Positions 1 to 64,000 of a stretch of DNA of 64,000 bases are shown here, in pieces. Positions within the stretch are counted from its first letter, which is position 1; every line of letters begins with the position of its first letter. Origin of the DNA: Bacteroidales bacterium (GTDB lineage Bacteria; Bacteroidota; Bacteroidia; Bacteroidales; JAQUTK01); NCBI GenBank assembly GCA_028709785.1, contig JAQUTK010000019.1:1-64000 (forward strand), read 5' to 3'. The notes under the pieces were generated by a model. The model was not told the origin of the DNA, did not search any database, and was given only the letters and a program-made list of their open reading frames with translations. The position numbers were made by a program, and so were the translations under genes.

Positions 1-50
1 GTATAGGCGGTAACGTCACAGCCGAGCAGTACTAATCGCCCGAGTCTTTA
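1..50 (+). rRNA. 23S ribosomal RNA, 3' end (truncated by window)
   Basis: 'gccgagcagtactaatcgcccgagtcttt' matches the conserved 23S 3' terminus; followed by 5S. Confidence 0.85.
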
Positions 51-104
51 GCTTTCAGTGCGATGCTAATGTATTAGAATCAACTTACATCATGTCTCGA
101 TATT

Positions 105-212
<108 letters not shown>

Positions 213-220
213 CCTTTTTT

Positions 221-264
221 GAGAGTCCCTTATGTAGAGATACGTAAGGGACTCTTGCTTTTTG
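221..264 (+). terminator. rRNA operon terminator
   Basis: agagtccctta / taagggactct inverted repeat followed by a T-rich stretch. Confidence 0.8.
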
Positions 265-351
265 TGCCAAAGCTCATTCACTCAATCCGGATGCGAATTC
301 CTTGATTGGATTAAGACTGAACAGTGAAAGTGTTGTAATGGACTCTGATGT

Positions 352-717
352 TTAGAGCGCGGTGATAGTAGATTCTGCTCGTAATTGAAGAGTCACCAGA
401 TTGGCTTCTAATAGCCATATCTTAGCGTTTGCATCTGTAGTAATATATGTACCCACTGTCATGGATAAGTTGTCAAAGATTGAAAGCTGGTTGTCCTGTT
501 CCTGGTTTCTTTGAAGAGTGAGTACTATTTCCTGACAGGTGAATGGAATGGAAGGTGTTATGGGAATAAGTATGCCATTATAAAACAGCGTGTGCTCAAT
601 CTCTTCTGTTAAAGGATGTATTACTAATGAGCTGCTGCCCCTTTCAATGTATGACTTATGGAATATCAAATCTTTGCCGGCAAATACATAGTGCGCAGCA
701 TATCGTGGAAGATTCAT
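352..717 (-). CDS. hypothetical protein
   Basis: 121-aa ORF abutting the DUF4296-like lipoprotein gene on the same strand. Confidence 0.55.
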   Translation of the reverse strand: MNLPRYAAHYVFAGKDLIFHKSYIERGSSSLVIHPLTEEIEHTLFYNGILIPITPSIPFTCQEIVLTLQRNQEQDNQLSIFDNLSMTVGTYITTDANAKIWLLEANLVTLQLRAESTITAL

Positions 718-1526
718 TACCAGATGCTTAGTTCTTCTTTATGGAGGTATCTGTTAAGCTGTATGCTGTCGAATGCCATAAACTTCTGGAACAGTTGCTC
801 TCTCTTAAAGCTTACGTTACCGTTTACTTTCATCAGGTTCATCTTATTATTCACAACCATTTTAATCCAGTAAGTTCTGCTTCTGAATAGTTCAATCTCT
901 CTTGTTTCAACAGAGTCTTTTCCTGTTGAGTCATTGAGATAGGTCAATGAAAGAGTCATTTTGGGGTTTGAAAGCGCGTTCCCATCCTGGATGAAGTGTG
1001 CTTTTACCGAGAAAACCAACGTGTCAAGGGGATGAACCTCCGAACCGGTAATAATATCAAACGCTATTTCTTTTTTGAGCAAGAGGTCCAGATTCGTGTA
1101 GCAGGAAGGAATCTTTAGCAAGTTGATACTGTCTTTCCGGTCTTGAAGTACTGTTACAGATGATGAATCTCCTCTTGTTGTTCCATTCATAGCCAGCTCT
1201 TTCTGCTCATTTAACCGTCGTTCTACATTGTCGCAGATGACTAAAAACTCTTTTAGATTTTTTCCATACCAGCTTATTGTAGAGTCATAATCCTCTTTTT
1301 TGATATGATATTTTGTAAGAATGAATTCTTCCTGTCTTTTCTTTACTTTTTCTTCCCTAACTATCACACTGTCATGATTCAGGTTGTAAGCAGCCATCGC
1401 ATCTGAGATATACAGTTCATACATCACATTTTCCAGCTGTTTGGCAGAAAGAGGTGGTTTGTTGTCAGTGCAAGAGACCATCCAAACAAATGCAAAAAGC
1501 AAAAGTGTTAGTTGTCTGATATTCAT
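717..1526 (-). CDS. DUF4296-like lipoprotein
   Basis: From internal Met MNIRQLTLLLFAFVWMVSC: lipobox-type signal peptide; downstream of lspA as in other Bacteroidales. Confidence 0.7.
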   Translation of the reverse strand: MNIRQLTLLLFAFVWMVSCTDNKPPLSAKQLENVMYELYISDAMAAYNLNHDSVIVREEKVKKRQEEFILTKYHIKKEDYDSTISWYGKNLKEFLVICDNVERRLNEQKELAMNGTTRGDSSSVTVLQDRKDSINLLKIPSCYTNLDLLLKKEIAFDIITGSEVHPLDTLVFSVKAHFIQDGNALSNPKMTLSLTYLNDSTGKDSVETREIELFRSRTYWIKMVVNNKMNLMKVNGNVSFKREQLFQKFMAFDSIQLNRYLHKEELSIW

Positions 1527-1536
1527 GTGACAGAGA

Positions 1537-2208
1537 TTAGTCTGAAGTTTTGGTGGTTTCGTTCCCTTTTTTGGAGTGATCATCTGAAAGATATTCTCTG
1601 TAGAAGATGATTATGCTGAATATGCCACATGTAATCGAGCTATCAGCGATATTGAATATGGGGCGGAAAAAGACAAAAGAGTCGCCACCCCAGAAGGGAA
1701 CCCAATCAGGGAATGTTGTTTCGATGAGTGGAAAGTAGAGCATGTCGACCACTTTGCCATGTAACCAAGGCGCGTAACCTCCCATCTCCGGAAGAATAGT
1801 GGCTACCTGGCCATAGCTATGTGAGAAAAGTTGTCCGTAAAAGACACAATCGATAATATTACCGGTTGCTCCGGCAAAAATTGCAGCTATGGAAATTATA
1901 TATCCTATTTTGTATTCTTTCTTTATGCAAACGGCGAGATACCAAATCAGTACTCCCATAGCAATCAATCGGAAAGAAGTCAGGAATAGCTTGTCGAAAA
2001 GTTCCATTCCGAAAGCCATTCCCGGATTTTCTGTGAAGTAGATGTAAAACCAGTCAGTCACATGAAAACTATCGTTTATCATCATGTGTGTCTTTACCCA
2101 GATTTTGACCAATTGATCGATGATCAGGATCACAAGAGGAACACCAATGGCAACGCTAATTCTTTTTGTTTTCAGAGACATTCGATTATTTCTTTTCTTT
2201 TGCGTCAA
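1537..2208 (-). CDS. lspA: lipoprotein signal peptidase (signal peptidase II)
   Basis: Multi-TM protein with LspA motifs (ENPGMAFG, GNIIDCVFYG, FNIADSSI). Confidence 0.95.
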   Translation of the reverse strand: MTQKKRNNRMSLKTKRISVAIGVPLVILIIDQLVKIWVKTHMMINDSFHVTDWFYIYFTENPGMAFGMELFDKLFLTSFRLIAMGVLIWYLAVCIKKEYKIGYIISIAAIFAGATGNIIDCVFYGQLFSHSYGQVATILPEMGGYAPWLHGKVVDMLYFPLIETTFPDWVPFWGGDSFVFFRPIFNIADSSITCGIFSIIIFYREYLSDDHSKKGNETTKTSD

Positions 2209-2560
2209 TGCTTAATGTAGCATGAGGTACTGCGCGTAATCTTTCCTTGGGTATTAGTTTACCCGTTTCACGGCATACACCATACGTCTTGTTTTCGATA
2301 CGAATTAAAGCAGCTTCCAGATTCTGGATAAACTTCATCTGACGTTGAGCCATTCTTCCTGATTCTTCTTTGTTCAGCGTGTTGGCACCTTCTTCCAGAA
2401 CCTTAAATGTTGGCGACGTATCAATAATATCATTCCCATCAGTATTCATGATACTGGCACGAAGAAGATCATAGTCCATATATGCTTTTTCCAGCTTCTC
2501 AAGGATAATCTGTTTGAACTCTTGCAATTCTTCATCGGAATATCTTGTTCTTTCTTCCAT
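2186..2560 (-). CDS. TraR/DksA family transcriptional regulator
   Basis: TYGVCRETGKLIPKERLRAVPHATLSI signature with only one zinc-finger Cys retained. Confidence 0.9.
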   Translation of the reverse strand: MEERTRYSDEELQEFKQIILEKLEKAYMDYDLLRASIMNTDGNDIIDTSPTFKVLEEGANTLNKEESGRMAQRQMKFIQNLEAALIRIENKTYGVCRETGKLIPKERLRAVPHATLSIDAKEKK

Positions 2561-2616
2561 GATGTATGTTTGTTAAACTTTTAATTTCGACAAAAGTACT
2601 TTATTTACAATAATAA

Positions 2617-5600
2617 TCAAGCTTTTTCAATTGAAATCATCACATTGAAATCTTCAAAGTTGAGTTCTGTTCCTTCGGTCAGTTTCTCTACTGTTATAAT
2701 GTCTGTAGCAAGTGTCTGTGAAGCAATGTATTCTTTGTAAGCAATCAAAGCATTCGTAATATTTGGATTATCCAGAATCAGTACACGGATTTTATCTGTG
2801 ATTTCAAAACCGCTTGATTTACGGATATTTTGGATTCTATTGACGAGTTCGCGGGCGATTCCTTCTTTTTGTAATTCATCAGTTACTGTAATATCCAAAG
2901 CAACAGTCAGGTTTCCTTCGTTAGACACAAGCCATCCCGGAATATCTTCAGAGATGATTTCCACATCATCAAGATTGACAAGTGCTTCTTGTCCTTCCAC
3001 CTTGAAAAGAAACGAACCGTTCTTTTCAAAGGATATAATGTCTTGCTGCGACATGTCTGTGATGATTGCAGCCAGTTGTTTCATGATCTTGCCATACTTT
3101 GGTCCAAGTTTCTTGAAATCAGGTTTTATCCGTTTCACGAGTATTCCTGCAGCATTGTCCACATACTTGAGCTCTTTTACGTTCACTTCATTCAGTATCA
3201 GCTTTTTCACCGATTCAATATTGTTCTTTTGAACCTCGTCAATGGCAGGTACCATGATTGTTGAGAGCGGTTGGCGGACTTTGATGTTTACTTTACGTCT
3301 TAATGCCAATACCATGGAAGAAATACTTTGTGCAATCTCCATCTGTTCCTCGAGAGGTTTGTTGATCATCGCTTCATCGGCAACAGGGAAATTGGAAAGA
3401 TGAACAGAGAGTGCATTGTCCCGTCCGGTTACGGATGTCAAATCCAAGAACAACTTGTCGGCATAGAAAGGAGAAATTGGAGCCATCAGTTTGGCGATAG
3501 TTTCCAGACAAGCATAGAGCGTCTGGTAGGCTGACAATTTATCTGTGGTCATTTCTCCACCCCAGAATCTTCTTCTGTTCAGACGAACATACCAGTTACT
3601 CAAATTGTCATTGACAAAATCCTGAATAGCCCGACCTGCACGTGAAGGTTCGTAGTTGGCAAGGTTTTCATCAACCTCTTTGATCAAAGAGTTTAGCAAA
3701 GAGATAATCCACCGGTCAATTTCTGGCCTTTCTGCAACGGGAATCTCTGCCTCTTGATAATTAAATCCATCCACATTTGCATATAAAGCAAAGAATGAAT
3801 AGGTATTATACAAGGTGCCAAAGAATTTACGACGAACTTCCTCTACACCCTCTACGTCAAATTTCAGGTTATCCCACGGAGCCGCATTAGTCATCATGTA
3901 CCAACGCAAAGGATCTGAACCATATTTCTCGATTGTAGCAAAAGGATCTACGGCATTTCCTAGTCTCTTCGACATCTTATTACCGTTCTTATCGAGTACT
4001 AATCCATTGGAAATTACATTTTTGAACGCGCAGCTACCTTTTACCATTGTCGAAATGGCATGAAGCGTGAAGAACCATCCGCGTGTCTGGTCCACGCCTT
4101 CATTGATAAAGTCTGCCGGGTAGACATTACCGCTATCCAGGAGATCTTTATTCTCAAATGGATAATGTATTTGAGCAAAAGGCATAGCTCCGGAGTCAAA
4201 CCAAACATCGATAAGATCCATTTCACGTCTCATTGGTTTGCCGTCCTCAGAAACTAAAACAATATCATCCACATAGGGGCGGTGCAGATCAATCAGATCA
4301 TAATTCTCTTTTGAATAAACACCCGGTTTAAAATTCTTATAAGGATTGTCCTTCATCACTCCGGCGGCTACAGCTTTGTTGATTTCATTATAAAGCTCTT
4401 CCACCGAACCTATACACTTCTCCGTTCTTTTATCCTCAGTGCGCCAGATAGGTAGGGGAGTACCCCAATAACGTGAACGGCTCAGATTCCAATCATTCAG
4501 ATTTTCCAGCCATTTGCCAAACCGTCCTGTTCCGGTAGACTCCGGTTTCCAGTTGATGGTGTTGTTTAACGCAATCATCTTCTCTTTAGCCTTTGTCGAT
4601 TTGATAAACCAACTGTCCAAAGGATAATAGAGGATCGGCTTGTCTGTTCTCCAGCAATGTGGATAATTATGTACATGCTTCTCAATATGGAATGCCAAGT
4701 TAGCCGCTTTCAGGTCCATGCAGATACTGATGTCAAGTGTTTCATCTTTATCTGTGAGATTAGGATCGTAGTCGTTTTTTACAAACCGGCCTTCATACCG
4801 TTTATAGAGTTCAGTGTTGATGTTTGACTTGATAAATTCATCGTCCAGTTCACTTAACAGATAAAATTTACCTGTGAGGTCAACATGTGGACGTTTCTCT
4901 CCATTCTTCGTGATGAGTTGAATCGGAGGTACGCCGGCAGCTTGAGCTACGCGTGCGTCATCAGCACCAAAGGTGTTGGCAATGTGAACAATACCCGTTC
5001 CATCTTCTGTCGTGACATAATCTCCCGGAATGACTCTGAAAGCGCCTTCGCCCGGATATATCCAAGGCAAAAGTTGCTCGTATTCCATTCCAAGCAAGTC
5101 TGCGCCTTTGTATTCTGCAACGACTTTGAAGGGAATCAGTTTGTCTCCTTGTTTGTAATCTTCCAAAGCAAGGTTTGATGTTTTTGCATTAAAATGTGCG
5201 TTAACCAGATCTTTGGCCAATATCACCGTGATTGGCAGTCCTGTATACGCATTATAAGTCTGTACCGCAACGTATGTGATCTTAGTACCGACACACAGGG
5301 AGGTGTTTGAAGGTAAAGTCCATGGAGTGGTTGTCCAGGCCAGGAAGTAGGGAGTACCCCAGGCACTCATTTCCGGCTTGGCATTTTTTATCTTAAACTG
5401 AGCAACAACCGTTGTATCTTTGACATCCCGATAGCAACCAGGTTGGTTCAGCTCATGCGAACTGAGTCCGGTGCCTGCTGCCGGTGAATAGGGTTGAATG
5501 GTGTATCCTTTATATAGATATCCGTTTTTGTATAGTTCCTTTAATAACCACCAAAGAGTCTCGATATATCGGTTATCATAGGTAATATATGGGTCGTCCA

Positions 5601-6036
5601 TATTGACCCAATAGCCCATTTGCTGAGTCAGATTCTCCCATTCTTTGGTATATTTCATCACATCTTTGCGACATGCTGCATTATAATCCTGTACAGAAAT
5701 AGTCTTTCCAATATCTTCTTTTGTAATACCTAAAGATTTTTCAACACCAAGTTCGACGGGCAGTCCATGTGTATCCCAGCCTGCTTTTCTGTTTACCTGA
5801 TACCCTTTCATGGTTTTGTATCTGTTGATCAGGTCTTTGATAGTACGCGCCATTACATGGTGGATGCCCGGCATGCCATTGGCTGATGGAGGCCCTTCGT
5901 AAAACACAAAAGAGGGAGCCCCTTCGCGGATTTCTATACTCTTGCGGAAAACGTTTTCTTGTTCCCATTTAGTCAATATTTCCTTATTGATCTCAGAAAG
6001 ATTGAACTGACCGTACTCGGTAAATTTCTTACCCAT
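2617..6036 (-). CDS. ileS: isoleucine--tRNA ligase
   Basis: 1139 aa; YEGPPSANGMPGIHH (HIGH region), KMSKRLGN (KMSKS). Confidence 0.98.
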   Translation of the reverse strand: MGKKFTEYGQFNLSEINKEILTKWEQENVFRKSIEIREGAPSFVFYEGPPSANGMPGIHHVMARTIKDLINRYKTMKGYQVNRKAGWDTHGLPVELGVEKSLGITKEDIGKTISVQDYNAACRKDVMKYTKEWENLTQQMGYWVNMDDPYITYDNRYIETLWWLLKELYKNGYLYKGYTIQPYSPAAGTGLSSHELNQPGCYRDVKDTTVVAQFKIKNAKPEMSAWGTPYFLAWTTTPWTLPSNTSLCVGTKITYVAVQTYNAYTGLPITVILAKDLVNAHFNAKTSNLALEDYKQGDKLIPFKVVAEYKGADLLGMEYEQLLPWIYPGEGAFRVIPGDYVTTEDGTGIVHIANTFGADDARVAQAAGVPPIQLITKNGEKRPHVDLTGKFYLLSELDDEFIKSNINTELYKRYEGRFVKNDYDPNLTDKDETLDISICMDLKAANLAFHIEKHVHNYPHCWRTDKPILYYPLDSWFIKSTKAKEKMIALNNTINWKPESTGTGRFGKWLENLNDWNLSRSRYWGTPLPIWRTEDKRTEKCIGSVEELYNEINKAVAAGVMKDNPYKNFKPGVYSKENYDLIDLHRPYVDDIVLVSEDGKPMRREMDLIDVWFDSGAMPFAQIHYPFENKDLLDSGNVYPADFINEGVDQTRGWFFTLHAISTMVKGSCAFKNVISNGLVLDKNGNKMSKRLGNAVDPFATIEKYGSDPLRWYMMTNAAPWDNLKFDVEGVEEVRRKFFGTLYNTYSFFALYANVDGFNYQEAEIPVAERPEIDRWIISLLNSLIKEVDENLANYEPSRAGRAIQDFVNDNLSNWYVRLNRRRFWGGEMTTDKLSAYQTLYACLETIAKLMAPISPFYADKLFLDLTSVTGRDNALSVHLSNFPVADEAMINKPLEEQMEIAQSISSMVLALRRKVNIKVRQPLSTIMVPAIDEVQKNNIESVKKLILNEVNVKELKYVDNAAGILVKRIKPDFKKLGPKYGKIMKQLAAIITDMSQQDIISFEKNGSFLFKVEGQEALVNLDDVEIISEDIPGWLVSNEGNLTVALDITVTDELQKEGIARELVNRIQNIRKSSGFEITDKIRVLILDNPNITNALIAYKEYIASQTLATDIITVEKLTEGTELNFEDFNVMISIEKA

Positions 6037-6177
6037 ATTTCTTTAGTTTTTTTACTGTTGCTCAGAAAATTGCTGCAAAAGTACAAAAAAAACGCTTTCA
6101 GAGTCAAGCTACCCGCCTATTTTCATTGGATATAGATTAGTTTTAAGTGAAACGACCAATATATAAGCAATTTATTT

Positions 6178-6216
6178 AAAAAAATGAGCACTTACACGAA
6201 AAGGTGTAAGTGCTCA
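6178..6216 (-). terminator. Rho-independent terminator of the HU gene
   Basis: TGAGCACTTACAC-GAAAAG-GTGTAAGTGCTCA 13-bp stem followed by a U-tract on the minus strand. Confidence 0.85.
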
Positions 6217-6239
6217 GATAATATAGTTTGAGTTCAGCC

Positions 6240-6548
6240 TCAGATTGATTCCGCTAATTCATTACCGGCTTTGAATTTGACAACCTTTTTGGCTGGGATC
6301 TGAATCTTTTGTTTGTTGGAAGGATTAATACCCGTTCTGGCGCTTCTTGTTGATATAGAGAATGTACCAAAGCCGACTAAAGTCAGTTTGTCACCACTTT
6401 TCAAAGTGCCAGATACACTTTGGATGAATGCATCCAATGCTTTTTTTGAATCTACCTTGCTAAGACCTGAAGTTTTAGCCATTGCATCAATAAGTCCCGA
6501 TTTGTTCATGATAGTACAATTTAGAGTTAGTAATATGTTAATAATCAA
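6240..6548 (-). CDS. HU family DNA-binding protein
   Basis: MNKSGLIDAMAKTSGLSKVDSKKALDAF...GFGTFSISTRSARTGINPSNKQKIQIPAKKVVKFKAGNELAE. Confidence 0.95.
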   Translation of the reverse strand: MIINILLTLNCTIMNKSGLIDAMAKTSGLSKVDSKKALDAFIQSVSGTLKSGDKLTLVGFGTFSISTRSARTGINPSNKQKIQIPAKKVVKFKAGNELAESI

Positions 6549-6669
6549 CGTACAAATATAAGATATTTATATCTGTCCCCATCTAAAAAGGGTTAAATAT
6601 TCGGAATCTGGTAGTTTTTTATTCAAAACAGCATCTCTTATTGGGTAAATTGGTGTCAAAAGCTTACTT

Positions 6670-7413
6670 TTGCATCCAAAAATAAGAAATATGTTTCAGG
6701 GAAATAACAGTTTTTTTTCTCAGATGCCGGTTGTAACAAAGAATCTGATCATCGTCAATGTATTGGTTTGGTTCTCTTCTATCACATTGGCGCGGGTAAT
6801 TGACATTGATTTGTACAGATATCTCGGACTCCATTTTGTAGTCGGAGGCCATTTTCTTCCTTCCCAATTGGTTACATACATGTTTATGCACGATTCTCAG
6901 TCGTTTTCACATCTCTTTTTTAATATGTTTTCGGTCTGGATGTTTGGACGTGCGCTGGAATCAATCTGGGGGGCAAAGCGTTTCCTTATTTTCTATTTTG
7001 TGACCGGTATTGGAGCCGGAATCATTCAGGAGATTGCCTGGCTGTTTGAATATTGTCAGCTTGTATTCTCGGATTTGCAGCTTGTAAATGTCATAGGTGA
7101 AGGTGTAATACCCATTGCCGATTTCCTGGGACAGTTGAATACGGTTGGCGCTTCAGGTGCAGTTTTCGGCTTGTTGATGGCTTTTGGGATGCTTTTCCCC
7201 AACGCTGAACTGTTTATTATGTTTATACCTATTCCTATAAAGGCAAAATATTTCGTTTTTTTCTACGGATTGATTGAACTGATAGGTGGTGTCTCTCAAT
7301 TCTCTTTTGATAACATTGCACACTTTGCGCATTTGGGAGGTATGTTGTTTGGTTATATCTTAATTGTTTATTGGAGGAGAAAAGGATATGGCAGGGGGCC
7401 GATTTATTTCTGA
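6670..7413 (+). CDS. rhomboid family intramembrane serine protease
   Basis: Multi-TM, GASGAVFG catalytic Ser motif, HLFFNMFSVWMFG, AHFAHLGGM His motif. Confidence 0.92.
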   Translation: MHPKIRNMFQGNNSFFSQMPVVTKNLIIVNVLVWFSSITLARVIDIDLYRYLGLHFVVGGHFLPSQLVTYMFMHDSQSFSHLFFNMFSVWMFGRALESIWGAKRFLIFYFVTGIGAGIIQEIAWLFEYCQLVFSDLQLVNVIGEGVIPIADFLGQLNTVGASGAVFGLLMAFGMLFPNAELFIMFIPIPIKAKYFVFFYGLIELIGGVSQFSFDNIAHFAHLGGMLFGYILIVYWRRKGYGRGPIYF

Positions 7414-8308
7414 TCGTATGAATGGATTGCATTCTCTGTTTGCGTTTTTCAAAAGAGGAACGACACTCATGCGCCTCATTTATATCAATGTGGGCGTTTT
7501 TTTGATTACACGATTGGCTGTGGTTTTCTTGCGGCTATTCAATATAGATTACTCATTTTTACTCAATCTCGAGTTGCCTGCCAGCGTTTTGTCTTTTCTC
7601 ACACACCCGTGGACATTGTTTACCTATATGTTTTTGCATGAAGAGATCATGCATCTGTTCTTTAACATGTTGTGGTTCTACTGGTTTGGCAAACTATTCC
7701 TTCAGTTCTTTAATCAGAAACAGTTGACCGTACTTTATTTATTTGGAGGAATTTCCGGCGGACTACTTTATGTTTTAGCGTATAATTTATTCCCTTTCTT
7801 CGATGGATATGAGGCGCATAGTTATTTGATTGGAGCCTCTGCTGCCATTCTCGCAATTGTGATTGGTGTTGCTTCTTATGCTCCAACTACCAAGCTCAAT
7901 CTGATGTTTATAGGGGAAGTGTCTTTACGAACGATTGCGATTGTAACCGTACTTATTGATCTGTTAAGCATAACATCGGAAAATGCCGGCGGACATTGGG
8001 CACATCTTGGTGGTATTCTTATCGGGTTTGTGTACGGATCGATGATGAAAAACGGCTATGATCTGACCCGCTTTTTTGTGCAAAGATTTGAGTCAGTTCT
8101 CTCTTTCTTCTCCAGATCAAGAGATCGGAAGCCGAAAATGAAAGTTACCTATCAGGATGTTCGTCGCGAATCAGATTGGGATTATAATGCACGCAAGCAA
8201 AATGAAGAGAAGGATATTGATCTTATTTTGGACAAAATAAAAAAGTCAGGTTACGAAAGTCTTTCTGCGGATGAGAAAAAGCGGTTATTTGACTCAAGCA
8301 AATCCTGA
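7388..8308 (+). CDS. rhomboid family intramembrane serine protease (second copy)
   Basis: HLFFNMLWFYWFG, GASAAI, GHWAHLGGI motifs; start overlaps the previous rhomboid. Confidence 0.9.
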   Translation: MAGGRFISDRMNGLHSLFAFFKRGTTLMRLIYINVGVFLITRLAVVFLRLFNIDYSFLLNLELPASVLSFLTHPWTLFTYMFLHEEIMHLFFNMLWFYWFGKLFLQFFNQKQLTVLYLFGGISGGLLYVLAYNLFPFFDGYEAHSYLIGASAAILAIVIGVASYAPTTKLNLMFIGEVSLRTIAIVTVLIDLLSITSENAGGHWAHLGGILIGFVYGSMMKNGYDLTRFFVQRFESVLSFFSRSRDRKPKMKVTYQDVRRESDWDYNARKQNEEKDIDLILDKIKKSGYESLSADEKKRLFDSSKS

Positions 8309-8312
8309 TACG

Positions 8313-9407
8313 ATGGATTTAATCAAGAAAATTTTGAGAGGAGGTCTTGTACTGATTAATGGAGGAGTGGCTTTTTTGCTGCTACTTTCATTGCTCTCTC
8401 CATTTATTAATCCGGATCTATTTTTACTACCCTCTTTTTTAGGAATAACATTTCCGTTTTGGGTTCTGCTTAATCTTGCTTTTCTGGTTTTCTGGATCTG
8501 TAAGTGGAGAATATACTTTCTGATTTCCTTTTGTGTTTTATTGCTTTCCATACCTCAATTGTCAAATTATTTTCCGCTGCATCATCAGAAAGAGGTGCCT
8601 TCCAAAGCGATAAAATTGATGACATACAATTGTATGTGCTTTAGCGATATGGATAAAAAGATGGATAGAGACGATAATATTTTAAACTATATTGCCCGGA
8701 GTAATGCCGATATTGTCTGTTTGCAGGAGTATATGTTTGCAACAGCACGATATTGGAACTTCGACGAGAAGTATATTCGCCACATATTGAGAAAGTATCC
8801 ATATTATAAGTTTGTGCCTAAAGGAAAGGGGGATAATGTTTCGTATGGTATTGCCTGTTTTTCGAAATTTCCTATCACAAAAGTGGAACGCATTTCATTT
8901 GAAAGTAATTATAATTTGTCTGCAGCATTTACAGTTAAAATACGAAAGGATAAGTCGATAAAGATACTTAATAATCATCTCGAGTCTTTCAAATTGACGA
9001 AAGAAGACAAGGAAGTATACAGCCAGACTATCAAGTCACTGGATACTGAATCTATTGACGAGGTAAAAACAAATTTGCTATCCAAGATGGGTGTTGCTTA
9101 TAAACTACGTGCAAAGCAAGCCGATATCCTTCGCGAATATATTGATAAGCAGGATAAGGATCTGATCGTTTGTGGCGATTTCAATGATACCCCTGTTTCA
9201 TATACTTACCATACGATCCGCCAGAATATGAAAGATGCTTTTGGTAGCACCGGGTTGGGTATGGGAACGACATTCAACAGCCATTTCATATACTTTCGAA
9301 TTGATCATATACTCTATAGCCCGACAATCAAAGCCTACAATTGCAAGGTAAACAAGGTCAAATACTCTGATCACTATCCTGTGACATGTTATTTTGAAAT
9401 TCCATAA
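8313..9407 (+). CDS. endonuclease/exonuclease/phosphatase family protein with N-terminal TM segments
   Basis: TYNCMCFS, DIVCLQEY, VCGDFNDTP, SDHYPV motifs. Confidence 0.88.
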   Translation: MDLIKKILRGGLVLINGGVAFLLLLSLLSPFINPDLFLLPSFLGITFPFWVLLNLAFLVFWICKWRIYFLISFCVLLLSIPQLSNYFPLHHQKEVPSKAIKLMTYNCMCFSDMDKKMDRDDNILNYIARSNADIVCLQEYMFATARYWNFDEKYIRHILRKYPYYKFVPKGKGDNVSYGIACFSKFPITKVERISFESNYNLSAAFTVKIRKDKSIKILNNHLESFKLTKEDKEVYSQTIKSLDTESIDEVKTNLLSKMGVAYKLRAKQADILREYIDKQDKDLIVCGDFNDTPVSYTYHTIRQNMKDAFGSTGLGMGTTFNSHFIYFRIDHILYSPTIKAYNCKVNKVKYSDHYPVTCYFEIP

Positions 9408-9584
9408 ACAGATAGATAAAGAGTCCTTTTGATGATTGCAACTCTTATTTTAAAGCAAAAATGAAGTTCTTTCTTACTATTGTTGAGAAATATTTAAAGC
9501 TAAAGGTGGTTTGAAGAAGAAAATAAGCTATATTTGCACGCTCATATAAAAAATATTAATAGATAACATAATTAGAAATTCGAC

Positions 9585-12500
9585 ATGCAAAACAAAGGAT
9601 TTATCAAAGTATTTGCGGCATTACTCATGTTAGTCTGTTTGTTCTATCTTTCATTTACTTTCGTATCCCGCCATTTAACACAACAGGCAGAGGATTTTGC
9701 GCAAGGAGATGATGTGAAGTTCAGCAGCTATATGGATTCAATCTCTTCGGAGAAAGTGTTTTTAGGCTATACTTTCAAAGAGTGCCGTGAGTTAGAACTT
9801 AACCTGGGGTTGGACCTTAAAGGTGGTATGAACGTTGTATTGGAAATATCAATTCCGGACGTTATCAAATCTTTGTCCAATAACAACCCGGACGAGAACT
9901 TCAACAAAGCTCTCAAAACAGCAAAAGAACTTCAAGTAACTAGCCAGAAAGACGTTATCACTCTTTTTGTGGAGGAATACAAAAAATTAGATCCGGGAGC
10001 TCGCCTAGCAGCAATCTTCAGCACGTATGAGCTAAAAGAGAAGATCACTCCGCAGAGCACGGATGCAGAAGTGATAGCAGTATTGAGAACAGAGGTGAAA
10101 GATGCAATTGCTAATTCATTTAATGTGCTACGTACTCGTATTGACCGTTTCGGCGTTGTTCAGCCAAATATTCAGCAGTTGGAAAACAATGACGGACGTA
10201 TTCTTGTTGAACTTCCAGGTGTAAAAGAACCTGAACGCGTTCGTAAGCTTCTTCAGGGAACTGCAAACCTTGAGTTCTGGGAGACATATGAATTGTCGGA
10301 AGTGTATCCTTTTTTGGTCTCTGCCAATCGTGAAATAGCTCGATTGAAGGCAACATCCGGATCTTCTGATTCGTCTGCTGTAAAAGTAGCAGACAGTACT
10401 GCAATCGCTTCAGCTGATACGACAGCTAATTCGTCAGATTCTCTCCTTAACCTGGTTCAGGCCGGACCAAAAGAGAATGCTGATAGTATGAATCAGCAGG
10501 CTAATAATGAAAAAGCTTATCCATTATTCTCTGTTCTTCAGCTGAATGTGACATCACAGGGAGCTGCTGCTCCAGGTGCTGTAGTTGGATTTGCACATGC
10601 AAAAGATACAGTGAAGGTCAATAATTACCTGAATATGAAGTCAGTGAAAGAATTGCTTCCTCGTAATCTTTCGCTGAAATGGGCTGTGAAAGCAATGGAT
10701 GATAAAGGTTTATTCTATGAACTTTATGCGATCAAAGTCGCGAGTCGTAATGGACGTCCTTCTTTGGATGGTAGTGTCGTTACTGATGCAAATGCTGATT
10801 TCGGACAACATTCGGCTACAGCCAAAGTAAATATGTCGATGAATGCCGAGGGTGCTAAAGCTTGGGCTCGCCTTACCAAGGAGAACACGGGTAAATGTAT
10901 AGCCATTGTACTGGACAATATGGTTTACTCTGCGCCTAGAGTAAATGGCGAAATTGCTGGAGGTAATTCTGAAATTACGGGTAACTTTACTCCAGAAGAA
11001 GCAAAGGACCTTGCAAACGTGTTGAAGTCTGGAAAAATGGCTGCACCTGCCCGTATCATTCAAGAAGCCGTAGTTGGGCCATCTTTGGGTGAAGCATCAA
11101 TCAATGCAGGTATTTGGTCATTTGTAATAGCGCTGATTGTACTGGCTTCCTATATGGTTATGATGTATGGATGGAGAGCAGGTTTTGTTGCCAATTCGGC
11201 ATTGATATTAAATCTTTTCTTTACAATAGGAATTTTAGCGTCGTTTCATGCAGTGTTAACGCTTTCAGGTATTGCAGGTATCGTATTGTCGTTAGGTATG
11301 GCTGTTGATGCGAATGTGCTTATATATGAACGAACCAAAGAAGAATTACGCGCAGGCAAAACTGTTAAGAAAGCAATCTCAGAAGGATATAGCAATGCTT
11401 TTTCTGCCATCTTTGACTCTAACCTGACTTCCATTATTACAGGTGTTATCCTCTTTTATTTTGGTACAGGCCCAATCAGAGGTTTTGCAACAACTTTGAT
11501 AATAGGTATTGTCTGCTCTTTCTTTACAGCAGTATTTCTTACTCGTATTGTCTATGAGTATTTCCTTGAAAAAGGTAAATTCTCAGATCTTACATTTACA
11601 ACTTCTGTATCAAAGAATCTTCTTGTGCAACCAAAAGTTCCCTTCATGGAGCTTCGTAAGAAAGTGCTTTTAGGTGTTGCTGCATTTGTGGTTGTATTAG
11701 CTGCTGCATTTGTATTTATGGGTTTAAATAATGGTATTGACTTTACCGGTGGTCGCAACTACATTGTAAAGTATGATCAAACGATAAACACTAAAACTCT
11801 TGAAGAGAGCTTACAGCCAATATTTTACGCCGACGGTAAAGAACAATCTGCGATCAATGTTATTACCATTGGTTCTGATAATCAGGTACGTATATCTACT
11901 AACTATCGTATCAAGGATCAAAGTGAAGATGTAGATGGTATTATTGAAGGCTTTTTGTATCAAGGATCAAAGAAATTTATCTCATCTGATTTGACACAAG
12001 AGCAATTTGTGTCGAATAATATTGTAAGCTCTCAGAAAGTAGGTCCTGCTATTGCTGAAGATATGAAAACGGGTGCTATATGGGCAACTATTTTCTCATT
12101 GCTTGCTATCTCACTCTATATTTTGCTCCGCTTTAGAGATATATCATTTAGTGTTGGCACTATGATTGCATTGACTTGTGATGTTTTGGTCATCTTAGGA
12201 CTTTACTCCTTGCTATGGAAGATTATGCCATTCTCAATGGAAGTTGACCAGACATTTATTGGAGCTATACTTACAGTGATTGGTTATTCTGTGAATGATA
12301 AAGTGGTTATCTTTGACCGTGTACGTGAATTCCTTCACTTGTATCCTTCACGTGACAGAAAGCAGCTGTTTGATGACTCTCTGAATACTACTCTGAGTCG
12401 TACATTGAACACCTCTTTCACAACATTGATTGTGTTGATCTTTATCTTTGCACTCGGTGGTGATGCGATCCGTAGTCTTTGTTTCGCATTGATTATTGGT

Positions 12501-12608
12501 GTGCTGTTTGGTACGTTCTCTTCCATCTTCATTGCAGCTCCAATTGCTTTTGACATGCAGAAAAAGCAATTGCAGAAGAAAGCGGCGGCGCTTTCAGCAA
12601 GGAAGTAA
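9585..12608 (+). CDS. secDF: protein translocase subunit SecDF (fused)
   Basis: 1007 aa; GLDLKGGMNVVLE (SecD), DFTGGRNYIVKY and VGPAIAEDM (SecF). Confidence 0.97.
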   Translation: MQNKGFIKVFAALLMLVCLFYLSFTFVSRHLTQQAEDFAQGDDVKFSSYMDSISSEKVFLGYTFKECRELELNLGLDLKGGMNVVLEISIPDVIKSLSNNNPDENFNKALKTAKELQVTSQKDVITLFVEEYKKLDPGARLAAIFSTYELKEKITPQSTDAEVIAVLRTEVKDAIANSFNVLRTRIDRFGVVQPNIQQLENNDGRILVELPGVKEPERVRKLLQGTANLEFWETYELSEVYPFLVSANREIARLKATSGSSDSSAVKVADSTAIASADTTANSSDSLLNLVQAGPKENADSMNQQANNEKAYPLFSVLQLNVTSQGAAAPGAVVGFAHAKDTVKVNNYLNMKSVKELLPRNLSLKWAVKAMDDKGLFYELYAIKVASRNGRPSLDGSVVTDANADFGQHSATAKVNMSMNAEGAKAWARLTKENTGKCIAIVLDNMVYSAPRVNGEIAGGNSEITGNFTPEEAKDLANVLKSGKMAAPARIIQEAVVGPSLGEASINAGIWSFVIALIVLASYMVMMYGWRAGFVANSALILNLFFTIGILASFHAVLTLSGIAGIVLSLGMAVDANVLIYERTKEELRAGKTVKKAISEGYSNAFSAIFDSNLTSIITGVILFYFGTGPIRGFATTLIIGIVCSFFTAVFLTRIVYEYFLEKGKFSDLTFTTSVSKNLLVQPKVPFMELRKKVLLGVAAFVVVLAAAFVFMGLNNGIDFTGGRNYIVKYDQTINTKTLEESLQPIFYADGKEQSAINVITIGSDNQVRISTNYRIKDQSEDVDGIIEGFLYQGSKKFISSDLTQEQFVSNNIVSSQKVGPAIAEDMKTGAIWATIFSLLAISLYILLRFRDISFSVGTMIALTCDVLVILGLYSLLWKIMPFSMEVDQTFIGAILTVIGYSVNDKVVIFDRVREFLHLYPSRDRKQLFDDSLNTTLSRTLNTSFTTLIVLIFIFALGGDAIRSLCFALIIGVLFGTFSSIFIAAPIAFDMQKKQLQKKAAALSARK

Positions 12609-12629
12609 GCATCAATAGTCTTTCAAGTC

Positions 12630-12667
12630 TCAAAAGGTCGTTTTCTGCAAAGAAGGCGACCTTTTGA
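12630..12667. terminator. bidirectional terminator hairpin (secDF/serS convergent gap)
   Basis: TCAAAAGGTCG / CGACCTTTTGA inverted repeat. Confidence 0.75.
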
Positions 12668-12697
12668 TTTGAGTGGATACTTGTGACATTGCACTTC

Positions 12698-12737
12698 ATA
12701 AAAGAAGCCATCTCCGCAAGGGGATGGCTTCTTTTAT
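12698..12737. terminator. bidirectional terminator hairpin with GCAA tetraloop
   Basis: ATAAAAGAAGCCATCTCC-GCAA-GGGGATGGCTTCTTTTAT: 18-bp stem with one G.U pair. Confidence 0.85.
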
Positions 12738-12761
12738 GTTTTATGAAGTTGTTGTATTGTC

Positions 12762-14033
12762 TTAATCGATGATATCGAAACCGGTGTAAGGTATCAGAGC
12801 TTTCGGAATGCGAATTCCTTCAGGGGTCTGATTATTTTCCAATAGAGCCGCTACGATTCGCGGTAGGGCCAAAGCGCTTCCGTTAAGTGTATGGCAAAGC
12901 TGTGTTTTTCTGTTTGCATCGCGATAGCGGCACTTTAGACGGTTTGCCTGATAGCTTTCAAAGTTGGATACTGAACTAACCTCTAACCAACGTTTCTGAG
13001 CTGCAGAGAAGACCTCAAAGTCAAAGGTGAGGGCAGAGGTAAAACTCATATCACCACCACACAGACGCAAAATTCTCCAAGGTAATTCCAACTTATCAAC
13101 GAGCGATTGCACATAGTTCACCATCTCTTCCAGAGATTTGTAGGAGTGCTCAGGTGTGTCAATACGTACAATCTCCACTTTGTTAAACTGATGCAGACGA
13201 TTCAGTCCGCGTACGTCCTTTCCGTAAGAACCCGCTTCCCGACGAAAACAAGCTGAATATGCTGTATTTTTGACGGGCAGATCCTTTTCATCCAGGATGA
13301 CATCCCGGTAAATATTTGTAACCGGTACCTCAGCTGTCGGAATGAGATAGTAATCATCTACCGTGTCGTGGTACATCTGTCCTTCCTTGTCCGGAAGTTG
13401 TCCGGTGCCGTAGCCCGAAGCCGCGTTGACCATATAGGGAGGTTCTATTTCGAGGTAACCCTGTTCGCGGGCGCAATCCAAAAAGAAGTTGATCAGGGCG
13501 CGTTGAAGACGAGCTCCTTTTCCCTTATAGACAGGGAAGCCCGCTCCGGTTATCTTAACTCCCATTTCGAAGTCGATCAGATCATATTTTTTTGCCAGAT
13601 CCCAGTGGGGCAGGGCATCTTCCGGAAGTTCCGGTATGCTACCACCTGTACGTTCTGTAACATTATCTTCTGCGTGACGACCTTCAGGAACAGACTCGTG
13701 TGGCGTGTTTGGAATCAAGACAAGCAGGTTTTGCATCTCTTCTTCTGCACCTTTCATTGATGCCTCGAGATATTTATTGTTCTCCTTCGTCTCTGTTACC
13801 TGGGTGCGTAATGCTTCTGCTTCTTCCTTCTTTCCCTCTTTCATAAGTTGACCGACAGATCTGGAGAGCGTATTGATTGTCGCAAGATTGGCATCCAGTG
13901 CTGATTGGGAAGTACGACGCTGTACGTCCAGTTCGATAATCTTTCCGATAATCTCTTTCCCGTCAAAATGTTTGACGGCAAGTTTGCGGAGGACCTCCTC
14001 CGTATTTTCGGTAATGGCTTTTAACGTTAACAT
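12762..14033 (-). CDS. serS: serine--tRNA ligase
   Basis: MLTLKAITENTEEVLRKLAVKHFDGKE...; class II motifs (FRREAGSYGKDVRGLNRLHQFNKVE). Confidence 0.97.
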   Translation of the reverse strand: MLTLKAITENTEEVLRKLAVKHFDGKEIIGKIIELDVQRRTSQSALDANLATINTLSRSVGQLMKEGKKEEAEALRTQVTETKENNKYLEASMKGAEEEMQNLLVLIPNTPHESVPEGRHAEDNVTERTGGSIPELPEDALPHWDLAKKYDLIDFEMGVKITGAGFPVYKGKGARLQRALINFFLDCAREQGYLEIEPPYMVNAASGYGTGQLPDKEGQMYHDTVDDYYLIPTAEVPVTNIYRDVILDEKDLPVKNTAYSACFRREAGSYGKDVRGLNRLHQFNKVEIVRIDTPEHSYKSLEEMVNYVQSLVDKLELPWRILRLCGGDMSFTSALTFDFEVFSAAQKRWLEVSSVSNFESYQANRLKCRYRDANRKTQLCHTLNGSALALPRIVAALLENNQTPEGIRIPKALIPYTGFDIID

Positions 14034-14150
14034 AATGGTTATTTTTGGAATAGTCTTTTCTATTAAACTACAAAGATACACAAAAATAGAAACCTCCGCT
14101 TCTCATTGCTGAAAAAAGCGGAGGCTTTATACTTATTGAAGAATGAAGAC

Positions 14151-14414
14151 TTATGCTTCTGTCAGTGGAGTTACTGACACGAACGAACGATTGTCTTTCT
14201 TTTTCTTGAATACAACTGTACCATCAACTAAAGCAAACAAAGTATGATCTTTACCGATACCTACGTTATCACCCGGGTGATGAACAGTACCTCTTTGACG
14301 TACTATTATATTACCAGCTTTTGCAAATTGTGAACCATAAATCTTGATACCAAGACGTTTGCTTTCTGATTCACGACCATTTTTGGAGCTACCGGCCCCT
14401 TTTTTATGTGCCAT
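14151..14414 (-). CDS. rpmA: 50S ribosomal protein L27
   Basis: [43 protein letters not shown]. Confidence 0.98.
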
Positions 14415-14433
14415 TTTACTTCGTTTTTAATAG

Positions 14434-14748
14434 TTAAGCAATGATTTCTTTGATAGCCAGTTCAGTAAAGCACTGACGGTGACCGTTTCTTTTACGAAAA
14501 CCTTTTCTTCTCTTCTTGTGGAAGACGATTACTTTTTCACCTTTTACCAGTGGCGATTCAACTGTTGCAACCACTTTCGCTCCTTCTACAACAGGACTAC
14601 CTACAGTGATAGCGCCATCATTGTCAACAAGCAATACTTTGTCAAAGGTCACTTCTTCACCTTGTTTTGCATTCAAGAAGTGTACAAACAACTTCTTTCC
14701 CTGCTCAACTTTAAATTGCTGACCTGCAATTTCTACAATTACGTACAT
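14434..14748 (-). CDS. rplU: 50S ribosomal protein L21
   Basis: [25 protein letters not shown]...[14 protein letters not shown]. Confidence 0.98.
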
Positions 14749-14844
14749 CTGTTTTTTTATTTTATACAGTTTACCTCCGTGAGGTGGGAAGCTCCGTGCT
14801 TAGCCACTTATCAAACCTCCATGCGGAATCGAGCTGCAAAATTA
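14749..14844 (-). promoter_or_regulatory. rplU-rpmA 5' leader with TAnnTTTG promoter box and hairpin-forming repeats (candidate)
   Basis: Minus-strand TAATTTTG at 14844-14837; ACCTC/GAGGT hairpin at 14773-14785 and a second ACCTCC copy at 14815-14820. Confidence 0.45.
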
Positions 14845-14891
14845 CGTGTTTGTTTTCAAACTACCAAGAAAATGCACTCTTTTTTCTGGTT

Positions 14892-15845
14892 TCAGAGTCC
14901 CTTCTCATTCAGATACCGTTCAGCATCAATAGCAGCCTTACAGCCACTGCCAGCAGCAGTGATAGCCTGCCGATAATGCGGGTCTGCTACATCGCCTGCA
15001 ACAAACACACCGGGAAGAGAAGTTAGTGACGTGTCTGGTATATGTTTGAGATAACCTTCAGCATCTGTTTCGAGAAACTCTTTAAACAAGGATGTGTTAG
15101 GTGTGTGTCCGATTGCAAGAAAGAAACCATCGATGGCAATATCCACCTCTTGCGCATCAGCCTGTCCGCGTCGCTTAATAAGTCGTGATCCTTGTAGTTT
15201 GTTTTCACCGCTTAGTCCCACCGTTTCGTGCTCGAAAAGCACTTCTATGTTTTCCGTACTCAACACTCTTTCTTGCATAATCTTTGAAGCACGTAGATAG
15301 TTCTTGCGTACGATCATATACACTTTGGTGCAAAGTTTGGAGAGATACAGCGCATCTTCACAAGCGGTGTCACCACCTCCTACTACGGCAACCGTTTTCT
15401 TTCTGTAAAAAAATCCGTCGCAGGTAGCACATCCTGAAACTCCGGCTCCGCTATATTTTGCTTCGTCCGCAAGCCCCAGATACTTTGCTTTAGCACCGGT
15501 CGCGATAATCACCGCATCCGCCTCGATTTCTTTTTCACCATCCACTTCAAACTGATAGGGAGCGGAGGAGAGGTCGGCTTTGGTGATTTGTCCCCATCGT
15601 ACATCCGTATTAAAACGTTTTGCCTGATTGCGCAGGTCTTCCATCATTTCACTACCGCCTGTGCCTCCCGGATAGCCGGGAAAGTTTTCAATGTCAGTGG
15701 TTGTAGTCAGCTGTCCGCCGGGCTCCATACCTTCGTAAACAACTGGGGAGAGATTCGCCCGTCCTGCATAGATAGCAGCTGTAAAACCCGCAGGACCTGA
15801 TCCTATAATCAGGCAACGGATATGTTCTTTATTTGTTTGTTCCAT
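14892..15845 (-). CDS. trxB: thioredoxin-disulfide reductase
   Basis: GSGPAGFTAAIYAGRA, CATCDGFF redox motif, GDVADPHYRQAITAAGSG. Confidence 0.97.
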   Translation of the reverse strand: MEQTNKEHIRCLIIGSGPAGFTAAIYAGRANLSPVVYEGMEPGGQLTTTTDIENFPGYPGGTGGSEMMEDLRNQAKRFNTDVRWGQITKADLSSAPYQFEVDGEKEIEADAVIIATGAKAKYLGLADEAKYSGAGVSGCATCDGFFYRKKTVAVVGGGDTACEDALYLSKLCTKVYMIVRKNYLRASKIMQERVLSTENIEVLFEHETVGLSGENKLQGSRLIKRRGQADAQEVDIAIDGFFLAIGHTPNTSLFKEFLETDAEGYLKHIPDTSLTSLPGVFVAGDVADPHYRQAITAAGSGCKAAIDAERYLNEKGL

Positions 15846-15847
15846 AC

Positions 15848-16555
15848 TTATCGTAAGTCTATAATTTCATTGCCCGGATATTCTGCCGGATTAAAAGTAA
15901 AGGTGGATTCATCCATCTTTTGTTGTTGATCAAACTTTGTCATATAAATATGAGTGGTTGCATCATTCTGGTGATACAGTACAATCATATAGGGTACAAA
16001 GATTTTGTCAAAGATATTGATTATTACTTTCTTGATATCACTTTTCGTGTTCTTGGGAGTAAGTTCCAGACAGTTTACATACTTTTGATGATCGCTGGAA
16101 AAGGCCAGGCGAATGTATTTGGCTGTATAATACTTATTGTAATTGCGCAAAATGAACATCGGATTGGTTTCTGCCAGTTCAGCGTCCGTCGGAGTTGAAA
16201 CAGTTACCTCTTTAGCACCACGTTGTAGCGTCCATTGTGTCTTCCCATTAAACCACGACTCAAATTGAGGAGCGAAAACATAAAACTTTTCTCCTTTAAT
16301 TTTGGCTGTCCCATTGGTTGCATTGGATTGTTTCCCTTTCAGATCTTTGTAGCGCACGTTATAGGTAATAGCAACCCCTTGAGGGTCCATCACATTTGTG
16401 ATAGCTTTACTCATTATAGCGTTGATATCAGGATTCTTTGGCTGTGTAATTCCGTAGGTGACGTCGCTTACCGGTTCTTTTTGAACTTTCTCATTTTGAG
16501 CATACAGTGGTGTCATCAGACAGGCTGCCATCAGACATAGCATCGTTTTCTTCAT
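15848..16555 (-). CDS. LolA-like outer membrane lipoprotein carrier family protein
   Basis: Signal peptide, VMDPQGVAITYNVRYKD...; lies directly between ftsK and trxB. Confidence 0.8.
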   Translation of the reverse strand: MKKTMLCLMAACLMTPLYAQNEKVQKEPVSDVTYGITQPKNPDINAIMSKAITNVMDPQGVAITYNVRYKDLKGKQSNATNGTAKIKGEKFYVFAPQFESWFNGKTQWTLQRGAKEVTVSTPTDAELAETNPMFILRNYNKYYTAKYIRLAFSSDHQKYVNCLELTPKNTKSDIKKVIINIFDKIFVPYMIVLYHQNDATTHIYMTKFDQQQKMDESTFTFNPAEYPGNEIIDLR

Positions 16556-16582
16556 TGTCAGTTCTTTCATTATAAATAGTTT

Positions 16583-19039
16583 TTATCTGTAGTTTTCTAA
16601 TATACGTTCCAATTGAATTTCGTCCTGTACAAGTACCTGACGCGCTTTACTTCCTTCAAACGGGCCTATGATTCCGGCAGCTTCCAGCTGGTCAACAATT
16701 CGTCCGGCTCGATTATATCCGATAGAAAACTTGCGTTGAATCAGAGATGTAGAACCCTGTTGATGAATGACAAGCAAGTGAGCAGCTTCTTCAAAAAGAG
16801 GATCTTTGTCATCCAGTACGTTCTGACGTATTGTATTGGTATCATCATCAGATTCGCATTCAGGCAGATACATCGCACTGGGATAACCTGTTTGATTGCC
16901 AATAAAATCGGTCACGGACTCCACTTCAGGCGTGTCGATAAAAGCACATTGTACGCGGGTAAGTTCGCTTCCCTGAGAGAAAAGAAAATCACCTCGTCCA
17001 ATCAGCTGATTAGCACCGGGAGAGTCGAGGATGGTCCGGGAGTCAATCATGGAAGCTACCCGAAACGCCATACGTGCGGGGAAGTTTGCCTTGATTGAAC
17101 CTGTGATAATATTGGTGGAGGGTCGTTGTGTTGCAATGACCATATGAATACCTACTGCCCGGGCCAACTGAGCGATACGAGCAATTGGCATTTCCACATC
17201 TTTACCTGCTGTCATGATTAAATCACCAAATTCATCAATGATAACAACGATATAAGGCATGAATAAGTGTCCTTTCGCAGGATTAAGTTTGCGTTCAATG
17301 AATTTAGTGTTGTATTCTTTGATCGTTCTTGTTTTAGCCTTTTTCAGCAAGTCATATCGGTTGTCCATCTCTTTGGTCAGCGATTTAAGAGTCTGAACCA
17401 CTTTGGTAAAGTCTGTCACGATGGCTTCTTCAGCATCCGGCAATTTGGCAAGGAAATGGCGTTCAATGGCCGAATAAATATTAAACTCAACCTTTTTCGG
17501 ATCAACGAGTACAAATTTGAGTTGTGAAGGATGTTTCTTGTAAAGCAACGAGGTGATGATCGCATTTAGTCCGACCGACTTACCCTGACCTGTCGCACCG
17601 GCTACCAGAATGTGCGGCATCTTGCATAGATCGACCATGAAGATGTCGTTGGTTATCGTCTTACCCAGTGCCAGAGGCAGTTCGTAGTTGCTCTCCTGAA
17701 ACTTCTTGGAAAATAGAATCGAATGCATTGAAACAAGTTGCGCCTCTTTATTAGGCACTTCAATACCAATGGTACCTTTGCCGGGAATAGGGGCGATGAT
17801 TCGAATGCCCAAGGCAGACAAGCTGAGTGCAATATCGTTCTCCAGATTCTTTATTTTGGAGATACGTACACCCGGAGCAGGCACAATCTCATAGAGTGTG
17901 ATTGTCGGACCGACTGTCGCTTCGATACGTGAGATCTTTATTCCATAATTTTCCAGTGTCTCTATGATACGGAGCTTGTTGGCTTTCTGTTCCTCTGTGT
18001 CCACGAGTCTGGTCGTATCATGTTTCTTCAGCAGGTCGTTGGTCGGATATTTATATTTGGACAGATCCAGGGTGGGGTCATATTTACCCAACGCAGATCC
18101 GTCGTAACTCTCTTCATCCGGAGCCACTTCGATGGTAAAGTTATCTTCTTCCAGCAGTGGCGCATGCTTTTTCTCTATATCATCGGGTTCAGTATAGGAA
18201 TTGTCCAGTGTCTCGTCATAAATCTCTTCTTCGTCAGCCACTTCTTCCTCTTCCTCATCGAAGAGCTCTTCTTTCGGATTCTCTTCTTCCTCTTCTTCAA
18301 TGAGTTCTTCCTCTTCTTCTTCTTCTTCTGGAATGATTTCCTTCTCTGTATCCGTCTCGGCGCTAATCGGAGCAGAAGCTTCCGCTTTCAGTTTGTTGCC
18401 AATGGCCGGAATGAATGAGAAGAAACGTCTGAGAGCAGGAGTAGCTGACTGTACTGTAAAAATGCAAAAGATGGCCAGAACACCCATTACAAGAAGGAAA
18501 GTTCCCGACCAGCCAACGTAATTCCTGATAATTCTGCTGCAAACAGATCCTAGTTTTCCACCCAGGAAGAGAAATGAGTCTCCCATGAATGGCTCAAAAA
18601 AGAAACTCAGAGCGATGGATGTCCAGAGTACCCCCAAAGAGGAGAGAAGAAACCATTTGAATAGGGATGATTGTTGAATTTTCATTAGCTTCAGACTAAA
18701 CAAAAGCAGGAAAGCCAGAATAAAAAAAGCGGAGATTCCAATCCATTCATTCAAAAAAAGATGAGCCAGAAATGCTCCCTGAACACCGGCCCAGTTGCCA
18801 ATATCCTCTCTGTTTATGGCAAGTTCACTTAATGTGATATTTTCAACTTTACTTTGATCGGCTGATCCTGTAAAGAAAAATGAGGCAAAAGCAATAAAGA
18901 GATAAAACGTTATTAAAAGAATAACCAGTCCAAAGGCGAAAGCAGTACGTTCGTTTTTGAAAAAAGACGTTATCTTTGAAAAGGTGGATGGCTTTTTATC
19001 GGCACTCCCTTTTTTGGTGGAAACTTTAGTTTTGCTCAT
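16583..19039 (-). CDS. ftsK: DNA translocase FtsK
   Basis: N-terminal TM segments, HILVAGATGQGKSVGLNA Walker A, C-terminal gamma domain. Confidence 0.97.
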   Translation of the reverse strand: MSKTKVSTKKGSADKKPSTFSKITSFFKNERTAFAFGLVILLITFYLFIAFASFFFTGSADQSKVENITLSELAINREDIGNWAGVQGAFLAHLFLNEWIGISAFFILAFLLLFSLKLMKIQQSSLFKWFLLSSLGVLWTSIALSFFFEPFMGDSFLFLGGKLGSVCSRIIRNYVGWSGTFLLVMGVLAIFCIFTVQSATPALRRFFSFIPAIGNKLKAEASAPISAETDTEKEIIPEEEEEEEELIEEEEEENPKEELFDEEEEEVADEEEIYDETLDNSYTEPDDIEKKHAPLLEEDNFTIEVAPDEESYDGSALGKYDPTLDLSKYKYPTNDLLKKHDTTRLVDTEEQKANKLRIIETLENYGIKISRIEATVGPTITLYEIVPAPGVRISKIKNLENDIALSLSALGIRIIAPIPGKGTIGIEVPNKEAQLVSMHSILFSKKFQESNYELPLALGKTITNDIFMVDLCKMPHILVAGATGQGKSVGLNAIITSLLYKKHPSQLKFVLVDPKKVEFNIYSAIERHFLAKLPDAEEAIVTDFTKVVQTLKSLTKEMDNRYDLLKKAKTRTIKEYNTKFIERKLNPAKGHLFMPYIVVIIDEFGDLIMTAGKDVEMPIARIAQLARAVGIHMVIATQRPSTNIITGSIKANFPARMAFRVASMIDSRTILDSPGANQLIGRGDFLFSQGSELTRVQCAFIDTPEVESVTDFIGNQTGYPSAMYLPECESDDDTNTIRQNVLDDKDPLFEEAAHLLVIHQQGSTSLIQRKFSIGYNRAGRIVDQLEAAGIIGPFEGSKARQVLVQDEIQLERILENYR

Positions 19040-19142
19040 TCTATCCGATGTTTTGTGTGCAAATTTAATAAAACTCTTTATTCTCCTCTTTATTTCCGAA
19101 AAATACTTTTCAATGGTCTTTGCGAACTATTAGCTGATTCTG

Positions 19143-20867
19143 TCAGTAGCTGATATTCCACTTTTTAAACATTTCAAAATCACATTTCTTTAGTCCGGAT
19201 CTTGCTATATCGACTGCCTGATCATGGTCATCCAGAAAGAATCTCTTTTTGGGCTCAAAATGTTTGTTGGTGATTGCCAATGTACTGTCTTTATATGGTG
19301 TGTTGATTTGTCCCATATCAAGAAGCGTATGAAAGATGGCATTGGTGCTGATAGGCGATTTCTGATGCATTCTGGCATTGTTGTATATCTCAGGATACTC
19401 TGTTCGGTATTTCTCTGAAAACCACACCACCAATGGGATATACAGCTGATAAAAGGTGGGAGTAGGAGAGGCATGGAGATACCGGTTGCGAGCGTCATCA
19501 AAGAGATCTTCTCCATGATCGGAAAGATAGATCAGCGAACTGCAGCAAGATTTACTCTCAAGCATCGAGGCGAGCGAGTCAATTACGAAATCTGTATAGA
19601 GAATGCTGTTGTTATAGGCATTCAGCATTTCAGGACGATACAGTTCGGAGATACCTTTCAGGTCATCCGGCTTGTAAACAGCAAAATCCTTTGGATATCG
19701 TTCTTTGTAATTGAAGTGCGAACCATATCCGTGAATGTATATAAACAAGTCACCTTTTTCTTTGTCCAGTACTTTCTTCACATCTTCAAGTACGATCCCG
19801 TCAGGTTTGAAGCTGACATGTACCTCCTTGCTTTCGAGGTAGTAATTCTTGTACTCTTCCGCTTCATTGTAAAAATCGTCCAGGAAGGAGTGATTGGGCT
19901 GCTGATTTGAAAAAGCATACGTTTTGAATCCAGCTTCTTTAAAAGCGGAAATGACGCTTTTCTGCTTATATATCACATCAAAGTTTTCAGCACATGCTGC
20001 GGAGAGAATAATTGGTACGCTCTTGTGTGTTACATTGGCTTGAGTAAGCACGTCTGTAAAATGAATCAATCCATTTCGTTTGGCTAGTCTTGGCGTTGTG
20101 TTCAACCGGTTGTTATACAATCCCCAGCTGATAGCCCGGGATGTCTCTCCAACCATTAAAATAATGATCTCTCTATCTTTTGAATGAGAGATTCTGGTTG
20201 CCTGAAAAGAGAAAGTTCTCGCATTCTCAGCATGATTCAGCGTCTTATACCATTTATTAAATGCAAAATACTGGTTATATATGATATTTGCAGGATAAAT
20301 GTCTTCATGAAACTCGAAGCTGTGATAATTGGATACAGGGATCAGCGCGATGCCCCATCCTCCCAAAAACAACACAATTCCGGCAGCTACACTTCTTAAA
20401 CGAAAACGTTTGGATAGTATCTCTTGTAACTTGATTGAATAGGTCGCCAAAAAGAACGCGGGAACATATAGAAGCAGAGATCCTGCAACCGGTATCCAAA
20501 TGTTACTCATCAGTTCGCCGGCTTCTGTCGGATTGGTCGTTGTTAGGTTGAGAAACATATCCACCGCAATGATGGAGTTCCCAAACAGGTAAAGCAAAAC
20601 CAGCTGAAAAGCATCCAGCAGAAACTTGATAAACAAGACCCAAAACATGACTCCCGGTCTTTTAAAGACTGAAAAGAGAATGGCGAAGGAGCCAAGAGGT
20701 ATCATCAGAGAAGCCATCCGTATGGTTATGGGATACGGCTCTGTGAAAAACAGAATGTAATTGGGTATCAGCTCAAGGAGAACAAATACGGCAAACAGGT
20801 GCTCCTGTTTGGAAAACCATTGGATGATTCGTTTATCTAATTTCATGAATTGTGAATACAAAAGCAA
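19143..20867 (-). CDS. phosphoethanolamine transferase (EptA-like sulfatase fold)
   Basis: N-terminal TM segments, MVGETSRAISWGLY, LIYLSDHGEDLFDD. Confidence 0.88.
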   Translation of the reverse strand: MLLYSQFMKLDKRIIQWFSKQEHLFAVFVLLELIPNYILFFTEPYPITIRMASLMIPLGSFAILFSVFKRPGVMFWVLFIKFLLDAFQLVLLYLFGNSIIAVDMFLNLTTTNPTEAGELMSNIWIPVAGSLLLYVPAFFLATYSIKLQEILSKRFRLRSVAAGIVLFLGGWGIALIPVSNYHSFEFHEDIYPANIIYNQYFAFNKWYKTLNHAENARTFSFQATRISHSKDREIIILMVGETSRAISWGLYNNRLNTTPRLAKRNGLIHFTDVLTQANVTHKSVPIILSAACAENFDVIYKQKSVISAFKEAGFKTYAFSNQQPNHSFLDDFYNEAEEYKNYYLESKEVHVSFKPDGIVLEDVKKVLDKEKGDLFIYIHGYGSHFNYKERYPKDFAVYKPDDLKGISELYRPEMLNAYNNSILYTDFVIDSLASMLESKSCCSSLIYLSDHGEDLFDDARNRYLHASPTPTFYQLYIPLVVWFSEKYRTEYPEIYNNARMHQKSPISTNAIFHTLLDMGQINTPYKDSTLAITNKHFEPKKRFFLDDHDQAVDIARSGLKKCDFEMFKKWNISY

Positions 20868-20902
20868 TCAGTCTGCAAAGGTATAAATATATAATGAAAG
20901 AA

Positions 20903-22027
20903 TTAACATCTTAGAAATATCTTGTTCTTATACATCAGGTAAAGAATTCCGACCGGAATCAACTGATTAGCAAGCGTGATTATGAGCGGATAGTAAGTAC
21001 CGGTGTACTGTTCCAATCCGTACAAAAGTGGGCGTGTGATATCATTAAAATGGAGGAAGTGTGCAAACAAATAGGCAGCGATAGAGTTTGTTCCCCAGAT
21101 CTTGAGCCAATTCAGATAGCGGGTCTTGCCCCACATCTCACAAACGCCGAAAAAGAATGCAAGCAACAGCGTACTGATTCCGCTCGTTACAAGCACCATC
21201 GAACTGGTCCAGATCTTTTTGATGACAGGCATCTGAAATCCCCATAGATATCCGCAGACGATCATGGAAATACCGAAGATAAGGAGCCATTTCATCCGGA
21301 TCCCCATGCTCTTATCCATTCTGAGTATCTTACCGGCAAAGACTCCGGTCATCACGGTAGCAATAAAATTCAGACTGCTTAGTATCCATGTGTAGTTATA
21401 CCACGGTGCAAATGTCCATGTTCCATCCGGATTGGAAGAGACTCCGTCGCGGAAGCAACCGAGAACAGCACGGTCAATCAGTTCGGCGAGGTTGCCTTCT
21501 TTACTGAAGTCGCCATGGCCGACAAAAGTCAGGAGTGCCCAATAGATCAGTAGTAACGCAGCTGTCACAATGATTTGAACCTTGTTTGACAGGTACAGGA
21601 TAAACAGGGCGGAAAAGAGATATCCAATCGCGATGGATTGCAGGGTATTACTGAATAGACGGATGTTATCGAAGTTGAGATCCAGGAAATTTCCCTGAAC
21701 CATACCACCAAAGATGTACAATAGAATGACTCGTTTGATGATTCGTTTGAAAGTCTCTTTTTTATCTCCGTCAATATATTTTGAAAGAGCAAAAGGCATG
21801 GACAATCCTGCCGTAAAAAGGAAGAGAGGCATAATCATGTCCCAGGCTACCAGTCCTTCCCAGTCCACATGACCTAGCTGACGTTGAAATCCCTCGCCCA
21901 AAAGGCCATTTGTAACATGAATGAAAGTACCCAGAACCGGTCCAAGAAAGGTCAGTACGAAAATGTCCATACCTCGCAAAATGTCGATCGAAGCAACACG
22001 TGTGTTAGTTTTTGTTTTCATAGTCAA
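20903..22027 (-). CDS. DUF5009/heparan-alpha-glucosaminide N-acetyltransferase-like membrane protein
   Basis: RVASIDILRGMDIFVLTFLGPVLG plus multi-TM architecture. Confidence 0.82.
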   Translation of the reverse strand: MTMKTKTNTRVASIDILRGMDIFVLTFLGPVLGTFIHVTNGLLGEGFQRQLGHVDWEGLVAWDMIMPLFLFTAGLSMPFALSKYIDGDKKETFKRIIKRVILLYIFGGMVQGNFLDLNFDNIRLFSNTLQSIAIGYLFSALFILYLSNKVQIIVTAALLLIYWALLTFVGHGDFSKEGNLAELIDRAVLGCFRDGVSSNPDGTWTFAPWYNYTWILSSLNFIATVMTGVFAGKILRMDKSMGIRMKWLLIFGISMIVCGYLWGFQMPVIKKIWTSSMVLVTSGISTLLLAFFFGVCEMWGKTRYLNWLKIWGTNSIAAYLFAHFLHFNDITRPLLYGLEQYTGTYYPLIITLANQLIPVGILYLMYKNKIFLRC

Positions 22028-22044
22028 TGATGATATCTAAGGGT

Positions 22045-23832
22045 TTAATAAAGTCGCAATTTGAAACGGTCACAGAGTTTTACAAGCGCCTCGTTATTCT
22101 GCAACAGATATTCGAATTTTTCTTTTTGCGTAAAGATCTTCTGATCATCTGAGAGCTCCTTCCTTTCGATGTGCAAGATAATCTGATCGTTGCTCAGCTT
22201 CTCTCTCAGAAACTGACAGATTGAACTGTTGTGTTCCTGGATCAACTTCTCGTCGATCTGGTTATAAAGAGTGAGCACAACCGTATTATTTGCTTCAGCC
22301 ACAGGAATAAACTCTTTCATCACCTCACTCAGATGATACTCTTCCGGTTTATCAGAGACATACTCTCTCCATGCAAATTCCAGGTCGGCTTGCGTATACG
22401 ATTTTTTCCTAACAGTCTGTGTCGCTTGTGAGTCGTTGCCCTCATTCGGATCAACTCCTTTCGCTCTGGAAGCTCTTAACGATATCGTTGTGATTTTGGG
22501 AAGATCCTTCTTGGGCTGTTGCACCCTGTTTTGGGTAGGAAACGGTGCAACCGGAGGTGCTTCCTGAGGCTGAGTAATGCTGGTAGCTTGTGATGCCTGA
22601 TTAATTTCCCCTTTCGGAGCAGTTTTCTGTTCGGCAGTTTTCTGAACGGGAGCAGGGCGAACATGAACAGCCGATTCTGCTGCTTGAGAGAAAATCGGTT
22701 CAATCGGTCGGTATTCCTTACCGGTTACTTTTTTTTTTTCTTCCCCCAGTTGGCTGAGGCGAATGAGAGTCAGTTCGACAAGTAGTCGTTTGTTGCGGCT
22801 CTGTTTGTACTGCATGTCGCATTCGTTGCAGATTTCTATGGCAGCAAACAGGAAGGCGTCGCTGCATAGCTTTGCCTGTTCCATGTAACGGGCCTTGATG
22901 GCGTCTGAACAATCCAGAAGTTTCAAAGTAAAGGCATCATGCGCTACCAACAGATCTCTGAAATGCGATGCCAGTCCCCCGATGAAATGTTGAGCATCAA
23001 ATCCTTTGTTGAGAATCTCATCAAAAATAATCATACATTCTCCCACTTTGTGTGCCAGGAAAAGATCAGTCATCCGGAAATAATAATCAAAATCAAGCAC
23101 ATTCAGGTTTTGGATGACTTGTTCATATGTGATTTTCCCTCCGGTGAAAGAGGCCAGTTGGTCAAAGATAGAAAGCGCGTCGCGCATTCCTCCGTCGGCT
23201 TTTTGGGCAATGACACTCAGTGCTTCAGGATCTGCAGATATCTGTTCCTGTTCAGCTACATACTGAAGGTGCTCAACGATGTCTTTCTGTGTGATACGAT
23301 TGAAATCGTATGTCTGACAACGGGAAAGAATGGTCGGCAGAATCTTATATTTTTCAGTCGTAGCCAGAATGAAAATGGTGTGTGCAGGTGGCTCTTCCAG
23401 GGTTTTGAGAAACGCGTTAAACGCACTCTGCGAGAGCATGTGCACCTCGTCAATGATATAGACCTTGTATTTTCCCACTTGTGGCGGTATGCGCACCTGA
23501 TCGGTCAGCGTACGGATATCGTCCACGGAGTTATTGGAAGCGGCATCCAGTTCATGGATATTATAGGAACGCTGCTCGTTAAAAGCCAGGCAGGACTCAC
23601 ATTCATTGCACGCTTCGTGCTCTTTAGTCGGGTGCAGACAGTTGATCGTTTTTGCGAAGATGCGGGCGCAGGTCGTTTTACCTACCCCTCTCGGACCACA
23701 GAACAGATAGGCATGTGCCAACTTGTTGCTGACAATCGCATTCTTGAGGGTGGTCGTAAGTGCATGCTGACCAATAACCGAACGAAAAGTGGCCGGTCTG
23801 TATTTACGGGCGGAGACGATATATTCTTCCAT
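22045..23832 (-). CDS. dnaX: DNA polymerase III subunit gamma/tau
   Basis: MEEYIVSARKYRPATFRSVIGQHAL, GPRGVGKTTCARIFAK, zinc Cys cluster CLHPTKEHEACNECESC. Confidence 0.97.
   Translation of the reverse strand: MEEYIVSARKYRPATFRSVIGQHALTTTLKNAIVSNKLAHAYLFCGPRGVGKTTCARIFAKTINCLHPTKEHEACNECESCLAFNEQRSYNIHELDAASNNSVDDIRTLTDQVRIPPQVGKYKVYIIDEVHMLSQSAFNAFLKTLEEPPAHTIFILATTEKYKILPTILSRCQTYDFNRITQKDIVEHLQYVAEQEQISADPEALSVIAQKADGGMRDALSIFDQLASFTGGKITYEQVIQNLNVLDFDYYFRMTDLFLAHKVGECMIIFDEILNKGFDAQHFIGGLASHFRDLLVAHDAFTLKLLDCSDAIKARYMEQAKLCSDAFLFAAIEICNECDMQYKQSRNKRLLVELTLIRLSQLGEEKKKVTGKEYRPIEPIFSQAAESAVHVRPAPVQKTAEQKTAPKGEINQASQATSITQPQEAPPVAPFPTQNRVQQPKKDLPKITTISLRASRAKGVDPNEGNDSQATQTVRKKSYTQADLEFAWREYVSDKPEEYHLSEVMKEFIPVAEANNTVVLTLYNQIDEKLIQEHNSSICQFLREKLSNDQIILHIERKELSDDQKIFTQKEKFEYLLQNNEALVKLCDRFKLRLY
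22729..22739 (-). promoter_or_regulatory. A11 slippery tract inside dnaX (candidate slippage/frameshift site)
   Basis: GAA GAA AAA AAA AAA GTA on the minus strand; both alternate frames stop within 4 codons. Confidence 0.65.
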
Positions 23833-23946
23833 GTAATGAGTCTGACATTGAATATGAAACAAGGACAAATATAGACAATATTTTCTTCTTACTTCTTTGT
23901 TTGCGCAAATAAAGTTACTACTTTTGCGGAAACAGTTGTTATACAG

Positions 23947-24246
23947 ATGTCAAAGCTTCTTCTTATTTGGGATTTTCTTCATACGCACGTGAACAAGTAT
24001 ATTCTTGTGATCGGCGTATTCATCTTTTATATCCTTTTTTTAGATGAAAACAGTTTGATGCATCGAATGCGCTTAACCGCTCAACAACGGGAACTGAAAA
24101 AAGAGATAAAATATTACAGGGATAAGATCGATCAAGACGCCAAGAAGCTGGAAGAATTGCACTCCAGTGATGAGAATCTGGAGAAATTCGCCCGTGAACA
24201 GTATCTGATGAAACAGCCTGACGAAGAGATTTTTATTATCAAGTAA
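23947..24246 (+). CDS. septum formation initiator family protein (FtsB/DivIC-like)
   Basis: One TM helix plus coiled coil, ending ...NLEKFAREQYLMKQPDEEIFII. Confidence 0.88.
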   Translation: MSKLLLIWDFLHTHVNKYILVIGVFIFYILFLDENSLMHRMRLTAQQRELKKEIKYYRDKIDQDAKKLEELHSSDENLEKFAREQYLMKQPDEEIFIIK

Positions 24247-24247
24247 G

Positions 24248-24574
24248 ATGAATAAAAAAACAAAGAACCTCCTTTTTATTGTGGGCGCTGTTTTGGTAGT
24301 TGTTGCTACAATAGCCTATTTTTTTCAATATCCTTACGCTCCTTATGGAATGGCCTTTGGTTCAGCAGCCATTGCCGTTGTTCGTTTGTCTTCCCCCTAT
24401 CAAGGCACAAACACACGTATCAAACGGCTTGTGAAGTTCCAGCTGTTCTCTTCCATTCTACTGGTTGCTTCATCGTGTTTTATGTTCAGGCACAGTTATG
24501 AGTGGCTCGTTTGTCTGCTGGTAGCCACTGTTCTTGAAACCTATGCGGCCTTTGTGATGCCGGAGGAAAAATAA
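24248..24574 (+). CDS. small membrane protein
   Basis: 108 aa with several TM segments; follows the DivIC-like gene directly. Confidence 0.7.
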   Translation: MNKKTKNLLFIVGAVLVVVATIAYFFQYPYAPYGMAFGSAAIAVVRLSSPYQGTNTRIKRLVKFQLFSSILLVASSCFMFRHSYEWLVCLLVATVLETYAAFVMPEEK

Positions 24575-24575
24575 A

Positions 24576-24612
24576 AAACGCGCTCTCTTTTCAGAGGCGC
24601 GTTTCTTTTTTC
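24576..24612. terminator. bidirectional terminator
   Basis: AAACGCGC...GCGCGTTT hairpin with A/T flanks between convergent genes. Confidence 0.75.
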
Positions 24613-24623
24613 GTTGTTCGGGA

Positions 24624-25232
24624 TTATTTCTTCTTTACATACCTTTCGTTCAACATCTCAATGACCTCTTTGGTAATGTCATACTTCTCATCCGAATAAA
24701 GTATGTTGTCGTTAAACGTGTTGCTTAAGATGATCTGATACGGATTCTCTTTGTTGTATGTTTTCAGGAAACTGTACACAGAATCGCGCAGCTGCTCATT
24801 CATAGACGATTGTTCCTGAGTAATCTCTGACGAAAGACGTTGCTCTAACTCCTGCAATTCGCTTTGTTTCTTTCTCAGACGATTTTCTTCAGACTGAGCT
24901 CTTTCCTGAGAGAGGAATGCGTTGTTTTGCAATTTACGTTGGAATTCGCCCAATTCGCCTTCCAGTTCTTTTCCTTTCTGGTTGAGCGTAGCCATCGAAC
25001 TTTCTCTTTTGCGGAGCAATTGTTCGTTCATCTCTTTTGAGAAATTGTAATGAAGTAAGAGTGAGTCGACATTAATGTAAGCAATAGGCAATGTTCCGAC
25101 GTTGGTCTGCAAACTGTCATTATGCCTTGCAATGGAAACACCGGGCACCTGTTTGTCGCTGAACTGAAGGATGAATAGGACAATAACAGCGGCAGCTAAA
25201 ATGCCTTCAATAATAAAGTGAACATTTTTCAT
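24624..25232 (-). CDS. OmpH/Skp family outer membrane protein
   Basis: IAYINVDSLLLHYNFSKEMNEQL..., coiled coil, DITKEVIEMLNERY. Confidence 0.88.
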   Translation of the reverse strand: MKNVHFIIEGILAAAVIVLFILQFSDKQVPGVSIARHNDSLQTNVGTLPIAYINVDSLLLHYNFSKEMNEQLLRKRESSMATLNQKGKELEGELGEFQRKLQNNAFLSQERAQSEENRLRKKQSELQELEQRLSSEITQEQSSMNEQLRDSVYSFLKTYNKENPYQIILSNTFNDNILYSDEKYDITKEVIEMLNERYVKKK

Positions 25233-25271
25233 TGTAGAATATGTTTATTCCTTGATAAATAATAGGGTGAT

Positions 25272-25466
25272 TTACATGTTACGACCGGCTTTCCGTGCTT
25301 CCAGGTCTTGAGCCCTCGCACAATGAATGCCTTTTTTTCGAAGCGCCTTGTTTCCGTCAATGTGAAGATCAGGAAACTTTCCCCCTTTTACAAAGAGGAT
25401 TCTTATACCCAGCAACACCATTGCGCATGCAATAATTATAAGTGATATGACTAATGTATAAATCAT
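25272..25466 (-). CDS. conserved small membrane protein
   Basis: N-terminal TM helix followed by KGGKFPDLHIDGNKALRKKGIHCARAQDLEAR. Confidence 0.65.
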   Translation of the reverse strand: MIYTLVISLIIIACAMVLLGIRILFVKGGKFPDLHIDGNKALRKKGIHCARAQDLEARKAGRNM

Positions 25467-25597
25467 TTTTGCTACTTTTGTCCGACAAAGATAGTCCAAT
25501 ACTTTGAATAATATCTTTTTATCGCATCAAAATCTGATAGAATCGAAATGCGTTTTTGCTCTTTTAACTTTCTGAATATAAATACAAGAGAATTCGA

Positions 25598-27064
25598 ATG
25601 AATATGGAAAACAAGATAAGCCGACTTGAGCCAACTTTGCTCTGGCACTATTTCAATGAAATTACCCAAATACCGCGTCCTTCCAAAAGAGAAGAGAAGA
25701 TTGTAGCCTATATCGTTGATTTTGCTCAGCGAAACGGTTTACCTGTAAAACGTGATCCTGCCAATAATCTTTTGGTGACGAAACCGGCGACTCCCGGTTT
25801 TGAACATCTTCCCACTGTGGTCCTTCAATCGCATCTGGATATGGTGTGTGAGAAAAACAACGATGTGCAGTTTGACTTCAATACCGATGCGATCCAAACG
25901 GAGATTAACGGGGAGTGGCTTTCTGCAAAGGGAACGACACTTGGTGCGGACAATGGAGTCGGTGTCGCCACCGAACTGGCGCTGCTGGCTTCCGATACGA
26001 TAGAGCATGGCAAACTGGAGTGTTTATTTACGGTGGATGAAGAGACCGGACTGACCGGAGCAAAAGCACTGGCCCCTGATTTCTTTACCGGAAAGATCCT
26101 GATCAATCTGGATTCCGAAGAGGAAGGCTATCTTTATGTAGGTTGCGCTGGCGGAATAGATACCATCATTCAATTTAAATACGACTCGCAACCGACACCT
26201 GAAAAACTTTTCTTTTTCCGGTTGGATGTCAAGGGACTGACCGGCGGGCATTCCGGTGGCGATATTCATAAAGGGTTGCCGAATGCGAATAAATTGCTGG
26301 TTCGTTTCCTGCAAACGATCTCCGCAGAATCACCCCTTTTCATTTCGGAGATAGGAGGAGGCAATCTTCGCAATGCCATTGCACGAGAGGCCTTTGTGGT
26401 TGCCGGTGTTCCGTTCCCTTTCAAAGAGCGGGTGCGTGTGCTGCTCAACTTTTTTACAACGGATATGGAAGAGCTATATGGTGCTGTGGATCCCCACATG
26501 CGTTTTGATCTGGAGTCGGAAGTGTCTCCTTCCTCTATTATTGATCCGGTTGTTGCCGGAAAACTGATTGAAGCATTGGCCGCCTGTCCGCATGGAGTGA
26601 TTGCCATGAGTCCCGATATAGAGGGCTTGGTTCAGACATCAGCCAATATGGCCTCTGTCAAACAAAACAAACAGGAGGGGATCATTGAGGTGGTGACCAG
26701 TCAGCGTAGTGCGATCGAAAGTGAGAAAAAAGCGGTTTCAGATCAGATCGAGGCGATCTTCACGCAAAGCGGTGCGGTTGTGACCCATGGAGAGGGCTAT
26801 CCCGGATGGAAACCGAATCTTCAGTCGCCGATACTTCAGATCGTTCGTGCGTCTTATCTCCGTCTGTTCAACAAGCAACCGCAAGTGCTGGCTATTCACG
26901 CCGGATTGGAGTGTGGCTTGTTTCTTGAGAAATACCCCGATCTGGATATGGTTTCCTTTGGTCCGACGATGGAAGGAGTTCACTCGCCACAGGAACGTCT
27001 TCATATTCCATCGGTCCCTTTGTTTTGGAATCATCTGTTGGATGTGTTGAAAAATGTGCATTAA
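25598..27064 (+). CDS. pepD: aminoacyl-histidine dipeptidase (PepD/PepV-type M20)
   Basis: LQSHLDMVCEKN, LGADNGVGVA, VDEETGLTGA, GLTGGHSGGDIHKG. Confidence 0.95.
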   Translation: MNMENKISRLEPTLLWHYFNEITQIPRPSKREEKIVAYIVDFAQRNGLPVKRDPANNLLVTKPATPGFEHLPTVVLQSHLDMVCEKNNDVQFDFNTDAIQTEINGEWLSAKGTTLGADNGVGVATELALLASDTIEHGKLECLFTVDEETGLTGAKALAPDFFTGKILINLDSEEEGYLYVGCAGGIDTIIQFKYDSQPTPEKLFFFRLDVKGLTGGHSGGDIHKGLPNANKLLVRFLQTISAESPLFISEIGGGNLRNAIAREAFVVAGVPFPFKERVRVLLNFFTTDMEELYGAVDPHMRFDLESEVSPSSIIDPVVAGKLIEALAACPHGVIAMSPDIEGLVQTSANMASVKQNKQEGIIEVVTSQRSAIESEKKAVSDQIEAIFTQSGAVVTHGEGYPGWKPNLQSPILQIVRASYLRLFNKQPQVLAIHAGLECGLFLEKYPDLDMVSFGPTMEGVHSPQERLHIPSVPLFWNHLLDVLKNVH

Positions 27065-27074
27065 TACGATCGCT

Positions 27075-28526
27075 ATGAAGAAGGTTCTTTCTCTCTGTTT
27101 TGCGCTGTCGCTTTTACTCGCCGGAATGGCCTCTTGCGAGAGTGACGATTTTTCTTCCAGTCCGTCTGATCGTCTCTCGTTTTCAAAAGATACCGTTTCG
27201 TTTGATACCGTCTTTACCGGACAGGCATCGGCTGATCAGCGTTTCATGATATATAATCCCAATAAGAAGGCGCTCCGTATTCAGACTCTTTATCTGGCCG
27301 ATCCTGATCACTCGGGATTTATTATTAATGTGGACGGACAATCATCCAACCGAATCAATGATTTGGAGATTGATGCCAAAGACAGTCTGTTCGTTTTCGT
27401 TCGTATCAATCCTTCGGGCAGCGGACAAAACAGTCCGCAGTTATTCAAAGATTCCATTGTCTTTATCACCAATGGCGTGATGCAACATGTCAAACTCCGT
27501 GCTTATGGTCAGGATGCAACCAGGTGGTCCGGCAAGTTGATTACCGCTGATACAACCCTCAGCGGCACGCGTCCGTTTCTTATATCTGATAGTTTGTATG
27601 TGGCTCCGGGTGTCACCCTGACACTTGCTGCAGGCACTACGTTACATTTTCACAACGGAGCTTCTCTGAAAGTGGATGGTACCCTTGTTTCAAACGGAAC
27701 GGCTGCTTCACCGGTCGTGTTGCGGGGCGATCGCATCGATAACTTGTTTGACGATCTGCCGTATGATTACCTTGCCGGACAGTGGGAGGGGGTTCACCTC
27801 ACAGCTGCAAGTACGGGCAACAGTCTCACGCATACCATCATCCGGGGAGGTAATTATGGCATCCTGGCAGACTCATCCGATGTGAGTGCTCTCAAACTGG
27901 AGATGCACAATTCAACGATTCACAACGTGCGCGGACACGGACTCCAGGCAACAAACTGTCGCGTGGAAGCAGAAAACTCTCTGTTTACAAATGCCCGTTA
28001 TGCCTGTCTCTCGTTACTTGGCGGAAGTTATCGCTTTCTGCATTGCACCATTGCCAACTATTACATATGGGATCTTCGTGAAGGATCCTCCGTTAATATC
28101 AGAAATTACACCGGTTCGTCAAAAGAGAATCTCGTCTACTATCCGGTCACAAATACCACCTTTACGAACTGCATCATCTATGGCTCGCGCTATCCGGAGC
28201 TGCTGTTGACTCACACCTTTAATAAGGAAGAGGTCGCAACTTCATTTGAATGTTTTTTCCATGCTTCCCTGATCCGTTCGAAAGAACAAACGGATAACCG
28301 CTTTACCGATATACTATGGAGTGAAGATCCTGTTTTCCGTGCGACCGGGAAAGAGGATTACATCTATGATTTCCATCTGGACTCCCTTTCCGCAGCTATT
28401 GGAAAGGCCGATCCGAACTTCTCGTCCCTCTTGCCCCAGGATGCGGATGGAGTGAACCGTATGTCCGACGGCACGCCCGATATGGGTGCCTACGAGTTTG
28501 TACCGGCTTTGAAAGAACAGAATTGA
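27075..28526 (+). CDS. secreted lipoprotein, right-handed parallel beta-helix type
   Basis: MKKVLSLCFALSLLLAGMASC lipobox; beta-helix-like repeats (NSLTHTIIRGGNYGI). Confidence 0.75.
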   Translation: MKKVLSLCFALSLLLAGMASCESDDFSSSPSDRLSFSKDTVSFDTVFTGQASADQRFMIYNPNKKALRIQTLYLADPDHSGFIINVDGQSSNRINDLEIDAKDSLFVFVRINPSGSGQNSPQLFKDSIVFITNGVMQHVKLRAYGQDATRWSGKLITADTTLSGTRPFLISDSLYVAPGVTLTLAAGTTLHFHNGASLKVDGTLVSNGTAASPVVLRGDRIDNLFDDLPYDYLAGQWEGVHLTAASTGNSLTHTIIRGGNYGILADSSDVSALKLEMHNSTIHNVRGHGLQATNCRVEAENSLFTNARYACLSLLGGSYRFLHCTIANYYIWDLREGSSVNIRNYTGSSKENLVYYPVTNTTFTNCIIYGSRYPELLLTHTFNKEEVATSFECFFHASLIRSKEQTDNRFTDILWSEDPVFRATGKEDYIYDFHLDSLSAAIGKADPNFSSLLPQDADGVNRMSDGTPDMGAYEFVPALKEQN

Positions 28527-29527
28527 TGAGGCTCTTCCTCTGGCTTGTGCTGATGACGTTTGTGTTGCAGGCAAGAGCCGAAGAAAAGCCTTTCCGTGTG
28601 CTCTTTTATAATGTGGAAAACCTGTTTGATTGCGAGAAAGAAGCAGGGAAGGAGGATGGAGAATTCCTTCCTACATCAGTGCGTCGTTGGGGATACCGCC
28701 GTTTCAATGAGAAACTCGAACATATTGCGCAGGTCATCATCTCTGCCGGAGAGTGGGAGCCCCCGGTACTGGTCGGTTTGTGTGAAGTGGAAAACGACAG
28801 TGTGCTGCATTGGCTTACCCAACGGTCGTCCCTCCGTCGGCAAGAATACCGGTATGTGATGACTCACTGCGCCGATGTGCGCGGCATTGATGTCGCACTG
28901 TTGTACCGTCCCGAGCGGTTCCGCTTGCTCGGATATCGCAGTTACCCTGTCGTCTTTCAGGATACCACGATTCGTCCCACCCGCGACTTGCTGCACGTTA
29001 CCGGATTGACTCTTTGTTGCGATACCCTGGATGTTCTCGTCGCGCATCTCCCTTCGAAAGTGCGAAGCGGTTCGCAGGAAGCCCGTCTGGTCGCTCTCAG
29101 ACAAATAAAAGCAACGATTGATAGTCTGCACACGGTGCGTCGCGCGCTCCATTTGCTCCTTATGGGAGACTTTAACACCGATTACAAGGATGCAGACATA
29201 AAAGAAACGCTTCAGACGAAGACGTTCGAAGGATCCGTTTCCCCCGACGCACTCTATTCTCTTTTCCCTTCGTCACTTCCTGCTGAAACTAAAGGAAGTT
29301 ATAAATACATTGATACGTGGAGCCTTATCGACCAGATCTATGCCAATGGATTGCTGCTTCAGTCAGGAGTCAAAGCAGGCACTTTCAGACAGGCTTGGAT
29401 CTATGCGCCGGACTTTTTGCAGGAGAAAGACAAGAAATACGGAGGAACAAAGCCTTTTCGGAGTTGGTCAGGAAAGAAATACACCGGAGGTTACAGCGAT
29501 CACTTCCCTGTCTGTTTTGATCTCTGA
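28526..29527 (+). CDS. endonuclease/exonuclease/phosphatase family protein (secreted)
   Basis: FRVLFYNVENLFD, GLCEVEN, LMGDFNTDY, GGYSDHFPV. Confidence 0.9.
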   Translation: MRLFLWLVLMTFVLQARAEEKPFRVLFYNVENLFDCEKEAGKEDGEFLPTSVRRWGYRRFNEKLEHIAQVIISAGEWEPPVLVGLCEVENDSVLHWLTQRSSLRRQEYRYVMTHCADVRGIDVALLYRPERFRLLGYRSYPVVFQDTTIRPTRDLLHVTGLTLCCDTLDVLVAHLPSKVRSGSQEARLVALRQIKATIDSLHTVRRALHLLLMGDFNTDYKDADIKETLQTKTFEGSVSPDALYSLFPSSLPAETKGSYKYIDTWSLIDQIYANGLLLQSGVKAGTFRQAWIYAPDFLQEKDKKYGGTKPFRSWSGKKYTGGYSDHFPVCFDL

Positions 29528-29732
29528 CAAGGGAACATTGCTCAGCACCTCTTTCTTATAAGAAGAGCAGGAAGCGGCTTGTAACCCAAAAATTCATTTA
29601 AAAAAAAGAGAAAACATTTTGCAGGTTACAGGATTAGTTCTACCTTTGCATCCACAAATTAAAGAGAGGGGTTAGCGAACCTCACAACCTCTGAATTTGA
29701 AAAAATATCCCGTGACGAAAGTCACCAATACC

Positions 29733-29819
29733 TGCCCAGGTGGCGAAATGGTAGACGCGCTAGTTTCAGGTACTAGTGTTAGCAATGACGTGCAAGTTCG
29801 AGTCTTGTTCTGGGCACCA
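29733..29819 (+). tRNA. tRNA-Leu (CAG)
   Basis: TGCCCAG...CTGGGCA acceptor + CCA; CTAGT-TTCAGGT-ACTAG anticodon arm; long variable arm; GTTCGAGTC. Confidence 0.95.
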
Positions 29820-29823
29820 AATG

Positions 29824-29865
29824 AATTCCCGAGTAATCGTAACAGATTATCCGGGAATTTTTTTG
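29824..29865 (+). terminator. terminator after tRNA-Leu
   Basis: AATTCCCG..TAATC..GATTA..CGGGAATT followed by T-run. Confidence 0.85.
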
Positions 29866-30032
29866 TGGTAGCTTCCCGGAGGCTTGCGCCACACAAGCCA
29901 GGTTAACCCCTTCGATTCTTCACCTGTGCAATGCATGTCAGCCATTTCTTGCCTGACATCTTTTGCTCTCTGATAGGAAGATATGTATGCTTTGTCCGTT
30001 TGTAAAGTTAATCGCTTACAGGTGCATTTTTC

Positions 30033-30107
30033 ATTCTCAAGCACGGAATAGTTATTCTGCGCCACGGAACAGTTATTCTCAAGCACGGAATAGCTGTTCC
30101 GTGGCAC
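30033..30107. repeat. 21-bp imperfect tandem repeat, 3.5 copies
   Basis: ATTCTCAAGCACGGAATAGTT / ATTCTGCGCCACGGAACAGTT / ATTCTCAAGCACGGAATAGCT / GTTCCGTGGCAC. Confidence 0.8.
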
Positions 30108-30358
30108 AATATAACTAATGCATCCTGACTGCTGACTTTTACCTTCAGGTTTGGGCAATTATTGTTCCCTATTAGAAAGACTTTTTCATCTGGTTGATTC
30201 ACCGATCCCAAACGGACAAAAGGGGCTTTCAGCTAAACCTCCTGGGGATGCGGGACATAAGATACGATAGCAGAAGTGATGCAGCGTTGTTAACAATAAA
30301 AAAGAGTCGTATTGCAATTATTTGAAAGAAATAATAGTGAGAATGCAAATATCCTCGT

Positions 30359-30366
30359 TATATTTG
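30359..30366 (+). promoter_or_regulatory. -7 box for the rubredoxin gene
   Basis: TATATTTG matches Bacteroidetes TAnnTTTG. Confidence 0.5.
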
Positions 30367-30411
30367 CTGTTGGAAAATATCAATTTACTAACGAATAAAA
30401 ATGATTAGACA

Positions 30412-30576
30412 ATGAAAAAGTACATTTGCACAGTTTGCGATTACATCTACGATCCTGAAAAAGGGGATCCGGATAGCGATATCCAGCCGGGAACAGCGTT
30501 TGAAGACCTTCCAGATGATTGGGTTTGTCCGCTTTGTGGCGTAACAAAAGAAGATTTTGAAGTAGTAGAAGACTGA
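30412..30576 (+). CDS. rubredoxin (54 aa)
   Basis: [54 protein letters not shown]; two CxxC knuckles; absent from the supplied ORF track (too short). Confidence 0.97.
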
Positions 30577-30597
30577 TTTGTTTGATAATAGTAGGTG

Positions 30598-30636
30598 CGT
30601 CCGTTCTTTCATTTGATGAAGGAACGGACGTTTCTG
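30598..30636 (+). terminator. rubredoxin terminator
   Basis: CGTCCGTTCTTTCAT-TTG-ATGAAGGAACGGACG followed by TTTCT. Confidence 0.75.
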
Positions 30637-30881
30637 TGTTCAGAAGGGGCATCTTCTCAGACTCTTTATGTGATTTGAAGCTATTGTTGAAAATGCCTAA
30701 ACCTTCCTCCTTGCGGGCTTGACCTGCAATCTCCTCACTCATGTCTTATTTAATTATCAAATCGAAAATACTAGCCGTATATTTATTGTTTATTAAAAAC
30801 TTTCCGTAGTTTTGTATCCAAATTTTGTGAGAGAGATGAAATAGTTCATAAACCGTAACATTTTTAATACCATTTATTACT

Positions 30882-31559
30882 ATGAAACATCTGAGATTAA
30901 TATCCACACTCGGCTTTGTATTGCTGACTGTGCTTAGTGCAACCGCGCAAACGGATCCTGAACAAGAGGTTATAGCCTATATGGTGAAAAGCACTGTCTT
31001 CCCCGAACCGAATACCCGTTACTTGGAATTGCTTGATAAGCAAATCAAAGAGAATCCGAGAGACACAGCAAAAATAAATCTGCGAAAGAGATTATTATCG
31101 GTTATTCAATCTGAAAAAACGAAGATACACCCGATTCTCCTCATTACAGATACTTTTTTAGGAGAGGATGCAAAAGACTCTTTACTTGTAAATGAATTAA
31201 AGAAACTCTCTTCTTTCGACATGGAAGCTTACAAAGATCTGATCGAAAGGAATAAGGAGTCTATTGTCATCCAAACTATTGACGAATTGGGAACTAATGT
31301 GATCTATATGACCAGGAAAGAAAGGGACTTGATCTTTAAAGATGGACTTGAAAAAGGATGGGAATATTTTTACAAGAAATATGGAGTAAAACCGAATATT
31401 GTTCTTTCCCGACCAGGATTTAATGCGACAAAAGATAAAGCGATCATCAGTTATGGTTCTATATCAGGATCGTTGTCCGCTGCTGGCTATTATATCATCC
31501 TCGAGAAAGTAAACGGGAAATGGATTCGGAAAGATAGCTATTTGGATTATATTTCCTAA
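30882..31559 (+). CDS. hypothetical secreted protein
   Basis: Signal peptide MKHLRLISTLGFVLLTVLSATAQ; 225 aa. Confidence 0.75.
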   Translation: MKHLRLISTLGFVLLTVLSATAQTDPEQEVIAYMVKSTVFPEPNTRYLELLDKQIKENPRDTAKINLRKRLLSVIQSEKTKIHPILLITDTFLGEDAKDSLLVNELKKLSSFDMEAYKDLIERNKESIVIQTIDELGTNVIYMTRKERDLIFKDGLEKGWEYFYKKYGVKPNIVLSRPGFNATKDKAIISYGSISGSLSAAGYYIILEKVNGKWIRKDSYLDYIS

Positions 31560-31733
31560 AAGCTTCATCTTAGTTGTATTACAAAAGGAGAGACTTATAC
31601 CGTTTCAAACATAAGAATAAAGGATGGAGACAAGCCGTACAGTAAAGGACCGATAGTCAGGATGCATGTCTTTTCCAATCTCACAGAGACAGGTATCTAT
31701 CTACTCCGGTTGAATGGACCTGACAGTGAGTGA
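31560..31733 (+). pseudogene. orphan in-frame coding remnant after the preceding stop codon
   Basis: Directly after TAA in the same frame: KLHLSCITKGETYTVSNIRIKDGDKPYSKGPIVRMHVFSNLTETGIYLLRLNGPDSE*. Confidence 0.4.
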
Positions 31734-31768
31734 TATCTGAGATTTAGAAATATTGCGGAGTAAATTCG

Positions 31769-32713
31769 ATGATTAAAACATACAACTTTTTCACTATGGA
31801 CAACAAACAGAGACTCCTTTTTCATTGCATTCTGATCTTCCTTTGCATATTTTGCATTGGAATATGTTATGCTCAAAAGAATGCAGATTTTCAAAGCCAT
31901 GAATACAACCTCCAGAAAGAAAAGTCTGCCAGTTCTATTCTAAAGAGTCTTGATTCGCTGAATTACAAGTCTGTCCCGTTGGATGAAATGATCGATTGTT
32001 ATTATCAAAAACCACGATTCAAAGAGAATTCCCTTTATTCAATAACGTCCAGATTTCGTTCACATCTAATCTTTCAGAGATCCCCTTTGAATAAATTATC
32101 AAAGAACAAAGTCAAGAGAATAATGAATGAGCTTCAAGAGAAAGACATACTAACACCTCCCTATGGGACTATTTCTGAAACTTGGTTTTCCGGAAACCTA
32201 AAATATCTTTCCGATCCAGTACTGAGTTATATTGGATATGTATCCCCATGGGAATCGACAGTGATCATTCATAAAGGAAATATTGTCAATGTCATCCATA
32301 CTAAGTATTTAAAGGGGAGATTAGAAGATTGCATCATACCAGACAAGAATGGTTACGCCGTTACACACGCGTTAGATGCACCTTGGTATAAGCAACCATA
32401 TTACCGTTTAGATTGTTTTGCGAACTTTCTCAATGGATATGAAAGTAAATATTCCACAGAAGTTGTCAGAGATCAGAAATTCACATTCTTACTCTATACA
32501 GATAGAACAGGCATTTCAACCATTCACCTGTTAGAGCCCAAAAAACCAAATACAATAGAAAAAGAACTCTTTTCCAATCTTCAGAAGCGAATGACACAAT
32601 TGGAAAAGTGGAGCTTTGGCTTTTTATTTACTTTGGATGGGCGAATCATGTCAGGCAAATACATAGAAGCAACATATTCAACAGATAAAGGATGGAGTCT
32701 GAAAGATCTCTGA
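31769..32713 (+). CDS. hypothetical secreted/membrane-anchored protein
   Basis: 314-aa ORF with N-terminal hydrophobic segment. Confidence 0.65.
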   Translation: MIKTYNFFTMDNKQRLLFHCILIFLCIFCIGICYAQKNADFQSHEYNLQKEKSASSILKSLDSLNYKSVPLDEMIDCYYQKPRFKENSLYSITSRFRSHLIFQRSPLNKLSKNKVKRIMNELQEKDILTPPYGTISETWFSGNLKYLSDPVLSYIGYVSPWESTVIIHKGNIVNVIHTKYLKGRLEDCIIPDKNGYAVTHALDAPWYKQPYYRLDCFANFLNGYESKYSTEVVRDQKFTFLLYTDRTGISTIHLLEPKKPNTIEKELFSNLQKRMTQLEKWSFGFLFTLDGRIMSGKYIEATYSTDKGWSLKDL

Positions 32714-32736
32714 ATACTTAAAAACATTTGCATATA

Positions 32737-33960
32737 ATGAAAAAAACAGTATTACTTTCCATCAGTTTGGTAGTGTCACTTTCGGGATATGCCTTTGATT
32801 TCCTGGCAGGGGGGGTGAAATATAGTACGAACAGTGATGGTACGTCAGTATCCGTAATGCGTCAAGATACATCCATAAAAAAAGCCGTTATCCCCGAAAA
32901 GGTAGAATATGAAGGCCGAATGTACAAAGTCACTTCGATAGGAGCGAAAGCATTCTCTGAATGCATGCGCTTAACCTCTATTTCAATTCCTTCAAGTGTT
33001 ACTTCAATCGGCAAACAAGCTTTTTATGCCTGCAATTCATTGACAAAATTTTCAGTAGCAAAAAAGAACCCCTGCTTTGCAGATATAGAAGGGGTATTGT
33101 TTAACAAGAGCAAAGACACTCTTTTGTCTTACCCCAATTCAAAAGCGGAACGATATGTCATTCCATCCGGCGTTGTCGCCATAGGTGAAGAAGCTTTTTG
33201 CTTACGCAAGAATCTAAGATCGCTTACGATTCCAAAGAGTGTCAGCTATTTTGGAATAGGAGCACTTTCAGGTTGTGATGACCTTGCCAAAGTTTTTTGT
33301 CAGGGGAAAACTCCTCCTACGATAGGAGGCTATCGTAAAGGTATAGGATACTTACCCGGTTGTATCTTTTATGTACCAAAATCAACCGGTAAGGTTTATT
33401 CATCTGCCCCCGGATGGACAAAATCCACTTTGGATCGCATCAACATTATTGAAAAAGGAACGGTCACTACCTATAAAGCGTCCCTAAAGGTGGCTGGGAC
33501 ATTGTCTGTAGTTATTGGAAAGGACAATCTGAATAAAGTAATTAAACTTACGATAGCCGGACCTATAAATGGTACCGATATCAAGATGATAAGATCTGAA
33601 CTGCCTCTTCTCAGGATACTTGATCTGGGAGATGCAGACATCGTAAGTGGAGGTGAAAGTTACTGTAGTAAGAATGATACAACAATAGACAATGTCATTG
33701 GAGATAACATGTTTGATTATATACCCTATTGGGAATCTCTTGTACTGCCCAAGAGGCTGACAAGAATTGGAGAACATGCTATTTTGCATGGCCGTAGACT
33801 TCAATCTATCACTCTTCTGACGAAAACACCTCCTGTTTTAGCCCTTTCCTCCTTCATGTTAAACGTCAACTGCAAATTGTATGTGCCCAGAGGATGCGAT
33901 GCGGTGTACGCTCAGGATGAAGGATGGAAAAAGTTTTATACCGATTATGGTAATAAGTGA
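32737..33960 (+). CDS. BspA-type leucine-rich repeat surface protein
   Basis: Signal peptide; LRR_5-like repeats (IGAKAFSECMRLTSISIPSSVTSIGKQAFYACNSL). Confidence 0.88.
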   Translation: MKKTVLLSISLVVSLSGYAFDFLAGGVKYSTNSDGTSVSVMRQDTSIKKAVIPEKVEYEGRMYKVTSIGAKAFSECMRLTSISIPSSVTSIGKQAFYACNSLTKFSVAKKNPCFADIEGVLFNKSKDTLLSYPNSKAERYVIPSGVVAIGEEAFCLRKNLRSLTIPKSVSYFGIGALSGCDDLAKVFCQGKTPPTIGGYRKGIGYLPGCIFYVPKSTGKVYSSAPGWTKSTLDRINIIEKGTVTTYKASLKVAGTLSVVIGKDNLNKVIKLTIAGPINGTDIKMIRSELPLLRILDLGDADIVSGGESYCSKNDTTIDNVIGDNMFDYIPYWESLVLPKRLTRIGEHAILHGRRLQSITLLTKTPPVLALSSFMLNVNCKLYVPRGCDAVYAQDEGWKKFYTDYGNK

Positions 33961-34111
33961 TTTTCAAAAACTGAAACCGGAGGCTTTTCGTTATTCTTTC
34001 GTAACAGGTATGACTTCGAGAACCGGGCAGTGTAAGGTGTTTTAGAAAGTCAAAGGTGTTTGGAATAATGCAGATGAAATTGCTGATATATGGATTGCAT
34101 AAAATGAATAT

Positions 34112-35938
34112 ATGAAAAAACTAATCGTTCTTCTTTTCTTTTGCTGTGTATGTACTGCACAAGCAACAGAGTTTTGGGTCAACAACCTGAAATATACGGT
34201 CAATGCGGACAGTTGCACAGTCTTTGTAACTAAAGGGATCTCTTTTGAACCCTATTGGGTATTCGGATCAAGCTTTGCGCACTATCGTCTCAAAGAAGAC
34301 TCCACACACCAACCACTATCCGGTGTTATTACCCTTCCTGAAAGTGTATCCTATCAAGGTAAAAGTTATCCATTGACAGTGATTGGAAGTTATGCATTCA
34401 AAGATTGCAAAGAAGTCACTTCAATACGAATTCCCGAAAGCGTAGAAACCATTGAAGAAGAAGCATTTATTGGATGCAGTTCGCTCCAATCTCTATCCAT
34501 ACCCTCAAAAGTCAGCACGCTATTGGCTGGCACTTTCGAAGGTTGCACTTCTCTCACTTCCATATCCATTCCTTCAACCATTACTAAAATAGGACCAAAT
34601 GCTTTTGCCGGTTGTTCGAGTTTGGTTCGGTTTGATGTTGCCGCAGACAACCCAAACTATTCAGAGGTGGAAGGTGTTCTCTATACAAAAGATAAAAAAT
34701 CCATGTTCTTATATCCCAATGCAAAATCGGCAAATGTTATCATTCCATCGGGTATCACCGCGATAGGTACGGAAGCTTTCCGTCTTTGCGACAACCTTGT
34801 CTCATTAAAGTTGCCGGAAGGAATGCGTTTAATAGGAGATAAAGCATTCGAGGGATGTACCCATCTGACTTCCCTGTCCGTACCCGAGAGTGTTCAGTAT
34901 TATGGTCGCGATGCTTTTTCAGGTTGCACGAGCCTCACTTCAATAACGATACCTGCGGGTATTGCTACTCTTTATCCATCCACGTTTGCCGGATGCACTG
35001 CTTTAAGCCGGTTTTTTGTAAGCGAAGAACATCCGTACTTATCGGAAATAGATGGAGTCTTGTTTACAAAAGAGAGAAAAACGTTGGTTATCTGTCCTAA
35101 TGCAAAATCAAAGAGCTATGCCATTCCCGATAGTGTTACAAATATAGAGCAATATGCTTTTTCGGAATGCAGCAAACTCACTTCGATCACCCTCCCCGAC
35201 AGTCTCCTCGAGATGGGTGAGTATGCCTTTTCCAACTGCTCGGCACTTACCTCAATGACTATTCCGAAAGGGGTTACAATGCTCGCAGAAGGTCTTTTTT
35301 CCGGGTGCAGCAAACTGACTTCGGTCTCCATTCCCAAAAGTGTCACCGAGATTGGAGAGAATACTTTTTCCAACTGTTCGGCTCTTACCTCAATAACCAT
35401 CCCTGAAGGGGTTATATCCATTGGAAGAGGGGCCTTTGAAGGGTGTAGCAAACTCACTTCTATTACTATCCCCAACAGTCTCACCGATATTGAGGAAGGG
35501 ACTTTTAGTAAATGCACTGCATTAACCCGGTTTGTTGTAGCTAAGAATCATCCAGACTTATCAGTCGTAGGTGGAGTCTTATTCTCCAAAGATAAAACAA
35601 AACTGCTGAGCTATCCAATCGGATCGAAAAGAAAGAGTTATGCTATTCCATCCGGTGTAACAGATGTTGCTTATGCTGCATTTTCGGGATGTAGCCATCT
35701 AACCTCTCTGACCATCTCTTCACCTGAATATTCACAGTTTCGTGCGGCTTTCAATGGAACACAATCATTAAAGGAATTGCATGTGAAACTTGAGAAGGTG
35801 TATAAAATATCATTGGAATATTTTAGCGTTATAGATATAGATAGGAGCCATTGCGTATTGTATGTACCCAAAGGCTCCAAACCGGCATATCAAAAAGACT
35901 TTTTCTGGAAAGAGTTCAAACAGATTGTGGAGGAATAA
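34112..35938 (+). CDS. BspA-type leucine-rich repeat surface protein
   Basis: Many 23-aa repeats LTSITIPxxVTxIGxxAFxGCS. Confidence 0.92.
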   Translation: MKKLIVLLFFCCVCTAQATEFWVNNLKYTVNADSCTVFVTKGISFEPYWVFGSSFAHYRLKEDSTHQPLSGVITLPESVSYQGKSYPLTVIGSYAFKDCKEVTSIRIPESVETIEEEAFIGCSSLQSLSIPSKVSTLLAGTFEGCTSLTSISIPSTITKIGPNAFAGCSSLVRFDVAADNPNYSEVEGVLYTKDKKSMFLYPNAKSANVIIPSGITAIGTEAFRLCDNLVSLKLPEGMRLIGDKAFEGCTHLTSLSVPESVQYYGRDAFSGCTSLTSITIPAGIATLYPSTFAGCTALSRFFVSEEHPYLSEIDGVLFTKERKTLVICPNAKSKSYAIPDSVTNIEQYAFSECSKLTSITLPDSLLEMGEYAFSNCSALTSMTIPKGVTMLAEGLFSGCSKLTSVSIPKSVTEIGENTFSNCSALTSITIPEGVISIGRGAFEGCSKLTSITIPNSLTDIEEGTFSKCTALTRFVVAKNHPDLSVVGGVLFSKDKTKLLSYPIGSKRKSYAIPSGVTDVAYAAFSGCSHLTSLTISSPEYSQFRAAFNGTQSLKELHVKLEKVYKISLEYFSVIDIDRSHCVLYVPKGSKPAYQKDFFWKEFKQIVEE

Positions 35939-36090
35939 ACGAGAATGGCAACATACGATCCAGCCATTACATGTACAGAAATATACACCAAAACAGTCTC
36001 GCAATCAATTATTTTGATTTCCTTTGTTCAGATTTCAAACTTCTGATCAATGAGAGTGACCGAAAAGAAGAGAGGTAAGATATATAACGT

Positions 36091-36702
36091 GTGAGAAAGC
36101 TGATCTTTCTGATTCTATTACTGCTTCTTGCACTTCCTGCCTGCAAGAAATCTTCTGTATCACCGGTACAGGAGCGCTTTGTGAATGTCTCTTTTCAAGA
36201 AGGCGATCTTGTATTCAGAAGAGGCTCGGGTATTGCCAGCCGCGCGGTACTGACCGCCGATGCCGGAGGGAGTTATTCGCATGTGGGTATTATTGTGAAG
36301 GAGGGTGCGGCGTGGAAGGTCATACACATTACTCCGGGAGAGGCTCCAAAAGGAGAGAAAGACAGCGTGAAGAGCGAGTCTCTGTCTCAGTTCTTCCAGG
36401 CATCGCGGGCGGTTTGCGGCGCAGTACTGCGTTTTACCGGTGATCCGCTGTTGTCGAAGAGGGCTGCTTTGGAAGCAATGACCGTATGCCGAAGGAAGAT
36501 CCTTTTTGATCATGCGTATGATCTGAATGATACAACGACCATGTATTGCACCGAACTGATTCGTTTCGTCTATCTGAAAGCAGAGGTCGATCTTTCCGGT
36601 GGAAAGACGGAGCGTCTCCATATCCCCGGTTTCAATGGCGATTACTTGTTTCCGTCCCAGATCCTGAAAAGTCCCTTTTTACGAGAAATAGAACGTTTTT
36701 AA
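36091..36702 (+). CDS. YiiX/YebB-like NlpC/P60-type cysteine hydrolase lipoprotein
   Basis: Lipobox LLALPAC; EGDLVFRRG, YSHVGIIV, MYCTELIRFVY; GTG start. Confidence 0.8.
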   Translation: MRKLIFLILLLLLALPACKKSSVSPVQERFVNVSFQEGDLVFRRGSGIASRAVLTADAGGSYSHVGIIVKEGAAWKVIHITPGEAPKGEKDSVKSESLSQFFQASRAVCGAVLRFTGDPLLSKRAALEAMTVCRRKILFDHAYDLNDTTTMYCTELIRFVYLKAEVDLSGGKTERLHIPGFNGDYLFPSQILKSPFLREIERF

Positions 36703-36732
36703 ATCCAATATTCACCTTAAACAATTACACGT

Positions 36733-37128
36733 ATGAAAAAATTAGTCGGATTTGGTCTGCTCATGTCAGTCTTGTTACTGATGTTTACTTCGTGCACTGA
36801 AATGACTCCGGGAAAAGCTGCTGTAAAGTATGTCAATTATCTGAAGGATGGCAAGTATGAGAAATATGTTGATGCTATGTATCAGGAAGATGGAATAACT
36901 CCCGAGGAACGGACTCAGTTGATCGCCTTGTCCAAGGATAAAGGCGATAAAGCCATTCAGGAGAAGAAGGGAATAAAAGAAGTGACTCTCGTATCGGAGA
37001 AGATGGCAGAAGACGGACTGACCGCCAGCGTCGAACTTGAACTTATCTACGGTGACGGCACCAAGGAAAAAGGCGATTATGACATGGTCAAGGTTGATAA
37101 AGAGTGGAAGATGAAAATGAGTAAATAA
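36733..37128 (+). CDS. DUF4878-like lipoprotein
   Basis: MKKLVGFGLLMSVLLLMFTSC lipobox; TPGKAAVKYVNYLKDGKYEKYV... Confidence 0.75.
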   Translation: MKKLVGFGLLMSVLLLMFTSCTEMTPGKAAVKYVNYLKDGKYEKYVDAMYQEDGITPEERTQLIALSKDKGDKAIQEKKGIKEVTLVSEKMAEDGLTASVELELIYGDGTKEKGDYDMVKVDKEWKMKMSK

Positions 37129-37186
37129 CAGTTTTTACCCCAAAAAGAGAAGCGGTGACGACCAACTGGTACTCACCGCTTTCTCT

Positions 37187-38095
37187 TTATCCGCCTACAG
37201 TCGCTGTAATTCCATGCCGTAGAAATATTTCACGGATATGATGTATCTCCTCCTCCGAGGGTGTGCTCATCGGTACTTCATCCTGATTATAGAGGGTGCC
37301 GAGTTTGTCGTGTTTGTTTTTTGCAATGTCATGATAGGGGAGTAGGGCTACTTCCCGTCTTATACCCGGCAGTGAGGCCAGAAACTCTGCGCTACGGGTG
37401 ATGTTTTCCTTATCCGTGTTGACCCCTTTGATCAGAGGAATACGCACCATGAAAGGGATTCCCATCTCTGCAATCATCCGGATATTGGAAAGAATCAGTT
37501 CGTTGGGCACGCCACAAAAGTAACGGTGCTTGCCTGAATCCATCATCTTCAGATCCACCAGAAAGAGTTCGGAGAGCAAGGCAACTTCCATGACCAGTTC
37601 GGGTCTGGCAAACAGACTGGTATCTACTACCCGGTGAATGCCCCGCTGTCCACACAAGATAAGTAGTCTTTTCAATAGATCCGGATGCATCAGAGGTTCG
37701 CCCCCGCAAAAGGTGACTCCTCCATCGGACTGATCAAAAAAGAGTGTCTCTTTTTCAATCTCTTTCATCAGATAATCCACGGAGTATTCCGTACCCGATA
37801 TCTCCATGGCCTTTGTCGGACAAACCTCCGCACATTTGCCACAAAGTTTGCAGCGGTTGGCATCGGTCACGATCCCTTCACTGGTAAACTTCAGAGCCTC
37901 GTTCGGACAGGCTTTTACGCAGGTGCAGCATCCGATACATTTACGCAGGGTGTACATCTTTTCCTTTTCCGGTGAGATCCCTTCCGGGTTATGACACCAG
38001 ATACAGTTTAACGGGCATCCTTTGAAAAACAAGGTGATACGGATACCCGGTCCATCATTAATAGCATAACGCTTGATGTCAAATAACAGTGCCAT
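37187..38095 (-). CDS. glycyl-radical enzyme activating protein (radical SAM)
   Basis: GCPLNCIWCHNPE (CxxxCxxC) plus two ferredoxin-like clusters CIGCCTCVKACP / CKLCGKCAEVCP. Confidence 0.93.
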   Translation of the reverse strand: MALLFDIKRYAINDGPGIRITLFFKGCPLNCIWCHNPEGISPEKEKMYTLRKCIGCCTCVKACPNEALKFTSEGIVTDANRCKLCGKCAEVCPTKAMEISGTEYSVDYLMKEIEKETLFFDQSDGGVTFCGGEPLMHPDLLKRLLILCGQRGIHRVVDTSLFARPELVMEVALLSELFLVDLKMMDSGKHRYFCGVPNELILSNIRMIAEMGIPFMVRIPLIKGVNTDKENITRSAEFLASLPGIRREVALLPYHDIAKNKHDKLGTLYNQDEVPMSTPSEEEIHHIREIFLRHGITATVGG

Positions 38096-38096
38096 C

Positions 38097-40457
38097 TCAG
38101 AAAGCCTCGTTTTCTGTACGAGCGATGACATCCTGCTGAAGGTCATCGTTCATATCATTAAAATAGTCGCTATATCCGGCCATCCGCACCAGCAGATCCC
38201 GATAATCTTCGGGAGTAGACTGTGCCGCTTTCAAAGTTGCCGTATCCACAATATTAAACTGGATATGATGACCGCCCAATGCGAAATAGGAACGGATCAG
38301 TTGCGCCAGTTTGACCACATCGGATTCTCTTTTCAGCAGGCTTGGCATAAACCGCTGGTTGAGCAATGTGCCTCCCGACTTCACCTGATCGAGTTTGCCG
38401 AGTGATTTCACTACTGCAGATGGTCCGTGGGTGTCTGCTCCATGCGAGGGTGAAGTACCGTCGGAGATCGCTTTACCTGCCAGTCTTCCATTCGGAGTAG
38501 CTCCCATCACCTTGCCGAAATAGACATGACAGGTGGTGGACAACATATTCAGGTGAAAACACTCTCCCTTGGTATTGGGCTTTCCTTCGATGGCATCATA
38601 CAGATCATCATAGACCTTTACGGCAATCTCATCCGCATACGCGTCGTCATTGCCAAAGAAAGGGGTGCGGTTTATGATAAACTGCCGCAAAGCTTCTTCT
38701 CCCTCAAAGTTACAATCCACGGCATGCAGTAATTTCTTCATCGAAATCGTTTTGTCTTCAAACACATGTTTCTTCAGAACCGAGAGACTGTCGGTAATCG
38801 TCCCCAGTCCGGTGCATTGGATATAAGTTGTGTTATAACGAGGTCCGTTGTTGTAATAGTCGCGTCCCTTTGTGATACAGTCTTCTGTTACCACGGAAAG
38901 AAGAGTGGCAGGTGCATATTTTGCAAACATCTTATCGATGTAGTTATTTACCCGTATCTTCATGTCCACGATGTAATGAAGCTGCTTGATAAATGCCGCG
39001 TACAGATCTTCGAACGACTTGAAAGTCTGCGGGTCGCCCGTCTGTATGGAGGCTCTTTTACCGGTCACCGGATCCATTCCGTTGTGTAGTGTCACCTCCA
39101 GGATCTTTGGTACATTCAAATATCCGGTCAGCAAGTAGGCTTCCTTACCAAAAGCCCCTACTTCAATACATCCGCTGCATCCGCCCTCACGAGCATCATG
39201 CAGTGATTTTCCCTGACGCATTAATTCGTTGACGTAGGTGTCCGTGTTAAACACCGAAGGATAGCCGTGCCCCTGCCTGATCACTTTACAGCCTTCACGC
39301 AGGAAGCGGTCCGGTGTGCGTGAGCTGATATGAATGGAGCATCCGGGCTGCAGTAAGTGTATTTCTTCCAATACCTCCAGCATAATGTATGAAACTTCGG
39401 ATACCCCATCGCTGCCATCTGCTTTGATACCTCCGATATTCAGATTTACAAAGTCATTATAAGTACCACTCTCCTTGGCCGTAATTCCTACCTTAGGAGG
39501 TGCCGTGTGATTGTTTACCTTGATATAGAAACAAGACATCAACTCTTTTGCCTCGTCGCGTGTCAAGGTGCCGGCAGCCACTTCTTTCTCATAGAAAGGA
39601 GCCAGATGCTGGTCAAAATGGCCCGGATTCATTGCATCCCACCCATTCAGTTCGGTGATGGTAGCCAGATGAACAAACCAGTACATCTGTATCGCTTCGT
39701 GATACGTCTGAGGTGCATGAGCAGGTACCCTGCGACATACCTCCGCGATCTTTTTCAGTTCGGCAGCCCGCTTCGGATCTTTTTCCTGTTCACTCATCTC
39801 CAGAGCAAGGGCTACATGTCGTTCTGCAAAGACGATCATCGCATCGCAGGAGACACTCATCGCGGTCAGTTCTTCTTGTTTGTCTGTGGCATCCGGATCG
39901 TTCAGAAAGTCCAGTTTGGCCAGTTCGCCTGCAATCTGCTTCTTAAAGTCCAGCATGCCCATGCGATAGATTTTTCCATCCAGCGCGGTATGTCCCGGAG
40001 CCCGTTGTTCCATAAACTCGGTAAATAATCCGGCTTCATACGCGTCTCTCCATTCCTGTGGTACATGCGCAAAGATCCGTTCACGTTGCGTCTTTCCCTT
40101 CCAATAAGGAATGACTTCATTTTCATAGCGATCTATGTCTGCCTGAGAGATGGTGTAGCGTTGCAGATCACGGGTATTCAGCACATGCAGATCTTCCACA
40201 CTGTGGCAGGTCAGTTCGGGGAAAGTGGGTACCGCTTTCGGTTTCGGTCCCCGTTCGCCCACGATCAGTTCGTCTTTGCCGATATAGATGGTTTTCTTTT
40301 TGCAAAGTTCCATGAAATTGAGTGCGCGGAGCATCGGTATTGGATATTTACCGTAGTTCTCCTTATAAAATTCCGTTTCAATCAGTGCCCTTTCAATGGA
40401 GAGGGAAGGAGTCGCGTCAAAAGATTCTTTTCGCAGTCTTTTGATGCGGTCGTTCAT
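38097..40457 (-). CDS. glycyl radical enzyme, trans-4-hydroxyproline dehydratase (HypD)-like
   Basis: C-terminal RMAGYSDYFND glycyl-radical motif; GCSGCIEVG active-site loop; colinear with HypD from memory. ORF is open to 40589, start uncertain. Confidence 0.85.
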   Translation of the reverse strand: MNDRIKRLRKESFDATPSLSIERALIETEFYKENYGKYPIPMLRALNFMELCKKKTIYIGKDELIVGERGPKPKAVPTFPELTCHSVEDLHVLNTRDLQRYTISQADIDRYENEVIPYWKGKTQRERIFAHVPQEWRDAYEAGLFTEFMEQRAPGHTALDGKIYRMGMLDFKKQIAGELAKLDFLNDPDATDKQEELTAMSVSCDAMIVFAERHVALALEMSEQEKDPKRAAELKKIAEVCRRVPAHAPQTYHEAIQMYWFVHLATITELNGWDAMNPGHFDQHLAPFYEKEVAAGTLTRDEAKELMSCFYIKVNNHTAPPKVGITAKESGTYNDFVNLNIGGIKADGSDGVSEVSYIMLEVLEEIHLLQPGCSIHISSRTPDRFLREGCKVIRQGHGYPSVFNTDTYVNELMRQGKSLHDAREGGCSGCIEVGAFGKEAYLLTGYLNVPKILEVTLHNGMDPVTGKRASIQTGDPQTFKSFEDLYAAFIKQLHYIVDMKIRVNNYIDKMFAKYAPATLLSVVTEDCITKGRDYYNNGPRYNTTYIQCTGLGTITDSLSVLKKHVFEDKTISMKKLLHAVDCNFEGEEALRQFIINRTPFFGNDDAYADEIAVKVYDDLYDAIEGKPNTKGECFHLNMLSTTCHVYFGKVMGATPNGRLAGKAISDGTSPSHGADTHGPSAVVKSLGKLDQVKSGGTLLNQRFMPSLLKRESDVVKLAQLIRSYFALGGHHIQFNIVDTATLKAAQSTPEDYRDLLVRMAGYSDYFNDMNDDLQQDVIARTENEAF

Positions 40458-40688
40458 GCCCAGACTGCATTGCGGACGTTCACTTGCGAAGTTGGAAACG
40501 CTTTTTGGGGCTCTTTGTGCGATAGTTGTCATTGTTGTTATTGGTTGAGAAAGAACAGCTGTTTGCAGCAGTGCTCTTCGGTGAGACAAATAGTTGATAG
40601 ATTGTGAGGAAAGAAGCTGTTCCGGTTCCTACCATGCGGTGCACGGATCAGCAGGCGAGGATAGCTGGTCAGCAGATAGAGCAGTTGT

Positions 40689-40709
40689 ACAAACCGCGTC
40701 CGGGTTTGT
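40689..40709 (-). promoter_or_regulatory. 5' UTR hairpin upstream of the glycyl-radical enzyme gene (candidate)
   Basis: ACAAACC-GCGTCCG-GGTTTGT perfect 7-bp stem. Confidence 0.4.
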
Positions 40710-40849
40710 GATACAGATTCGTTATGAAGATGAATTTTCTCATCGCTTGTAATATATGCCGCAAAAATAGGAATTAAACAGATAACTTGTTGCGTTTAAG
40801 CCCAAAAAAAGAGAGAGCCAATATATCTTCTCAATCAAAAGCATGAATT

Positions 40850-40891
40850 CCATTGAGAATAAATGCGTAAATACGCAATTATTCTCAATGG
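40850..40891. promoter_or_regulatory. 42-bp near-perfect palindrome between cstA and the glycyl-radical enzyme gene
   Basis: CCATTGAGAATAAATGCGTA AA TACGCAATTATTCTCAATGG: 13+6 bp arms, one mismatch. Confidence 0.75.
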
Positions 40892-40930
40892 TTATTTTGG
40901 TGGCAGATGATAAATAGTCTCTTTAGTCGA

Positions 40931-42358
40931 TCACTGTTTCTGCTTCATTTTCCAGTACCAGAAATAGCAGATGCTTAAGAGGGTGAACGCACCTCCGATC
41001 AGGTAGCAGGTATTTTGCGACAATCCAAATCCCCCTTCGTTATTCTTCGCAAGAAAGATAAAAGAGGTGCAGACGAAAGTCATAAGCAATGCGGGAAGGA
41101 GCGTGATAATATACGGTTTCTTTTTCAACGTCAGATAGACGGTGATTGTCCACAGCGTAAAGATGGAGAGTGTCTGGTTACTCCATGCAAAGTAGCGCCA
41201 TATAATCTGAAATCCGTTGGCATTGATATAGCTGAAGATCAATATGGCAATGGCACCTCCAAAAATAGGGAGACAGATCGCGATACGCTTCCATATTGTC
41301 TTTTGTTCAATACCCATAAAATCGGCAACAGTAAGACGTGCGGAACGGAGCGCTGTATCGCCGGATGTGATCGGAGCCGCTACCACACCCAATATGGCAA
41401 TCACACTCCCAAAAGTGCCAAGCCACTGCACAGTAATATCCTTCACAACGATGGCTGCGTCTTTAACTGCAAGAAACTCCGGACCCTGATGAAAATAAAC
41501 TGTTGCTGCTGCTGCCCATATCAATGCGACGATACCTTCCGTTATCATTGCTCCAAAAAAGATCGGACGCCCCAGTTTCTCGTTTTTCATACATCGGGCC
41601 ATCAATGGCGATTGTGTGGCATGAAACCCTGATATTGCACCACAAGCTATGGAGATAAACATCATTGGTAAGATTGGATCTTTGCTCATGTTTTGCATCG
41701 CACCTGGCTGCCAGAATTCGGGCATTGCCGGATGTTTGATATAAAGCATGGCGACAATCCCTACAGCCATAAACAACAGTACAGCGCCAAAAAGAGGGTA
41801 TATTTTGCCAATAATCTTGTCGATGGGAAGCAAAGTAGCTAACAGATAATAGGTAAAGATCACAATGATCCAGAAGGTAAGGTTCATCCAGTCAGGAGTG
41901 ATGCTAACCATCAGTTTGGCGGGCTGTGACACAAAAACAGCACCAACAAGAATCAACAGAAAGACTGAAAATGCACGCATCGCCTGCTTGGCTGTAGGCC
42001 CGAGATAACGGCCGATGATCTCTGAGAGACTCTCGCCATTGTGGCGTATAGAGAGCATTCCCGCCAGATAATCGTGTGTTGCTCCGGCAAAAATACATCC
42101 GAAGACGATCCAGAAGTAGGAGGCAATACCAAACTTAGCTCCCATGATGGCACCAAAGATGGGTCCTAAACCGGCGATATTCAGAAACTGGATCATGAAA
42201 ATACGCCAGGCCGGCATGGGAATATAATCTACACCATCCTCTTTGGAATAGGCCGGTGTGATGCGATTTGGATCCGGTTGAAAGATTCTTTCGACGATTT
42301 TGCCATACACGAAGTATCCGGCAATTAACAGAAGGAGTGCAAAAGTAAATGTAATCAT
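40931..42358 (-). CDS. cstA: carbon starvation protein CstA family transporter
   Basis: MITFTFALLLLIAGYFVYGKIVERIFQPD..., multi-TM; the longer ORF start (42439) reads through a terminator-like hairpin. Confidence 0.92.
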   Translation of the reverse strand: MITFTFALLLLIAGYFVYGKIVERIFQPDPNRITPAYSKEDGVDYIPMPAWRIFMIQFLNIAGLGPIFGAIMGAKFGIASYFWIVFGCIFAGATHDYLAGMLSIRHNGESLSEIIGRYLGPTAKQAMRAFSVFLLILVGAVFVSQPAKLMVSITPDWMNLTFWIIVIFTYYLLATLLPIDKIIGKIYPLFGAVLLFMAVGIVAMLYIKHPAMPEFWQPGAMQNMSKDPILPMMFISIACGAISGFHATQSPLMARCMKNEKLGRPIFFGAMITEGIVALIWAAAATVYFHQGPEFLAVKDAAIVVKDITVQWLGTFGSVIAILGVVAAPITSGDTALRSARLTVADFMGIEQKTIWKRIAICLPIFGGAIAILIFSYINANGFQIIWRYFAWSNQTLSIFTLWTITVYLTLKKKPYIITLLPALLMTFVCTSFIFLAKNNEGGFGLSQNTCYLIGGAFTLLSICYFWYWKMKQKQ

Positions 42359-42376
42359 GGATGTTAAAAATTTAAA

Positions 42377-42416
42377 ACGCAGCGAAGTTAGAAAATAATC
42401 ATCTAATTCGCTGCGT
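42377..42416 (-). terminator. terminator-like hairpin between the CotH gene and cstA
   Basis: ACGCAGCGAA(G)TTAG...CTAATTCGCTGCGT followed by a T-rich run on the minus strand. Confidence 0.7.
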
Positions 42417-42450
42417 AAATCCTGCAAAATATTTGGCAATAAGCCAATTC

Positions 42451-44562
42451 CTATTCTTTCTTGAAAGTGGCGATGAGTTCTAAACCTTCAGATGCGCTTA
42501 CGGTCACTTCGCTCTTTTTCGAAAGTGTATCTCCTTTTGAGTTCACCCATTGTGCGAAAGTGTATCCTTTCGGAGCCTCTGCTTTTAAAGTGACAGATCT
42601 GTCGTCAAAATAATTTCCGTTGAAGCTCCCCTCAGGGATTTTTACTCCATTAAACGTCAGAGTTGCCTCAGGAACATCACTTTTGACATGCATAGCCACA
42701 GGATTGTTTAGAGCAAAGTAACTTTTCAGCTGATTGTATGCCGTTGTCGCACGCTTCTCTCCAAAGCTCTTGAAGTTAGAAACATACTTCTCAAAATTGT
42801 TTGTAAAGTTCCATCGTTTGGCATGGTAGGCAAATTCCTCACGGATCGCACCAGCAATGCTATCAATGGTCTGATTGACCACAGAAGGTGAATAAATTGA
42901 TCCTAGTTCTACTGCATACTGATCGATAAAGCGCTGTTTAAACTTCTCATTCTTCAGCAGTGAACGAATCAGATTGGCGTGTCGCTGCTTTCTTGACAGA
43001 AAAGAGGAGAGGGTACGCTCATTATTCCGTGAAAAGCCGAAATCCAGATCGTGCACAATCCAACGCCATTGTCCGCCATCAATCGCACGAAATGCCTTGT
43101 AATTATTATCAGGCCAGTCACCTGTGTTGTCACAATACAATTGGATAATTGTGTAGTTGATGAGGCTTTCCAAATCCACCCATTCCGCCATCCGCTGATA
43201 ATTGCTCTCTATCGCCATGTCGTTGGTACTTGCAAAACGGATCATTGAATCAAAGTCAGCCACCGATTCTGCGGTACCTTCCAGATTCTGAGCCCCCTTT
43301 TGAGGCACCTCGATAAAATAGATCTCCTTCGATTTAAGTCCGTAGTTGGCATCTGCATATTGTTTGTTGTTCCGTTCCCGAAGGTTCTCTATGCCATAAT
43401 AGGTGCCGTTGATAAATACCACCGCAGGTTGATAGGACTGGCATTCAATATTGATCTTCCCGCAAGCCAGCGACTGTATCATTCCATCCAGCATCATCGA
43501 TCCCTGAAAATCTTGTCCCGAGTTACGCAAAAGGATACTTTTGGGCTCGATGTCCGGTTTTTGGCTAAAGAGCGGATATTCAAAACGGTTTTCTCCGAAA
43601 AGTTTGTTGCCGGTTAGTTTCAAAGATTTCAGACTCTGATGACGGGTGATATTACCCGATATGGAAATGTTTAGTTCTTTGTTGATCTGTTGTTGTTTCC
43701 CGCGATCATAATATTCAAAGTTTGCCAGACGTTCCCAGTCCTGCTCGTAATTCGGACTATTGGGATTTGAACCTCTGACCGGCATTCCGCCCGGAAATCT
43801 CATTCCGCCCTTCTGCAGGCTGTCCATTGCAGCAAACATACCTTTCATCCGTAGGCTATCCATATCACCACGCATACCTCTCATACGCATACCTCTGAAT
43901 CCCCGGATAGAATCACCTTCTTGCATGGGCGGCATTCCACGGAAGACATCCATTGAATCACGATTTCCCATTTCACCTCCAAAACCAGGAAAGCTTCCCT
44001 CTCCACCAAACATCTCTCCGGGTCCTCCTTCCATCAGACTATCCCTTTCAAAAGGCATTCCAAAGGGTCCACCTCTCCGCATACTGTCTCTATTACCAAA
44101 CATTCCGCCCATCGGAGGCATTCCACCTCCGGGCATCCCCATCGTTGAGGCATTGGGTCCGGCTACATAGATACCGCTGTCTTTGTCAAACAGAGACAAA
44201 GAGTCGGTCACAATGGATACCACCGGCAAGGAGGGTACCCGCTCACTGATAAAAAAGGTCTGTGTCACACAGGCGCTGGAGTCTCCGTCAGAAGCATACG
44301 AACGGGCACGCACCGGAGTGCTTTTTGTCAGCGTGATGCTGCTTTTGTACTGCGTCTTTTGTCGCGTGGGTTCCGATCCGTCTGTCGTATAGTAAAGAGC
44401 GAGACCTTTGTCTTGTGTGGACAGTTCCAGCTTCTGCTGACCGGAATAAAATCCCCCTTCCATAGAAAATACCGGAGCTTCCGGCTTTGGCTGTGTACTG
44501 TCTGCCGCAGATAGAGTAGCGCAGAGTGCCAGCGAACTGAGAAATGTGATTGCGAGTGACAT
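42451..44562 (-). CDS. CotH kinase family protein with chitobiase-C-like N-terminal domain and Met/Gly-rich insert
   Basis: LYYTTDGSEPT domain; NLRERNNKQY, WRWIVHDLDFGFS CotH kinase motifs; signal peptide from MSLAITFLSS. Confidence 0.85.
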   Translation of the reverse strand: MSLAITFLSSLALCATLSAADSTQPKPEAPVFSMEGGFYSGQQKLELSTQDKGLALYYTTDGSEPTRQKTQYKSSITLTKSTPVRARSYASDGDSSACVTQTFFISERVPSLPVVSIVTDSLSLFDKDSGIYVAGPNASTMGMPGGGMPPMGGMFGNRDSMRRGGPFGMPFERDSLMEGGPGEMFGGEGSFPGFGGEMGNRDSMDVFRGMPPMQEGDSIRGFRGMRMRGMRGDMDSLRMKGMFAAMDSLQKGGMRFPGGMPVRGSNPNSPNYEQDWERLANFEYYDRGKQQQINKELNISISGNITRHQSLKSLKLTGNKLFGENRFEYPLFSQKPDIEPKSILLRNSGQDFQGSMMLDGMIQSLACGKINIECQSYQPAVVFINGTYYGIENLRERNNKQYADANYGLKSKEIYFIEVPQKGAQNLEGTAESVADFDSMIRFASTNDMAIESNYQRMAEWVDLESLINYTIIQLYCDNTGDWPDNNYKAFRAIDGGQWRWIVHDLDFGFSRNNERTLSSFLSRKQRHANLIRSLLKNEKFKQRFIDQYAVELGSIYSPSVVNQTIDSIAGAIREEFAYHAKRWNFTNNFEKYVSNFKSFGEKRATTAYNQLKSYFALNNPVAMHVKSDVPEATLTFNGVKIPEGSFNGNYFDDRSVTLKAEAPKGYTFAQWVNSKGDTLSKKSEVTVSASEGLELIATFKKE

Positions 44563-44679
44563 GGTGTGAATAATTTTAGTGATGGTACAAAAATAGTTTG
44601 TACCCTCCTCTGCCACAAATAAAATCGATGATCAGCCTGTATTTATAGATAAATGGTTCAATTTGAAACGATGAATCAT

Positions 44680-44687
44680 TATCTTTG
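44680..44687 (+). promoter_or_regulatory. -7 box for copA
   Basis: TATCTTTG matches TAnnTTTG. Confidence 0.5.
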
Positions 44688-44706
44688 CAAAGATAAAAGG
44701 ACGAAG

Positions 44707-46938
44707 ATGGCAAACGAAAAAGGAACTTTCCCGGTACTGGAAATGATGTGTGCGATGTGTGCACTTTCGGTAGAGCAAGGTGTCAAGGCCATGAAAGGAG
44801 TGAAAGATGCTTCGGTCAATTATGCCTCCAACACCCTCTACGTCGAGTATGATCCGTGGCAGGTGACGCCGGACTCGATGCGGCATGCGGTGCAGCAATT
44901 GGGTTATGATTTGCTCATCGAACAGGATCATCCGCAGGAGAAGCAGGAGGAGTTGCAGCGTGCTCATTACCGGAAGCAGTTGCACAAGACTGTCGGAGCC
45001 TGGATCCTCTCGGTTCCTTTGCTTCTGATGGGTATGGTCTTCATGCATCTTCCGTTTGCTCCTCTGAGTATGATGGTGCTCTGTCTGGCCATCATGCTGC
45101 TCTTTGGCCGTTCCTTTTATGTCAATGGATGGAAGCATGCCCGTAAAGGTACAGCCAATATGGATACGCTGGTCGCTCTCAGCACCTCGATCGCCTTTCT
45201 CTTCAGTCTGTTCAATACTCTTTTTCCTGAATACTGGCTCTCTCGCGGACTAGAGCCGCATGTCTATTATGAAGCTGCCGGTGTGATTATTGCCTTTGTT
45301 TTGTTGGGTAAGCTGCTCGAAGAACGTGCCAAAGGAAGCACCTCTTCGGCTATCCGCAAATTGATGGGACTCCAACCCCGTACTGCTTTTCTGGTACTGG
45401 AAGACGGCGAACAGGAAGTGCCGGTGGCTTCGTTGAAAGCTGGTTCGGTGGTGAGCGTTCATCCGGGTGAGAAGATCCCCGTGGACGGATTTCTCACCAA
45501 AGGAAGTTCTTTTGTGGATGAGAGCATGATTAGTGGCGAACCGCTTGCAGTGGCTAAAAAGTCCGGCGATAAGGTCTGGGCAGGTACAATCAATCAGAAA
45601 GGAGCTTTCTACTTTGAGACCACAGCGGTAGGTGGCCGTACCCTGCTGGGTCAGATCGTCAAAATGGTGCAGCTTGCACAAGGCAGTAAAGCGCCGGTTC
45701 AGCACAAGGTGGATCGCGTGGCTGCCATCTTTGTACCGACCGTCGTCGCGGTCTCCATGCTTACCTTTATTGTCTGGATGGTGTGGGGGGGTGAGAATGC
45801 TTTTTCTCATGCACTGCTTTCCTCTGTCTCCGTGTTGGTAATCGCCTGCCCCTGTGCTTTGGGACTCGCTACGCCTACCGCGCTGATGATGGGTATTGGT
45901 AAGGGAGCCGAACACAATATATTGATCAAAGATGCTGTTGCTCTGGAAGAGATGTGCCGCGTCACAGCAGTTGTGCTTGACAAGACAGGCACGCTGACTG
46001 CCGGACATCCCTCCGTTACCGATATGAACTATGCCAAAAGTGAAGGGGCAACCAACGAAGAAGAAACACTGTTTCTGAAAAGAGTGCTGCTGGGTGCCGA
46101 ACGTCAGTCTGAACATCCCCTGGCACAGGCGGTGGTGGAGGCGATGGAGCAGGAGGGTATCTCATCCCTTCCCGTATCCAGGTTTCAAAGTGTGACAGGC
46201 GAGGGAATCACCTTTTGTTACGAAGAGATGAATGGATGGGCAGGCAGTTTGGCGATGATGCGCCGTCTGGTTCCCAACCCTTCACCAACTCTGCTTGCCA
46301 CTGCAGATCAGTGGCAGCAAGAAGCTAAGACACTGATCTGTGTCGGACTGGATGACCGTTGGCTACTGTCGCTGGCTGTCAGTGATGCCGTAAAGCCAAC
46401 CTCTCAGGAGGCGATTCGTCAGTTGTCGCAACAAGGTATTGAAGTGCATCTGCTTACCGGCGATGCCGAGCAAACGGCTGTCGCAGTCGCCGCATCACTG
46501 GGTATTGATCATTATCGTGCCTCCGCACTACCTTCCGACAAGGAACAATATATCATCGATCTCCAACAAAAAGGGAAGATAGTGGCCATGGTCGGCGATG
46601 GCATCAATGACTCGCAGGCACTTGCCCGTGCAGATGTGAGCATTGCCATGGGCAAGGGAACGGATATTGCCATGGATGTCGCCATGATGACGCTGATGAC
46701 TTCCGACCTGTTGCTTTTGCCGCAGGCGTTCCGTCTGTCGCGCCAGACCGTCCGGTTGATCCGGCAAAACCTCTTCTGGGCCTTCTTTTACAATGTGATT
46801 ATGATTCCGGTTGCGGCCGGACTCCTCTATCCTTTTACCGGATTTCTGCTCAACCCGATGCTTGCCGGTGCGGCCATGGCTTTTAGCAGTTTGTCCGTGG
46901 TGCTCAACAGTCTGCGACTCCGTTGGATTCATTTATAA
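44707..46938 (+). CDS. copA: copper-translocating P-type ATPase
   Basis: N-terminal HMA domain ([13 protein letters not shown]), [28 protein letters not shown]. Confidence 0.93.
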
Positions 46939-46960
46939 AAACAAGATAAGAATAGAAAAT

Positions 46961-47167
46961 ATGAATACCCTGCAATTTAAAACCAATGCCAAATGCGCGC
47001 AATGCGTTGCTACGATTGGTCAACAACTCAACACAGTGCTCACCCCTGATCAATGGTCTATCGAACTCACCAAACCGCTGGCTATCCTGACGGTGACTGC
47101 CGACGTTGAGGCGGAGGTTGTTGAAGCACTCGTAAAGAAAGCAGGGTTCCGCTGCGATCCCGTCTGA
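46961..47167 (+). CDS. heavy-metal-associated (CopZ-like) domain protein
   Basis: MNTLQFKTNAKCAQCVATIGQQLNTV...: CxxC metal-binding motif; directly downstream of copA. Confidence 0.85.
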   Translation: MNTLQFKTNAKCAQCVATIGQQLNTVLTPDQWSIELTKPLAILTVTADVEAEVVEALVKKAGFRCDPV

Positions 47168-47212
47168 TAAAAGATTCCCGACGTACACCTCCAACGATAT
47201 AGTCTTAATGCC

Positions 47213-48787
47213 ATGCGTCTGAGTACTCCGCTGACTCTTGCCCTGCTGCTCATAGCCCCTTTGCTCTCTGCACAGAAAAGCCTTTTTGACGGGCTTCCGG
47301 TGAAGGTAGGAGCGGGTCTGGATCTGCGTGCGCTTGCTTTGCAAACAGTCAAATCTTCGGTTGCGATGCGGTGCGACAGTCTGGTCAAAGATGATCCCGA
47401 AGGCAACAGACTTCTGAAGACGATCTACGACTATGATTACCCCAACCGTACCACCACGGAATGGACCTATGCTCGCAAAGAAGGAGAGTGGATTGCCCGT
47501 TCGCAGCAAAGCATCCGGGAAGACAACAAAGGGGCACTTCTGATGAAAGAGGCGCTGCTCTGGTCCGAACAGAAAGCGACGTGGGAGGGAAGCTACCGGG
47601 AAGAATTCAGTTACACTCCAAAGGGACTCACCGCTTCTCACTCGACCTATCAATGGGGAGAGGAAGGATGGAGACCTTCCAGCAGACGGATCTATACTTA
47701 CAATGACAAAGACGACTGTACGCAGGAAGAGAGTCAGACCTGGGCCCCGTTGCTCAAGCAATGGATCTCCTCTTCCAACTATAGCCGGGTCTATACCTAC
47801 GATGAGGCGAACCATCCACTCACGATTCTCCACAGGAAGTGGAACGAACCTGACAAACAATGGGACGATACCCGTAAGCAAACCATCAGTTACGACTCCC
47901 TGGGATATACAGTAGATTCGCTGGACTTATACTGGTCCGCCGGACAAAACAACTGGATCCCTTCCGGCTATAAGATGCACTACGAAAATGATCCCTACGG
48001 ACACCTGACACTGGAGGAGGCGTGGGCATGGAGTGATTCGCTCTGGACACTGGCCTACCGTTATCAGTCGGACTACGAACTTGATCCGAAGCAACGTGTC
48101 CTTCTTCGTACCGTCAAAGTGTGGGATATGGAGCAAGAGAAGTGGACGAACCTGCAGCAACAATCTTATACTTATGACGGCAGCGGTAACATCAGTACCT
48201 GCGAAACCTTTAAAGCACTTCCGGAGGGCAAAGAGTGGCTGCCTCAAAAGCATTACGACCTCTTCCGCAAAGAAGGCGAATACAGCATTGTTGAATATAC
48301 GTGGAGCACACAGGCCACAGATTGGAAGCCCACCCGCATGGAGGTGCGCGGCTACAATGACGAAGGATACCTTGCCCTGACTGAAGACTATCAGTGGTCC
48401 GCAAAAAGGCTGGCGTGGGAGGGTCTTCCCTGGTCAGGTCGCTACCTCTATGCCTATGATCCGGAAGGCAATCTCCTCTCCTGCGAACAATATGACTGGT
48501 CTGCCGATGCGTATGAATGGAAGCTCCAGAGCAGCGATTATTTCTGTTACAGCAAATGGAGCGAAGGCACCGACTTTGCCAACCGTCAGGAGCTCCGTGG
48601 ATATATGCGCAGCGGTCAGCTCGTGCTGGAGGGACTAAAAGAAGGGGAGACAGTCAGCGTTGTCGGACTGGATGGCACGATCAGCAGTCAGCAGACTGTC
48701 ACCAAAGATGAACTCTCCCTCTCGCTGCCCAAAGGTTTCTCCATCATCAATGTCGGAGGCAGTTCCATCAAGACCATCATCAAATAA
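47213..48787 (+). CDS. secreted repeat protein with T9SS-tail-like C-terminus
   Basis: Signal peptide; about ten degenerate Trp/Tyr repeats; C-terminus LEGLKEGETVSVVGLDG...SINVGGSSIKTIIK-type beta-sandwich tail. Confidence 0.7.
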   Translation: MRLSTPLTLALLLIAPLLSAQKSLFDGLPVKVGAGLDLRALALQTVKSSVAMRCDSLVKDDPEGNRLLKTIYDYDYPNRTTTEWTYARKEGEWIARSQQSIREDNKGALLMKEALLWSEQKATWEGSYREEFSYTPKGLTASHSTYQWGEEGWRPSSRRIYTYNDKDDCTQEESQTWAPLLKQWISSSNYSRVYTYDEANHPLTILHRKWNEPDKQWDDTRKQTISYDSLGYTVDSLDLYWSAGQNNWIPSGYKMHYENDPYGHLTLEEAWAWSDSLWTLAYRYQSDYELDPKQRVLLRTVKVWDMEQEKWTNLQQQSYTYDGSGNISTCETFKALPEGKEWLPQKHYDLFRKEGEYSIVEYTWSTQATDWKPTRMEVRGYNDEGYLALTEDYQWSAKRLAWEGLPWSGRYLYAYDPEGNLLSCEQYDWSADAYEWKLQSSDYFCYSKWSEGTDFANRQELRGYMRSGQLVLEGLKEGETVSVVGLDGTISSQQTVTKDELSLSLPKGFSIINVGGSSIKTIIK

Positions 48788-48843
48788 AAAAGAGAGCTGC
48801 AACAAAGTGTCACAGCTCTCTCCAATCACAACAAACAAATAAT

Positions 48844-50193
48844 TCAACCCTCCTTGCCGCACTCCTGAATGACTTCAGAAAGGGTAGGATGGGCATGCAC
48901 AAAATTCCTGAACTGGGTCAAAGTAACATCCATATTCATCATAGAAGAAATCTCATGTATAAGATCAGCGGCATGAGGTCCAAAAAGGTGACAGCCGAGG
49001 ATACGGCCATCCGTCGCAATGATCATCTTGCAGAGACCATCTGTTTCACCCATGCACACTGCTTTTCCGTTCGACCGGAAGAAACTCTTCACAGCCTTAT
49101 ATCCGATACCCGCCTCTTTGCATTGCTCCTCGGTAAGTCCCACCATCGCCGCTTCCGGAGAGATGAATACTGCCGCGGGAATAATGTCCAGACGGATACT
49201 ATCATCGACACCCTGCATGTGATTGACAGCCTTTGTAGCCTGAAAAGAGGCGGCGTGAGCCAACATACACTTTCCATTTACATCACCCACCGCATAGATG
49301 CCCGGCACATTGGTCTGTAAGACTTCGTCGGTATTGATCCCGCGGGGAGAAAATTCAATGCCGATCTCCGCCAGGTTCAGCGTACCTACATTGGCCTTCC
49401 GTCCCACAGCCATGAGCACCACATCCGCTTCACAGGTCAGCGTCTCCTCCTTCAGCTGGTAAGAGACGGTCAGTCCGCTTTCGCCCTGAGCAATCCCTTG
49501 TACCATCGCCTGATTGGTGATCGCAATCCCTTTCTTTACCAGCGATTGCTTCAGTCGCTTAGCCAGGTCACTGTCAAAATTGGGTAAGATCTCTTTGGCA
49601 TATTCCAGTACGGTCACCTGAGCACCGAAGCGACTGAATACCGACGCAAACTCCAGTCCGATGACACCCGCACCGATGACACAGAGCCTTTCGGGCACTG
49701 CCTCGATATCCAGTATCTCTTTCGAAGTAACCACGCCGGGCAGGTCCGTTCCGGCAATCGGAAGCATCGCCGACACCGAACCGGTGGCAATGATGATCCG
49801 TTCGGCGGTATATCTCTCCCCGTTTACAGCGACTGTATGTGTATCTTCAAAGCGAGCCGTTCCCTGTACATAGGTAATCGATTTACTCTTGTCCACAAAG
49901 AACTGCATCCCCTGTGTCAGTTGTCCGACGACCTGGTTCTTACGTTCCCTCGCCACGTTAAAGTCAAAGGAGTAGGAGAGATCCTTCACTCCGTACGCTT
50001 CGGCCTCTTTCAGCTCTTCGAGCAGCGAGGCATTCTTACAATACGATTTAGTTGGAATACAGCCCCAGTTGAGACACGTACCCCCGATCTTCTCCGCTTC
50101 GATCAGCACCACAGACCATCCGCGTTTGGCAGCCAGTACCGCAGCATCATAGCCTCCCGGTCCGGCACCGATGACAATCAGATCACACGTCAT
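48844..50193 (-). CDS. lpdA: dihydrolipoyl dehydrogenase
   Basis: GGTCLNWGCIPTKSY redox motif, FAD/NAD motifs, C-terminal HAHPTLSE. Confidence 0.97.
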   Translation of the reverse strand: MTCDLIVIGAGPGGYDAAVLAAKRGWSVVLIEAEKIGGTCLNWGCIPTKSYCKNASLLEELKEAEAYGVKDLSYSFDFNVARERKNQVVGQLTQGMQFFVDKSKSITYVQGTARFEDTHTVAVNGERYTAERIIIATGSVSAMLPIAGTDLPGVVTSKEILDIEAVPERLCVIGAGVIGLEFASVFSRFGAQVTVLEYAKEILPNFDSDLAKRLKQSLVKKGIAITNQAMVQGIAQGESGLTVSYQLKEETLTCEADVVLMAVGRKANVGTLNLAEIGIEFSPRGINTDEVLQTNVPGIYAVGDVNGKCMLAHAASFQATKAVNHMQGVDDSIRLDIIPAAVFISPEAAMVGLTEEQCKEAGIGYKAVKSFFRSNGKAVCMGETDGLCKMIIATDGRILGCHLFGPHAADLIHEISSMMNMDVTLTQFRNFVHAHPTLSEVIQECGKEG

Positions 50194-51662
50194 GACTCCG
50201 GTGTATCGTTGAGTAGATCCACATACCGCAGGATCGGTTTGCGTGCAGCCGTCGTCTCATCCAGTCTTCTCACCGGTGTTGTATGCGGAGCGGTCTTTAC
50301 GGTTTGAGGATCTTCAATCGCCTCGATAGCGATCTTCTTCATGACCTCAATAAACTCGTCCATGGTCTCCAATGATTCCGTCTCTGTCGGTTCGATCATG
50401 ATCGATTGATGAAACAACATCGGGAAATAAATCGTTGGCGCATGATAGCCATGATCCAGCAACCGTTTAGCAATATCCAGTGTCGTAACCCCTGTGGACT
50501 TGTCCGCAAGGCCGTCGAAGACAAACTCATGCTTACAAATACCCTTGATCGGCAGTTCGTAATATTCTTTCAGCGATTCCTTGATATAATTGGCACTCAG
50601 AGTAGCCAGTTCGCCTACCTGCCTCAGATTCTCTTTGCCGAGTGACAAGATATAGGTATATGCCCGCATCATCACCCCAAAGTTACCGGCAAAGCCGCTC
50701 ACTGAGCCAATCGCATCTTTTCCGTTGACAAAAAAGTATCGGTCACCCTCTTTCTTGATCTGAGGATTGGGCAGATACTCCACCAGCCTTTGCGCAACAC
50801 CTACCGGACCGCTTCCGGGACCTCCACCCCCATGAGGAGTAGAAAAAGTCTTGTGCAGATTGATATGCATGATATCAAAGCCCATATCCCCCGGACGACA
50901 TTGTCCCAGCAAAGGATTCAGGTTTGCACCATCATAATACAACAATCCGCCGGCAGCATGCACCAGACCTGCGATCTCCAGGATCTCCGTTTCGAAGATA
51001 CCCAGTGTATTCGGGTTTGTCATCATGATTCCGGCAATAGTTTCGTCGAGCAAAGGCTTCAAAGCCTCCACGTCAATGGTTCCCTCCGGAGTCGATTGAA
51101 CTTCCACCACATCCATGCCACACACCATTGCACTCGCCGGATTCGTACCATGCGCACTGTTTGGCACAATCACCTTCGTACGTTTCAGGTCGCCCCGTTT
51201 CATGTGATACTGTTTCATGATCATCAGACCCGCCAGTTCGCCGTGAGCTCCCGCAAAAGGATTCAACGTAAAAGCAGCCAGTCCGGCAATCTCAGCCAGT
51301 GACTGCGACAGGTTATAATAGACTTCCAGAGCTCCCTGAGCTGTCTCAGCCGGTTGCAGCGGATGCAACGAAGTGAAAGCAGGCAATGCTGCTATTTCTT
51401 CATTAATCTTCGGATTATATTTCATCGTACAAGATCCCAGCGGATAAAAGCCGGTATCCAGTCCAAAGTTTCTGTTGGATATATTCGTATAATGACGCAC
51501 CACCTCCGGTTCGCTTACCTCCGGCAATCCCGTTTCAAGACTCCGTTGCAGTGCCACGGGAATCGCTTTGAAGGAATACTCCGGCAACTTATTCTCCGGG
51601 AGAGAATAGCCCATACGACCCTTCTTCGAAAGTTCAAAGATTAATTTATCGTACTGTTTCAT
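50190..51662 (-). CDS. gcvPB: glycine dehydrogenase (decarboxylating) subunit 2
   Basis: PLP site region NLHKTFSTPHGGGGPGSGPVGV. Confidence 0.97.
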   Translation of the reverse strand: MKQYDKLIFELSKKGRMGYSLPENKLPEYSFKAIPVALQRSLETGLPEVSEPEVVRHYTNISNRNFGLDTGFYPLGSCTMKYNPKINEEIAALPAFTSLHPLQPAETAQGALEVYYNLSQSLAEIAGLAAFTLNPFAGAHGELAGLMIMKQYHMKRGDLKRTKVIVPNSAHGTNPASAMVCGMDVVEVQSTPEGTIDVEALKPLLDETIAGIMMTNPNTLGIFETEILEIAGLVHAAGGLLYYDGANLNPLLGQCRPGDMGFDIMHINLHKTFSTPHGGGGPGSGPVGVAQRLVEYLPNPQIKKEGDRYFFVNGKDAIGSVSGFAGNFGVMMRAYTYILSLGKENLRQVGELATLSANYIKESLKEYYELPIKGICKHEFVFDGLADKSTGVTTLDIAKRLLDHGYHAPTIYFPMLFHQSIMIEPTETESLETMDEFIEVMKKIAIEAIEDPQTVKTAPHTTPVRRLDETTAARKPILRYVDLLNDTPES

Positions 51663-53002
51663 AGCATTTCCTCCTTGATGATTGTGATCAGTTGATCGAT
51701 CTGTGCCTTGCTTCTCTTCTCAGTCACACAAAAAAGCAGACAATCCTCCATGCCTTTCTTATAACTTCCCAGTGCGATGCCGCCTAGCATTCCCTTTTTG
51801 ATCAGTTTGCTCTGAAGCTTCTTTACATCTAATGTAGTACGTACCGCAAACTCTTTCAGAAAAGGTTGGTCAAAGGCAGGAGTAAACGCACCCGTTGCCA
51901 CCAGTTCGTCAAGCAGATAATGCGCGCCACTGTATGACAACTCATTCACCTTCTTCAATCCTTCCGGTCCCATGAGAGCCATATAGATGGTCACATACAA
52001 AGCCATCAGCGACTGGTTGGAACAGATATTACTGTTTGCCTTCTCGCGGCGGATATGCTGTTCGCGTGCCTGCAATGTCAATACAAACGCCCGCTTGCCA
52101 TCTACATCATGTGTGGCACCCACAATACGTCCGGGCAACTTGCGCACCAGATCCTTTGTGGCAGAGAGATAGCCCACGTACGGACCGCCAAAGTTTAGCG
52201 GCATCCCCAGTGGCTGTCCATCGCCGCAAGCGATGTCTGCTCCCCATTCTGCCGGACTCTTCACCACAGCCAGTGCTGAAGGATCGGCATGCATGATCAA
52301 CAAAGCTTTGGACCCATGAACCGCTTCACTATATCCTGAGTAATCCTCCAGGATACCATAAAAGTTGGGCGTGCTCACGATAACTCCGGCCACATCCCCT
52401 ACAGCAAGCTGGGCTTCCATGTCTGCTTTGTCCGTCACCCCATTCTTTTCAGCGATCTCTGACACCTCAATCCCTTTGAAAAGCGCATACGTATCCACCA
52501 CAGCTCTCACATTCGGATGAACGGTTGCTGAGATCAGCACCTTGTTCTTTTTCTTCGCCTGAGCCACCGCCATAAACATCGCCTCAGCAGTAGCTGTAGC
52601 CCCGTCATACATCGAAGCATTGGTGCATTCCATCCCTGTCATACCCGATATCATGCTCTGAAACTCAAAGATATATTGCAACGTACCCTGTCCGATTTCC
52701 GGTTGATAGGGTGTATAAGAAGTATAAAACTCAGACCTCAGAAGTATCTGCGCGATCACTGCAGGTGCATAGTGATCATAGGCTCCCGCACCTGCAAAGC
52801 AGGTCAGCGGTTTGTTCTTGTCTCCGAGAGCTGCAAAGAACTCCCGAATCTCTGTCTCGGAAAGCGAAGAGGGAAGGTCATAGTCCTTCCGCAGCCTTAC
52901 ACTCTCCGGAATCTCGGCAAACAGTTCGTCCATCGAACCAATGCCGACCCGTTGCAGCATCGTGGCGATGTCTGCATCCGTCTGGGGAAAATAGTTATGC
53001 AT
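51659..53002 (-). CDS. gcvPA: glycine dehydrogenase (decarboxylating) subunit 1
   Basis: YTPYQPEIGQGTLQYIFEFQSMI...TNASMYDGATA. Confidence 0.97.
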   Translation of the reverse strand: MHNYFPQTDADIATMLQRVGIGSMDELFAEIPESVRLRKDYDLPSSLSETEIREFFAALGDKNKPLTCFAGAGAYDHYAPAVIAQILLRSEFYTSYTPYQPEIGQGTLQYIFEFQSMISGMTGMECTNASMYDGATATAEAMFMAVAQAKKKNKVLISATVHPNVRAVVDTYALFKGIEVSEIAEKNGVTDKADMEAQLAVGDVAGVIVSTPNFYGILEDYSGYSEAVHGSKALLIMHADPSALAVVKSPAEWGADIACGDGQPLGMPLNFGGPYVGYLSATKDLVRKLPGRIVGATHDVDGKRAFVLTLQAREQHIRREKANSNICSNQSLMALYVTIYMALMGPEGLKKVNELSYSGAHYLLDELVATGAFTPAFDQPFLKEFAVRTTLDVKKLQSKLIKKGMLGGIALGSYKKGMEDCLLFCVTEKRSKAQIDQLITIIKEEML

Positions 53003-53014
53003 GATCCGTAATAC

Positions 53015-53392
53015 TTATTCGCAGATAGCTTCGTAAGCCTCACTGTCCATCAATGCCTTCAATTCTCTCGGGTCAGACAGTTTCACCTTCATGATCCAGT
53101 TGCCAAACGCATCTTCATTGATCAGCTGAGGCTTATCATTCAGTTTCTCGTTCACCTCCACCACGGTACCACTCACCGGAGAGATCAGGTCGCTGGCAGC
53201 CTTCACGCTTTCCACCGCACCAAACTCATCACCCTGGGTCACATCATCATCCACTTCAGGAAGATCCACATAGACCACGTTACCCAGTGCATGCTGTGCA
53301 TAATCAGTGATACCTACAAAACCAAATTCTCCCTCCACTTTCACCCATTCGTGTGACTCTGCATAGTACAGACCTTTTACAATTGTGCTCAT
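53015..53392 (-). CDS. gcvH: glycine cleavage system protein H
   Basis: EFGAVESVKAASDLISPVSGTVVEVN lipoyl-Lys motif. Confidence 0.98.
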   Translation of the reverse strand: MSTIVKGLYYAESHEWVKVEGEFGFVGITDYAQHALGNVVYVDLPEVDDDVTQGDEFGAVESVKAASDLISPVSGTVVEVNEKLNDKPQLINEDAFGNWIMKVKLSDPRELKALMDSEAYEAICE

Positions 53393-53409
53393 ATTCTATA
53401 ATGATTAAG

Positions 53410-54513
53410 TTATTTCTTGTAGTTCTTTTCATAAAAACGTTTCTTTACCACCGTTGCTGCAAACAGCTTCTTACGGATCCGGATACTCACTGGTGTACCC
53501 AAAGCACTGTATGCACTGTCTATCAAAGCCATGCAGATACTTTTTCCGGTAGAGATGGAGAGATAGCCCGTGGTCACGGTGCCGATTACCTTTCCGTCAG
53601 CCTCCACTTCATAGCCGTTACGAGCCACCGCTCTTTCCGTCAACTCAAGACCGACTACTTTTCGTTTGACCCCTTCGGCTTTCTGAAGTACCATCGCTTC
53701 CTTCCCGATAAATTCCTCTTTATCCAGTTTGACGAACGAGCCCAGACCAGCTTCCAGAGGCGAAATGTTCCAGTCCAGTTCGTGCCCGTAGAGTGGGAGG
53801 GCCACTTCAAAGCGCAGTGTGTCGCGGCAACCCAGTCCGCAAGGCAGCACCTTCTTTGAGTTGATCAGCGTATCCCATACCTTGTTAATATATGCGTGAC
53901 TGCCGTAGATCTCAAAACCATCCTCGCCGGTATATCCTGTACGCGATACGATGATTGTTTCCCCGGCCACTTTGATCTCTTTGAATGTATAAAACGCCAG
54001 TTCATTCACCTTCAATCCCAGTTCCTCTTCAATGGCATCCACCGCCTTTGGTCCCTGTATAGCCACCTCGCCATACACTTCCGAGAGGTTCTCCACCTTC
54101 ACCTCAAAGCCTTTGGTGTTTTCCACCATCCAGGCAAAATCCTTGTCGATATTGGACGCGTTGATCACGAGAAAAAACTCTTTGGCTCCCACCTTATACA
54201 CCAGCAGGTCATCCACCGCTCCTCCCTCCGGATAGAGCATGATGCCGTAATAGATCTTACCAATCGGAGCATTGGTGATATCGTTCGTAAAAATGTGATT
54301 GACGTACTTTTCGCTGTCTCTACCTGTTACAAGCACTTCGCCCATGTGCGACACATCAAAGATGCCGGCAGCCTGGCGCACCGCATTGTGTTCCTCGATG
54401 ATGGACGAATACTCGATCGGCATGTCAAAGCCGCCGAACGGCATCATCTTTGCACCCAGCGCAAGATGCTTGGCGTGTAAGCAAGTTTTTTTTGTTTCTA
54501 AAGTCTCTTCCAT
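53410..54513 (-). CDS. gcvT: glycine cleavage system aminomethyltransferase
   Basis: FDVSHMGEVLVTG, SRTGYTGEDGFEIYG. Confidence 0.98.
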   Translation of the reverse strand: MEETLETKKTCLHAKHLALGAKMMPFGGFDMPIEYSSIIEEHNAVRQAAGIFDVSHMGEVLVTGRDSEKYVNHIFTNDITNAPIGKIYYGIMLYPEGGAVDDLLVYKVGAKEFFLVINASNIDKDFAWMVENTKGFEVKVENLSEVYGEVAIQGPKAVDAIEEELGLKVNELAFYTFKEIKVAGETIIVSRTGYTGEDGFEIYGSHAYINKVWDTLINSKKVLPCGLGCRDTLRFEVALPLYGHELDWNISPLEAGLGSFVKLDKEEFIGKEAMVLQKAEGVKRKVVGLELTERAVARNGYEVEADGKVIGTVTTGYLSISTGKSICMALIDSAYSALGTPVSIRIRKKLFAATVVKKRFYEKNYKK

Positions 54514-54551
54514 TATTCTCTTCTAATTAATAAAGTATTATATATCGTTTT

Positions 54552-55532
54552 TTAAGCGTTCGTTCCAAAGAGCAGATTGACAAATTGCGGCGTTGTCAGG
54601 TTATGAATATACTCTTCCATGGCTATTCCTTCCAGCCTCTTTTCGATAGCCTCGCGCGAATATTCCGTCTCCTTCAGTCGAGCAAACAACCCCTTGTCGA
54701 GGTCACCTACCAGAAAGTAGTCCCCGATCATATTCATCCCCTTGATAATATTGTTTTTCAGTTCCAGCCGTACCTCGACCTCACCGGCCTCCACATAGCT
54801 TCGTTTGACAATGGTATAGCGCGGATTGTTACCCTGTATCCATTCCGGTGCCAGGTATTCCTTTTCCAGTTCCTCGATGCCGGCAATCTCTTCCCGGGTC
54901 AGCATCCGTTCCCCGTCGCACAGGTGTTTGCGCACAAACTCTTTAAATGCTTCGATGTCCATCTCCAGATGTTCTGATAAGTTTGTCACCCGTTTGCGTA
55001 CCGACTCGACCCCCTTACTGATCAGTTTCTCGTCGCTCGGTGTGATGGCACGTACCATCTCCTCTACATTCGTGTCAAACAGCATTGTGCCATGCACGAT
55101 ACTCTTTCCTGCCACTCTGTAAAAGGCGTTTCCGGATACCTTTTTTTCATGAATGAGAATATCATTCCTTCCCGAAGCCACCGCAGGCACACCCAGCTGT
55201 TGCAGCAGGTGAGCCACCCTCCGCAGGTACGTATCGAAGGTAAATCCCACATTAAAGTCTTTGGTAATATAGCAAAACATGATATTGCTCAGGTCGGCAT
55301 AGACACACCCGCCACCGGACTTCCGCCGGTACACCTCGATTCCTTTTTCACGCACGTATTTCAGGTTGACCTCGTTTTCCATCAGCTGGTTGCGACCAAA
55401 GATGACCGTAGGATGTACCTGCCACATAAAGAAACACTCTTCAAGATCCAGATTGCGCGCTACATACTCTTCCATGGCAAGATAAAATGACAAGCGTCTG
55501 ATGCCGATATCAGGCAAAGCAATATAATTCAT
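54552..55532 (-). CDS. lplA: lipoate--protein ligase
   Basis: RRKSGGGCVYADLSNIMFCYI, GRNDILIHEKKVSGNAF. Confidence 0.93.
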   Translation of the reverse strand: MNYIALPDIGIRRLSFYLAMEEYVARNLDLEECFFMWQVHPTVIFGRNQLMENEVNLKYVREKGIEVYRRKSGGGCVYADLSNIMFCYITKDFNVGFTFDTYLRRVAHLLQQLGVPAVASGRNDILIHEKKVSGNAFYRVAGKSIVHGTMLFDTNVEEMVRAITPSDEKLISKGVESVRKRVTNLSEHLEMDIEAFKEFVRKHLCDGERMLTREEIAGIEELEKEYLAPEWIQGNNPRYTIVKRSYVEAGEVEVRLELKNNIIKGMNMIGDYFLVGDLDKGLFARLKETEYSREAIEKRLEGIAMEEYIHNLTTPQFVNLLFGTNA

Positions 55533-55563
55533 TCGTAAATTCGATTATTTCAGGTTCAAAGGA

Positions 55564-55571
55564 CAAAGTTA
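55564..55571 (-). promoter_or_regulatory. -7 box upstream of lplA-gcv operon
   Basis: Minus-strand TAACTTTG matches TAnnTTTG. Confidence 0.45.
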
Positions 55572-55742
55572 CGTAATGTTTTTAGAATGGAAATGTTTAA
55601 CAAGAAATTATTCAGACAATCAGCTGAGATTTATAAACCCTGCAATTAGGGAAAACAACAAGAAAAGTCCCTAATTTCTTATGATTTATAGTTATTTCGT
55701 CAATTATTCCGTCAGATTGTTGGTCAGTTTCAAATTAATACT

Positions 55743-55750
55743 TAGTTTTG
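55743..55750 (+). promoter_or_regulatory. -7 box for the ilvD leader transcript
   Basis: TAGTTTTG preceded at 20-nt spacing by a TTG (55720-55722), fitting the Bacteroidetes promoter pattern. Confidence 0.6.
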
Positions 55751-55778
55751 TCGCAGATTTAAAAAGAAGAAACCGGAT

Positions 55779-55850
55779 ATGTTTCAAAAAAGTACAGCAA
55801 ACCTGCTATTGGTCAACGTCATTATCCTCGTGGTCTGCGAAAGAGCTTGA
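55779..55850 (+). CDS. ilv operon leader peptide MFQKSTANLLLVNVIILVVCERA
   Basis: 23-aa ORF with 10 Leu/Ile/Val codons clustered, stop codon overlapping the antiterminator segment; too short for the ORF track. Confidence 0.85.
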   Translation: MFQKSTANLLLVNVIILVVCERA

Positions 55851-55919
55851 GAAAGGTTGCATGTACTTATAAAATTAAATAATGATGATGCCTTTCTCAG
55901 AAACGAGAAAGGTTTTTTT
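55849..55919 (+). terminator. transcription attenuator: antiterminator segment 55848-55856, terminator hairpin 55891-55912 plus T7
   Basis: CCTTTCTC-AGAAAC-GAGAAAGG-TTTTTTT terminator; an identical GAGAAAGG lies at 55849-55856 at the leader stop codon. Confidence 0.88.
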
Positions 55920-55937
55920 ACTTTATACAGTTAGGTT

Positions 55938-57740
55938 ATGAAGAATCAGTTACGCAGCTCCTTCAGTACGGAAGGACGCAGGATGGCCGGAGCCAGAGCG
56001 CTTTGGGCTGCCAATGGGATGAAAAAAGAGCAGATGGGCAAACCTATCATAGCCATCGTCAATTCCTTTACTCAGTTTGTGCCCGGTCATGTGCATCTGC
56101 ACGAGATCGGCCAGCAGGTAAAAGCAGAAATAGAAAAGCTTGGATGCTTTGCCGCGGAGTTCAATACCATTGCTATTGATGACGGTATCGCCATGGGACA
56201 CGATGGAATGCTCTATTCGCTCCCTTCCCGCGACATCATCGCCGACAGTGTCGAATATATGGTCAATGCCCACAAAGCTGATGCGATGATCTGCATCAGT
56301 AACTGTGATAAGATCACTCCGGGTATGCTGATGGCCTCCATGCGCCTCAATATCCCCACGATCTTTGTCTCCGGCGGACCGATGGAAGCCGGACGGTGGA
56401 ACGGAAAGAAGCTCGACCTCATTGACGCGATGGTACAGTCTGCCGACCCTTCAGTCAGTGACGAAGAAGTGCGCAACATAGAAAACAATGCCTGTCCGAC
56501 CTGTGGTTCCTGTTCCGGCATGTTTACCGCTAACTCGATGAACTGTTTGAACGAAGCCCTCGGAATGGCACTTCCCGGAAACGGCACGATTGTAGCGACC
56601 CATGTCAATAGATATCAGCTCTTCCTGGATGCCGCCCGCATCCTTGTGGAAAACGCCTTCAAATATTACCGCGATGGCGACGACAGCGTATTGCCCCGCA
56701 GCATTGCTACCCGTGCGGCCTTCCTCAACTCCATGACACTGGACATTGCCATGGGTGGTTCCACCAATACCGTGCTTCACCTGCTGGCAATCGCGCATGA
56801 AGCAGAAGTGGATTTCACGATGGACGACATTGATCAGTTAAGCCGCAAAGTACCCTGTCTCTGCAAGGTAGCACCCAACTCACAAAAATATCACCTTCAG
56901 GATGTCAACAAAGCAGGAGGAATCCTTGCCATCCTCAGCGAACTGGCCAAAGGCGGACTGGTGGACACCACCGTGCATCGCGCGGACTGTCTCACACTTG
57001 CCGAGGCGATTGATAGGAACGATATATGCAGCAAGCATGTCACTCCCGAGGCGATCAACCGTTACAAGAGTGCCGCAGCCAATCGTTTCAACCTTGTTCT
57101 CGGTTCGCAATCCGACAGCTATGACGGACTTGATACCGACCGTGACACCGGTTGTATCCGCGACCTCGAACATGCCTATACCAAAGATGGCGGACTTGCC
57201 GTGCTCAAAGGTAATATCGCGCAAGACGGCTGTGTCATCAAGACCGCCGGTGTAGATGAGAGCATCTGGAAGTTCAGCGGTCCGGCTAAAGTCTTCGACT
57301 CACAAGACGCAGCCTGCGACGGCATCCTCCGCGGCAAGGTTGTCAGTGGCGATGTCGTGGTTATCACCCACGAAGGACCCAAAGGTGGACCGGGAATGCA
57401 GGAGATGCTCTATCCGACTTCCTACATCAAGTCCAAACACTTAGGCAAAGAATGCGCCCTCATCACTGACGGACGTTTCAGCGGAGGCACCTCCGGACTA
57501 AGCATCGGTCATGTCTCTCCCGAAGCTGCCGCCGGCGGCAATATCGGAAAGATTATGGACGGCGACATCATAGAGATAGATATTCCCGGCCGCAGCATCA
57601 ACGTTCGTCTGAGCGATGCAGAGCTGGCTGCCCGCCCCATGACCCCTGTCACCCGTACCCGCTTCGTGCCCAAGAGCCTCAGAGCTTATGCCAGCATGGT
57701 GAGTTCGGCAGACAAGGGAGCTGTAAGAATGATCGACTAA
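55938..57740 (+). CDS. ilvD: dihydroxy-acid dehydratase
   Basis: [51 protein letters not shown]. Confidence 0.98.
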
Positions 57741-57765
57741 TTGACAATTAATACAAGACACGACG

Positions 57766-59463
57766 ATGGGAAAAGAGATAATCAAAGGATCAGAAGCATT
57801 GATGCGCTCGTTGATACACGAGGGCGTTGACTGCATCTTCGGTTACCCCGGAGGTGCCATCATGCCGGTATATGACAGTCTGATGGATCATACCGATACA
57901 CTACATCACATACTGGTCCGTCACGAACAAGGTGCCGTACATGCTGCGCAAGGTTATGCCCGCACATCCGGCAGAGTGGGTACCTGTATTGTGACCAGCG
58001 GACCGGGTGCCACCAATGCCATCACAGGCATCGGCGACGCCATGCTCGACAGTACACCACTCGTTGTTATCACCGGACAGGTGGCTTCATCTCTCCTCGG
58101 TAGCGACGCTTTTCAGGAGATAGACGTCGTCAGTATCACACAGCCGATCTCCAAATGGAGCTATCAGATCCGTCATGCCTCGGATATTGCCTGGGCAGTA
58201 GCCCGTGCTTTTTATATTGCAGGCACTGGTCGTCCCGGACCAGTGGTACTCGACTTTGCGAAAAATGCTCAGATCGAGATGACAGAATATGAACCATTTA
58301 ATATAGAGTTTATCCGTGGCTATAATCCATGGCCGTCCATCAGTGAAGAATCCGTTCAGGAGGCAGCTAAGATCATCAACGCAGCCAGGAAACCTTTTGC
58401 TGTTGTCGGTCAGGGTGTCGAACTCGCAGGAGCCAATGCCGAACTGCTGGCCTTGATTGAGAAAGCCGACATACCTGTAGGACGAACGCTCCTTGGACTT
58501 TCCGCATTGCCATCCGGTCATCCGCTCAATAAAGGGATGCTCGGCATGCACGGCAATCTCGGGCCCAATGTCAAGACCAACGAATGCGATGTCCTGATCG
58601 CTATCGGCATGCGTTTTGACGACCGTGTCACCGGCGATCTCAAGACCTATGCCAAACAAGCGAAAGTCATTCATTTTGATATTGACCCGGCTGAGATTGG
58701 CAAGAATGTAAAACCTACTGTTGCCGTGATTGGTAATTGTAAGCTGACCCTTCCGGCTGTAACCGCACTGGTGGAGAAAAACAACCACCGCGAATGGATC
58801 GACAGCTTTATTCCCAGCGAAGTCAAAGAACATGATCTTGTGATCCACAGCGAACTCTATCCCGAACAGGGACCCATCACCATGGGTGAAGTAGTCTCCA
58901 AAGTGACGGAAGCAACACGCGATCATGCCGTGCTTGTGACTGACGTCGGACAGAATCAGATGATTGCAGCCCGTTATTTTCGCTTCACGGAACCACGCAG
59001 CGTGGTCACCTCCGGCGGACTCGGCACCATGGGTTTCGGACTTCCCGCGGCTATCGGAGCCACCTTCGGCGCACCCGACCGTACGGTTTGCCTCTTCTGC
59101 GGCGATGGCGGTTTGCAGATGACCATCCAGGAGTTGGGCACCATCCTTGAGTCCGGTGCTCCTGTCAAGATCATCCTGCTCAACAATAGTTACCTCGGCA
59201 TGGTACGCCAGTGGCAGGAACTATTCTTCAACAAACGTTATTCCTGTACCCCGATGATAAACCCGGACTTTGGCAAGATTGCTGAGGCATACAACATTCC
59301 GAGTCGCCGTCTGCATCTTCGTGAAGAACTCGAAGACGCGATCCGGGAGATGCTCACCACCGACGGTCCTTTCCTCCTTGAAGTAGGAGTGGTTAAAGAG
59401 TCCAATGTCTTTCCGATGGCACCGGCAGGACAGGATGTAAGTGTTATGATGTTTGACTGTTAA
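57766..59463 (+). CDS. ilvB: acetolactate synthase large subunit
   Basis: FGYPGGAIMPVYD, ThDP motif GDGGLQMTIQELGTILESGAPVKIILLNN. Confidence 0.98.
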   Translation: MGKEIIKGSEALMRSLIHEGVDCIFGYPGGAIMPVYDSLMDHTDTLHHILVRHEQGAVHAAQGYARTSGRVGTCIVTSGPGATNAITGIGDAMLDSTPLVVITGQVASSLLGSDAFQEIDVVSITQPISKWSYQIRHASDIAWAVARAFYIAGTGRPGPVVLDFAKNAQIEMTEYEPFNIEFIRGYNPWPSISEESVQEAAKIINAARKPFAVVGQGVELAGANAELLALIEKADIPVGRTLLGLSALPSGHPLNKGMLGMHGNLGPNVKTNECDVLIAIGMRFDDRVTGDLKTYAKQAKVIHFDIDPAEIGKNVKPTVAVIGNCKLTLPAVTALVEKNNHREWIDSFIPSEVKEHDLVIHSELYPEQGPITMGEVVSKVTEATRDHAVLVTDVGQNQMIAARYFRFTEPRSVVTSGGLGTMGFGLPAAIGATFGAPDRTVCLFCGDGGLQMTIQELGTILESGAPVKIILLNNSYLGMVRQWQELFFNKRYSCTPMINPDFGKIAEAYNIPSRRLHLREELEDAIREMLTTDGPFLLEVGVVKESNVFPMAPAGQDVSVMMFDC

Positions 59464-59474
59464 AACAATAACGT

Positions 59475-60044
59475 ATGGAAAAGACAGCATTAGATATAGA
59501 TAAGAAGATCTACACGATCAACGTATATTCGGAAAATATCGCCGGATTGCTCAATAAGATTACAAACATCTTTACCCGTCGTCAGCTCAATATCGAGACC
59601 CTGAGCGTATCAGCATCCTCTATTGAGGGGATACACAAATATACGATCACCACCGTTACCGATGAGGCAACAGTCGATAAGGTGACCCGTCAGATGGAAA
59701 AAATTATTGATGTTCTGCAGGCGCATTATTATCTGGATGATGAAATCATTTATCAGGAAATAGCTCTTTACAAAGTTCCTACTGATGAATTGCTCAACGG
59801 TCCCGGCATCGAGCAATTGGTGCGTAAGCACAACGCCCGCATCATGGAGGTCAATCGTACATTTACCGTTATCGAACTGACCGGTCACCCGGAAGACACT
59901 GAAGCCCTCTATGCAGAACTTAGTGAGATCGGCCTCTACCAGTTTGTACGTTCCGGTCGTATCGCCATCACAAAAAGTCCCGTGGAGCGTCTGAGCAATT
60001 TCCTGGCGAATATTAAAAAAATAGCCGACAAGCGAAATGACTGA
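59475..60044 (+). CDS. ilvN: acetolactate synthase small subunit
   Basis: ACT domain YSENIAGLLNKITNIFTRRQLNIETLSVS. Confidence 0.96.
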   Translation: MEKTALDIDKKIYTINVYSENIAGLLNKITNIFTRRQLNIETLSVSASSIEGIHKYTITTVTDEATVDKVTRQMEKIIDVLQAHYYLDDEIIYQEIALYKVPTDELLNGPGIEQLVRKHNARIMEVNRTFTVIELTGHPEDTEALYAELSEIGLYQFVRSGRIAITKSPVERLSNFLANIKKIADKRND

Positions 60045-60801
60045 AAACAATAAGATCGGACGCTATACCTTCCTGGCAGAGCCTTTCCACTGCGACAGCA
60101 GCGGCAAGCTCTCCATGGGATATATGGGCAACACCTTGCTCAACTGCGCCGACTTTCACTCCAAGAGCCGCGGTTTCGGCATGACCTACCTCCACGACCA
60201 CAACTGCACCTGGGTGCTCTCGCGTTTCGCCATCGAGATGTACGAGATGCCCGCCCAGTACGACCGGTTTGAAGTCGAGACCTGGGTAGAAAATGTCTAT
60301 CGCCTCTTTACCGACCGTAACTTTGCGATCTACAATGCCGCCGGCACGATCATCGGCTACGGCCGTTCCGTCTGGGCGATGATTGATGTCACCACCCGCA
60401 AACCCCTCGACCTGCTCGCCCTTCACAGCGGATCCATCACCGATTATATCTGTGACCATCCCTGTCCGATGGACAAGCCCTCCCGCATCAAACTCCGTGA
60501 GGGTCAGGAGGTCGGTCGGTATGTGGCGCGCTACAGCGATATCGACATCAACGGACACGTCAACAGCATCAAGTACATCGACCATATCCTCGATCTCTTT
60601 CCCCTGGACTATCATCTGAGTCGCAAAGTCACCCGGTTTGAAATGGCCTATGTCGCTGAGACCTATTGCGGTGAAACCCTCACCTTTTACCGGGAGGAGA
60701 CAGCCCCGCAGACCTTCGACATCGAAGTAAAGAAAGAAGAGACACTCATCTGCCGCAGCAGAGTCTGTTTCTCCGACCAAACAACAAACAATGAACAATA
60801 A
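60037..60801 (+). CDS. acyl-[acyl-carrier-protein] thioesterase
   Basis: Two hotdog repeats; WVLSRFAIEMYEMPAQYDRFEVETWVE, YSDIDINGHVNSIKYIDHILD. Confidence 0.93.
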   Translation: MTENNKIGRYTFLAEPFHCDSSGKLSMGYMGNTLLNCADFHSKSRGFGMTYLHDHNCTWVLSRFAIEMYEMPAQYDRFEVETWVENVYRLFTDRNFAIYNAAGTIIGYGRSVWAMIDVTTRKPLDLLALHSGSITDYICDHPCPMDKPSRIKLREGQEVGRYVARYSDIDINGHVNSIKYIDHILDLFPLDYHLSRKVTRFEMAYVAETYCGETLTFYREETAPQTFDIEVKKEETLICRSRVCFSDQTTNNEQ

Positions 60802-60833
60802 CGTATATACTAACCTTTAAACAATAAACAAAA

Positions 60834-61880
60834 ATGGCAATTATGAATTTTGGAGGGGTAGAAGAACAAGTCGCTACCCGTGAAGAATTTCCACTCGAGA
60901 AAGCTCGTGAAGTATTGAAAGACGAAGTGATCGCAATCATCGGTTACGGTGTACAGGGTCCCGGTCAGTCTCTCAACCTCAAGGACAACGGATTCAATGT
61001 GATCGTTGGTCAACGTAAAGAGTCCAAGACATGGGACAAAGCCATCGCTGACGGATGGGTGCCGGGAGAGACTCTCTTCGAGATTGAAGAAGCCTGCCAG
61101 CGTGCTACGATTATCCAGTACCTCTTGTCTGATGCAGCACAGATCGCTGTATGGCCTACTATCAAGAAATACCTGACCCCGGGCAAAGCCCTCTATTTCT
61201 CTCACGGTTTCGCCATCACTTACAAAGAACGTACCGGTATCATTCCTCCGGCAGACGTCGATGTGATCCTCTGCGCACCTAAAGGTTCGGGTACATCTCT
61301 TCGCCGCATGTTCCTGCAAGGTCGCGGACTGAATTCCTCTTATGCAGTATTCCAGGATGCTACAGGCAGAGCTTTGGAACGTACCATCGCATTAGGGATC
61401 GGTATCGGATCCGGTTACCTCTTTGAGACCACCTTCAAACGTGAAGTCTACTCAGACCTTACCGGCGAACGCGGTACCTTGATGGGTGCTATCCAGGGAC
61501 TCCTTCTCGCACAGTACGAGACACTCCGTGAAAACGGTCACACCCCATCCGAAGCCTTTAATGAAACAGTAGAAGAGCTGACTCAGTCACTCATGCCACT
61601 GTTTGCAGAAAACGGAATGGACTGGATGTACGCCAACTGTTCAACTACCGCACAACGCGGTGCATTGGATTGGATGGGCCCGTTCCACGATGCTACCAAA
61701 CCTGTATTCCAGAAGCTCTATGCAGAAGTAGCCTGTGGCAACGAAGCACAACGCTCTATCGACACCAATTCCAAGCCCGATTACCGCGCCGGACTGGATG
61801 CTGAACTCAAAGCCCTTCACGATAGCGAGATGTGGCGTACAGGAGCCGTTGTACGTAAGTTGAGACCGGAAAACAACTAA
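60834..61880 (+). CDS. ilvC: ketol-acid reductoisomerase
   Basis: IGYGVQGPGQSLNLKDNGFNVIVGQR, FSHGFAITYKERTGIIPPADVDVILCAPKG. Confidence 0.98.
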   Translation: MAIMNFGGVEEQVATREEFPLEKAREVLKDEVIAIIGYGVQGPGQSLNLKDNGFNVIVGQRKESKTWDKAIADGWVPGETLFEIEEACQRATIIQYLLSDAAQIAVWPTIKKYLTPGKALYFSHGFAITYKERTGIIPPADVDVILCAPKGSGTSLRRMFLQGRGLNSSYAVFQDATGRALERTIALGIGIGSGYLFETTFKREVYSDLTGERGTLMGAIQGLLLAQYETLRENGHTPSEAFNETVEELTQSLMPLFAENGMDWMYANCSTTAQRGALDWMGPFHDATKPVFQKLYAEVACGNEAQRSIDTNSKPDYRAGLDAELKALHDSEMWRTGAVVRKLRPENN

Positions 61881-61896
61881 AATAACTTCCCCAACA

Positions 61897-61932
61897 AAAA
61901 AAGCCTTCTGCAAAAGCAGAGGGCTTTTTTAT
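61897..61932 (+). terminator. ilv operon terminator
   Basis: AAAGCCTTCTGC-AAAA-GCAGAGGGCTTT followed by T-run. Confidence 0.92.
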
Positions 61933-61965
61933 TTCCATATCTTTACGCAATTAAAAAACGAGACT

Positions 61966-62448
61966 ATGATACGACCCGTCACTCTGCAAGATGCCCCCGC
62001 TATTACCTCCATATACAACGAATACGTGGAGCACAGCGTAGCAACCTTTGAAACCGTCCCCGTAAGCGTAGAAACCATGCGCACCCGTATAGCCGAAACA
62101 ATCGAAGCATACCCCTACATCGTCTATGAAACAGAAGGGGAGGTTGTCGCCTACAGTTATGTTCATGCCTGGAAAACCCGAAAAGCCTATGAGTACACCG
62201 CAGAAACCACCATCTTCGTACATCCCGACCATAAACGCAAAGGCATCGGACTTGAATTGGTCCGACAACTCATCGAAGTGTGTCGTCAACGCAACATTCA
62301 CGTATTGATTGCCTGTATCACAGCATCCAACACTGCGAGCGTCATCATGCATGAAAAACTCGGTTTTCAGAAAGTCGCTCACTACCACGAAGTTGGCTGG
62401 AAATTCGACCAATGGCTAGACGTCGCTGACTACCAACTCACCCTCTAA
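61966..62448 (+). CDS. GNAT family N-acetyltransferase (phosphinothricin acetyltransferase-like)
   Basis: MIRPVTLQDAPAITSIYNEYV, VHPDHKRKGIGLELVRQLIEVCRQ. Confidence 0.92.
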   Translation: MIRPVTLQDAPAITSIYNEYVEHSVATFETVPVSVETMRTRIAETIEAYPYIVYETEGEVVAYSYVHAWKTRKAYEYTAETTIFVHPDHKRKGIGLELVRQLIEVCRQRNIHVLIACITASNTASVIMHEKLGFQKVAHYHEVGWKFDQWLDVADYQLTL

Positions 62449-62864
62449 CCTGCAGTTGCGAGCCTGTTCTTGCATCATTTCTCATTCAATATGATACAAT
62501 TTCTGTGCTTATGAATGAAATATCATTCAAAGATAGGGTGTCCTACGTAGTGATTGTTGAAAAGATTGCAAAGCAACGAGCGTTCTTTGAAGGTTGCGAA
62601 GCAACAAGCGCAGCGGCAGCAGCTGAAAGCTGCGATTGTTTTAGGCAGCGATCATTAAGCGAAGCGAAAATGGAGGCAGCTACGCTGCGATTATTGATTC
62701 CGCCTTGTCGTTTCTCACCGGATCAGCAGATTGCGGTGGCAGGGCGTCCGTGGCAACCCCTGTTTGAGCGAAGCGAGTTTGTGGGTTGTCACAGCAAAGC
62801 TTTCGTAGGATGCCCGGGGAGAAATGCAGCCGGAGAGTTTTTTCTTTGCGAACTTATCTTTTTT

Positions 62865-62945
62865 GCGGAAAAAAAGAAAGTGGGAGAGAGGGAGAGCAGA
62901 ACCAAGAAAGTGTGATATAGTGGGGTGAGCGGAAAAAAAGAAAGT
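62865..62945. repeat. exact 17-bp direct repeat pair in a polypurine stretch
   Basis: GCGGAAAAAAAGAAAGT at 62865-62881 and 62929-62945. Confidence 0.75.
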
Positions 62946-63017
62946 AAGAGCCCTTTGCCGCAAGAGAAAGAAAGATAGGAGTGGGAGAGAATAGGAGAGA
63001 ATAGGAGATAGAGAGAG

Positions 63018-63932
63018 TCAGCCTTTCCGCTGTCTCCTGTGTCTCCACAGCTGAAAGCTATTAATCGCATTCTGCCACACGATATAAGCCGCAGGCCCAA
63101 TCGACGCCAACGGATGCAGATACACCTGCGCCATCCAGATTGCCAGGATCGTATTCTTCTGACCCAGTCCCTGTCCCGCAGACACCGCGTCATTGTTATA
63201 CCGTCGTCCCAGAAAGCGTCCCAACCAGAATTGAGCGATACAAATCACTAGTGCTCCCAGCGCGATACTCACCTCCGTCGTATAATCCGGATCCTTTTGC
63301 GAGACCAGAAAGAGCGTCGTCCGTCCCGTCACCACTGTCAGCGCCACCACCCACAGATAATACGAGCCCAGCGACCAGTTGGTCAGTTTGCGATGCACCG
63401 CAGGCAAGAAGAAATAGAGCCCCCACGCCGTCAGCAGTGGGATGATCAACACCGGACCCACCTCCGTCGCGATCCGTGCCACCGAGGTCAGGAACGGCAC
63501 CTCCGTCTGCGCCCCCATAAAAGAGAAGAGGAGTGGAGCAGCCACAGCTACCCCCACACTGCAAAAGATCACATAACTCGTCAGAAAAGCGATGTTACCA
63601 CCCAATAGTCCCGTGATCACTGCCGCCGCCGTAGCCGTCGGTGCCAGCACACAGACCATCGTGCTCTGCGCCACCACCTCGTCATACAACCCCAACACCA
63701 GATAGACCACCACTGCTCCCACCAGCTGAATCCCCAGCAGCCACACATGCAACCGGTTCAGCCGCACCTCCTTCGGCGATAACCGGCAGAAGGTAAGCAG
63801 CAACATCACAAAGATCAGATACGGGATGACCGGAGCCAGCAACGACGTGTAGCGATAAAACAGCGCACCTACAATCATTGCCCCGGGCAGCGACCACTCC
63901 TTGAGCAGCTTCAATAGTTTACCGGCAATCAT
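63018..63932 (-). CDS. bile acid:sodium symporter (BASS/SBF) family transporter
   Basis: Multi-TM; APTATAAAVITGLLGGN and GQGLGQKNTILAIWMA motifs. Confidence 0.78.
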   Translation of the reverse strand: MIAGKLLKLLKEWSLPGAMIVGALFYRYTSLLAPVIPYLIFVMLLLTFCRLSPKEVRLNRLHVWLLGIQLVGAVVVYLVLGLYDEVVAQSTMVCVLAPTATAAAVITGLLGGNIAFLTSYVIFCSVGVAVAAPLLFSFMGAQTEVPFLTSVARIATEVGPVLIIPLLTAWGLYFFLPAVHRKLTNWSLGSYYLWVVALTVVTGRTTLFLVSQKDPDYTTEVSIALGALVICIAQFWLGRFLGRRYNNDAVSAGQGLGQKNTILAIWMAQVYLHPLASIGPAAYIVWQNAINSFQLWRHRRQRKG

Positions 63933-64000
63933 CCGACATCCTCCCCTTTGTCTTCCGATAACTGTCCAGTCTTCTTTTCCGGCAGAAGAGCACCTGCCGG
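63929..64000 (-). CDS. C-terminal end of upstream gene (truncated by window)
   Basis: ...PAGALLPEKKTGQLSEDKGEDVG*; stop overlaps the start of the BASS gene (ATGA). Confidence 0.5.
   Translation of the reverse strand, partial: PAGALLPEKKTGQLSEDKGEDVG

Follow-up and report, generated by a model that had tools for sequence, protein, structure and literature searches.

A probable ribosome-mediated transcription attenuator ahead of the ilvD-first operon of a Bacteroidales bacterium, with counterparts across the order

The closest described systems are the attenuators of the enterobacterial ilvGMEDA, ilvBN and leuABCD operons, the last of which constitutes the Rfam Leu leader (RF00512). In these systems, as in the leader described here, a leader peptide rich in Leu, Ile and Val, or in Leu, is followed by four RNA segments that obey a pre-emptor, antiterminator and terminator logic. 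The leuL peptide of E. coli reportedly uses the rare Leu codon CUA, and CTA is also carried by the ilvD leader.

Leader peptides controlling branched-chain amino acid (BCAA) genes are likewise described in other phyla, among them an upstream ORF encoding a leader peptide that controls the BCAA operon at Corynebacterium ilvB-II (PMC10272879) and, for the BCAA genes of S. aureus, a Leu-rich attenuator (PMC5794164). The Bacteroid-trp RNA (RF01692; Weinberg et al. 2010, PMC2864571) is a cis-regulatory RNA of the same phylum as the present locus, although it concerns a different amino acid and operon, and its model does not match the ilvD leader. In Flavobacterium psychrophilum, from the same phylum but another order, leader-peptide attenuation was inferred upstream of amino-acid operons (PMC9723704), in a passage that names no operon, structure or family, and a study of B. 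thetaiotaomicron (PMC7366714) notes short ORFs that resemble leader peptides. Within the open-access literature searched, no description of attenuators ahead of ilvD or leuA in Bacteroidales came up, and any priority is tentative. The mechanism is classical, and it is the family and its spread that appear new.

The window analysed here is a stretch of 64,000 nucleotides from a Bacteroidales bacterium (contig JAQUTK010000019.1), in which an operon of the order ilvD-ilvB-ilvN-thioesterase-ilvC is headed by a leader that is very probably a ribosome-mediated transcription attenuator (Table 1). It differs from the enterobacterial attenuators in the lack of an Rfam match and of a Shine-Dalgarno-like start, in the ilvD-first order of its operon and in its Bacteroidetes-type promoter. 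The upstream neighbour, a lipoate-protein ligase gene (54552-55532), is divergent from the ilv operon, so the terminator in the leader is not the end of another operon. Between these divergent units, and some 40 nt ahead of the -33 element, lies an inverted repeat, AATTAGGGA-N15-TCCCTAATT (55644-55676), which may be an operator. Within the operon, the thioesterase-like gene (60037-60801) overlaps ilvN by 8 nt, and its role in a BCAA operon is perhaps branched-chain acyl release.

Table 1. Features of the ilv operon and its leader, in window coordinates, and the sister leuA leader
Feature	Position	Strand	Remark	Basis
-33-like element GTTG	55719..55722	+	probable promoter element, 20 nt before the -7 box	sequence, interpreted
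-7 promoter element TAGTTTTG	55743..55750	+	consensus TAnnTTTG	sequence
Leader-peptide ORF, MFQKSTANLLLVNVIILVVCERA and stop, 23 codons	55779..55850	+		sequence; 1 of 82 distinct ilvD leader peptides
Segment 1, pre-emptor arm	55790..55804	+	pairs with 55854-55868	
Control codons L9-V19 (CTG CTA TTG GTC AAC GTC ATT ATC CTC GTG GTC)	55803..55835	+		sequence
Segment 2, antiterminator 5' arm TGAGAAAGGT	55848..55857	+	overlaps the stop codon	
3' arm of the 1:2 pre-emptor hairpin	55854..55868	+	AGG common to segment 2	
Segment 3 GCCTTTCTCA	55890..55899	+	partner of segment 4 or, alternatively, of segment 2	
Segment 4, terminator 3' arm	55905..55913	+	second GAGAAAGG copy at 55905-55912	
T7 run of the intrinsic terminator	55913..55919	+		sequence
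ilvD, dihydroxy-acid dehydratase	55938..57740	+		NCBIfam TIGR00110, over cut-off
ilvB, acetolactate synthase large subunit	57766..59463	+		TIGR00118, over cut-off
ilvN, acetolactate synthase small subunit	59475..60044	+		TIGR00119, over cut-off
Acyl-ACP/acyl-CoA thioesterase-like gene	60037..60801	+	inside the operon	weak TIGR00051 match, below cut-off
ilvC, ketol-acid reductoisomerase	60834..61880	+		TIGR00465, over cut-off
Sister leuA attenuator	L159 5377-7100 (G000:C40)	-	same CCTTTCTCAC terminator as the ilvD leader	

An earlier note had described a -7 box, a 23-aa ORF, the overlap of its TGA with a repeated element and the coordinates of the RNA segments, all of which were confirmed base for base from the sequence. 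Leu, Ile or Val occupy 10 of the 23 residues of the peptide, and the TGA (55848-55850) overlaps GAGAAAGG (55849-55856); CCTTTCTC, within segment 3, is found at 55891-55898. The antiterminator proposed in that note, formed by TGAGAAAGG (55848-55856) and CCTTTCTCA (55891-55899), is indeed a perfect 9-bp helix. The intrinsic terminator consists of a 9-bp hairpin and the T7 run, 18 nt before the ilvD ATG (55938). As for segment 1, the pairing of GCAAACCT with AGGTTGC was retained but its extent was not, as the real arm is longer: AAGUACAGCAA-A-CCU (55790-55804) pairs with AGGUUGC-A-UGUACUU (55854-55868) over 14 bp, with two single-base bulges.

In the proposed mechanism, the first ribosome would translate the 23-codon leader behind an advancing RNA polymerase. 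With ample charged tRNAs for Leu, Ile and Val, the ribosome would reach the stop codon (55848-55850) and cover segment 2, in which case segment 3 would pair with segment 4 and transcription would end at the T-run before ilvD. Under a shortage of any of the three amino acids, the ribosome would stall on codons 9-19 and leave segment 2 free to pair with segment 3, precluding the terminator and allowing transcription of ilvD-ilvB-ilvN-thioesterase-ilvC. A stall at the earlier control codons would also block segment 1. With the ribosome stalled on the final Val codons, segment 1 would lie free behind it and might re-pair with segment 2 around the ribosome, which would count against the switch. In an untranslated leader, the 1:2 hairpin would form, giving the terminator by default. 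The sequences show the components and how they are conserved, the competing pairings, the codon content and the spacing; termination in vivo and a response to amino-acid starvation are predicted.

The switch put forward in the earlier note, in which a stall frees segment 2 and a ribosome at the stop masks it, was also predicted by footprint-constrained folding, an equilibrium computation with assumed ribosome footprints, for which the sizes known for E. coli were used, as in the spacing argument below. With the ribosome placed at the stop codon, the computed probability of the terminator was 0.82 and that of the antiterminator 0.00, while with the ribosome stalled at L9, V14, V18 and V19 the probability of the antiterminator was 0.99, 1.00, 0.79 and 0.92, respectively. 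The ribosome-free minimum-energy fold comprised the 1:2 hairpin and the terminator. The region of segments 2-4 was far more stable than its shuffled versions (z -3.9, with 0/200 shuffles equally stable), and the whole 177-nt leader only modestly so (z -1.5).

Nor is the arrangement a chance one. The pattern GAGAAAGG-N20..50-CCTTTCTC occurred a single time in the whole 3.55-Mb genome. A detector was defined by three requirements, namely a terminator, an upstream segment with the matching complementarity and a short ORF in which Leu, Ile or Val fill at least 7 of 10 residues, and its false-positive rate was drawn from the window, the pattern searches and shuffles. Across the 636 tiles of the window, the ilvD leader was the sole match, and none was obtained in 2,940 dinucleotide shuffles of ilvD upstream regions. 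Applied to the his, thr and trp operons of this genome, the detector found no attenuator upstream. Other matches of the ilvD-leader model in this genome (C43 and C8) were rejected, being terminators with no Leu/Ile/Val ORF.

For comparison, ilvD upstream regions were gathered from 80 named contigs and from genomes of the order Bacteroidales, totalling 152 loci. The full combination of Leu/Ile/Val mini-ORF, terminator and complementary segment 2 was detected in 83 of the 152, that is, in 83/137 Bacteroidota loci and in 0/15 records labelled as other phyla, and it was present in 33 of the 46 Bacteroidales families sampled. Named carriers include Phocaeicola faecalis, Bacteroides propionicigenes, Marinifilum and Labilibaculum. 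No leader was detected before ilvD in the remaining 13/46 families, several of which had a Leu/Ile/Val ORF and/or a terminator below the thresholds, and the Leu/Ile/Val ORF is present in Bacteroides graminisolvens and Odoribacter laneus, which the full detector did not score; several more loci carry part of the arrangement, and the counts are therefore conservative. Among 24 distant ilvD genes from other orders of the class, a candidate leader was found in two, so that for ilvD the attenuator is largely a Bacteroidales feature. Both of these (L252 and L256, from another order of the class) have Leu/Ile-rich leaders and GTGCCTC...GAGGCAC terminators, and possibly represent an independent attenuator.

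The alignment of related ilvD upstream regions, named as a check in the earlier note, showed the Leu/Ile/Val mini-ORF and the alternative hairpins to be conserved across the order, each locus having its own specific 2:3 and 1:2 pairings. This specificity was observed in a swap test, in which the duplex energy of segment 2 with its own segment 3 or with that of other species was compared. The 2:3 duplex had an energy of -16.4 kcal/mol with the own partner vs -11.8 with that of another species (z -16.0), and 5,000 permutations gave at best -12.9; for the 1:2 duplex the values were -17.1 vs -12.8 (z -13.1; 82 leaders). These z-scores are inflated by sequence relatedness, although most families are represented by only one or two genomes. 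Complementarity between own segments 2 and 3 was kept even where segment 3 has no CTTTCTC, as in GGAGGGCT/AGCCCTCC and GACCCGGAAA/TTTCCGGGTC; these two pairs and AATCGGTATGT/ACATGCCGATT are wholly different in sequence. In an alignment of 36 rows, 93.0% of antiterminator cells were paired, with 13 double-changed cells vs 2.8 expected from shuffles, and 98.8% of terminator cells were paired, with 11 double-changed cells vs 3.0 expected, whereas slid controls reached 46-68%. The possibility that CCTTTCTC / AGAAAGG acts as a mimic of the 16S rRNA 3' tail, CCUCCUUUCU, was considered and rejected: such resemblance is not required, as lineages whose segment 3 has CCATTCTC, CCGTTCTC, TTTCCGGGTC or GCCGATT keep the pairings without it.

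The position of segment 2 relative to the control codons is also constrained. Across the 65 leaders in which segment 2 was strong, it started 10.0 +/- 2.4 nt (range 3-15) past the last Leu/Ile/Val codon. The spacing of segment 2 to the stop codon, by comparison, ranged from -25 to +4 (sd 8.1 nt; Brown-Forsythe p 1.5e-5 between the two spacings). The conserved distance is therefore that between the stalling site and segment 2, and these 10 nt are about what would be covered by a ribosome stopped with the final control codon in its A site. The stop codon lies inside segment 2 or well past it, and either way an unstalled ribosome covers the segment. A terminator as strong and conserved as this one might also serve merely to limit ilv expression at a fixed ratio, through unregulated partial termination. 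However, such a device has no need for a covarying antiterminator, a pre-emptor or Leu/Ile/Val codons at a fixed distance, and it is extremely improbable as an explanation of this leader.

The promoter elements of the leaders follow the Bacteroidetes type. The -33-like GTTG at 55719-55722 resembles TTTG, the -33 consensus of the group, and transcription is inferred to start just 3' of position 55750. In 71/78 leaders a TAnnTTTG motif lies in the 100 nt preceding the ORF, against 8.4 expected from shuffles. Its median distance of 34 nt points to a 5' UTR of probably about 20 nt ahead of the leader. A Shine-Dalgarno-like tetramer preceded the leader start in only one of 82 ilvD leaders (1.9 expected by shuffling), a scarcity that is usual for Bacteroidota.

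The amino acids encoded by the leaders match the pathways downstream. The same genome has a second leader, with the peptide MNQSFLHILLSILIILLGKPMGSEQCA, before leuA-leuC-leuD-cimA-leuB; this peptide is rich in Leu and Ile and has no Val. The cimA of this operon is citramalate synthase-like, its best match being CimA of the Leptospira type, below the cut-off of that model. The operon would make Leu and plausibly, through the cimA-like gene, Ile, so that each leader would report on what its own operon makes. In total, 25 leuA leaders were found. Val accounted for 365/915 of the Leu, Ile and Val residues in the 82 ilvD leaders vs 9/239 in the 25 leuA leaders (p 3e-33), and in 16 of 17 same-genome pairs the ilvD leader had more Val. 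Codon choice is also distinctive: CTA makes up 21% of Leu codons in ilvD leaders and 33% in leuA leaders vs 3% in ilvD genes, an approximately 7-fold enrichment, and GTC makes up 46% of leader Val codons vs 16% in ilvD genes. Ile does not follow a rare-codon rule, since ATT, its commonest codon, is preferred in leaders (72% vs 41%). This uneven rule may mirror the order in which tRNA isoacceptors become uncharged.

These data bear on two other readings of the locus. The mini-ORF could encode a functional hydrophobic microprotein, with the hairpin as the plain terminator of a small transcript, as the peptide is very hydrophobic and its position is conserved over the whole order. Nevertheless, no residue conservation goes beyond the Leu/Ile/Val content, Val nearly disappears where the downstream operon makes Leu and Ile, the rare CTA is preferred, segment 2 tracks the last Leu/Ile/Val codon, and the 2:3 and 1:2 pairings are locus-specific, which makes this reading highly unlikely. 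Riboswitches and T-boxes, too, act through alternative hairpins that end in a terminator, and the RNA could be a real switch that binds a ligand or a tRNA directly, the ORF being incidental. However, Rfam covariance models gave no match to the ilvD leader at the gathering score, including RF00512, RF01692, the T-box (RF00230) and known riboswitches, and at E <= 1 the only match was a chance one to a microRNA, far below its cut-off. Moreover, apart from segments 2-4 and a GTGTAT-like stretch after segment 2, no conserved aptamer-like block was present, and leader codon composition tracks the pathway, leaving direct sensing by the RNA with a minimal probability.

Ribosome-mediated attenuation, the preferred reading, may extend to other operons. 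RF01692 is absent from this genome by covariance search and present in relatives, one of which (G020; L298, G020:C59) has a match to the ilvD-leader model before trpB, with a WWW-containing leader peptide, MNFLLTNTFWWWHSQLKKS, and the same segment layout, overlapping an RF01692 match. The ilvD-leader model also matches before gltB-like genes, for the large subunit of glutamate synthase, in two further genomes (L300 and L301; G008:C40 and G015:C308). These upstream regions contain GAGAATGGTAT ... CCGTTCTC ... terminator, but the short ORFs close by lack any evident run of regulatory codons.

We lean slightly towards the broader view that leader-peptide attenuation is order-wide, perhaps phylum-wide, that it was independently assembled in Bacteroidota, serving ilv, leu/cim, trp and possibly gltB operons, and that it implies coupling between RNA polymerase and the first ribosome. 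If this is true, the two would move in step even though the phylum mostly lacks Shine-Dalgarno initiation, and segment 2, lying 10 nt beyond the final control codon, would by its position record the leading edge of the ribosome. The spread of the attenuator over at least 33 Bacteroidales families, including Bacteroides and Phocaeicola, predicts this control of BCAA synthesis in abundant gut bacteria. The leaders are ready-made ribosome-stalling reporters, with which transcription-translation coupling in Bacteroidota becomes directly testable.
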